Shown: piece after piece, positions 1 to 37,764 of the stretch
Layout of the letters: every line of letters begins with the position of its first letter
How positions within the stretch are numbered: the first letter of the stretch is position 1
Source: Anaerolineae bacterium
GTDB lineage: Bacteria > Chloroflexota > Anaerolineae > J102
Assembly: GCA_011371305.1 (NCBI GenBank)
Contig: DRQW01000165.1
Coordinates: 1-37,764 of the forward strand
Length of the DNA stretch: 37,764 nucleotides
Direction of reading: 5' to 3'
Made by a program: the position numbers and the translations under genes
The notes under the pieces: model-generated
What the model was told of the DNA's origin: nothing
Database searches by the model: none
What the model saw: only the letters and a program-made list of their open reading frames with translations

Positions 1-245
1 CGGGAAACCGGTAGACCGGTAGACCGGGGTGAGCGAATCGGCCCGGTTTCCCTGGTTTCCTGGTTTCCAGGTGTACCGGGTTACCGCCCACGATTTTCGT
101 CCGTATCGGCGCTGGCAAGCCAGCCGTTGGACTGCTTTGAAAATACATGTCTCACGCCAAGGCGCCAAGGGCGCAAAGGAAATTAGGTGGCGATTTTCAT
201 CGGTATCGGCGCGCGGCCGCGCGTGGTGCCTGTTCTCAAAATCGC
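1..245. repeat. Decayed copy of the long intergenic repeat
   Basis: Positions 1-30 carry 8-9 base words of the type GGTAGACCG, and 41-85 carry the partly complementary words of the type GGTTTCCTG. The segment at 90-145 (ending in GACTGCTTTGAAAAT) matches the middle part of the copy at 22667-22981. Positions 150-186 carry a different 8-9 base word array (CGCCAAGG, GCGCAAAGG), and 190-240 is a second diverged copy of the CATCGGTATCGGCG block. The open frame through it is only a translation of the repeat. I see no gene here. Confidence 0.75.
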
Positions 246-253
246 GATTGGAT

Positions 254-1942
254 TTATGATTTCACCCGGATGCCACCCTCCTCATAAGTGAAAATCCATC
301 CTGTCAGATCGCCCGGCACGATGTGATCTTTCACGTTTCCGGTGGCTGGGTCCACAAAAACACGGTAGAATCGCGAGGAGTATAAACCGCCATCGGCCTG
401 CAGTTGCGCCTCGGTGACCTCGCGAATTCGTCGGATGCGTTCCTGCCAATGGGCCATATTCGCGGGTGTGAGGTCCACCCAGCCATCCTCCGCGTTGTCC
501 GCTTTGATCTCCGGCCCGCGCAGCAGTTTCTCGCCATCCGGCGTGAGGATGGGGATGCCGATGGAGATGATGTGGGAGCGGAGTCGGGCGTCGGAAGCAA
601 TACGTTCGAACGCGGCCTGAGCCAAATCTTCAGGAGACATAGCCAGGGCCCGGGTCATGCTGTCGCCCGTGATCAGCTTCAGAAGGTAGGCTTCGTACAA
701 GAGCTTGGAAAGCCGGGGCGGTCCTAAAATCTCAAAAGCAATGCTCTCCACATCGTGCTCCTGTTCCAGATGCCGCATGCGGGCTAACGCGCCTTCTCGT
801 AGCACGCCTGCGCGGTACGTGGGCCCCAACACCGATTGATCCAGCGCACTGATGATGTCGAAGCCTGTGTTCCCGCCCTGAATTTCCATGATGATATAGT
901 GTGCGATCTCTTCGGGCGTTACAAATTCCATCTGGTTGAGGGAAGTAATGGTGGAAAATTCCTGCAAGGCAAAGAGCCCGTTTTCGCCGGTATCGACATA
1001 AACATTTTTCAGTACTTCGCCCGTGGGTTGCCCAAAAACACCGTTGTCGGCCAGGGCTTCTTCCAGCGGCACAGCATCGTCGGGCGGGCAGTCGTAGAGC
1101 TCGATGGCACGGCCTCTGCGCTTGATGGGGCCATAGCCGATCTCTGCCCAGCCAATGGCCGCGGTGGGCTTGATCTCTTTGATGACCTTACGGGTGGGTG
1201 GCGTGCGGGCCAGTAGGAACATGAGCATGCTATGGCCACCCGCCAGCGCGGATTTGGAAAGCAGCATGGCCGAGGGTTTCTCTTCGCCGTGGGTATAGGG
1301 GATGTTCAATCCCATGCCGCCCGTGCCGCTGGTGCCCACCTTAATGTAAACGCGTACGCCGTTCCAATGCGCGCTCTCGAACTTCATGACTTCATTCAAA
1401 ATCTGGATATGGCGCACCAGGTGGGGAATGTAGGTGCGTAGCACGTGCTTTTCGGCCATCTCCAAATGTTTCGCCGGGTCAGGGTCCTGCATCGTCTCCA
1501 GCAATTCATAGCTGCTGGCGTAGATGTTCTGGTAAGCGAACGCGGTGGCCGTGTTGATGCAATCGATGATGCCGTCGGGTTCATATTGGCGCACGAAGCG
1601 GGCCAGGGTGTTGTTTTCCAGGATGGCTTGTTTACGTTCTCCAACCATGGGGTCCAACAGATCCGCCAGTAGGCGTTTGCGAATTTCCCCATCCGCCAAC
1701 ATCTCCTCCCACCGCATATCCTTATATTCCCAGGGCACAAAGATATTTCCCCAACAGGCGTGCACGCGGGTGCCTTCGGGCGCTTCTCGGGCCAGCATAG
1801 CCGCGGTCTCTTCTGCGCTGACCTGATCAATCGAAGCAATGATGAGATGGGCCGGACGATATCGTAAAAGCTGACGGGAAATCGCCTTACCGACCTGTCC
1901 GGCCCCTCCGAGGATTAGAAAATTTCTCCCTTGTATCTCCAT
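254..1942 (-). CDS. NAD(P)-binding Rossmann-fold protein, function unknown
   Basis: This 562-residue protein opens with a dinucleotide-binding loop, LGGAGQVGKAI at residues 10-20, as in the short-chain dehydrogenase, saccharopine dehydrogenase and epimerase superfamilies. At 562 residues it is much longer than a simple SDR (about 250), and I do not recognise the rest. A glycine-rich stretch (VGTSGTGGMGLN, about residue 205) and a following SKSALAGGHS segment could form part of a substrate pocket. No signal peptide or membrane helix is visible, so it is probably cytoplasmic. The ATG start is supported by GGAGG nine bases upstream on the minus strand. It stands alone, and its head faces the divergent ABC exporter operon. 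Binding of NAD(P) is likely; the reaction cannot be given. Confidence 0.8.
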   Translation of the reverse strand: MEIQGRNFLILGGAGQVGKAISRQLLRYRPAHLIIASIDQVSAEETAAMLAREAPEGTRVHACWGNIFVPWEYKDMRWEEMLADGEIRKRLLADLLDPMVGERKQAILENNTLARFVRQYEPDGIIDCINTATAFAYQNIYASSYELLETMQDPDPAKHLEMAEKHVLRTYIPHLVRHIQILNEVMKFESAHWNGVRVYIKVGTSGTGGMGLNIPYTHGEEKPSAMLLSKSALAGGHSMLMFLLARTPPTRKVIKEIKPTAAIGWAEIGYGPIKRRGRAIELYDCPPDDAVPLEEALADNGVFGQPTGEVLKNVYVDTGENGLFALQEFSTITSLNQMEFVTPEEIAHYIIMEIQGGNTGFDIISALDQSVLGPTYRAGVLREGALARMRHLEQEHDVESIAFEILGPPRLSKLLYEAYLLKLITGDSMTRALAMSPEDLAQAAFERIASDARLRSHIISIGIPILTPDGEKLLRGPEIKADNAEDGWVDLTPANMAHWQERIRRIREVTEAQLQADGGLYSSRFYRVFVDPATGNVKDHIVPGDLTGWIFTYEEGGIRVKS

Positions 1943-2295
1943 GTGTCAGTCCTCCATTGGACGAGTTAGGTGGGTGGGGATACGTGTGGACATATGATAT
2001 CATGAGCGATGGAACCAGGGCTATTTTTCGCCTTTCCTGTCCCATGCTTTCGTAGCATAGTTCAAAAGAAATCAGGCGCCACGCGCTTTGGGGCGGTTTT
2101 ACAGGAGTGATGACCGAGCTGTTGCTCCTTTTCACCAATTCCCTTTTCGAGAACATTCAATACCCTGCTACTTTCCCTCTTGTTTGCCTGGTTGTTGGAT
2201 TCTTCAGTGGGAAAACTGGCGATTTTTCTTTTTCTCTGCTTAAACGTTCAGCAGAAGGGTTACGACGGTGATTTTTGTGGCACGGGGGTAAGCCC
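1943..2295. other. Divergent intergenic region without recognised gene
   Basis: This is the gap between the minus-strand Rossmann protein and the plus-strand ABC operon. It is more A+T-rich than its neighbours. A minus-strand open frame of 89 codons lies inside it, but it has no recognisable protein pattern and overlaps the start of the Rossmann gene. The palindromic run CATATGATATCATG near 1991-2004 could belong to the promoter of the minus-strand gene, although no convincing -35 was found. None of the heptamer word arrays that fill other gaps occur here. Confidence 0.5.
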
Positions 2296-2324
2296 TTGAC
2301 AAGGTACGTGGCATGGCTTACATT
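2296..2324 (+). promoter_or_regulatory. Promoter of the ABC exporter operon
   Basis: TTGACA at 2296-2301 is followed after 17 bases by TACATT at 2319-2324. Transcription would begin near 2331 and give a leader of about 38 bases holding the AAGGAG ribosome site at 2356-2361. The -35 is perfect and the -10 matches four of six bases. Confidence 0.6.
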
Positions 2325-2368
2325 GTGAACAACGACATCATTTGCGTTTCCCCAGAAGGAGTTTATCC

Positions 2369-3241
2369 ATGCCCGTCATCGAAACCCGGCAACTCACCAA
2401 ATACTACGGCAAGGCCCGAGGCATCGTTGACGTCTCCTTGCAGGTGGAGGAGGGGGAGATCTTCGGTTTCATCGGGCCTAACGGCGCGGGCAAAACTACC
2501 ACCATCCGTTTGCTGCTGGGACTCATCTTTCCTACCCGGGGCGAGGCTCGCATCTTCGGCAAGGACGCGATCAAGGACGGGCCTGAAATCCGGCGCCACA
2601 TCGGCTATCTTCCCTCGGAGGTCTTCTACTACGAGGGCATGAAGGTCATCGACCTGCTCAAATACGCGGCTAGCTTCTACCCGGGCGACCACACCAAGCG
2701 CCTGCACGAGCTGGCCGAGTACATGGAACTGGACCTGCACCGCAAGATCGAAGACCTTTCGTATGGGAACCGGAAGAAGGTAGGGATTGTGCAAGGGCTG
2801 CTCCATCGCCCCAAGCTGGTGTTCCTGGACGAACCCACCCTGGGCCTGGATCCACTGATGCAGCGCAAATTCTTTGACCTGATCCGCGAGGAGAACGCTC
2901 GCGGGGTCACGGTCTTCTTCTCCTCCCACATCTTGGGCGAGGTGCAGCGGTTGTGCCAGCGGGTGGGCATCATCAAAGAAGGGCAGCTCATCGAGGTGTC
3001 GGACATCCGCACCCTGCAACAGAACAACTACAAGCGTATCTATGTCGCGGCCCGCGAGATACCGTCCGGCTATTTCGATCGTCCTGGCGTGACCAATCTG
3101 GAGGCGGTCAATGGCGGCGTGCGTTTCTTCTACAAAGGGGATATCGACGCCATCGTCGCCCGCATCAGCGCCCTGGACCTCATCGACGTCACTATCGAAG
3201 AGCCCACCCTGGAAGAAATTTTCATGCACTACTACGAATAG
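2369..3241 (+). CDS. ABC-2 type exporter, ATP-binding protein
   Basis: This 290-residue ATPase of the CcmA/DrrA class powers the two permeases that follow. The Walker A motif GPNGAGKTT lies near residue 38, the signature LSYGNRKKVGI near residue 131, and Walker B KLVFLDEPTLGLDP near residue 150; the H-loop SSHIL follows. The signature has SYGN in place of the usual SxGQ, which is common in this class. The C-terminal 80 residues are the accessory domain typical of drug and lipid exporters. I chose the ATG at 2369 and not the upstream TTG at 2342 because AAGGAG sits seven bases before it and the protein then starts directly with the ABC domain. It acts at the inner face of the membrane. The exported substrate cannot be told from sequence. 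Confidence 0.93.
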   Translation: MPVIETRQLTKYYGKARGIVDVSLQVEEGEIFGFIGPNGAGKTTTIRLLLGLIFPTRGEARIFGKDAIKDGPEIRRHIGYLPSEVFYYEGMKVIDLLKYAASFYPGDHTKRLHELAEYMELDLHRKIEDLSYGNRKKVGIVQGLLHRPKLVFLDEPTLGLDPLMQRKFFDLIREENARGVTVFFSSHILGEVQRLCQRVGIIKEGQLIEVSDIRTLQQNNYKRIYVAAREIPSGYFDRPGVTNLEAVNGGVRFFYKGDIDAIVARISALDLIDVTIEEPTLEEIFMHYYE

Positions 3242-3291
3242 CCGTTAGCAGCGGCGGCCCCGCACGGCAGCATAGCGCAGGGTGTCAAATG

Positions 3292-3345
3292 CGTAATCCG
3301 TATTCCGTATTGCGTGGCGATCGAACGGAATACGAAATACGCAAT
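3292..3345. repeat. Heptamer word array (CGTATTC type) with complementary arm
   Basis: Left arm: words CGTAATC, CGTATTC, CGTATTG at 3292-3312. Right arm: ACGGAAT, ACGAAAT, ACGCAAT at 3325-3345. The arms are mutually complementary word by word, so the transcript can fold. The same words occur at 30614-30685. The element lies between the ABC ATPase and the first permease and could affect their relative expression. Confidence 0.75.
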
Positions 3346-3410
3346 GCGAACTTTGTCACCTCGCCCCACATTGGCTTGGAGTCGCTCTCACGAACTAGCC
3401 CAACGACATC

Positions 3411-4220
3411 ATGAACACAAACATCTTCCAATTCGAACTACGGATGAAGCTGAAGTCCGCGCTGACTTGGTCCATCGCTGTGGTGGCGGTGAGTCTCATC
3501 TACCTGGGGCTGTATCCCTCCCTGGCGCAGGAGGCCGACCTGTTGGAACAGGCGATCCGCCAATTCCCGCCCCAATTCCTGCAGGCCTTTGGGATGCAGC
3601 ATTTTCATCTTGACACCATCATGGGCTTTTACAGCTTTGTGTTCCTGTTCATCCAGGTATTGTTAGCGGTGCAGGCTTCCATGTACGGAGTTGGGTTGGT
3701 GTCGGTGGATGAGGCGGAATTTACCGCGGATTTCCTGCTTACCCGACCCGTGACCCGCGGCCAAATCCTCACCAGCAAATTCCTGGCCTCGTTCGTCGTT
3801 CTCACCCTTACCAACGCGGTGGTGTGGGTCAGCTCCCTGGCCTTTCTGGAACTGTTCGACGCGGGCCGGGGCTACGACCAGCACGCAGTCATCCTGCTAC
3901 TCAGCAGCATTGTTCTCTTTCAGCTCTTCTTCCTCACCGCGGGCGCGGCCATCTCTCTGCTGGTGAAGCGGGTCCGTAGCGTCACGCCCTACGCCCTGGC
4001 TCTGGCTTTCGGCATGTATCTGCTGGGCGCGTTCAGCGGCATGTTGGGTGACGTCAAACTGGAGCTAATCACGCCCTTCAAGCACTTTGATCCCAACGCT
4101 ATTATCGAGAACGACGCCTGGGATCCCTCCCTGGTCGCCATTAGCATCGCCGTCATCCTGATCTCCATAGCCATCACCTACTGGCGATACCTCCATCGCG
4201 ACATCCCCGCGGTGGCGTGA
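3411..4220 (+). CDS. ABC-2 type exporter, permease 1
   Basis: This 269-residue membrane protein has about six hydrophobic segments: near residues 18-38, 65-85, 110-140, 150-175, 180-210 and 235-258. The layout is that of ABC-2 permeases (ABC2_membrane family): a first helix, an extracellular loop with FPPQFLQAFGM, then a VDEAEFTADFLLTRPVTRGQ segment. The latter resembles the cytoplasmic coupling region of bacteriocin/Na+/copper exporters (EREKGT...LPVSR). It pairs with the ATPase upstream and the similar permease downstream, forming a likely heterodimeric channel. The ATG at 3411 lacks a strong ribosome site. The upstream gap is filled by a palindromic word array. Confidence 0.85.
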   Translation: MNTNIFQFELRMKLKSALTWSIAVVAVSLIYLGLYPSLAQEADLLEQAIRQFPPQFLQAFGMQHFHLDTIMGFYSFVFLFIQVLLAVQASMYGVGLVSVDEAEFTADFLLTRPVTRGQILTSKFLASFVVLTLTNAVVWVSSLAFLELFDAGRGYDQHAVILLLSSIVLFQLFFLTAGAAISLLVKRVRSVTPYALALAFGMYLLGAFSGMLGDVKLELITPFKHFDPNAIIENDAWDPSLVAISIAVILISIAITYWRYLHRDIPAVA

Positions 4221-4227
4221 GAGGGAT

Positions 4228-4346
4228 CTCACGCAGAGACGCTAAGTCGCCAAGGGACTAGGGTTTGCTGGTGGCAGGTGAACGACTTCCTGCCAGAAGC
4301 CCTTGCCACTTGCGACTTGCAAACCTGCTTAGCGGCTTGGCGTGAG
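4228..4346. repeat. Nested palindromic word element between the two permeases
   Basis: Outer arms are CTCACGC plus CGCTAAG (4228-4246) and their complements CTTAGCG plus GCGTGAG (4328-4346). Inside lie inner words of the GTTTGC / GGCAGG type and complements such as GCCACTTGCGACTTGC (about 4305-4320). The whole gap is therefore one imperfect long hairpin, ending directly before the AAGGAG of the next gene. The inner words recur at 23005-23075 and 34165-34255. Confidence 0.75.
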
Positions 4347-4363
4347 CCAAAAGGAGCCGTCGT

Positions 4364-5158
4364 ATGAACATCTACCTGCGAGAACTGCGAGCGAATCTCA
4401 AATCCCTCATCATCTGGAGCGTGATCATCATCCTGCTGGTGGTGATCGCGGTCACGAAATTCGCGGCCTACGCGGATAATCCGGAAATGCTCGCTATCCT
4501 GGATGCCTATCCCAAGGCCCTGCTGGACGCATTGAACATGCACGCGTTCAATCTCACCACCCTTAACGGCTTCCTGGGCGTCATGTTTCTCTACTACGCG
4601 TTGATGGGGGCCATAGCCGCGGGGCTGTGGGGCAGCGGTGCCCTCGCCCGGGAAGAACGCAACAAGACCATCGAATTCGCCCTGGCCTTACCCATTACCC
4701 GCACCCGGTTTCTCACGGCCAAGGCCCTGGCCGCTCTCACCCTCAGCGCCCTCTTCGTCCTAATCACCTGGATGACAACCCTGGTTGCCATCCAGTCATA
4801 CCAACCGGATGAATCCGTGTACGCGTTCCTCGCCCGGGAGATGATGGCCATGTTCGCCATCGAGGTGATCTTCCTCGCCATTGGCCTCCTGGTTGCATCC
4901 GTATCGAAGCGGCCCAAGCGTACAGGAGCCATGGTCACCGGCGTCATTCTCACGCTCTACTATGTTTCTATGATTGCGGGCCTGCACGAAAAGCTGGACT
5001 TTCTCAAATACCTGTCGCCCTTCAAGTACTTCGATGCGGCGAAACTGTTGCACGAGGGCCGGGTGGACCCGGTGTATTGGGCGCTGACCGCGGGGATTGT
5101 GGTTTGCAGTCTGGTGGGGGCTTATTGGGCCTTTCATCGGCGGGATATTTTTGTGTAA
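4364..5158 (+). CDS. ABC-2 type exporter, permease 2
   Basis: This 264-residue permease has the same fold and topology as the preceding one. Its hydrophobic segments are near residues 16-36, 63-88, 115-140, 155-180, 185-205 and 238-258. The coupling segment reads ALAREERNKTIEFALALPITRTRF, very close to the consensus of ABC-2 exporters. AAGGAG seven bases before the ATG supports the start. The two permeases appear to be ancient duplicates: they share the FxxxYADNPEML-AxPxxLLDAxNM / FPPQFLQAFGM loop and the SPFKYFDA / TPFKHFDP segment before the last helix. The last gene of the operon, it is followed closely by the promoter of the GntR regulator. Confidence 0.87.
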   Translation: MNIYLRELRANLKSLIIWSVIIILLVVIAVTKFAAYADNPEMLAILDAYPKALLDALNMHAFNLTTLNGFLGVMFLYYALMGAIAAGLWGSGALAREERNKTIEFALALPITRTRFLTAKALAALTLSALFVLITWMTTLVAIQSYQPDESVYAFLAREMMAMFAIEVIFLAIGLLVASVSKRPKRTGAMVTGVILTLYYVSMIAGLHEKLDFLKYLSPFKYFDAAKLLHEGRVDPVYWALTAGIVVCSLVGAYWAFHRRDIFV

Positions 5159-5177
5159 AGTTTGGGTAACGCGGCCC

Positions 5178-5206
5178 TTGACAAGTCATCAATTGTCTTC
5201 TATACT
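5178..5206 (+). promoter_or_regulatory. Sigma70-like promoter of the MurNAc operon
   Basis: TTGACA (5178-5183), a 17-base spacer, and TATACT (5201-5206) match the bacterial consensus at 11 of 12 positions. Transcription would begin near 5213, inside the operator-like palindrome. It would drive the GntR regulator and, by read-through, the transport and catabolic genes. Confidence 0.8.
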
Positions 5207-5219
5207 GGTATAGACCACT
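5204..5219. promoter_or_regulatory. DasR/NagR-like operator overlapping the -10 box
   Basis: The 16 bases ACTGGTATAGACCACT differ at one position from the DasR-responsive element consensus as I recall it (ACTGGTCTAGACCACT), the site of HutC-type GntR repressors that sense amino-sugar phosphates. The dyad TGGT...ACCA overlaps the -10 and start site of the promoter directly upstream of a HutC-type GntR gene, which suggests autorepression. Caution: the adjoining bases (TAGACCAC, TGAACCAC, TAGACCGA) also look like the 8-base word arrays of other gaps, so the palindrome could be partly a repeat relic. Confidence 0.6.
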
Positions 5220-5258
5220 GAACCACTAGACCGATTTTTCCCATTTCCGGTGGCCGCG

Positions 5259-5987
5259 ATGCTTGACAAAAATCACCCTCTCCCCATCTATTTTCAGCTA
5301 AAGGAATTGCTCCGGGAAAAGATTGCGTCCGGTGAATGGAAGCCGGGAGACATGGTACCATCGGAACGGGAGCTGAGTGAGCAGTTCCATATCAGCCGCA
5401 TGACCGCGCGCCAGGCCCTGAGTGAGTTGGCCACGGAGGGGTTGTTGCGACGGGAGCAGGGTCGGGGGACGTTTGTGGCCGAACCGAAGATCGAACATGG
5501 CCTCACGCGGCTCACCGGTTTTACCGAGGACATGAAGGCGCGAGGGTTGAGGCCGGGCGCCCGGGTCATCCGCTTGGAGCTCATCACGCCGCCTTTGTTG
5601 GCGATGCAGGCGTTGCAGATCAGTCCAGAGACGAAGATCGTCTTGCTGGAGCGCTTGCGCCTAGCCGAGGGGGAGCCCATCGCCCTGGAAACCAGTCATC
5701 TGCATTTTCCGGGCGTAGAAGCTTTGTTGAATGAGGACTTTGAAAATCACTCCCTGTACAGCATCCTTTCTGAGAAGTATCAGATTACACCGGCTCGAGC
5801 CGTGCAGAAAATCGGGGCCGATCTTTGCAGCCAACGGGAACAAGCCCTACTGAACATTGGGGAGGGGGCGCCCGTGTTGCGAAACAAGCGTATCACCTAC
5901 GACCAGTGGGGTCGTCCTTTCGAATACACCGAATCCGCTTATCGTGCGGATCGCTACGTCTTCCAGGCTGAACTCAATGCATCGTGA
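5259..5987 (+). CDS. GntR/HutC family repressor, NagR/DasR-like
   Basis: This 242-residue regulator has an N-terminal winged helix (about residues 8-75). The recognition segment is PSERELSEQFHISRMTARQAL and the wing is LLRREQGRGTFVA. A C-terminal UTRA effector domain (about 92-238) contains LERLRLAEGEPIALETSHL. In this family NagR (Bacillus) and DasR (Streptomyces) bind glucosamine-6-P or N-acetylglucosamine-6-P and release DNA. The gene lies behind an operator of matching type and heads a MurNAc transport and degradation operon whose product is N-acetylglucosamine-6-P. A role as its local repressor is therefore inferred with fair confidence. The start is the ATG at 5259; a GTG three codons upstream is possible and neither has a strong ribosome site. 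Confidence 0.9.
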   Translation: MLDKNHPLPIYFQLKELLREKIASGEWKPGDMVPSERELSEQFHISRMTARQALSELATEGLLRREQGRGTFVAEPKIEHGLTRLTGFTEDMKARGLRPGARVIRLELITPPLLAMQALQISPETKIVLLERLRLAEGEPIALETSHLHFPGVEALLNEDFENHSLYSILSEKYQITPARAVQKIGADLCSQREQALLNIGEGAPVLRNKRITYDQWGRPFEYTESAYRADRYVFQAELNAS

Positions 5988-5993
5988 ATTTGG

Positions 5994-6010
5994 AGGAGGT
6001 TGCCATGTGA
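5994..6010 (+). promoter_or_regulatory. Strong ribosome site before an ATG-TGA start-stop and an in-frame GTG
   Basis: AGGAGGT at 5994-6000 is the strongest ribosome site in the region. The next ATG (6005-6007) is followed at once by TGA. A GTG at 6007 is in frame with the solute-binding lipoprotein and would add 24 residues before its signal peptide. Either the lipoprotein has a longer leader, or this is a start-stop leader that loads a ribosome upstream of the gene. The ATG at 6079 with its own AGGAGA remains the simpler start. Confidence 0.4.
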
Positions 6011-6078
6011 AACTGCCTATATCTCGTTCATTCCACTTTCGCCATCTCACCCCCACTTCATCAGGAGAAAACGTGATC

Positions 6079-7449
6079 ATGAAATCTACGCTATTCAAAC
6101 TCACCCTCTTCCTTTTGCTTATCGTCATGCTGGCGGGATGTGCGCAAAAGCCTGCAGATACGCAAGCGCCCGCCCAAAAACCCGCGGCCACCCAGGCACC
6201 TGCCCAAGAGAAGCCCACCGAGGCCCCCAAAGAGATGGCCACCGAGGCTCCTAAGGCCGAGGAAATGGCCCCTGTTACCCTGACCGTGTGGTCGTGGCGC
6301 ACTGAGGACGAGGATGCTTACAACGAGATCTTCGATGTGTATGAACAAGCGCATCCCAACGTCACCGTGGAATTCGTGCCTTTCGTCGCGACCGATTACA
6401 ATAACATTCTGGCTACGGGCCTCACGGGTGAAGGTGGGCCCGATGTGGTTCAGCTTCGCGCCTATGGCGGCTTGCAGCCCCTGGTGGAAGCGGGCCAGCT
6501 TTTGCCTCTGGACGGAAAAGTGAAAACCCTGTCCAACTTCTCGCCCGATCTGCTCAAGGGTGCCATGGGCGTCAAAGATGGGCATATCTACGGTGTGCCT
6601 TTTGGCATCCAAACCCTGGCCGCCTATTACAACAAGGGCATCTTCGAGAAGCTGGGCCTGAGTGAGCCCACCACCTGGGATGAATTCATCAATGTTCTGG
6701 AGACGCTGAAGAAAGAAGGTTACATCCCCATCGCGGCCCCGGCCAAAGACACCTGGATGCTGCCCATCATCCACGACACCGTAGGCGCGCCTCGCTATGG
6801 CGGGCCGGAATTCGAAAAGAAAATCCTGGCTGGCGAGACCGACTTCACCGATCCTAACTACGTCGCTTCCATCCAACTGGTGAAGGACCTGCAGCCCTAC
6901 ATGCCCGATAACGTGGTCGGCGTGAGCTATCAGGATGCTCGCACCCTCTTCCTCACCGAGCGAGCCGGCCTCTTCCTCGGCGGCTCCTTCGAGGTAGGCT
7001 ATTGGCGTAACGAGGGGCCTGAGCTGGACATCGGCATCTTCCGGGTGCCCCCGGCCCCCGATTCCGTCCTCGACCATCCGCTGACCCCTGGCTGGATGGA
7101 TGGATCCTACGGCGTCAATGCCAACAGCGACGCCAAGGAAGAAGCCATCAAGCTAGTGGAATGGATGGGCACCAAGGAATTCGGGCAAATGTTCACCGAG
7201 AAGATCAAGCAGCTTTCGCCCGTGCCAGGCACCGAACCCAAGGACCCGGTTCTGGCTCAGTTCGCCAAGTTCTATGAAGAAACGCCCGCGTCCTACATGC
7301 TGTTGGTGGATTTCCGCTATGGTGATCCTTCCGGCACAACCTTGATGGGCAATGGCATCCAGAAGATGCTGCTTGGCGAAATGACCGCGGAAGAGGTTGC
7401 CCAAAGCCTGCAAGAGGGCATCTCCCAGTGGTTCAAACCCAAACAATAA
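6079..7449 (+). CDS. Solute-binding lipoprotein of a sugar ABC transporter
   Basis: This 456-residue family-1 extracellular solute-binding protein starts with a lipoprotein signal peptide. A Lys-containing n-region and hydrophobic core end in LAGC, with Cys21 as the lipidation site. A Thr/Pro/Gln/Glu-rich linker (about residues 22-58) tethers it to the membrane. The mature domain begins at VTLTVWSWRTEDEDAYNEIF and shows the family pattern GGPDVVQLRAYGGLQPLVEAGQLLPLDG. It delivers an oligosaccharide or amino sugar to the two permeases downstream. Its operon points to MurNAc, GlcNAc or a muropeptide as ligand; that is inference. The start at 6079 is supported by AGGAGA ten bases upstream and the classical signal peptide. 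A stem-loop directly after the gene separates it from the permease genes. Confidence 0.92.
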   Translation: MKSTLFKLTLFLLLIVMLAGCAQKPADTQAPAQKPAATQAPAQEKPTEAPKEMATEAPKAEEMAPVTLTVWSWRTEDEDAYNEIFDVYEQAHPNVTVEFVPFVATDYNNILATGLTGEGGPDVVQLRAYGGLQPLVEAGQLLPLDGKVKTLSNFSPDLLKGAMGVKDGHIYGVPFGIQTLAAYYNKGIFEKLGLSEPTTWDEFINVLETLKKEGYIPIAAPAKDTWMLPIIHDTVGAPRYGGPEFEKKILAGETDFTDPNYVASIQLVKDLQPYMPDNVVGVSYQDARTLFLTERAGLFLGGSFEVGYWRNEGPELDIGIFRVPPAPDSVLDHPLTPGWMDGSYGVNANSDAKEEAIKLVEWMGTKEFGQMFTEKIKQLSPVPGTEPKDPVLAQFAKFYEETPASYMLLVDFRYGDPSGTTLMGNGIQKMLLGEMTAEEVAQSLQEGISQWFKPKQ

Positions 7450-7476
7450 ACCATCACCCCATCTCTTCTTCTCCTA

Positions 7477-7518
7477 GATGGCTGGCGGGTATCCCCCGCC
7501 CGCCAGCCATCATCTTTT
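7477..7518 (+). terminator. Stem-loop after the solute-binding protein gene
   Basis: A perfect 13-bp stem, GATGGCTGGCGGG (7477-7489) with its complement (7499-7511), encloses a 9-base loop and is followed by a short TTTT run (7515-7518). It lies 27 bases after the stop codon. In operons of binding-protein-dependent transporters, such hairpins commonly protect or partly terminate the message so that the binding protein is made in excess over the permeases. The weak T-run suggests partial termination or RNA stabilisation, not a full stop. Confidence 0.75.
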
Positions 7519-7687
7519 CGCTTCGTAAAACCGGGCAACCGAGAGGCCAGGAAGTTAGCCGACTCCCCTGATTTCCTGGTCCACTGTTCATTTGTATCGA
7601 TGGCATCGACGCTGGCTTGCCTGACGTTGCCTTCCAAAACCTGCGACGTGTTATCAGCATGGTCCACCCCCTACGAGGTTCGCCGAG

Positions 7688-8653
7688 ATGACCGTTTCTA
7701 CCGCCAAACCAACCAGGGGCAAAAAACGCAAACGCGCCAAGGGTGTGGGGACGGGCGCACCACCTTGGGAGATCATCGCGCTGTTCATCCTGCCAGCCTT
7801 TTTGCTTTACACCATCTTCATGATCTGGCCCTTGTTCCAGTCCTTGTATTTTAGTTTCTTCGAGTTCAAGGGCCTGGCGCGTGGTGGGTTCGTAGGATTG
7901 CGCAATTTTCATGAATTATTTACCCGGTACCCCTTGAATGAGCAGCTTCCCAGGGCGTTTTGGCACAATGTGTATTTCTTTATTGGGACCATGCTCATTC
8001 AGAATACCATGGGGCTGCTATTTGCCAAGCTGCTCTATGCCTCTCGCTTTGGCAAACGCTTCTTCCAGACGGTGTTTACCCTCCCATATCTCATCAGCGC
8101 CCTGGTGGTGGGCTATCTGTGGAGCTTGATGTTGAATCCGTTGTTTGGCCCGGTGAACCAAATTCTGCGGGCCATCGGGTTGGAATCGCTGGCCAGGCCC
8201 TGGTTGGGTGATCCGGCCACCGCTTTGCCCGCGATCATTTTGGTCAACGCTTGGCAATGGGTCGGTTTCCCTATGCTGCTTTTCTCGGCCGGGCTGGCCA
8301 ATATCAGTAATGAGCTGCGCGAAGCAGCCCATATCGACGGCGCTACCAGTTGGAAACTGTTTCGACACATCGAACTGCCCTTGCTTCTGCCCGTCATCGG
8401 CATCGTCACCGTGCTTACTTTCATCGGCAATTTCAACGTCTTCGGCATTGTGTGGGCCATGGGTGGGGTCAATGGTGAACCAGCCGGGGCCACGGACGTG
8501 CTGGGATTGGTGTTTTATCGGACAGCCTTTCGCGGGGGCGTGGATGCGTTCGGTCTGGCCTCCGCCCTGGCTGTGCTCATGTTCATTTTCATCTTCGGCG
8601 TCTCCATGTTGATGCTGCGTTACTTCCGCCACATGGAGGAAAACCTGACATGA
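7688..8653 (+). CDS. Sugar ABC transporter permease, MalF/UgpA type
   Basis: This 321-residue permease has a basic N-terminal tail (KPTRGKKRKRAKG) and a first membrane helix near residues 32-55. Five more helices carry the binding-protein-dependent transport domain (about 95-310). The EAA loop that docks the ATPase reads EAAHIDGATSWKLFRHIELP near residue 215. It forms a heterodimer with the next gene product. No ATPase gene of this transporter lies in the window, so a shared MsmK/UgpC-type ATPase elsewhere probably powers it. The gene follows a 238-base gap that holds the stem-loop at 7477. The start ATG has only a weak ribosome site (ACGAGG). Confidence 0.92.
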   Translation: MTVSTAKPTRGKKRKRAKGVGTGAPPWEIIALFILPAFLLYTIFMIWPLFQSLYFSFFEFKGLARGGFVGLRNFHELFTRYPLNEQLPRAFWHNVYFFIGTMLIQNTMGLLFAKLLYASRFGKRFFQTVFTLPYLISALVVGYLWSLMLNPLFGPVNQILRAIGLESLARPWLGDPATALPAIILVNAWQWVGFPMLLFSAGLANISNELREAAHIDGATSWKLFRHIELPLLLPVIGIVTVLTFIGNFNVFGIVWAMGGVNGEPAGATDVLGLVFYRTAFRGGVDAFGLASALAVLMFIFIFGVSMLMLRYFRHMEENLT

Positions 8654-9498
8654 GCCAACACATCCACCCTTCCTCCCGCCGTATCAATCTGGCCTCGATT
8701 GGAGCCAACGTACTCTTATGGGGCTATGCGGCCATTGTCATCTTACCCTTGTTATTGGTGGTGAGCAACGCCCTACGGCCCACGCGCGAAATCTTCAAGA
8801 ACCCCGTAGGGCTGCCCACGTCGCCCAGCTTCGAAAGTTTCGTCAAAGCGTGGGAAGAAGCCAGCTTCAACATTTATTTCTTCAACTCCTTGCTGATCAC
8901 CGTTGCTTCCGTGCTCTTGGCCACCGCGGTCTCGGCCCTGGCGGGCTACATGCTCGGGCGTTATAAATTCCGAGGAAGCATGTTACTGACCGCCTATTTT
9001 TTGGCTGGGCTCATGCTTCCCTTTCGACTGGCCATCGTGCCCCTGTTCCTTTTGCTCAACGATATGGGGCTCATCGACAATCGTCTGGGCCTGATCCTGG
9101 TCTATGCGGCCACAGGCATTCCCTTTTCCATCTTCATCCTCTCCTCTTTCTTCCGGCAACTGCCCAAAGAATTGAGTGAGGCCGCGCGTATCGATGGCGC
9201 GGGCGAATTCACCATCTTTGGTCGTATCATGCTGCCACTGGTGCGCCCCGCCCTGGCCACCGTTATTGTCTTTCAGTTTGTCCCTTTGTGGAACGACTTC
9301 TTCTTCCCCTTGGTTCTGCTTCGTTCCACCGACAAGTGGACGCTGCCTGTGGGCATGACCCGTTTCTTTGGTGAATTTCAGGCCGATTGGTCCACCCTCT
9401 TCGCTGGGCTTATCATCACCACCCTGCCCTTGATTATCATTTTCCTCCTGGCCACCAAACAAATCATTGCTGGGTTAACCGCAGGCATCGGCAAATAA
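8650..9498 (+). CDS. Sugar ABC transporter permease, MalG/UgpE type
   Basis: This 282-residue inner-membrane permease has six hydrophobic segments and an EAA loop, EAARIDGAGEFTIFGRIMLP, near residue 178. Its ATG overlaps the stop codon of the preceding permease (ATGA), so the two are translationally coupled and made in equal amounts. With the lipoprotein at 6079 they make up a carbohydrate-uptake (CUT1) transporter. The neighbours AmiE and MurK-MurQ suggest MurNAc or a MurNAc-peptide as cargo. Confidence 0.92.
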   Translation: MSQHIHPSSRRINLASIGANVLLWGYAAIVILPLLLVVSNALRPTREIFKNPVGLPTSPSFESFVKAWEEASFNIYFFNSLLITVASVLLATAVSALAGYMLGRYKFRGSMLLTAYFLAGLMLPFRLAIVPLFLLLNDMGLIDNRLGLILVYAATGIPFSIFILSSFFRQLPKELSEAARIDGAGEFTIFGRIMLPLVRPALATVIVFQFVPLWNDFFFPLVLLRSTDKWTLPVGMTRFFGEFQADWSTLFAGLIITTLPLIIIFLLATKQIIAGLTAGIGK

Positions 9499-9503
9499 TT
9501 AGG

Positions 9504-10724
9504 ATGCGTTCGCTGACCGACCCTTCCCTCGCGCCGCCGACCTGGCGCGCCATCGACGCCATCATGAAACAAGGGTTGGCGTCTGTGTTTCCGGCTGGCG
9601 TGTTGCTCATCCAGCAACACGGGCAAACTCGTTTCCATCAAAGCTATGGCTGGATCGAGCCGGAAGAAAAGCGCTGGCCTGTTCGCCTCGATACCCTCTT
9701 CGACCTGGCTTCTCTGACCAAACTCTTCACCGCCACCGCGTTGCTTACCCTGGTGAATGCGGGGAAAATCGGCCTGGACACACCCGTCTCCCAGGTCATC
9801 CCCGAATTCCGCGGCGTGCATCCCCTGCGCTCGGGGATCGACCCCCATACCAAACGGGTGCTTCCTCCCGATCCTCGCTGGAAGGGGAAGGCCACTCGTC
9901 TGGAACACATCACCTTTCGCCATTTGCTCACCCACACCTCGGGCCTCGCGGCCTGGGATGACATGTGTATTTCTGTGAACCAAACCGGGGTGATCTATCC
10001 GCACCAAGTGGATGCTGCCACGCGCCAGCGACGCTTGAACGTGTTGCTATACACACCCCGCGTGGTCACCCCGCCCGGAACACAGTGCCTTTACAGCGAC
10101 TTGGGTTTCATCCTGTTGGGCGAGGCCTTGGAACGACTCACGGCGGAACCTTTGCAAAAATACCTGCTGCGCCATGTGCTGACCCCCTTGGGGATGACCC
10201 ATGTCACCTTTAATCCTTTGGCGCATGGCGTTCCTCGCGAAACCATTGCTCCAACCGAACGCTGTCCCTGGCGTCAACGTCGGCTTTGGGGCGAAGTCCA
10301 TGATGAAAACGCGGCGTGTTTGGGGGGCGTGGCAGGCCATGCCGGGCTTTTTGGCACGGCCAGCGACGTGGCGAAGCTAGGAGAATGCTATCGCACAGGA
10401 GGTGGTGGCTTACTTTCACCCGCCTTGGCGCAAGAAGCGATTTCAGAGCAGGTAGCCACTTCGGGCGTGCGGCGGGGCCTGGGCTGGCAACTGATGACGA
10501 ATGATGGGAGTCCGGTGGGAAGAGGGTTTGGCCCGGACAGTTTTGGGCATACGGGCTTTACTGGCGTCTCCCTCTGGGTCGATCCGGCGCGCGCACTCAC
10601 GGTCGTGTTGTTAACAAACCGTGTCTATCACGGTCGTGCGCCTGAACCTATCGCTCAATTCCGCCTCCGCCTGCATCAGGCTATCCTCCAGGCGGTGGAC
10701 ACGCAATTGGAGCCTGTGCCATGA
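9504..10724 (+). CDS. amiE: AmiE/YbbE-like serine hydrolase (class C beta-lactamase fold)
   Basis: This 406-residue protein has the penicilloyl serine hydrolase motifs: Ser70-Leu-Thr-Lys73 (SxxK), Tyr197-Ser-Asp199 in the YxN position, and His349-Thr-Gly351 in place of KTG. The block VHDENAACLGGVAGHAGLF (265-283) is typical of the YbbE group. Bacillus subtilis AmiE (YbbE), encoded beside murQ, murP and nagZ, removes peptides from MurNAc. This gene sits one codon after the permease and overlaps the kinase-etherase gene, which supports the same role. Unlike the secreted Bacillus enzyme it shows no signal peptide, so it would act in the cytoplasm on imported MurNAc-peptide. I chose the ATG at 9504 over the open frame extending 39 codons upstream, since that stretch overlaps the permease gene. 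Another esterase or D-peptidase activity cannot be excluded. Confidence 0.82.
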   Translation: MRSLTDPSLAPPTWRAIDAIMKQGLASVFPAGVLLIQQHGQTRFHQSYGWIEPEEKRWPVRLDTLFDLASLTKLFTATALLTLVNAGKIGLDTPVSQVIPEFRGVHPLRSGIDPHTKRVLPPDPRWKGKATRLEHITFRHLLTHTSGLAAWDDMCISVNQTGVIYPHQVDAATRQRRLNVLLYTPRVVTPPGTQCLYSDLGFILLGEALERLTAEPLQKYLLRHVLTPLGMTHVTFNPLAHGVPRETIAPTERCPWRQRRLWGEVHDENAACLGGVAGHAGLFGTASDVAKLGECYRTGGGGLLSPALAQEAISEQVATSGVRRGLGWQLMTNDGSPVGRGFGPDSFGHTGFTGVSLWVDPARALTVVLLTNRVYHGRAPEPIAQFRLRLHQAILQAVDTQLEPVP

Positions 10725-12580
10725 GTGGATTTGTCATCGGCGTGGATGGTGGCGGCAGCAAAACTGAAGCCGTGCTTCTGGATTGGGAGGGCCGAGAGCT
10801 GGGCCGGGGCCGGGGTGGGTCATCCAATTGGCATCTGGTGGGACGGGACGCAGCGCGAGACGTGTTGGCAGCGGTGATGGCCGAGGCCGCGACCGCGGCT
10901 GGGGTGGATTTGGCCCGGGTGCAGGCTGTCACTTGGGCGCTGGCTGGTGCAGGCCGGCCCGCCGAAGCGGATGCGTTGCGTTCTGTGCAGGCTGAATTGT
11001 TGCCCCATGCAGTCGGTCAGGTAGTGACCGACGCCCTGGCCGCGTTGGTGGGAGGTGTGGGGGCCCGCTTCGGTGTCGTCGCTATCTCGGGGACGGGGAT
11101 GATGGTGTATGGTGAAAATGGCCCGGACATCCAAGCTCGTGCGGGCGGCTGGGGTCACTTACTGGATGAAGGTAGTGGTTATGCCATCGCGATGCACGCG
11201 CTGCGGGCTATTGCACGCGTCCACGACCACGTCGACGCCCTGCCAACCCAACTGACTCAATCGCTTTTGGCGGCCCTTGGCCTTCATGCACCCCAACAGC
11301 TTATCCCCTGGTTGTATGCGCCTGAGCGTCGGCCCGCGCACGTGGCGGCCCTGGCACCGCTGGTATTGGATGCTGCGGAAGCAGGTGATCTTTTGGCCAT
11401 GGAGGGAATGTTGCGCGCGGCAGACGCCTTGGCCGCGGGCGTCGATGCTGTGGCCCGGCAATTGGCCTTGAAAACCCCCTTCCCCCTGGTGTTATCAGGC
11501 GGCCTGCTGACCGGGAATGCTTTTTATCGCGCGGTGGTCGCACAATCCATCCGTACACGCGTACCCGCGGCTCGCCCCATGCTTCCGCAGGCAGATGCGG
11601 CCACAGGCGCAGCGCTGTTGGCCCTGGCGATGTTGGGACGCACCTTACCTCCTCGTGTGTTACCATCGTCGGACGGGGATGGTGTATGGGCTTCGGAACA
11701 GCCGAATGTTTTGACCCACGAGCTGGATAGGCGTTCCGCGTTGGAACTGGCGGGGTTGATGCATCTGGAGGATGGTCGGGCCGTGGCTTCGATGCGTCCC
11801 GTTTTGCCTCAAATCGCCACGGCTATCGATGCCATCGCCGCGCGCATGAAGCAGGGCGGACGGTTGATCTACGTGGGGGCGGGGACGTCGGGCCGATTGG
11901 GTGTGTTAGACGCATCGGAATGCCCGCCCACCTTCAACACGGCCCCTGGCCAGGTGGTGGGCATCATCGCCGGAGGACCGAAGGCCCTGACTGAGGCAGT
12001 CGAAGAAGCCGAGGATGATCCCAACGCAGGGGCCCAGGACATCCAGGCATTGGATGTGGGGCCGTTGGATAGTGTGGTGGGCATTGCTGCCAGCGGACGT
12101 ACGCCCTATGTGGTCGGAGCATTGACTGAGGCCCGGCGGCGAGGCGCGTTGACCCTCGCGCTCATCTGCAACCTACCCGCACCCCTGGCCCAGATCGCGG
12201 AACACGTCATCGCTCCCTTGGTTGGCCCCGAAGTGATCGCCGGTTCGACCCGGCTCAAAGCGGGCACCGTGCAGAAACTTGCACTAAATATGCTCAGCAC
12301 GGGCGTCATGGTGCAGCTGGGGAAGACGTATGGGAATTTGATGGTGGACCTGCGGCAGCAAAACGTGAAATTACAACGCCGGGCGCGGCGCATCGTGGCT
12401 CAGGCATGCCAGATCACTGAGGAAGAAGCCGCACAGGTTTTGGCCCAAAGCCGGGGGGATGTGAAAGTGGCTATCGTCAGCTATCTGCTGGGGATCGATC
12501 CTGAAGCCGCGCGTCGCCGCTTGCAGCAGGCTGAAGGGTATGTGCGCAAGGCATTGTTGTCCCGAGATGCAAGCGAATGA
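10721..12580 (+). CDS. murQ: Bifunctional MurNAc kinase (BadF type) / MurNAc-6-phosphate etherase MurQ
   Basis: This 619-residue protein joins two complete enzymes. Residues 1-310 form a BadF/BadG/NagK-type sugar kinase: phosphate-loop GVDGGGSKTEAVLLD (7-21), second phosphate motif ISGTGMMVYG (122-131), and adenosine motif VLSGGLLTGN (257-266). Residues 325-615 form MurQ: SIS sugar-binding segment VGAGTSGRLG (385-394), catalytic DASE with Glu400, and the signature EVIAGSTRLKAGTVQK (504-519). The kinase would make MurNAc-6-P. MurQ then cleaves the lactyl ether to N-acetylglucosamine-6-P and D-lactate. Fusion lets one chain do both steps. The two domains are separated by a short linker near residues 311-325. 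ATG overlaps the amiE stop (ATGA). NagA and NagB, needed next, are not in the window. Confidence 0.93.
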   Translation: MSGFVIGVDGGGSKTEAVLLDWEGRELGRGRGGSSNWHLVGRDAARDVLAAVMAEAATAAGVDLARVQAVTWALAGAGRPAEADALRSVQAELLPHAVGQVVTDALAALVGGVGARFGVVAISGTGMMVYGENGPDIQARAGGWGHLLDEGSGYAIAMHALRAIARVHDHVDALPTQLTQSLLAALGLHAPQQLIPWLYAPERRPAHVAALAPLVLDAAEAGDLLAMEGMLRAADALAAGVDAVARQLALKTPFPLVLSGGLLTGNAFYRAVVAQSIRTRVPAARPMLPQADAATGAALLALAMLGRTLPPRVLPSSDGDGVWASEQPNVLTHELDRRSALELAGLMHLEDGRAVASMRPVLPQIATAIDAIAARMKQGGRLIYVGAGTSGRLGVLDASECPPTFNTAPGQVVGIIAGGPKALTEAVEEAEDDPNAGAQDIQALDVGPLDSVVGIAASGRTPYVVGALTEARRRGALTLALICNLPAPLAQIAEHVIAPLVGPEVIAGSTRLKAGTVQKLALNMLSTGVMVQLGKTYGNLMVDLRQQNVKLQRRARRIVAQACQITEEEAAQVLAQSRGDVKVAIVSYLLGIDPEAARRRLQQAEGYVRKALLSRDASE

Positions 12581-12631
12581 CTTTTTGTCTTAATGAATGA
12601 TGAGCACACGCATACTGTCAGAATCTGGAAT

Positions 12632-12660
12632 TTGACCATTTCCTGGGATGCTTTTATACT
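12632..12660 (+). promoter_or_regulatory. Promoter of the cobalamin riboswitch operon
   Basis: TTGACC (12632-12637), 17 bases, TATACT (12655-12660). Transcription would begin near 12667, immediately before the riboswitch aptamer, which fits well. Confidence 0.75.
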
Positions 12661-12666
12661 TCCACC

Positions 12667-12830
12667 ACAATTGCAGATATCTTCGCCCCGTTGTGGGCGA
12701 CCGGGGGAAGTCCGGTGAAAATCCGGCGCTGTCCCGCAACTGTGAGAGCTTCGGCTCAAGCCAGATCGCCCGGCACAGGCGCAGCTTTCTGCGAGGCACA
12801 GAGGCTGCGAACGTTTCCTTTGCCCGACAT
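12667..12830 (+). promoter_or_regulatory. Cobalamin (B12) riboswitch aptamer
   Basis: The conserved core is clear: GGGGGAAGTCCGGTGAAAAT at 12703-12722, CCGGCGCTGTCCCGCAACTG at 12723-12742, and the B12 box AAGCCAGATCGCCCGGC at 12758-12774. The aptamer senses adenosylcobalamin. It lies between a strong promoter and an intrinsic terminator upstream of cobT, so high cobalamin should end transcription early. The outer limits of the aptamer are approximate. Confidence 0.95.
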
Positions 12831-12859
12831 CCCCCCTGAAAACCAGGGGGGTTCTTTTT
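12831..12859 (+). terminator. Intrinsic terminator of the cobalamin riboswitch
   Basis: CCCCCCTG (12831-12838) pairs with CAGGGGGG (12844-12851) over a 5-base loop and is followed by TTCTTTTT (12852-12859). It is the expression platform of the riboswitch, 57 bases before the cobT start. Confidence 0.9.
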
Positions 12860-12916
12860 GTCTCAAAACCGCGTTGGCATTCATCATGACATAAATCGTT
12901 CCATAAGGAAGTTCCC

Positions 12917-13972
12917 ATGACACTGACAGAAATCATCGCGCAAATTCAACCGCTGGATGAATCGGCCATGCATCAGGCCCGCGCCCGCCAGGACCAACTC
13001 ACGAAACCCCAAGGCAGCTTGGGCCGTTTGGAAGCGCTGTCCATTCAGATCGCGGGCATAACAGCCAATCCGCGTCCTGTCATCCGCCACAAGGTGATCA
13101 TGGTCATGGCCGGGGATCACGGCGTGGTGGCCGAGGGCGTCAGTGCATTTCCCCAGGAAGTCACCCCGCAAATGGTGCTTAATTTCCTCCATGGCGGCGC
13201 GGCCATCAACGTGCTGGCCCGCCATGTAGGCGCGCGGGTTGTGGTCGTCGATATGGGCGTGGCCACGGACCTGCCCGCGCATCCCGGGTTGGTGAACAAG
13301 AAGATCGCCCATGGCACAGCCAACATGGTCCAGGGCCCGGCCATGCGCCGTGAACAGGCGGAGCAGGCCATCCTGGCCGGGGCCGAGGTGGTGGTTGAAG
13401 AAATAGCCAAAGGTCTGGACATACTGGCGACAGGTGACATGGGTATCGGTAATACGACGCCTTCGGCGGCCATTGCCGCCGCGCTGACGGGTCGCGATCC
13501 GGCCGAGATCGTAGGCCGGGGCACGGGCCTGGATGATGTTGGGGTGCAGCGTAAGATTCAGGTTGTGCGTCAGGCCCTGGCCGTGAATAAGCCTGATCCC
13601 AACGATGCACTGGACGTGCTGGCCAAGGTAGGCGGATTTGAGATCGCGGGTCTGGCCGGCGCGATGCTGGTCGCAGCCGCGCACCGCCGTCCCGTCATGG
13701 TGGATGGCTTCATCTCCACGGCCGCGGCCATGATTGCGGTAGGGCTCGCACCCGCGGTGCGGTCCTATCTCATTGCCAGCCATCATTCGCAAGAACAAGG
13801 CCACGGGATCATGTTGGACTGGTTGGGCCTGCACCCCCTCTTGGATCTGGATTTGCGTCTGGGTGAGGGCACGGGCGCAGCCCTGGGCATGTCCCTGGCC
13901 GAAGCTGCGTGCAAAATCCTGAATGAGATGGCCACTTTCGCCGAAGCCGCCGTGGCAGGAAAGCTGCTTTGA
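12917..13972 (+). CDS. cobT: Nicotinate-nucleotide:dimethylbenzimidazole phosphoribosyltransferase
   Basis: This 351-residue cytoplasmic enzyme makes alpha-ribazole-5'-phosphate from nicotinate mononucleotide and a lower-ligand base for the nucleotide loop of cobalamin. It has the family's usual length. Visible motifs are GDHGVVAEGVSAFPQEVT (about residues 64-81), GEMGIGNTT-like TGDMGIGNTTPSAA (about 173-186), and RLGEGTGAA with Glu317, the catalytic base at exactly the Salmonella numbering. AAGGAAG lies before the ATG. It is the first gene after the B12 riboswitch, so its expression should fall when cobalamin is plentiful. Confidence 0.97.
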   Translation: MTLTEIIAQIQPLDESAMHQARARQDQLTKPQGSLGRLEALSIQIAGITANPRPVIRHKVIMVMAGDHGVVAEGVSAFPQEVTPQMVLNFLHGGAAINVLARHVGARVVVVDMGVATDLPAHPGLVNKKIAHGTANMVQGPAMRREQAEQAILAGAEVVVEEIAKGLDILATGDMGIGNTTPSAAIAAALTGRDPAEIVGRGTGLDDVGVQRKIQVVRQALAVNKPDPNDALDVLAKVGGFEIAGLAGAMLVAAAHRRPVMVDGFISTAAAMIAVGLAPAVRSYLIASHHSQEQGHGIMLDWLGLHPLLDLDLRLGEGTGAALGMSLAEAACKILNEMATFAEAAVAGKLL

Positions 13973-14194
13973 CAATTGTACCTCGACGCTGATTACGAAA
14001 CGGTCATCAGCGTCCACGTTAGGCGAAGCGCTAACGGGCGTAAAACGTGATGCGTGAGACGTGAGGGGCTCATGCATCACCCATTGCGCATCACGAAATC
14101 GGCTGATGACCATATAGCCGCAAGTCATTCTCATCGGTAACGGCGAGTCAGCGCTCGTGTCGCCTGCCGACTATCTGAACACGGAAGACGCCTC
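13973..14194. repeat. Gap with heptamer word array between cobT and cobS
   Basis: Words CGTAAAA, CGTGATG, CGTGAGA, CGTGAGG run at 14039-14066. They are answered by CATTGCG and CATCACG at 14082-14095, which are complementary in type. The flanks carry a diverged form of the CATCGGTA...GGCGAG block (about 14132-14160), also found in the long repeats. A TTGACA overlaps the cobT stop codon (13969-13974) but has no good -10 at the right distance. The element interrupts an operon of otherwise tight spacing. Confidence 0.7.
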
Positions 14195-14923
14195 ATGCTC
14201 ACTTCCCTCCTCGCGGCCTTCCAGTTCCTCACCATTTTCCCCTTGCCCGCCCGATGGCAGCCTTCCTTGGCCGAGCTGGGCCGGGCCGTGGGATGGTTTC
14301 CCCTGGTGGGGCTTGTAGTGGGTGCGTTGCTGGCCGGAGCCAACTGGCTGTTGGGATTCTTCCTGCCGTCCGGGCTCAGTGCCGTCCTCATCCTGGCTCT
14401 CTGGATGCTCGCACATGGGGCCATCCATTTCGACGGTTTTCTTGATACCTGCGACGGCTTGTTCGGCGGAAAAACCCCCGACCAGCGGTTGACCATCATG
14501 CGCGACCACCGGGTGGGCGCGTTTGCTGTGGCCGGGGGAGGTCTGCTGTTATTGTTCAAATACAGCGCCCTTACCACATCGGCGGATCGCACCCTGGCTT
14601 TGTTTCTGGCTCCAATCCTGGGACGTTGGGGCATGGCCCTGGCCATCGTCCTCTTTCCCTACGCCCGGGAACAGGGCCTGGGGCGGGTCATGAAGGACCA
14701 CGCCCACTGGCCTCAGGCGGTTCTGAGTACCGCTATCACCCTTTTGGCGGTAGGGAGCCTGGGCGGGTGGTCAGGGGCAGTGGCGATGGTGGTTACATTG
14801 GTCATCCTCTCCCTGACAGCGGGCTTCATCCAAACGCGCATTCCCGGCCTGACCGGCGACAGCTACGGTGCCATCTGCGAAGTGATCGAAGCAGCCGCGT
14901 TGGCAACCTTTGTTTCGATTTGA
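14195..14923 (+). CDS. cobS: Adenosylcobinamide-GDP ribazoletransferase
   Basis: This 242-residue integral membrane enzyme joins adenosylcobinamide-GDP to alpha-ribazole (or its phosphate), the last assembly step of cobalamin. Several hydrophobic segments are visible, near residues 3-17, 32-56, 60-76, 108-125, 135-150 and 178-205. The metal-binding signature HFDGFLDTCDGLFGG with Asp80, Asp84 and Asp87, followed by IMRDHRVGAF, is diagnostic. Length agrees with the family (about 240-250). It lies between cobT, which makes its ribazole substrate, and cbiZ. A kinase/guanylyltransferase (CobU or CobY), needed to make the GDP substrate, is not in the window. Confidence 0.95.
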   Translation: MLTSLLAAFQFLTIFPLPARWQPSLAELGRAVGWFPLVGLVVGALLAGANWLLGFFLPSGLSAVLILALWMLAHGAIHFDGFLDTCDGLFGGKTPDQRLTIMRDHRVGAFAVAGGGLLLLFKYSALTTSADRTLALFLAPILGRWGMALAIVLFPYAREQGLGRVMKDHAHWPQAVLSTAITLLAVGSLGGWSGAVAMVVTLVILSLTAGFIQTRIPGLTGDSYGAICEVIEAAALATFVSI

Positions 14924-14959
14924 TCCCACCTCCTCTCCTCCCGTGAAGTTTAGCCGCCC

Positions 14960-15616
14960 ATGTCCGACCTGCTCCCTGGCCTCATGTTGACCCGCGATGA
15001 CCAGGCATTGATCGTACACAGCGATACGCCGATGTATATCCTTTCCTCCGCAGTTGTCGGAGGCGGATTCATCCACGCCCGGTTCATCCTCAATCGGCAC
15101 GTCTCCAAACACTACGATCATCCCGACCCCGCGAGGGACCTGCGCGCATTTGCCCATACCCGAGGCATCCGGGAACCTTTTGTGGGGCTGATGACCGCGG
15201 TTTATCTCCACCGAGCGCAGGTGATCACCCTGGCTGAGGATGATGTCCGCTTGAGTTTGGTCATGACAGCCGGTTTCAGCAACGTGACCGCCGCGGGCTT
15301 GAGCCCTCCCGTTCGAGAGCATGGCCCAACTCCTCCGGGGACCATCAACCTTATTTTGCTTATTCATGGCGAACTCACACCCGCGGCCATGGTCAATGCG
15401 GTCATCACCGCCACCGAAGCTAAGACGCATACGCTGCTCCAATGGCAGCTGCCATCGCCTGGCGGCCATCTCGCCACTGGCACGTCCACGGATGCGGTGG
15501 TGGTGGCCTGTACGGGGCAAGGGCCCCGGATGCCTTATGCGGGCCCGGCTACGCCCATCGGCCATCTGATCGCGCGGGCGGTGCGTCAAGCCCTTGTCAC
15601 CTCAGGACCATCTTAG
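14960..15616 (+). CDS. cbiZ: Adenosylcobinamide amidohydrolase
   Basis: This 218-residue enzyme cleaves the aminopropanol side chain of adenosylcobinamide to give adenosylcobyric acid. This is the archaeal-type salvage route, also found in some bacteria, where it can open cobamides with an unwanted lower ligand. The CbiZ pattern is clear: [11 protein letters not shown] near residue 95, [14 protein letters not shown] near 127, and [14 protein letters not shown] near 175. It lies 36 bases after cobS and is followed directly by cbiB, which rebuilds the bond that CbiZ cuts. The pair therefore forms a salvage and remodelling module. Confidence 0.93.
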
Positions 15617-15647
15617 TTGTCAGGGATCGGCTTATCATGCTTTCCTC

Positions 15648-16544
15648 ATGCTAAAGCGTATCACGGTCATTCTCCTCGCCCTTTTATTAGATCAGTTCCT
15701 TGGCGATCCCCCGAACCGCTGGCATCCAGTCGCCTGGATGGGGCGCGGCATTGCCTGGAGTCAACGGCACGCGCCGGGGGGAGGGGAAGCCCCTGCCCGG
15801 CAGCTAGCCTATGGCGGGGCCATCGTTCTGGTGGGGGTTTCCCTGGCCGCGACCGCGGGGGTGCTCCTGGCCAGGCTCGCCCGTTCCCTGGCCTGGCCGG
15901 GCATCGTAGTGGAAGCCCTGGCTTTGAAAGCCACGTTTTCCCTGCGTGGCCTGATTCGGGCTGCGCGTCAGGTGGAAACCGCGCTTCTGGCTCATGATCT
16001 ACCCTCGGCCCGGCGCTGGCTGAGCTGGCATCTGGTTAGCCGAAGCACCGAGGAGTTGGATGCATCCCAAGTCGCCGCGGCTACCATCGAATCCGTGGCC
16101 GAAAACCTTTCCGATGGCGTGCTTGCGCCCCTGACCTGGTATACTATCGGGGGATTGCCCGCGGCCTGGGCTTACCGATTCCTCAACACCGCCGATGCCA
16201 TGCTTGGATACCGAGATCCCGCCCGGGAGTGGCTAGGCAAAATCCCTGCCCGTGCTGATGATCTGGCTAACCTCTTGCCCGCGCGCCTGACGGCACTGTT
16301 CATCATCCTGGCCGCACCCCTGGCCGGGGGCAACGTGTGTCGGGCATGGCGGATATGGCGGCGAGACGCGAGGAAGACCACAAGCCCCAATGCAGGCCAT
16401 CCCATGAGCGCGATGGCGGGCGCCCTGGGCGTGCGGCTGGAAAAGTCAGGCCATTATGTGCTGGGCGATGAGTTGGCGGCGCCCATCCCTAGCGACATCG
16501 AACGAGCCATTCATCTTGTCCACCTCGGTCTTCCTTACCCCTGA
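15648..16544 (+). CDS. cbiB: Adenosylcobinamide-phosphate synthase
   Basis: This membrane enzyme (298 residues from the ATG at 15648) attaches aminopropanol or its phosphate to adenosylcobyric acid. Family motifs are [21 protein letters not shown] (about residues 8-28), [18 protein letters not shown] near 148, [13 protein letters not shown]-like [13 protein letters not shown] near 178, and [20 protein letters not shown] near 246. Several hydrophobic helices are present. An upstream in-frame TTG (15594) would overlap cbiZ; the ATG is preferred because the protein then begins with the conserved hydrophobic segment, although no good ribosome site precedes it. The product feeds the missing CobU/CobY step and then CobS. 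Confidence 0.93.
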
Positions 16545-17700
16545 ACGCATTCACTGGTTGGTTTCGGCAGAGGCCCGGCCCTGGCTGGATGCCCTCACTG
16601 CCGCGCCACCCGACGATAGACAGTTGCTGGAGGTGTTGACGCGGCTGCGGCAACAGTTTTCACCTGAACACGCGGCCGCGTTGGTGGAGCAGGCCCGGTT
16701 GCGGAAGCGGGCTGAGAAGAAGTTTCCCGGCCGGGCGAAGGAGATGTTCTTCGAGCGTACCGCGTTGGAACAGGCCAGCCCCATGCCCGTGTCAGCATGG
16801 ACCGCGCGACGCTACGGTCGTTACGGGTGGGTGGCGGACCTGGGTTGCGGGCTGGGGGGTGATAGCCTGGCTTTGGCCGAGGCAGGCTGTCGTGTGGTGG
16901 CCGTGGACTGGCAGGAGTTGGCCCTGGCCTTGACTCGCGCCAATGCCCGGGCCTGGGGACTGGCTCTGCGCGTCCATCCCCTTCGGGCGAATGTCACGCG
17001 GCCCGCCTGGGATGTGGACGTGGCCTGGGCGGATCCGGGGCGACGGGAGGGGGCTCAGCGCGTCTTCCACCCCGACCGGTTGCAACCCCCCCTTGCCGCG
17101 CTGCTGGCCTTGCAGCGGACGCATATCCCACACCTGGGCGTGAAACTGATGCCCGGCCTGGATCATACGTTCATCCCACCTGAAGCTGAGGCCGAGTGGA
17201 TCAGCCTGAACGGGGAGTTGAAGGAGGCCGTGTTGTGGTTTGGCAGTTTGGTGGAGCGGCCAGGCAGGCGGGCCACGGTTTTGCCTGCGGGGGTTAGTTT
17301 GTGGCACGAAGGTGCCGAAGCTCGCGTGGCCAGGCCGGGGGCGTTTCTCTACGAACCGGATCCCGCGGTGATCCGCGCTGGCGCGGTGGGCGATCTTGCA
17401 GTTCAATTGGGTTTGTGGCAGATTGATAGGGAGATCGCTTATCTCTCGGGCGATGAACTCATTATCACGCCTTTCGCCCGAGCCTGGGCCATACTCGAAC
17501 ATCACCCCTTCCACCTCAAAACCCTCAACCAACGGCTGCGCGCGCTGCAGGCGGACGTAGTTGCGGTGAAAAAGCGAGGCTCGCCCATCGCCCCCGAGTC
17601 CTTTCGCCGCAAACTCCGCAGCACGCCGGGCGGTCGCCCCGTCATCGTCGTGCTCACGCGTGTCATCAACCGCCCCTGGATGATCCTGTTAGCGAAATGA
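16516..17700 (+). CDS. Class I SAM-dependent methyltransferase with THUMP-like C-terminus
   Basis: This protein has about 394 residues. The SAM-binding motif [19 protein letters not shown] lies near residue 105, followed by the acidic VVAVDWQE loop and a [14 protein letters not shown] segment (motif IV, DP-type). The C-terminus has [18 protein letters not shown] and [18 protein letters not shown], the pattern of the THUMP-like domain family of putative RNA methyltransferases. The substrate is unknown. It overlaps the end of cbiB in another frame. I placed the start at TTG 16516; an ATG at 16456 is in frame, but those 20 codons lie over the conserved end of cbiB. Its tight packing with cbiB and pncC suggests co-transcription, not necessarily a cobalamin function. 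Confidence 0.82.
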
Positions 17701-18482
17701 AGATAAACCATGCGCCTACCCTTTCTCAACTGCGCGAGCTCAGTGCCGAACTGGGCCGCCTGCTCGATGAACAGCATCTCACCATTGCACTGGCCGAAAG
17801 CTGTACAGGCGGCCTGCTGGCCAGCATCCTGACCGATATCCCGGGTAGCTCCCACTATGTCATGGGCGGTGTCGTTTCCTATAGCAATGAAGCCAAGATG
17901 AAGGTGCTGGGCGTTCGGCCTGAGACTCTGGAAGCCCATGGCGCGGTGAGTCCTGAGACCGCGTTGGAAATGGCCCAAGGGGTACGTGCCCTGTTACAGA
18001 CCGATCTTGCCATCGCCATCACGGGCATTGCCGGGCCTGGCGGGGGCACGCCCGAGAAGCCGGTGGGGCTGGTGTATCTGCACCTGGCCGCGGAGGATGT
18101 GGATTGGGGTGAGATGCATGTCTGGCCTTATGATCGCATTGGGAACAAACGCGCGAGTGTGGCCGCGGCCATGCGTCTGGCGCGACGGTATGTCAAGGGT
18201 CGCACGATGCAAGTGGACCCCAAACCTACGCGGCCTCCCCAAGAGCCTCCTGCGGTGCTGGTTGAAGCGTCGTGGCGGCAGGGGGCATGGGAACCCCACG
18301 CGGTTTGGTTAGGAGAACAGCGAAAGCTTGTGGTAGGGCGCGGGCGACAGGAGCGCACACCCGAAGGTGTTTGGATTATGACGGTCGAGTTTGCGGATGG
18401 CGGGCGGGCGGAGTTGATGGTGGACCCTGCCGCGGGCGTATGGCGCTTGCGACGCCATTGGCCCCCGCGACGATATGCCTGA
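17697..18482 (+). CDS. pncC: PncC/CinA-type NMN amidohydrolase with extra C-terminal domain
   Basis: Residues about 12-165 form the CinA C-terminal (PncC) domain: catalytic-site segment [12 protein letters not shown] (31-42), [15 protein letters not shown] (59-73), and [20 protein letters not shown] (108-127). PncC converts nicotinamide mononucleotide to nicotinate mononucleotide and ammonia. The last 85 residues or so are an extra, probably beta-rich domain that I cannot name. The N-terminal MoaB-like domain of full CinA is absent. ATG overlaps the methyltransferase stop (ATGA). Its place at the end of a cobalamin operon headed by cobT is suggestive, because nicotinate mononucleotide is the CobT substrate; a simple NAD-repair role is the alternative. 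Confidence 0.88.
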
Positions 18483-18483
18483 T

Positions 18484-18513
18484 TTGGGATGGGTTTTCCC
18501 TTTCCCCTATAAT
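18484..18513 (+). promoter_or_regulatory. Candidate promoter of sucCD
   Basis: TTGGGA (18484-18489), an 18-base spacer, and a perfect TATAAT (18508-18513) lie just after the pncC stop codon. The leader would be about 148 bases. The -35 is imperfect. Confidence 0.5.
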
Positions 18514-18667
18514 TGGAGCGAGTATGAGGCAAGGGGAGACAGTCAAACGTCTGTTAGCCAGCATGCTGTTCGGGCGTTTGATGTACACCCCAGCCTGGTG
18601 AGTTTGAACACGTGATTTGCAGCAAACTTCAATTCTATATCCCTTTCGTTTCCCAAAGGAGGGAACA

Positions 18668-19810
18668 TTGAAACTCCACGAATATCAAGCAAAACGGATC
18701 TTCGCCAAGTATGGCGTGCCCATTCCTGAAGGGGATGTGGCAACGACGCCGGAGGAGGCCCGGGCGATTGCGGAACGCATCGGTGGGCCGGTGGTTGTGA
18801 AGGCGCAAGTTTTGGTCGGCGGTCGTGGTAAAGCAGGCGGCGTGAAGTTGGCCAGGACGCCCGCAGAGGCCGAGGAAAAAGCCCGGGCGATCCTGGGGAT
18901 GACCATCAAAGGGTTGACGGTAAAAAAGGTGTTGGTGGATCCCGCCGCGGATATCCAGGATGAAATCTACCTGGGCATGATCATCGACCGGGCCCGGCAA
19001 CGAGTCGTGATGATGGCCTCCAGCGAGGGTGGGGTGGACATCGAAGAGGTGGCCGCGACCAAGCCCGAGGCCATCAAAAAGGTATTGATCGATCCCTTCC
19101 TGGGGATGCGATCCTATCAGGCCGTGGAGATCGCGTCGGGTATTGGGTTGGAGAAGAGCCAATTCCGCCAGTTCATCAAGATCGCCACAGGTCTTTACCA
19201 GGCGTTCGTGGATTCGGATGCGGAGTTGGCCGAGATCAATCCCCTGGTCGTGCAGGGGGATGGGAGTTTGTTGGCCGTGGATGGCAAGATGGTGTTGGAT
19301 GACAATGGCCTGATGCGGCATCCCGACTTGGCCGCGATGCGCGATCTGGATGAAGAGGATCCGGCTGAGACCGCGGCCCGAGAAGCGGGCCTCAGTTACA
19401 TCAAATTGGATGGTGAGATCGGCTGCATGGTGAACGGCGCGGGCCTGGCCATGGCCACCATGGATATCGTCAAACACTATGGCGGCGAGCCAGCGAATTT
19501 CCTGGACATTGGCGGTGGGGCCAACGCGGCCAAGGTTGCTGCAGCCTTGCGCATTATCCTGGGCGACCCCAACGTCAAGGCGGTGCTGGTGAATATTTTT
19601 GGCGGCATCACCCGATGCGACGAAGTAGCCAAGGGGCTGCTCCAGGCCATCGAGGAAGTGAAGCCGGACGTACCTTTTGTTATCCGATTGGTCGGCACCA
19701 ACGAAGAAGAAGGCCGGGCCTTGCTGGCTGAAGCCAATTTCCCGACCGCGCGCACCCTGGCGGAAGCCGCTCAAATGGCCGTGGCTGCCGCCCGCGGCGA
19801 ACTCAAGTGA
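18668..19810 (+). CDS. sucC: Succinyl-CoA synthetase beta subunit (ADP-forming type)
   Basis: This 380-residue subunit of the TCA-cycle enzyme converts succinyl-CoA, phosphate and ADP to succinate, CoA and ATP. It begins [17 protein letters not shown], the classical SucC start, followed by an ATP-grasp fold ([12 protein letters not shown] near residue 53) and the CoA-ligase part with [15 protein letters not shown] and [13 protein letters not shown]. Translation starts at a TTG (18668) five bases after AAGGAGGG; the frame extending upstream lacks homology. Length agrees with the family (about 385). It is cotranscribed with sucD, which starts eight bases after its stop codon. Confidence 0.97.
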
Positions 19811-19818
19811 GGTGAATT

Positions 19819-20685
<867 letters not shown>

Positions 20686-20751
20686 TCCACCAGGCTGTTG
20701 CCGAAATGAATGAGGAACGTCCCAGCCAGTTTGGCTCGGGGCAGCAAGGGG

Positions 20752-20809
20752 CGTGAGACGTGATGCGTGAAACGTAAGGACTTTACCGCATCACGCATCA
20801 CGTTTCACG
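20752..20809. repeat. Heptamer hairpin between convergent genes
   Basis: Four words CGTGAGA, CGTGATG, CGTGAAA, CGTAAGG (20752-20779) are followed after nine bases by CATCACG, CATCACG, TTTCACG (20789-20809). The right-hand words are exact complements of CGTGATG and CGTGAAA. Placed between the ends of sucD and the minus-strand gene, it could serve both as a terminator or message end. Confidence 0.85.
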
Positions 20810-20865
20810 TCGAAAGGTTTTTCACCCACGATTGACTCGTCTGATCTTTGCAAATCAACGCCCCG

Positions 20866-21573
20866 TTATTGGGGTATGGGCGGCCGCCAGGGGCGACGCG
20901 CGGGCCCGCCTTGGTCCAGAAGTAGGTCGGACTGCACCCGAGCCCGGTCCTCGTCGGTTTCGAAGTGCAGATAAAAAACGTCCTCCAGGGGTTTGCCCTT
21001 TTCGTTGAACCGACGATAGCGCAGGCGTAGGGCCGGTTCCTCTTTCCCCCCGAAGTAAATCCGTCCTGGTGTCACATCCAGCAGGTTTTCTGGTGTGACG
21101 AACTGATACCACATGCCCAAATGGTGGGGCGGGAACTCGCCGATCCGGAGGAAGCGGATGGGGGTTAGGCGGGCCATGATCGCATGCTCCCGGGTTTCGA
21201 AAGTGCGGTAGTAAGCGATGAGCCGGGTCCAGTTCCCTTCCTTGCCCTCAACCTCGAAATGGCCGGTCGCGTGGTGCAGGAGCTTGTCGTGGGGCCAGAG
21301 GGGAGGGGGCGGGTCTTCGGGCGGTTCGGGGGTCTCGGGAACGAAATGGACATAATATCGGCGGCGGGCGTAACGGGAAAGCAGGCTGAGCAGGAGCATG
21401 AGCGCCAGCAACGAGAGCGCCACATGGAATCGGCCCGGAACATGGATGAGCAACCCCAGCAGGGCGCAAGTCACCAGCACCCAGTTCAACCAGCTGCGCA
21501 TCCGCACCTCGAAAAAGAAGGTGTTGTCCAGCAGGTACAGGAGGCGATAGAGATGCCCGATGAACCGATGCAT
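20866..21573 (-). CDS. Membrane protein of unknown function
   Basis: This 235-residue protein has two adjoining hydrophobic helices (about residues 28-46 and 50-68). A short basic stretch (SRYARRR) and a proline-rich linker (PETPEPPEDPPPPLWP) follow, then a soluble C-terminal domain of about 135 residues. The soluble part has alternating hydrophobic and charged residues and several Tyr/Arg-rich strands, and probably faces the cytoplasm. I do not recognise the family. It starts three bases after the stop codon of the epimerase-like gene, so the two form an operon. Confidence 0.75.
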   Translation of the reverse strand: MHRFIGHLYRLLYLLDNTFFFEVRMRSWLNWVLVTCALLGLLIHVPGRFHVALSLLALMLLLSLLSRYARRRYYVHFVPETPEPPEDPPPPLWPHDKLLHHATGHFEVEGKEGNWTRLIAYYRTFETREHAIMARLTPIRFLRIGEFPPHHLGMWYQFVTPENLLDVTPGRIYFGGKEEPALRLRYRRFNEKGKPLEDVFYLHFETDEDRARVQSDLLLDQGGPARRPWRPPIPQ

Positions 21574-21576
21574 GGG

Positions 21577-22485
21577 TTACTTTCTTCTCCCCAATTCACT
21601 GGCATAGGCCCGGCCCAGATCGTGGGCGTGTGTCCGGGCCCAGTCGGTGAGCCGCGTTGTCCCCGCGGGCGGGGCATCGGCATAGAGCAGGTCATCCATC
21701 AATGCCTGCACCTCTTCCCAGGTGAGGAACACATCCCGCTGCCATTTCCCAATGGCCCAGGCTACCATATAGCCCAAACGCGGGGGAACGGAGATGATGG
21801 GACGAGGTTTGCCGATGATCTCGCCGAGGGTGCGGACCAGTTCCCGGTAGGTGAAGGTCTCAGGCCCGATTGCGTCGATAATCACGTTTTCGCGGGCTTC
21901 GCCCTGGGCTACGGCCAGGTCCGCGAAGTCCTCAACATAGATGGGTTGTAGGCGATAGTGGCCATCACCGAAGACGCCGATGATGGGAAAACGGCGTAGG
22001 GCCCAAGCGATGTTGTTGATGAGGATGTCCTCTGGGCCGAAGATGACGCCCGGGCGCAGGATGGCGTAGGAAATGCCTGTGGATTTGAGTGCTTCCTCCA
22101 CCTGGGCTTTGCCCCGATAATAGCCGTAGGGGGAGTCGAGGGAGGGGTTGAGGATGCTGGTGTGGACGATGCGCTCGACTCCTGCGGCGCGGGCGGCCTC
22201 GAATAACGTTCGGGAGTTGCGCACGGCCTGGTCGAAGGTGAAGGTTTTGTAGTTGAAGCGCACCCAGTAGGTGTTGTACAAGACAGTCACCCCGCGCAGG
22301 GTCGCGACCAGGCGGTCGGGCTGGTCCCAGTGGAAAGGATAGGCCCGCACCTGGCCGTGGAAGGGATCCGGTTTGTGGGTGGAATTCGTGAGGGTGATGA
22401 CGTGATGGCCGCGGGCAAGCAGGCGTTGGGCGATGTATTTTCCGGTGTAGCCAAACGCACCGGTGACAGCATGGAGTTCGGACAT
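21577..22485 (-). CDS. NAD(P)H-binding NmrA/epimerase-like protein
   Basis: This 302-residue atypical short-chain dehydrogenase has the dinucleotide loop TGAFGYTGKYIAQRLL at about residues 8-23, the segment HTSILNPSLDSPYGYYRGKAQVEEAL with the YxxxK pair (about 121-146), and AILRPGVIFG near 154. This is the pattern of the NDUFA9/complex I 39-kDa-like, NAD-dependent epimerase group. It is probably a cytoplasmic oxidoreductase or a NAD(P)H-binding regulatory protein; the substrate is unknown. A membrane protein gene follows in the same operon. Upstream lie a possible extended -10 promoter and repeat sequence. Confidence 0.85.
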   Translation of the reverse strand: MSELHAVTGAFGYTGKYIAQRLLARGHHVITLTNSTHKPDPFHGQVRAYPFHWDQPDRLVATLRGVTVLYNTYWVRFNYKTFTFDQAVRNSRTLFEAARAAGVERIVHTSILNPSLDSPYGYYRGKAQVEEALKSTGISYAILRPGVIFGPEDILINNIAWALRRFPIIGVFGDGHYRLQPIYVEDFADLAVAQGEARENVIIDAIGPETFTYRELVRTLGEIIGKPRPIISVPPRLGYMVAWAIGKWQRDVFLTWEEVQALMDDLLYADAPPAGTTRLTDWARTHAHDLGRAYASELGRRK

Positions 22486-22567
22486 GGGGAAGTCAGTGAG
22501 TTTGCGCCTAAGGCTGCACCTTCGGGCTTTGGATTATCAAGCCTCTTCGGATCTATTTCAATAGCTT

Positions 22568-22576
22568 ATTGTATCA
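22568..22576 (-). promoter_or_regulatory. Possible extended -10 promoter
   Basis: On the minus strand TGATACAAT is an extended -10 (TGnTACAAT), 83 bases before the epimerase-like gene. No clear -35 is present 17 bases upstream, as is usual for extended -10 promoters. Confidence 0.35.
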
Positions 22577-22588
22577 CATCCTGGCGAC

Positions 22589-22640
22589 GGTTTTTATTCC
22601 AAATTTTTTCCCAAATATCCCAAATTTTATCCCAAATCAT
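22589..22640. repeat. Imperfect tandem TCCCAAAT repeat
   Basis: Four units of TCC(C)AAAT separated by short A/T runs lie at 22589-22640. This is an unusually A+T-rich patch next to the long repeat copy, upstream of the minus-strand epimerase-like gene. It may be an A+T-rich promoter-proximal element or simply a further word array. Confidence 0.6.
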
Positions 22641-22666
22641 GGAACGGGTGCTTGGTCCGGTTGAGG

Positions 22667-22981
22667 CCTGCTTTGAAAATAGATTTCGGTAGACCGGGAA
22701 ACCGGGTAGACCAGTAGACCGGGTGGAGGAGCGAATCGGCCCGGTTTCCCTGGTTTCCGGGTTTCCTGGTTTACCGGTTACGGGGCTGCACAGCCCGCCA
22801 TTTTCATCCGTATCGGCGCAGGCGAGCCTGCCATCGGACTGCTATGAAAACAGGATTCGGATCAGGATTAGGATTGAAGTCGTCAGGATAACGTTGAGCG
22901 AGGCGCCAACGGGCGTGAAACGTGATGCGTGAAACGTGAGGACTTACGCATCACGCATGACGCATTACGGCGTCGGCTTCC
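22667..22981 (+). repeat. Long intergenic repeat, copy B (about 315 bp)
   Basis: This is nearly identical in order and sequence to the reverse complement of 37402-37708. Parts in order: 8-9 base words (GTAGACCGG type, 22689-22725); complementary words (GTTTCC type, 22739-22775); a GCTGCACAGC palindrome (22786-22795); a constant block ending in GGACTGCTATGAAAA (to 22850); six-base AGGATT words (22852-22876); and eight consecutive heptamers (22914-22969) that form a hairpin. An open frame of 69 codons inside it also exists in copy C, but it follows the repeat and shows no protein-like conservation. Confidence 0.9.
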
Positions 22982-23004
22982 TCCGCCACCTTGGCCGCAA
23001 GGTG

Positions 23005-23095
23005 GGCAGGTGGCAGGTCAAATGGCGCAATCCACCTGCCACCTGCCACTTGCAAACTTGCAAACCTGACTTGGCACCTTGACGCCTTGGCGTGC
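23005..23095. repeat. Perfect 14-bp hairpin made of two GGCAGGT words
   Basis: GGCAGGT twice (23005-23018) pairs perfectly with ACCTGCC twice (23034-23047) over a 15-base loop. More 7-base words (CACTTGC, AAACTTGC) follow to 23075, then CACCTTGACGCCTTGGCG words to 23095. The same word set occurs at 4250-4325 and 34165-34255. It lies 3' of the minus-strand helicase-like gene. Confidence 0.85.
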
Positions 23096-23123
23096 GATTT
23101 CGGTACGTATCGTCGCGAGGGGA

Positions 23124-24761
23124 TTACACCTTGCGGAAGGTGACTGTGCGCCCGCGCAAGCGGGTGGAAGGCACCCGCTGCAAGATGCGGTCCACGTACT
23201 CTTCCTGTACCTCGATATAGGTGAATCGATCGCGGATATCGATGTTGCCCACCGCGCGACCGGGCACATTGGCCTCGTTGGCGATGGCCCCCACGATATC
23301 CTTGGGCCGCACGCCGATGTCATATCCGGCATCCATCACCAGCCGCACATACCCCTCCTCGACCTCGCGATCTTCGTAGATGCGCTCACGGGGCTGCGGG
23401 CGGGGTGAACTGGGCCGGTAGCCACCGGGCGTATAACGGCGCTGGTCATACTGCTGAGGCCGCTGCCGCTCGAAGACGCGCTCCGTTTCCTGAGGCTTTT
23501 GGCTGAGGATAACCGCGGCCGCGGCGATCTCGGACCAATCGATGCCTTCTCGGGCCAGATCGTTGAGCAGAAGCATGTACGGCTCCAGATGCTCGCGATG
23601 CACGATGGCCTTGATGCGTTTCTTGTAGGATTCCGCCTTCTGGGCGACGATGCTGGCCCGGGTGGGGGAAAGCACCGCGCGGATGCGCTGGCCCAAATGG
23701 GTTTCGATCTCATTGAGCAGGGCCCGATGTCGCCCCAAAACCAGGCTGAAATGCACGCCGTTCTCTTCCACAAGCCGAGAACGAGCCACATAGGTCTGGA
23801 TATCGGGGGCCACATCATAGCTGATAACGTAGGGGGATTCCAGCATCAGTTCTTCCCCGGCCGCGTCGGTGAGCACCAGGAAGGAGAGAACACCCTCTTG
23901 CCAGCGCCTCACCGCGGCCTCACGTTCATCCGGCCCCATGCCCATGTGGATGGCGGCGCTGTTGTAGCCGCGCGTGTTCAAGTCGAAAGCGATATTCTCG
24001 ACCCGCGGGCGCAGGCTGGCGAAAATCAGCGCGCGAGAAATGTTCTCACCATCGAGGAGGCGGATCAACGCATCCTCTTTATCGCCCGATGGAATGGCCT
24101 GATAGCGGTGGTTGATCAAGGGCACGGTAATGGCCACCGGCTCCCGCTGGACCATGACCGGCTCGAAGAGATGCTCATCCGCGAAATCCTGAAGGGTCTC
24201 TTCCACCTTGGCCGCGAAGAGGGTCGTTTGCCGGCCCGCGGGCATCATGTCGAAAAGTTCTTCGATAACCGCCTGCTGACGGCGGGAGAGCAGGTAATCG
24301 ATATCCTCGATAACCACGTATTGGATGTGTTCCAGGCTGAGGGCTTCGCGATTGACATGCTCGCGAATGCGCGGAGGGGTGCCGATGATGATGGCCGCGG
24401 TCTCGTCCAGTTGCTCCGCTTCGCGCGCGAGGGAACGTCCCGCGTAAAGCGAGACCACCCGCAGTTCCTTGTGGGGATTGAGCTTCTGGAACAAGGCCCC
24501 TGCCCGAATCGCATTGTCGCTACCCCCAACCAATACCAGCACTTGCGCTCCTGATGTTTCCACATCCAGGGTCTGCAAAATGGGGAGAGCATAGGCGGTG
24601 GTACGCCCACTGCCCGAAGGCGCTTCGGCCAGGATATCACGTCCGGCGAGAATGTGGGGGATGATCTCGGTCTGGAGGGCAGTCGGTTTTTCCAGACCCA
24701 TCGCTTCCAACCCCGCGATCAACTCTGGGGTTAAACCTAAATCCATGAATGTTTGAGTCAT
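23124..24761 (-). CDS. DEAD-box helicase-like protein with degenerate motifs and DbpA-type RNA-binding domain
   Basis: This 545-residue protein has two RecA-like domains in DEAD-box order and a C-terminal DbpA/CsdA RNA-binding domain (470-545; RPKDIVGAIANEANVPGRAVGNIDIRDRF). Most catalytic motifs are altered. Motif I is APSGSGRT (47-54; Lys to Arg), motif II EDID (152-155) in place of DEAD, and motif III AAK (183-185) in place of SAT. Motif V is TDAAGEE (298-304) in place of TDVAARG, and motif VI ARSR (326-329) in place of HRxGRxGR. Domain lengths and the RNA-binding domain are intact, so the gene is not simply decaying. It may be an RNA-binding scaffold without ATPase activity. The ATG at 24761 begins the Q-motif region, and a promoter lies about 95 bases upstream. 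Confidence 0.9.
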   Translation of the reverse strand: MTQTFMDLGLTPELIAGLEAMGLEKPTALQTEIIPHILAGRDILAEAPSGSGRTTAYALPILQTLDVETSGAQVLVLVGGSDNAIRAGALFQKLNPHKELRVVSLYAGRSLAREAEQLDETAAIIIGTPPRIREHVNREALSLEHIQYVVIEDIDYLLSRRQQAVIEELFDMMPAGRQTTLFAAKVEETLQDFADEHLFEPVMVQREPVAITVPLINHRYQAIPSGDKEDALIRLLDGENISRALIFASLRPRVENIAFDLNTRGYNSAAIHMGMGPDEREAAVRRWQEGVLSFLVLTDAAGEELMLESPYVISYDVAPDIQTYVARSRLVEENGVHFSLVLGRHRALLNEIETHLGQRIRAVLSPTRASIVAQKAESYKKRIKAIVHREHLEPYMLLLNDLAREGIDWSEIAAAAVILSQKPQETERVFERQRPQQYDQRRYTPGGYRPSSPRPQPRERIYEDREVEEGYVRLVMDAGYDIGVRPKDIVGAIANEANVPGRAVGNIDIRDRFTYIEVQEEYVDRILQRVPSTRLRGRTVTFRKV

Positions 24762-24861
24762 GTTGTTACCTCACAATGTTCACAGGTGTCACAGATGGGG
24801 AGAGGGGCGAGAGAATGGATGGCTTCCCAAGGGTCATGGGTTACCCCACGCCAACATGTGA

Positions 24862-24890
24862 ACTATAACACAATTCATCAGGGAATGCAA
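24862..24890 (-). promoter_or_regulatory. Promoter of the helicase-like gene
   Basis: On the minus strand TTGCAT (24890-24885), 17 bases, TATAGT (24867-24862). Transcription would start near 24855 and give a leader of about 94 bases. Confidence 0.6.
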
Positions 24891-24941
24891 CCCATCCTGA
24901 ATTTTGAAATACACTTTTGATAGAAACATTCGACAAGCACA

Positions 24942-24970
24942 TAAAAACGATCTCTCTTTTGAGAGATCGT
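24942..24970 (-). terminator. Intrinsic terminator of the FmdB-like gene
   Basis: A perfect 10-bp stem ACGATCTCTC / GAGAGATCGT (24947-24956 and 24961-24970) with a four-base loop is followed on the minus strand by a T-rich tail. It lies 30 bases after the FmdB-like stop codon. Confidence 0.9.
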
Positions 24971-25000
24971 TGCCACGAAGTGAAAAAACTCGAAAGAAAT

Positions 25001-25300
25001 TCAATCCGTGCTTGCTTTCGTGGCCTCAGCCGTGGAACTGGATGAGGTTTCCTTCTTGGATCCCGAATCGTTGCCATTGGAGGATGCCCGTTTTGCCGGT
25101 GCGCCCGCGGCATTTTTCCCACGCGAATCGGTCACGTAGAAGCCAGAGCCCTTGAAAACAATGGCAGGCGCGGAGAAACGCCGGGTCACATGCGCGCTGT
25201 CATGGCAAACAGGGCATGGAGGCGTGCCCGTATCGGAAAAAGAGCGCCTTACTTCAAAATCGACGTGACACTGATTGCAGTGGAACTCATACAAGGGCAT
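25001..25300 (-). CDS. FmdB-family zinc ribbon protein
   Basis: This 99-residue protein begins MPLYEFHCNQC. The two CxxC pairs are CNQC (8-11) and CPVC (29-32), which bind one zinc ion in FmdB-type regulators. An FSAPAIVFKGSGFYVTD segment follows (43-59), and the remaining 40 residues are a disordered Ser/Lys/Glu-rich tail. FmdB-like proteins are short putative regulators of unclear function; some control amidase or formamidase genes. The ATG at 25300 has GGGAGAG before it; a TTG five codons earlier is less likely because it lies in the ribosome site. It is a single-gene unit with its own promoter and terminator. Confidence 0.9.
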   Translation of the reverse strand: MPLYEFHCNQCHVDFEVRRSFSDTGTPPCPVCHDSAHVTRRFSAPAIVFKGSGFYVTDSRGKNAAGAPAKRASSNGNDSGSKKETSSSSTAEATKASTD

Positions 25301-25339
25301 GATGATCTCTCCCAATGGTGCTTGGATTCAGGACTTCTA

Positions 25340-25369
25340 ATCATAAGCCAGAAGGCATGGTTTCGTCAA
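25340..25369 (-). promoter_or_regulatory. Promoter of the FmdB-like gene
   Basis: On the minus strand TTGACG (25369-25364), 18 bases, TATGAT (25345-25340). The start site would be about 33 bases before the ATG. Confidence 0.7.
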
Positions 25370-25445
25370 CCCGAAGGCACCTGCGGGCCGATGACTTCTT
25401 AGATGCACCTTAATGGGAAAAAGTTAGATACAGGTATGAAAAACA

Positions 25446-27806
25446 TTAGCGTTGGGTTAGAGCCATGTCGGGCGGATAGGGTTGCTGGCGGAGCTCAACA
25501 CGCTGACCATCGGTGATGATCTCCACCATGGCGTCGTTGGGAATGCGGACCAGGCCCGGATAGGTCTCGAACCGCCGCTGCACACCGGGTGGGTAGGTGG
25601 TCCCTTGGGGCTGGAGGATGGTTTGCGGTTGGAGCGCCACCAGCAGGTCGGGATGAGGCCACGCGCCAGTGCCGGGCCAGGGCGTCACCAGCAGGGTGAC
25701 CGGGGTCAGAAGGCCGCGGGCCAGCCAGCGGGCCTGGGTGGCCTGGCTGTTGGTCAGGGGCAGCAGCGTGGTGAATTGGCCAAAACGCAGGCGGTAGAGG
25801 CGGGGTTCGGCCGGAGGCGCGTCCAAAAGCACCAGCGACACATCCTTTTCCAAACGGATGACCGTGCCCGGTCCGAGGGGAGTTTCGGGCGTGAACACGG
25901 CCCGCGCCCTCACTTCAGGCATCTCGGCGCGGTTTTCCAGGATGAGCAGATCGACAGAGCCACCGCCTGGCAGGGTTCGTAGGATCGCAGCCAGCGGCGC
26001 TTCCCCGACCGCGTCATCCACCAACAGGACACGTCTTCCCGATGGTGTGGTCAGGTGCCAGACGGCTCTCTCACCCAGCCCCAGCAGGCGCACATGCAAT
26101 CGCCCATCGGGCCGGGCGGCCCAGGCAGTCGCCCCCACCCACAGGAAACCCAGGATCACGCCCGCGGCCATGGCCGCACGCACCAGGGCCGGACGGTACC
26201 GAGGCGGTATCAACGCCCGCGCGCCCTGCTCCTGCCGAAACAGCCACCACAAAAACCCGACCAGGAACAGGATGTAATACCACGCGGCCAGCAAGCGCCC
26301 GAACGCACCCACCTCCACCGACCCCCAGGGGATCGCGGCCATCCGTTCCACCACGAACACCGTCCACCACAGGCTGGCCCAGGGGATGAGCGCGATGAGT
26401 TGGCCCAGGGGAAAGAACACCGCGGCCAGAGGAATAGCCAGCCCGCCCGCGATGAGAATGGGAGGCTGGACTGGGATGATGAGCAGGTTGGCCAGGAACG
26501 AGATGATGGATAGTCGTCCGAAATAATGCACCACCAGGGGCATGGTCGTGATCTGTGCGGCCAAGGTAATGAGCAGCCCTTCGGCCAGCAGGTTGTTGGC
26601 CAGACGGGGCAGACGTTGGCCCGCCCAGCGGTCCCATCGGGCCTGCAGGGGCTGGCTGAACAGGATCAACCCCAACGTAGCCATGAAGCTGAGCTGAAAG
26701 CCCACATCCCACAGCGTCAGAGGGTTGATGAGCAGCATGGCCAGCCCCGCGATGAACAGGGAAATGATGGCCGCGCTCTGGCGGTTCAACGCCGTGGCGA
26801 TGACATACAGCCCACCCATGATCCCCGCCCGCATCACCGCGGCATCCGCGCCCACCAGCAGCACATACAGCCCGATACCTGCCAGGGTGAAGATAGCCGC
26901 GAGGGGCTTGCGCCCACGGGCGATGGCGGAAAACAGCAGAAGCAGGATGGCCGAGACCAACGCAATGTTTGAGCCACTGATGACGATGACGTGGGAGGTT
27001 CCCGTCAGGTTGAATTGTTCATAGAGATCGCGGGGGATGCCGCTTTCGATGCCCAGGATCATGCCGTTGGCCAGGGCCGCGTAGGGTTGGGGCATGAGCT
27101 GATCCAGCAGGGCGCTGGCCCGGGCCCGCACGGCATACAGGGCCGCCAGCAGGGGGTTGCCCTGATCCCTGGCCAGCAAATGCAGTTCTGCCCGCCGCAC
27201 GAGGGTATGAACCCCCCTGCGGGCCAGATAGCGGCGATAGTCGAAGCCTGGAAAGGTCGGTGGCGCCATGGGAACACCCCGCACCTTCACCCGGTCGCCG
27301 TACTGAAACCCCACTTGGTCGGTGCGCACCAACGCCCGGCCCGAGACTGGCAGCTTCTCCTCCCCATCCCAGATGGCATCCATCCGCACCACATACTGCG
27401 CGCCGCTCTCCCGCACCACGGGATAGCTGACGATGACGCCCTCCATGACCCGCGGGCGGCCGTAGGGGTCGGCCGCGTGGTGATGCACCAGGGCATCGGG
27501 CGGGAAACAGGGCTCGAACGGGTGGGAGAGATAACGCCACGCGCCCAGCAGGAGGAAGAGGACAACCACCGTAGGAATCAGCACCCGACGGCGGTGGCGT
27601 CCCCACCACAGCATGGGCGCCAGAACCAGGACCGGGAGCAGCAGCCAGCGGGGATCGGGCGACAGCCGCTCGCCCGCACAGCCGAACCCGCCCCGGGCCA
27701 CCCACTCATACCCTGCGACCACCCCTGCAGCCAGCCCCAGCGCCGCATACACAGGCAAGTAGGGCGTGGGCGGACGATAGGTTTGCCTGAAAGAAGACAT
27801 CGACAT
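25446..27806 (-). CDS. comEC: ComEC/Rec2 DNA-uptake channel with degenerate C-terminal domain
   Basis: This 786-residue polytopic membrane protein transports single-stranded DNA inward during natural transformation. N-terminal helices are followed by a DUF4131-like OB domain (about 115-215). The Competence domain (about 230-520) contains MILGIESGIPRDLYEQFNLTGTSHVIVISGSNIALV. The C-terminal part (about 570-786) occupies the place of the metallo-beta-lactamase domain. However, the metal-binding HxHxDH sequence is missing where LLILENRAEMPEVRA stands, so nuclease activity in this domain is unlikely. GGAGGAGGT lies five bases before the first of two nearby ATG codons. No other competence genes are nearby. 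Confidence 0.93.
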   Translation of the reverse strand: MSMSSFRQTYRPPTPYLPVYAALGLAAGVVAGYEWVARGGFGCAGERLSPDPRWLLLPVLVLAPMLWWGRHRRRVLIPTVVVLFLLLGAWRYLSHPFEPCFPPDALVHHHAADPYGRPRVMEGVIVSYPVVRESGAQYVVRMDAIWDGEEKLPVSGRALVRTDQVGFQYGDRVKVRGVPMAPPTFPGFDYRRYLARRGVHTLVRRAELHLLARDQGNPLLAALYAVRARASALLDQLMPQPYAALANGMILGIESGIPRDLYEQFNLTGTSHVIVISGSNIALVSAILLLLFSAIARGRKPLAAIFTLAGIGLYVLLVGADAAVMRAGIMGGLYVIATALNRQSAAIISLFIAGLAMLLINPLTLWDVGFQLSFMATLGLILFSQPLQARWDRWAGQRLPRLANNLLAEGLLITLAAQITTMPLVVHYFGRLSIISFLANLLIIPVQPPILIAGGLAIPLAAVFFPLGQLIALIPWASLWWTVFVVERMAAIPWGSVEVGAFGRLLAAWYYILFLVGFLWWLFRQEQGARALIPPRYRPALVRAAMAAGVILGFLWVGATAWAARPDGRLHVRLLGLGERAVWHLTTPSGRRVLLVDDAVGEAPLAAILRTLPGGGSVDLLILENRAEMPEVRARAVFTPETPLGPGTVIRLEKDVSLVLLDAPPAEPRLYRLRFGQFTTLLPLTNSQATQARWLARGLLTPVTLLVTPWPGTGAWPHPDLLVALQPQTILQPQGTTYPPGVQRRFETYPGLVRIPNDAMVEIITDGQRVELRQQPYPPDMALTQR

Positions 27807-27936
27807 AGCTCACCTCCTCCAGACAAACTTTGTTGCGTTCGTAGTCACCAACCTTTATTGGGAGATCTCCTGGAATGCCAGTTTATGTATTTTCCCCCAC
27901 TGTTGCAAGCACAAAAAAGGCCTGTGCTTCCCCGCC

Positions 27937-27965
27937 TTGACCATTCTCGCCCGAAACGCTATGAT
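27937..27965 (+). promoter_or_regulatory. Promoter giving a leaderless mRNA
   Basis: TTGACC (27937-27942), 17 bases, TATGAT (27960-27965). The expected start site, six to seven bases downstream, coincides with the A of the ATG at 27972. An inverted repeat AAGCACA/TGTGCTT (27907-27913 and 27923-27929) lies just upstream of the -35 and could be a regulator site. Confidence 0.7.
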
Positions 27966-27971
27966 ACCCTC

Positions 27972-29138
27972 ATGCCCCGCATCCTCGTCATCGGCGGCGG
28001 TATCATCGGCGTCGCTTCCGCCTACTTCCTGGGCAAAGCCGGATTCGAAGTCCACCTGCTGGAGCGGGAAATCACCCTCGGCGCGCTGACCACCGCGGCC
28101 TCGCTCCAGGCCGTGCGCGCCCAGTTCGCCGATCCCGTGAACATCGCGTTCATGAAGGAAAGCCTGAGCTTCTATGAGACCTTCGCCCAGCAGCTCGACC
28201 TGCCCGACCACGACATCGGCTTCCACCAGCAAGGCTACCTTTTCGTCACCACGGACGAGGCCATCGCCGCCCGTCAACGGGATCGCGTCGCCTTCCAGCA
28301 CGCCCACGGCCTGGAGGACGTCGAGTATCTGGAAGGCGAGGCGCTGCATCGCCGCTTTCCCTACCTGGCCGGGGAAGCCCTCGCCGCTACCTTCCGCCAG
28401 CGGGATGGCTGGATCTCGGCGCATGAGGCCCTGCTGGGCTTCCGCCAGGCCGCCCGCCGCCACAACGTCCGCTTCCATCTCCAAACCGAGGCTCTGAGCC
28501 TGATCGTCCGGGGCGGGCGGGTGGTCGGGGTCCGCACCCCGGCCGGGGATTGGGAGGCGGACGCGGTGGTCCTGGCCGCGGGCCCCTTCACCGCCCAACT
28601 GGCCCGCACCGCGGATGTCGAACTCCCCCTGCAGCCTGTGCGTCGCCACCGCGTCGTCATCGGCGAGCACGACGCCATCCCCCATTGGGCACCCATGACC
28701 ATCGACGAGGACACGGGCGCGCACTGGCGGCCCGAAGGCCCGGGCGCGGCCCTGGCCTGGGCCGAACCGGAAGCGCCATCCCCACCCCAGCGCCACGTCA
28801 GCCCCGATCCCAACTTCACCTTCCGGGTGATGGAAGGCGTCTATCGGCTGTGTCCCTTCTGGTTGGAGGTGGCGGAAACCCTGAAACGGGATAACGTCTT
28901 CCTCCACGCGGGCCAATACACCGTCTCGCCCGACCACAACCCCCTCATCGGCCCCGTGCCCGACCGTCCGGGGTTGTGGGTCATCAGCGGCTTCAGTGGG
29001 CATGGCGTCATGGCCGCGCCCGCCAGCGCCCGCCTCCTGGCCGACCTCCTCGCCGGTCGTGTTCCTGAGGATGACAACCCCTACGCGGTCGATCGTCCGG
29101 GCCTGGAAGCTGCTGAGGGAGAGAAGATGGTGCTGTAA
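27972..29138 (+). CDS. FAD-dependent oxidoreductase, DadA/glycine oxidase family
   Basis: This 388-residue flavoprotein has the N-terminal FAD loop ILVIGGGIIGVASAYFLGKAG and the acidic LLERE end of the second strand. The C-terminal GLWVISGFSGHGVMAAPASARLLADLL closes the FAD site. This is the DAO-type fold of D-amino-acid dehydrogenases, sarcosine/glycine oxidases and dimethylglycine dehydrogenase subunits. The substrate is probably an amine or amino acid; the specific one cannot be given. I chose the ATG at 27972; the frame is open for 327 codons upstream, but that region is antisense to comEC. No ribosome site precedes the ATG and the promoter fits leaderless translation. Confidence 0.92.
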   Translation: MPRILVIGGGIIGVASAYFLGKAGFEVHLLEREITLGALTTAASLQAVRAQFADPVNIAFMKESLSFYETFAQQLDLPDHDIGFHQQGYLFVTTDEAIAARQRDRVAFQHAHGLEDVEYLEGEALHRRFPYLAGEALAATFRQRDGWISAHEALLGFRQAARRHNVRFHLQTEALSLIVRGGRVVGVRTPAGDWEADAVVLAAGPFTAQLARTADVELPLQPVRRHRVVIGEHDAIPHWAPMTIDEDTGAHWRPEGPGAALAWAEPEAPSPPQRHVSPDPNFTFRVMEGVYRLCPFWLEVAETLKRDNVFLHAGQYTVSPDHNPLIGPVPDRPGLWVISGFSGHGVMAAPASARLLADLLAGRVPEDDNPYAVDRPGLEAAEGEKMVL

Positions 29139-29204
29139 GTCAGGATAGCCTGTTCGCAACAACTCCTTTCAGCCTTGCTGGTGCATTGATTCCAGCTTGT
29201 GAAA

Positions 29205-29255
29205 CGTGATGCGTAATGCGTAAGGTTTTCACGTTTCACGTTTTCACGCATCACG
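29205..29255. repeat. Heptamer hairpin (CGTGATG type)
   Basis: CGTGATG, CGTAATG, CGTAAGG (29205-29225) are followed by TTTTCACG, TTTCACG, TTTTCACG, CATCACG (29226-29255), complementary in type. It lies between the oxidoreductase and the SH3-type gene and shares words with 14039, 20752, 22914 and 37413. Confidence 0.8.
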
Positions 29256-29325
29256 TGGCTTGCCGCCACCCCCAAGGTTGCGTCCGGCGCACATCTCGCA
29301 AACAACGATACTTTTCTATATCCCC

Positions 29326-29847
29326 ATGCACCGCTTTGCCAACGACCATCCCAACATCACCGGCGTGGTCCTCGCCCTCGTCCTGTTCGGCGCCTTGATC
29401 CTGACCGGGGTCACTTTCTTCCTGCCCGAAATCGCCAGCGCCCTGAATATCGGCCCTGCGCCCGACCGCTCCTGGACGCCGGCCGTGACGCCCACGCCCA
29501 CCTTCACCCCCACCCCCTCACTCCCGCCCGTCACCCCCACTCCCACCATCAACCTGCCACCTGACTTGCCCACGCCCCCGCCCGGTCAGTGGACCTTCCA
29601 GCCGGGGGACGTGGCGGTGAACGTGAACAACGGGCCCGTCAATCTGCGCAAAACCCCGGGCTACAAAGGCAAACCGCCCAGCGACCGCATCGCCCTGGTG
29701 CCCGCGGGCGCAAGGGTGCGCATCCTCCACGGCCCCGCCCTGGCCGATGACCTGGTGTGGTGGTATGTGGACTGGAACGGGCGTCGAGGCTGGATGGCCG
29801 AAACCCGGGCCAGTGGCGTGCCCATGTTAAAAAAGACTCAAGATTAA
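29326..29847 (+). CDS. Membrane-anchored SH3-type domain protein
   Basis: This 173-residue protein has a single hydrophobic helix (about residues 13-34) and a stalk of Thr-Pro repeats (about 52-86). A C-terminal domain of about 85 residues has bacterial SH3 features: VNVNNGPVNLRKTPG, RIALVPAGARVRILHGPA, and WWYVDWNGRRGWM. Such domains often bind peptidoglycan or other cell-surface ligands. The helix near the N-terminus may act as a signal anchor, placing the SH3 part outside. The last five residues (KKTQD) and the stop codon are formed by a heptamer word array, so the gene end merges with the repeat. The start is ATG 29326; the upstream frame is hydrophilic and overlaps repeat sequence. Confidence 0.8.
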   Translation: MHRFANDHPNITGVVLALVLFGALILTGVTFFLPEIASALNIGPAPDRSWTPAVTPTPTFTPTPSLPPVTPTPTINLPPDLPTPPPGQWTFQPGDVAVNVNNGPVNLRKTPGYKGKPPSDRIALVPAGARVRILHGPALADDLVWWYVDWNGRRGWMAETRASGVPMLKKTQD

Positions 29848-29884
29848 AGACTAAAGACCGTCGATTACTGCTCACTGATTACTG
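29832..29884. repeat. Heptamer arrays AAAGACT and ATTACTG overlapping a gene end
   Basis: AAAGACT, CAAGATT, AAAGACT, AAAGACC fill 29832-29859, and ATTACTG, CTCACTG, ATTACTG fill 29864-29884. Neither array has a complementary arm. The stop codon of the SH3-type gene lies in the first array. Confidence 0.8.
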
Positions 29885-29897
29885 ACGAGGAGCCCTT

Positions 29898-30572
29898 ATG
29901 CCCGTCGAAACCCTTTCTCCATCCCTCACCCTCACCGAATCGGGCCTGTTGCTTTTGCCAGGCCATGCCCCCTTGCAAACCATCGTCGAGGCAGAAAACG
30001 CCCCCGCCCTGCTGAAACAGGTCCTGAAACGCAGCTATACCTGGCAGGAGCGCAACGACGTCAGCATTCGACAGGCCGCGCTCTCGCCCGACCGCGGGCC
30101 CCTTTGGGCCGCGGCGCTCATGGCCTGGGACGCCCAGGCCCTGTTCGAAGGGGGTGACACCGTTCCCTATGTGGCTTATTTCCGTCGCACGGCCCGCGGC
30201 CAGGGCCGCATGACCGGGTTACTCATCCCGCCCGAGGCCGACAACCGGCGCTGGGGCGTGGCCGAAGTCGCGCGCACCAAGCGCGACACGCCCATCGTGG
30301 CCGCGGTAGCCGTGGTCGATTTCGATGGCCATCGGGTGACCGCGGCCCGGGTGGCCCTGACGGGCGCCTGGAAACGCACCGCGGACCTGGCCCAGGCCCC
30401 CGCCCGGCTGGCGGGCCAGCCCCTCACGCCCGAAGCCATCGACGCGGTGGCCCAAGCCATCGCCGCCGAAGCCGATCCCCGGCCCAACTTCCTGGGCTCG
30501 GTCGCATACCGCCGGGCCATGGCCGAGGTGTTGAGCCGGGACGCGCTGCTGAAGTGTTTGAAATCAAACTAG
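29898..30572 (+). CDS. Shortened FAD subunit of a molybdenum hydroxylase (CoxM/YgfM type)
   Basis: This 224-residue protein matches the C-terminal part of medium FAD subunits: WGVAEVARTKRDTPIVAAVAVVDFDG, VTAARVALTGAWKRT and NFLGSVAYRRAMAEVLSRDALL, as in the CO dehydrogenase flavoprotein C-terminal domain. Normal subunits have about 270-300 residues and an N-terminal FAD-binding domain with an AGGTDL motif. Here the first 70 residues do not show that motif, so FAD binding is doubtful. GAGGAG precedes the ATG. Its neighbour is the fused Fe-S/molybdopterin subunit; the pair resembles ygfM-xdhD of Escherichia coli. A trimmed but functional subunit and a decaying one are both possible. Confidence 0.75.
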   Translation: MPVETLSPSLTLTESGLLLLPGHAPLQTIVEAENAPALLKQVLKRSYTWQERNDVSIRQAALSPDRGPLWAAALMAWDAQALFEGGDTVPYVAYFRRTARGQGRMTGLLIPPEADNRRWGVAEVARTKRDTPIVAAVAVVDFDGHRVTAARVALTGAWKRTADLAQAPARLAGQPLTPEAIDAVAQAIAAEADPRPNFLGSVAYRRAMAEVLSRDALLKCLKSN

Positions 30573-30613
30573 TGATTGCCAAAATCGAAGCTGGCGCGGG
30601 AAGCCGATCTCAT

Positions 30614-30685
30614 ATTCCGTATTGCGTATTGCGTATTCCGTATTGCGTGACGGCTGGACGGAATACGCAATACGAAGTACGCATC
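30614..30685. repeat. Nine-unit heptamer array with complementary halves
   Basis: Five left words alternate ATTCCGT and ATTGCGT without interruption (30614-30648). After nine bases come ACGGAAT, ACGCAAT, ACGAAGT, ACGCATC (30658-30685). The right words are complements of the left ones. The same word set occurs at 3292-3345. Confidence 0.9.
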
Positions 30686-30760
30686 ATTGCAGACTCGCCC
30701 AACCTTGGCTTTGATGACCTTCTGCGACCAGCGATCATTTTTCATAACAGGAGATCATCC

Positions 30761-33679
30761 ATGCGTGGCACTCCCACCCAAATCACCCTCACCGTCAACG
30801 GCCAGCAGCAGACCTGGACCGTAGGACAACGCGATTCCCTGGCTCAGGCCCTGCGCGACCATCAACTTTACAGCGTCAAACTCGGTTGCGATACCGGCGA
30901 CTGCGGCATCTGCACCGTGTTGGTGGATGGGAACCCTGTGCGCAGTTGCATGGTGCGGGCCGTCGAGGTGGATGGCAAGGAGGTATTCACCACCGAAGGC
31001 CTGGCCCAGGGCGGCGAACTTCATCCTATCCAGCAGGCGTTCATCGAAGTAGGCGCGGCCCAATGCGGCTTCTGCACCCCGGGCATTCTCATGGCCACCA
31101 AAGCCCTCCTCGACCGCAATCCCAATCCCACCGCGGAGGAGGTGCGCGAGGCCACGGCCGGGGTTTACTGCCGCTGCACGGGCTATGTGCGCACCACCCA
31201 CGGCGTGCTGCAGGCCGCGAAGAAACTGCGCGGGGAGGAGACCGGGCCGCTGCAACCCATCCGCTTCAAACTCACCGACGAAGACAGCATCGACGACATC
31301 GAGCTGCCCGAGCCCTTCCATCGTCGGGATAACGACGTGCACCCCCTGCCGCCGGTGGTCATCACCCCGCCCGACATGCCGGAGACCACGGTCGTGGGCG
31401 CGCCCGAGATCAAGGTGGACGCGCGCAAGCTCATCCTCGGGCGGCCTGTGTACGCCTTCGACAAATACGTGGAAGGCATGCTCTACGGCGCCATCCTCAC
31501 CAGCCCCCACGCCCACGCCCGCATCCTCGATATCGACACCAGCGAGGCCGAAGCGTTGCCCGGCGTCCATGCCGTTCTCACCTACAAAAACGTGCCCCGG
31601 GTCAAACACGCCACCGGCGGCCAGAGCCCGCCCCAGCCACCGCCCTACGACCAGGTCATGTTCGACAACAAGGTGCGGCATGTAGGCGATCGGGTGGCTG
31701 CCGTGGCCGCAGAAACACCCGAACTGGCCAAAAAAGCCCTGCGCCTGATCAAGGTCCAATACGAAGTGCTGCCCCACGTCATCGACCCGATGGAGGCCAT
31801 GCAGCCGGGCGCGCCCGTCATCCACGATGAAGATGACACCGTGGGCATCTACGATCCCCAGCGCAACATCGTCCATCACATCGAAGCCGAGGTGGGCGAT
31901 GTGGACGCGGCCTTCGCCGAGGCCGACTTTATCTACGAAGGCGAATACTACACGCCCAAACAACAGCACGCCCACCTGGAACCCCACGTCACCATCACCT
32001 GGTGGGACGAGAACGACCGCCTGGTCATCTATACCTCCACCCAGGTGCCCTTCCACCTGCGCCGCATCGTCGCACCCCTCATCGGCATCGATCCCAAGCG
32101 AATTCGCGTGATCAAACCGCGCACGGGCGGCGGCTTTGGCAACAAGCAGGAAATGATCCTGGAGGATGTGTGCGCCATGCTCACCGTGCGCACCGGTCGT
32201 CCCGTGCGTCTCGAATTCACCCGCACCGACGAGTTTTATTCCACCCGCAGCGCCCATCCCAACATCGTGCGCTACAAAGTGGGCGTGAAGGGCGACATCG
32301 TCACCGCGGCCGAACTCTACCTGGTGGGCGACACGGGCGCGTACGGCACCCACGGCCTCACCGTGCAGATGGTGGGCGGCCTCAAGGGCCTGTCGCTTTA
32401 CAATCCCCCCAACGCCCGCTTCATCTCCGACGTGGTCTATACCAACCAGCCGCCCACAGGCGCATTCCGCGGCTACGGCGCCACCCAGGCCCAGTTCGGC
32501 TTCGAGGTGATCATGGAGGAGATCGCGGAAAAGCTGGGCCTGGATGTGGTCGAATTCAAGGGCAAGAACGTGCTCAAAGTCGGGGAGCCCATGCATCTGG
32601 CCGAGAAGCTGGGCGAGGGCCGGGAAGGCTATCCCCAGGATCTGACCACCAGCGCCCTGGCCGAATGCACCCGCATCGGGCTGGAGGCCACCGATTTCTA
32701 TGCCAAGCGCAAAGCCTACGCCAAACAGACGGGCCGCTACCGCAAGGGCATCGGCTTCGCCAACACCATGCACGGGTCCGGCATCGCGGGCCTGGACATG
32801 GCCGCGGCCACCATCAAGATGTGGGATGACGGCACCTTCTTCCTCACCGTAGGCGCCACCGACATCGGCACCGGCTCCGACACCATCCTCGCCCAGATCG
32901 CGGCCGAAGTCCTGGGCGTCCCCCTGGCAGATATCGTCATCTATTCCTCTGACACCGACTTCACGCCCTACGACACGGGCGCGTACGCCAGCTCCACCAC
33001 CTACATCAGCGGCGGCGCGGTGCGCAAGGCCGCGCTCAAGGTGCGCCAGCAGATTTTGGAGTTCGCCGCGCTCATGTGGGAGCTGGATTCCACCGAGGGC
33101 CTGGAGCTGCGGGACCGCAAGGTCATCGCGCCCGATGGCCGCGAGCTCACCCTGTGGGACATCGGCATGACCAGCACCCACCAGATGGAGCAGCGCCAGA
33201 TCATGGCCACGGCCTCCCACATGAGCTACGTCAGCCCGCCCCCCGCGGCCGCGTCCTTCGCCGAGGTCACGGTGGATACCTGGACCGGCCAGGTGACGGT
33301 GGACCGCTTCTTCGTGGCCGCGGACATCGGCCGGGTGATCAATCCGGTGACGGCCGCGGGCCAGATCGAAGGGGGTGTGCTCCAGGCCATGGGTTTTGTC
33401 ATGGCCGAAGAAATGGTATTCGACGAGAAGGGAAGGCTGGTCAACGCCAACCTCAAGGACTATCATCCCTATCTGGCGGATGAAGCGCCTCCCATCGATG
33501 TGGTGTTCGTGGAGACCAACGAGGGCACCGGTCCCTTCGGCGCCAAATCGGTGGCCGAGCTGGCCATGGACGGCGCCGCGCCCGCGATCGTCAGCGCGGT
33601 GCACAACGCCACGGGCGTGTGGGTGCGCAAGCTGCCCCTCTATCCCGAGCGGGTGTGGAGGGCGATTCAGGGCGAATAA
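30761..33679 (+). CDS. xdhD: Fused 2Fe-2S / molybdopterin hydroxylase, XdhD-like
   Basis: This 972-residue protein joins the small and large subunits of the xanthine dehydrogenase family. Residues 1-160 carry two 2Fe-2S clusters with all eight cysteines: Cys43, 48, 51, 63 and Cys102, 105, 137, 139. From about residue 205 the molybdopterin part follows, with GGGFGNK, the GAFRGYGATQAQ loop, and catalytic Glu933 in GAKSVAELA. Escherichia coli XdhD has the same fusion (956 residues) and acts on purines. The substrate here could be a purine or another N-heterocycle or aldehyde. CAGGAGA precedes the ATG at 30761; the frame extending upstream runs through repeat sequence. No dedicated maturation factor (XdhC/CoxF) gene is in the window. 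Confidence 0.92.
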   Translation: MRGTPTQITLTVNGQQQTWTVGQRDSLAQALRDHQLYSVKLGCDTGDCGICTVLVDGNPVRSCMVRAVEVDGKEVFTTEGLAQGGELHPIQQAFIEVGAAQCGFCTPGILMATKALLDRNPNPTAEEVREATAGVYCRCTGYVRTTHGVLQAAKKLRGEETGPLQPIRFKLTDEDSIDDIELPEPFHRRDNDVHPLPPVVITPPDMPETTVVGAPEIKVDARKLILGRPVYAFDKYVEGMLYGAILTSPHAHARILDIDTSEAEALPGVHAVLTYKNVPRVKHATGGQSPPQPPPYDQVMFDNKVRHVGDRVAAVAAETPELAKKALRLIKVQYEVLPHVIDPMEAMQPGAPVIHDEDDTVGIYDPQRNIVHHIEAEVGDVDAAFAEADFIYEGEYYTPKQQHAHLEPHVTITWWDENDRLVIYTSTQVPFHLRRIVAPLIGIDPKRIRVIKPRTGGGFGNKQEMILEDVCAMLTVRTGRPVRLEFTRTDEFYSTRSAHPNIVRYKVGVKGDIVTAAELYLVGDTGAYGTHGLTVQMVGGLKGLSLYNPPNARFISDVVYTNQPPTGAFRGYGATQAQFGFEVIMEEIAEKLGLDVVEFKGKNVLKVGEPMHLAEKLGEGREGYPQDLTTSALAECTRIGLEATDFYAKRKAYAKQTGRYRKGIGFANTMHGSGIAGLDMAAATIKMWDDGTFFLTVGATDIGTGSDTILAQIAAEVLGVPLADIVIYSSDTDFTPYDTGAYASSTTYISGGAVRKAALKVRQQILEFAALMWELDSTEGLELRDRKVIAPDGRELTLWDIGMTSTHQMEQRQIMATASHMSYVSPPPAAASFAEVTVDTWTGQVTVDRFFVAADIGRVINPVTAAGQIEGGVLQAMGFVMAEEMVFDEKGRLVNANLKDYHPYLADEAPPIDVVFVETNEGTGPFGAKSVAELAMDGAAPAIVSAVHNATGVWVRKLPLYPERVWRAIQGE

Positions 33680-33730
33680 GCCCTCTGATTCTTCCCACAA
33701 ACCGAAAAACGATCTTGTATCCTCTCTCGC

Positions 33731-33850
33731 TTGACCGACTTTACGCCCGAATACCGCCTGCGTGTGGGCGATTACCGCATCCTCTTCGAAGTTGAGGAAG
33801 ACCAAATCGTGATTTATCGTGTTCGCCATCGCAAGGATGTATACCGGTAG
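33731..33850 (+). pseudogene. RelE/ParE toxin remnant (C-terminal third)
   Basis: The frame reads [20 protein letters not shown] and continues to end in [11 protein letters not shown]. This is the very characteristic end of RelE/ParE toxins ([14 protein letters not shown]...HRRDVYR). Only about 39 codons remain; the N-terminal half with the first helices is missing, and the upstream codons run into the 3' end region of xdhD. The piece cannot make an active toxin. Confidence 0.85.
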
Positions 33851-33898
33851 CAACTATCGGGCGATCATGCTTTTCTCAACATAGTGAAGTTTACGCTT

Positions 33899-34095
33899 GT
33901 GATCGATATCAAACCTCAATAAAAAAGAAGGGCGCAAGGAATTTGTGATTTTGACCTACGAAGATTTTTTGAAGGTCCAACAGGCACTGGAAGATTACGA
34001 AGACCTGAAAGCTTTGCGCGAAGCAAAAAGAAGCAGAAAAAGACGCCCCTACCACCTCCCATGAAGAACTGAAGGCCTTGTTTGGCATGGAGTAA
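33899..34095 (+). pseudogene. Phd/YefM-type antitoxin remnant, frameshifted
   Basis: GTG at 33899 starts VIDIKPQ and meets a stop at 33920. After a small loss, EGRKEFVILTYEDFLKVQQ resumes and continues as ALEDYEDLKALREAK. At a run of five A (34025-34029) the frame breaks. With one A less it would read EAEKDAPTTSHEELKALFGM, the normal end of the family, with a stop at 34093-34095. At least two lesions are therefore visible. It is the partner of the RelE remnant. Confidence 0.85.
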
Positions 34096-34137
34096 ACTGC
34101 GGTTACGAATTCACAACTGCCTCCAACACATCATCTG

Positions 34138-34280
34138 CCACGAAGGCTCAAAGGAACGAAGCCAATGCAGGTTTGCAAGTCGCAAGTGACAAGGCAAGTT
34201 CTTCTGACGGCGACGTTTTTCCCCTGCCACTTGCCACCTGCCACTTCTCTCCTTCGTGTCGTCCTGTCTTCGTGGTTTTT
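34138..34280. repeat. Nested palindromic word element
   Basis: The outer arms CCACGAAG (34138-34145) and CTTCGTGG (34268-34275) are perfect complements. Inside lie GCAGGTTTGCAAGTCGCAAG (about 34167-34186) and complementary CACTTGCCACCTGCCACTT words (about 34228-34246). A TTTTT run (34276-34280) follows the right arm, so it may act as a weak terminator. The architecture is the same as at 4228-4346. Confidence 0.75.
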
Positions 34281-34301
34281 GCCTTGCTATGAGAAGGGAC
34301 G

Positions 34302-34331
34302 TGGATAGTTACACGTTTTTTACGTTATAAT
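34302..34331 (+). promoter_or_regulatory. Candidate promoter of the TumA/TumE-like pair
   Basis: A perfect TATAAT at 34326-34331 is preceded after 18 bases by TGGATA (34302-34307), which matches four of six bases of the -35. The start codon is 48 bases downstream, with AAGGAG at 34367-34372. Confidence 0.5.
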
Positions 34332-34379
34332 CTGGTTGACAGCAACGCAAGCAAACTGTGAGAAATAAGGAGAAACATC

Positions 34380-34649
34380 ATGACGATTGAAAAAATCCTT
34401 GCAGATATCCATGCTTTGGAAGAAGAGCTCTTGGCCTTCGAACGAAAATACGGTATTCGTTCGGAAACTTTCTATGCCGCTTACATGAGTGGTGAAGAGC
34501 CTGAAGACGAAAGTTGGGTGCTGGATTTTGGTGAATGGGCCAGCGTCTACCGCACTTGGCTGGCGCGCCAGGCGGATTATCGCAATGAAATCCAGCGGTT
34601 ACAGCGGAACTCAACCAGCATCAAAGGATTGATTCGGGTTGCAGCATGA
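34380..34649 (+). CDS. Probable antitoxin, TumA-like
   Basis: This 89-residue, acidic, largely helical protein starts with a probable coiled segment (IEKILADIHALEEELLAFERKYG). The middle part is DESWVLDFGEWASVYRTWL, followed by a basic, polar end. It has the size and position of an antitoxin: first gene, good ribosome site, stop codon overlapping the start of a TumE-family gene (ATGA). Identification rests mainly on this context. The pair is visibly richer in A+T than the neighbouring metabolic genes, as is usual for mobile toxin-antitoxin modules. Confidence 0.75.
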   Translation: MTIEKILADIHALEEELLAFERKYGIRSETFYAAYMSGEEPEDESWVLDFGEWASVYRTWLARQADYRNEIQRLQRNSTSIKGLIRVAA

Positions 34650-35083
34650 ATCCGTTAGCTAGGCCCGAAGATTATGAACTGTTTTTATATACGTTGACGG
34701 AGCGATATCCCTCGATTCAGCGCTCGACTGTGATTTTTGTTCGCAGGGGCGCAACGTTGGCGCGAGTGTCAGGCGAACTGGTATTTGACCACGGCTTTCG
34801 ATTAGTGATTCGTGAACGTCTGGTATTCCATCGATTACCCGGTGTGATAGACTGGTATGGTTATGAGATCTGGCGCGGAAACGAAAAACTATGCTGGTAC
34901 GACCCACAACCTCATCCCGACGATCCACACTTGCAAGCCACACATCCCCATCATAAACATATTCGGCCAAATATCAAACATAATCGCATTCCCGCGCCAG
35001 AAATGAGTTTTCATCGACCGAACATCCCTTTTCTTATCGAGGAAATCGAACAGCTGATAGCTTCCCCCTCAATGCTGAAATAA
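34646..35083 (+). CDS. TumE-family (DUF6516) toxin-like protein
   Basis: This 145-residue protein has the pattern of the TumE/DUF6516 family: an N-terminal beta-rich half (VSGELVFDHGFRLVIRERLVF, then WYGYEIWRGNEKLCWYDPQPHP), a histidine-rich THPHHKHIRP near residue 104, and FHRPNIPFLIEEIEQLI near the end. Members are annotated as toxins of toxin-antitoxin systems, probably acting on RNA; no mechanism is visible here. It is complete, unlike the RelE/Phd remnants just upstream. Its start overlaps the antitoxin stop codon. Confidence 0.82.
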   Translation: MNPLARPEDYELFLYTLTERYPSIQRSTVIFVRRGATLARVSGELVFDHGFRLVIRERLVFHRLPGVIDWYGYEIWRGNEKLCWYDPQPHPDDPHLQATHPHHKHIRPNIKHNRIPAPEMSFHRPNIPFLIEEIEQLIASPSMLK

Positions 35084-35110
35084 CAACCAGCCCCCTCCCC
35101 TATCCTCCAT

Positions 35111-35174
35111 GCGTCAAACGTCGGATGACGCTTTCCAGAAATAACCATTCTGGGCGCGCTTTGACGTTTGACGC
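35111..35174. repeat. Perfect 12-bp inverted repeat before the GH57 gene
   Basis: GCGTCAAACGTC (35111-35122) and GACGTTTGACGC (35163-35174) are exact complements. An inner CCAGAA...TTCTGG pair (about 35135-35152) extends the symmetry. The words have 7-base spacing like the other elements. It ends 16 bases before the GH57 start codon and no ribosome site is visible between them. Confidence 0.8.
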
Positions 35175-35190
35175 TTGACTTTTTACCCCC

Positions 35191-37308
35191 ATGAATCTCG
35201 CCATCATCTGGCACATGCACCAGCCCCTCTACCGCCAGCCGGGCAGCGATGTGGCCATCCTGCCCTGGGTGCGGCTGCACGCGGTCAAGGATTACCTGCA
35301 CATGGCCCAAGTCCTGGCCGCGCACCCGGACATGCGCGCCACCTTCACCCTGACGCCCTCGCTGGCCGAGCAACTGGAGGATTACGCGGCCGGGCGGCTG
35401 GTGGATCGGCTCATGCAGCTCGCGGATCGGGCCTGGTTTAGTCCGGATGAGAAGCGCTATCTGCTGGACATGTGCTTCAGCATCAACCCCGCCATCATCG
35501 CCCAATACCCGCCCTACCAGGCCATCCTCGACCGCCGTCACCTGGCCCGCCTCAATCCCGACTACTTCTCCGCCCAGACCTACCGCGACCTGCTGGTGTG
35601 GTTCAACCTGGCCTGGACCGACCCCAACCTGCTGGAGCGGGATGATTTCCTGGCCGGGCTGGTGCAAAAAGGCCGGGACTTCACCCCGTCCGAGGCCCGG
35701 GGGCTCATGGAAAAACATCGGGAGATCATGGGCCAGGTCCTGCCCACGTATCGGGCATTGGCGGAAAAAGGGCAGTTGGAGCTCATCACCGTGCCCTTCT
35801 ACCATCCCATCCTGCCCCTGCTGGTGGATAGCCGCATCGCCCAACGCCCCAGCCCCGGCCTGCCCATCCCCGATCCCCCTTTCCGTGCGCCCGAGGATGC
35901 CGAGGCGCAGATCCGCTGGGCGGTGGAGAAACACACACGGCTGATGGGCGAGAAGCCCGTGGGCATGTGGCCCAGCGAGGGCGCGGTCGCGCCCGAGATC
36001 CTGCCCCTGGCCGCGGCCGCGGGCCTGACCTGGCTGGCCACGGACGAAGCCATCCTGGGCGAAAGCCTGGGCATCTATTTCGAGCGGGATGAGACGGGCC
36101 TGGTCCGCCGCGGAGACCTGCTCTACCATCCCTGGCGGGTCGCCACACCCCAGGGCGACCTGGCCATCCTCTTCCGCGACCATGACCTCTCCGACCGCAT
36201 CGGGTTCGTCTATCAGCACCTGCCCGCGGCCCAGGCCGCGGAGGACATGATCGTTCGGCTGGAGCGCATCGCCCGGGCCTTTGGCAACCGCGAGGACGGG
36301 CTGATCACCATCATCCTCGATGGCGAAAACGCCTGGGAATACTACGAGCACAACGGCGATCCCTTCCTGCACGAGCTTTACACCCGTCTCACCGCCCACC
36401 CCCACCTGACGCCCGTCCTCCCCAGCCAGCATCTGGCCCAGCATCCCCCCACCGACACCCTGGAGCGCCTGGCCTCAGGAAGTTGGATCCTGGGCGACTT
36501 TACCACCTGGATGGGCGACCCGGAGCATCTGGTCGCCTGGTCCCGGCTGCGCGACCTGCGGGACGCTTACGCCGCCTGGGTGGAGGAAACCCGGCCCGAG
36601 CCCGCGCAGTTGCACCTCGTTCAGCATCACCTCTTCGCGGCCGAGGGATCCGACTGGTTCTGGTGGTATTCCCACCGCAACAGCAGCGCCCAGGACGCGC
36701 TCTTCGACCAGCTCTTCCGCGACTACCTGGCCGCGGCCTACCGGGCCATGGATATCCTCCCGCCCGAAGCACTGGCCCAGCCCATCACCGGCATGGCCCA
36801 GCAGCCCCCGCCGCCCCGCCATTTCCTCACCCCCCGCCTCACCGCCTCCCCCGATCCCTCCCGATATTGGGCCGACGCCCAAGTCATCCGCCCGGACATC
36901 TCCACCGGTGCCATGCAGCAGGCGGGGAGCCTGGTGCAGGCCGTGCGCTATGCCAACGATGCGGACCATCTGTACCTGCGGCTGGAATTGAGCGTGCCAC
37001 TAGCTCGCTTCGCCCTGGAGATGCACCTGCGTACAGCGGGAGGAGCCTATCTGCTGCGGTTGGGCCGGGATCAAACCACCGCGTTCCTGATGCGTCTGGA
37101 AAATGGCTCCGAGGTGAATGTGGGGCCTGTACGATGCGCGTTGGGGGAAAAGCTGGCGGAATTTGCCATCCCGCTGGGGACGTTGGCTATCGATCTGGGG
37201 CAGATGACCACGGTCTTTCTTCATCTCACCCTGACCGGTACGGCAGGCGACGTGGTCCGCTTTCCGCATACGGGCGAAGTCGCGTTGGAATTAGCCCAAG
37301 GAACATAA
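35191..37308 (+). CDS. Glycoside hydrolase family 57
   Basis: This 705-residue enzyme of the alpha-amylase/4-alpha-glucanotransferase family GH57 has these conserved regions: I WHMHQP (7-12), II with PFYHPILPLL (202-211), III GMWPSEGAV with nucleophile Glu263, IV IILDGENAWEYY with acid/base Asp377, and V WILGDFTTWMGDPE near 432-445. The barrel and helical bundle end near residue 560. The last 130 residues are a beta-rich domain starting after a Pro-rich linker, like the C-terminal domain of many GH57 proteins. No signal peptide is seen, so it is probably cytoplasmic and acts on glycogen or maltodextrins; the exact specificity is not visible. It has its own gap on both sides and is probably transcribed alone. 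Confidence 0.93.
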   Translation: MNLAIIWHMHQPLYRQPGSDVAILPWVRLHAVKDYLHMAQVLAAHPDMRATFTLTPSLAEQLEDYAAGRLVDRLMQLADRAWFSPDEKRYLLDMCFSINPAIIAQYPPYQAILDRRHLARLNPDYFSAQTYRDLLVWFNLAWTDPNLLERDDFLAGLVQKGRDFTPSEARGLMEKHREIMGQVLPTYRALAEKGQLELITVPFYHPILPLLVDSRIAQRPSPGLPIPDPPFRAPEDAEAQIRWAVEKHTRLMGEKPVGMWPSEGAVAPEILPLAAAAGLTWLATDEAILGESLGIYFERDETGLVRRGDLLYHPWRVATPQGDLAILFRDHDLSDRIGFVYQHLPAAQAAEDMIVRLERIARAFGNREDGLITIILDGENAWEYYEHNGDPFLHELYTRLTAHPHLTPVLPSQHLAQHPPTDTLERLASGSWILGDFTTWMGDPEHLVAWSRLRDLRDAYAAWVEETRPEPAQLHLVQHHLFAAEGSDWFWWYSHRNSSAQDALFDQLFRDYLAAAYRAMDILPPEALAQPITGMAQQPPPPRHFLTPRLTASPDPSRYWADAQVIRPDISTGAMQQAGSLVQAVRYANDADHLYLRLELSVPLARFALEMHLRTAGGAYLLRLGRDQTTAFLMRLENGSEVNVGPVRCALGEKLAEFAIPLGTLAIDLGQMTTVFLHLTLTGTAGDVVRFPHTGEVALELAQGT

Positions 37309-37311
37309 CGT

Positions 37312-37340
37312 TTGTCAGGCCACGCGGGGACAGGTATAAT
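37312..37340 (+). promoter_or_regulatory. Near-consensus promoter upstream of long repeat copy C
   Basis: TTGTCA (37312-37317), 17 bases, TATAAT (37335-37340): 11 of 12 consensus positions. Transcription would begin near 37347 and run through repeat copy C into the gene starting at 37718, giving a leader of about 370 bases. Between 37347 and 37401 I see only a GC-rich palindromic stretch. Confidence 0.75.
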
Positions 37341-37401
37341 GGCAAGGGATACGAGACGGCTCGCTGATGCCGATGACCACGCCTCGCGCCACGTGGGCGC
37401 G

Positions 37402-37708
37402 GGAAGCCGACGCCGTAATGCGTCATGCGTGATGCGTAAGTCCTCACGTTTCACGCATCACGTGTCACGCCCGTTGGCGCCTCGCTCAACGTTGTCCTGA
37501 CGACCTCCATCCTAATCCTGATCCGAATCCTATTTTCATAGCAGTCCAACGGCGGGCCACCCCGTGCCGATACGGATAAAAATGGCGGGCTGTGCAGCCC
37601 CGTAACCGGTAAACCAGGAAACCCGGAAACCAGGGAAACCGGGCCAATCTGCTCCCCCTCCCGGTCTACCGGCCTACTGGTTTCCCGGTCTACCAATTTC
37701 AAAGCAGG
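37402..37708 (-). repeat. Long intergenic repeat, copy C (about 307 bp, inverted relative to copy B)
   Basis: Reading the minus strand, this copy follows copy B (22667-22981) almost base for base: the GTAGACCGG words, GTTTCC words, GCTGCACAGC palindrome, GGACTGCTATGAAAA block, AGGATT words and the heptamer hairpin. Its end (AAAGCAGG on the plus strand) runs into the AGGAG ribosome site of the next gene. The copies flank 14.4 kb in opposite orientation. Confidence 0.9.
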
Positions 37709-37717
37709 AGCACATCC

Positions 37718-37764
37718 ATGTCCCCCAAACCCCTCTCCGACTATCCCCGTCCCCCAGAGGATAA
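37718..37764 (+). CDS. Start of a further gene, cut by the window end
   Basis: ATG at 37718 has CAGGAG (37705-37710) seven bases before it and opens a frame MSPKPLSDYPRPPED that runs off the end. Too little is present to name it. A strong promoter at 37312 and the repeat-derived leader precede it. Confidence 0.6.
   Translation, partial: MSPKPLSDYPRPPED

Follow-up and report, generated by a model that had tools for sequence, protein, structure and literature searches.

We describe a protein in which a sugar kinase and the etherase MurQ, predicted to catalyze two consecutive steps in the use of MurNAc, are joined in a single polypeptide. Its gene lies at positions 10721..12580 (+ strand) of the window, i.e. 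the whole 37,764-nucleotide stretch of DNA analyzed here, and runs from an ATG start in one frame to give a product of 619 aa. This comprises an N-terminal BadF/NagK/MurK-type kinase domain (residues 1-304; 10721..11632, +), delimited by Pfam PF01869, the match to 8zo3 and the AlphaFold secondary structure; an 18-residue linker (residues 305-322; 11633..11686, +), marked by weak conservation and lower model confidence; and a C-terminal MurQ (MurNAc-6-phosphate etherase) domain (residues 323-613; 11687..12559, +), delimited by TIGR00274 and 4s12. The fusion is probably a bifunctional MurNAc 6-kinase and MurNAc-6-P etherase, which acts on MurNAc imported in the unphosphorylated state. The proposal of the initial annotation that a full BadF-type kinase is joined to a full MurQ is borne out, with both profiles covered end to end within one 619-residue frame.

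The MurQ half matches the whole of the MurQ equivalog model TIGR00274 over residues 325-612 (358.9 bits versus a cut-off of 302) and bears the motifs GAGTSGRLG (386-394), DASECPPTF (397-405) and EAVEEAEDD (425-433). Both conserved MurQ glutamates are present, namely E400 in the second of these motifs (codon 11918..11920, +) and E428 in the third (codon 12002..12004, +), which we take to be the positions of the acid Glu83 and the base Glu114, respectively, of the E. coli MurQ. The kinase half is matched by the full Pfam BcrAD_BadFG profile (PF01869) over residues 6-301 (E 1.7e-34; 120 bits versus a gathering threshold of 31.5). An AlphaFold2 model of the whole chain, for which 36 window and locus proteins formed the input alignment, has a mean pLDDT of 94.3 and a pTM of 0.92, with a dip at residues 311-320 and a confident relative placement of the two domains. 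In Foldseek comparisons the MurQ half recovers 4s12 with a TM of 0.96 and the kinase half recovers 8zo3, the MurK of C. acetobutylicum, with a TM of 0.90; the latter, a MurNAc/GlcNAc kinase, is the closest solved kinase.

A sequencing or assembly error that joined two adjacent genes deserves consideration, given that the window is a 37.8-kb contig from a metagenome-assembled genome (MAG) of 72% completeness in 213 contigs and that the contigs of several relatives break at the fusion gene. Against this, the joint recurs across many families, in genomes that were assembled independently of one another. The full-length counterpart in G406 has an identical in-frame junction and is 76% identical over residues 1-613; the in-frame junction is also found in G400, G401 and G405, which along with G406 belong to the window's genus, and in G411, a member of a different genus, two contigs share an identical overlap that spans the junction. 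Thus, the joint is found in six genomes of the window's family, one of them (G411) via two contigs, and the same kinase-MurQ architecture occurs in ten further genomes from other families of the Anaerolineae-like class of Chloroflexota. Pairwise dN/dS values are 0.15-0.26 for the kinase, 0.07-0.15 for MurQ and, where computable for so short a segment, 0.4-0.9 for the linker. Both halves are under purifying selection, i.e. there is codon-level constraint on either side of the joint. An origin of the fusion in assembly error, to which we give practically no credence, is ruled out by the conservation of the joint, and the protein is a natural fusion, as initially proposed, rather than the product of a frame-joining sequencing error.

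Among the NCBIfam models the sole kinase match to the window protein is NagK_SO3507, and because the kinase half attains just 88 bits where the NagK model (NF046058) has a cut-off of 370, it is not a curated member of any substrate-defined family. A Pfam search of the window protein yielded no match to the AnmK domain (PF03702). The active site elements include DGGGSKT (9-15), GTG (124-126) and Asp104 within VVTDAL (codon 11030..11032, +), which aligns with the catalytic D95 of T. forsythia MurK in the loop between β5 and α3 and, as in that enzyme (T94), is preceded by Thr. In T. forsythia MurK, beyond the catalytic D95, D141 binds the C1 hydroxyl, N119 binds the C4 hydroxyl and the small residues S133-P134-L135 leave space for the lactyl group (PMC10465942). 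At the lactyl position the window kinase has the Gly of GGWG, aligned with G145 of human NAGK and P134 of T. forsythia MurK; this residue is small, whereas the bulky Glu or His found there in glucose kinases would collide with the lactyl ether.

The sugar-binding loop of the window kinase, GGWGHLLDEGSG (residues 142-153; 11144..11179, +), departs from this conservation in being one residue shorter than the GGWGxxxGDEGSG of standalone kinases, and reads GGWGHLL-DEGSG in the alignment. Accordingly, the earlier description of both halves as having intact motifs holds for those of MurQ and for DGGGSKT, Asp104 and GTG, but not for the GDEGS loop of the kinase. Of the 15 kinases in the main fused clade, 14 share the contraction, the remaining one (L133) having DTSGS instead, and the same clade has GTGM/A in place of GTGS. 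None of the standalone relatives with a readable loop is shortened (L123 has LLGDGGSG), and GDEGS is present in nearly all of them. Fusion itself is ruled out as the cause of the shortened loop, since the independent fusions L108 and L103 both retain GDEGSG. The Asp of this O1-recognising loop, equivalent to D141 of T. forsythia MurK, is present in the window kinase. As this Asp and the following GSG are kept, the window kinase is likely to be active despite its short loop; the contracted O1-binding loop may nevertheless have altered sugar binding in the kinases of the fused clade.

The same contraction, together with the GTGM/A substitution, could be read as a sign that the kinase half has no catalytic activity and instead regulates MurQ or serves as its scaffold, in a manner loosely resembling the interaction of GKRP and glucokinase; MurQ is homologous to GKRP. 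Also in favor of this reading is the fusion of G620 (L114:3838-5727), which has a seemingly intact MurQ and a kinase in which the phosphate loop is lost (AKEKREL), the catalytic Asp is replaced by His and GTG by GTE, and which from its sequence is a natural kinase-dead member. The other two frames do not yield the motif, which rejects a compensated frameshift as the source of this odd kinase. However, nearly all the other fusions preserve the phosphate-binding loop, the catalytic Asp and the GTG core (L115 has Asn for the first Asp of the loop), dN/dS over the kinase is low, and the Asp and Gly of D.GSG, which contact ligands in T. forsythia MurK, are retained. We hence consider an inactive kinase half very improbable.

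The fusion is the last gene of an operon on the + strand. It is preceded by a GntR/UTRA regulator (5250..5987), the solute-binding protein of a sugar ABC transporter (5857..7449, with a frame that overlaps the GntR gene and a start that is probably later), two sugar ABC transporter permeases (7688..8653 and 8650..9498) and a serine hydrolase of the beta-lactamase family (9387..10724, start probably downstream of 9387), which is PBP4B/YfeW-like by NCBIfam, below the cut-off. The ATG of the fusion overlaps the stop of this upstream gene as ATGA, which suggests that the two are translationally coupled. The order GntR, solute-binding protein, two permeases, serine hydrolase and fusion is kept in G406, G401 and, up to the end of the contig, G411, and orthologues of the importer adjoin the fusion in G500 and G524. 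Downstream of the fusion an AdoCbl riboswitch (12688-12812) opens an unrelated cobalamin salvage cluster with DBI_PRT/CobT (12917), CbiZ (14960) and CobD/CbiB (15594); elsewhere in the window a 562-aa frame on the - strand (254-1942) has no Pfam or NCBIfam match.

This context fits MurNAc uptake and use. NamZ, the enzyme releasing MurNAc, is encoded adjacent to the fusion in G500, G455, G517 and G482, and none was detected in the window's genus or G411. MurA matches were found in all 16 fusion genomes (over the cut-off in 13), by virtue of which these organisms appear able to make peptidoglycan, and the operon can consequently be read as one for recycling or scavenging rather than as the sole source of MurNAc. 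With respect to later steps, G406, G400 and G524 gave no NagA match above the cut-off; as MurQ would yield GlcNAc-6-P there, these genomes might possess an unknown deacetylase or use GlcNAc-6-P directly.

ABC import delivers free sugar, whereas E. coli uses the MurP PTS, and a kinase is therefore needed; MurNAc kinases of the superfamily to which the kinase half belongs are biochemically established in C. acetobutylicum and in T. forsythia, in the latter beside MurQ (PMC5790795). We infer from domain identities and operon organization that MurNAc is the substrate, that both activities are present and that they act in the following order. The importer encoded upstream would bring in MurNAc unphosphorylated, the N-terminal ASKHA kinase would phosphorylate it at C6 with ATP in the cytoplasm, and the C-terminal MurQ, which is expected to dimerise like other MurQ proteins, would remove D-lactate from MurNAc-6-P to give GlcNAc-6-phosphate. 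The consecutive action of the two halves postulated in the initial annotation is in this sense supported, and hand-over of MurNAc-6-P within the chain (channelling) is possible.

Equally compatible with these observations would be a dual MurNAc/GlcNAc kinase. It overlaps with a serious rival, namely that GlcNAc (or a broad set of amino sugars) is the main substrate of the kinase half, in which case imported GlcNAc and MurNAc-6-P from elsewhere would both be converted to GlcNAc-6-P, without any requirement for the two sites to act sequentially. This reading has to be taken seriously because the MurK of C. acetobutylicum, the closest solved relative, itself slightly prefers GlcNAc over MurNAc (PMC5790795); the GGWG motif and overall fold are also common to human NAGK, and NagK_SO3507 is, as stated above, the only kinase model matched. 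Yet MurQ is the partner in all members, and the neighbors, where informative, are MurNAc genes (NamZ). Moreover, with neither a PTS nor a MurNAc kinase MurQ would be left without a substrate, and no AnmK was detected in seven of the ten fusion-bearing genomes tested. We therefore regard a primary role in GlcNAc phosphorylation as unlikely and favor MurNAc as the substrate of the kinase half.

The breadth of the domain pair was assessed in 396 genomes of the class, 127 of which have MurQ over the cut-off, by classifying MurQ genes with long frames and checking selected ones with Pfam and NCBIfam. The kinase-MurQ pair is present in 16 genomes from 8 families, the window's genus and G411 included, and the reverse MurQ-kinase order in one (L103, G550). 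AnmK-MurQ fusions are commoner, with about 21 genomes in several families (L023, L003, L002, L105, L106, L125, L130 and others) and frames of ~690-770 aa. Three further in-frame fusions were each recovered from one genome of the phylum sample: NamZ-MurQ (L052:1151-3235, G053), GH3 beta-N-acetylhexosaminidase-MurQ (L056:2787-5078, G191) and MurQ-NagA (L054:2211-4514, G386). Four other candidates were rejected: L051 is a frame shadow, its N-terminal 358 aa being NagA in another frame, and the partner of L055, L057 and L065 is likewise encoded in another frame. Elsewhere in the class and phylum, many murQ genes have a separate kinase gene next to them. A contig scan with a single fusion protein as query gave no matches; one with the fusion alignment, using the linker motif alone as pattern, recovered six loci in five MAGs, and the named records so matched are Anaerolineae or Chloroflexota MAGs. 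Plasmid and phage records yielded no fusion, the best match being T. roseum with 79% coverage and two separate genes.

In quick-search trees with SH-aLRT support only, the MurQ domains of the kinase-MurQ rows form one fully supported group of 13, which includes the contig-cut copies L035 and L036 from G411 and G407; outside it lie L108 (G430) and L115 (G636), the latter on a long branch, and a neighboring group holds the AnmK-MurQ rows. In the tree of the kinases, a single group (support 97) unites 15 of the fused ones, with L108 and the reverse fusion L103 apart. As L108 and L103 lie outside the main clade, these topologies indicate that the kinase and MurQ were joined at least three times (in the main clade, L108 and L103), besides the AnmK-MurQ fusions; the kinase-MurQ order would have arisen more than once and MurQ-kinase once. 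The natural kinase-etherase fusion initially recognized is thus real but was understated, since MurQ has been fused independently several times in the phylum, most often with AnmK. A bolder extension, which we advance as a speculation with little chance of being right in full, is that MurQ is a fusion hub in Anaerolineae-like Chloroflexota, repeatedly joined by selection to the preceding or following enzyme, and that the sugar site of the kinase in the main kinase-MurQ clade was remodelled through its contracted O1 loop such that MurNAc-6-P passes between the two halves of the chain instead of being released.

Neither a MurK-MurQ nor an AnmK-MurQ fusion was found described in the open-access literature (open-licence PMC papers), and such proteins may already be visible in automatic annotation. 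Each domain was already known; what is new is their joining within a known pathway, and the most interesting part is the repeated joining around MurQ. The fusion provides a single protein suited to testing for channelling between two consecutive steps of cell-wall sugar recycling, with natural controls in the independently evolved versions (kinase-MurQ, MurQ-kinase and AnmK-MurQ) and the split versions. The fusions also furnish Rosetta-stone evidence that ties MurNAc to the uncharacterised ABC importer and the GntR regulator of bacteria known here from metagenome-assembled genomes only.

Compared with known systems, the MurQ half resembles the enzymes of E. coli, H. influenzae (4lzj/1nri) and Y. 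enterocolitica (4s12) in whole domain, key Glu positions and fold, but known MurQs are separate proteins whereas that of the window makes up the C-terminal half of a fusion with a kinase. The C. acetobutylicum MurK (8zo3) shares the fold, DGGGSKT, GTG, catalytic Asp and GGWG with the window kinase, and differs in being standalone, in its complete GDEGSG loop and in having only about 30% identity to it. The MurTKQ operon of T. forsythia likewise encodes a transporter, a BadF-type kinase and MurQ together and handles unphosphorylated MurNAc; its components, however, are separate proteins, uptake is of the sodium-symporter type and the kinase is more distant (TM 0.77). The AnmK-MurQ fusions of other Anaerolineae-like families (e.g. 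L023, L003 and L105) similarly have a kinase feeding MurQ and joined to it N-terminally, but this kinase is of the AnmK family, with anhydroMurNAc as its known substrate, and the joint is different. Finally, Thermomicrobium roseum encodes murQ and a BadF kinase as adjacent genes (TRD_RS12420/12415), in the neighborhood of AnmK, a beta-N-acetylhexosaminidase, a serine hydrolase and NagA; unlike in the window, these are two genes, with murQ first, which overlap without fusion.
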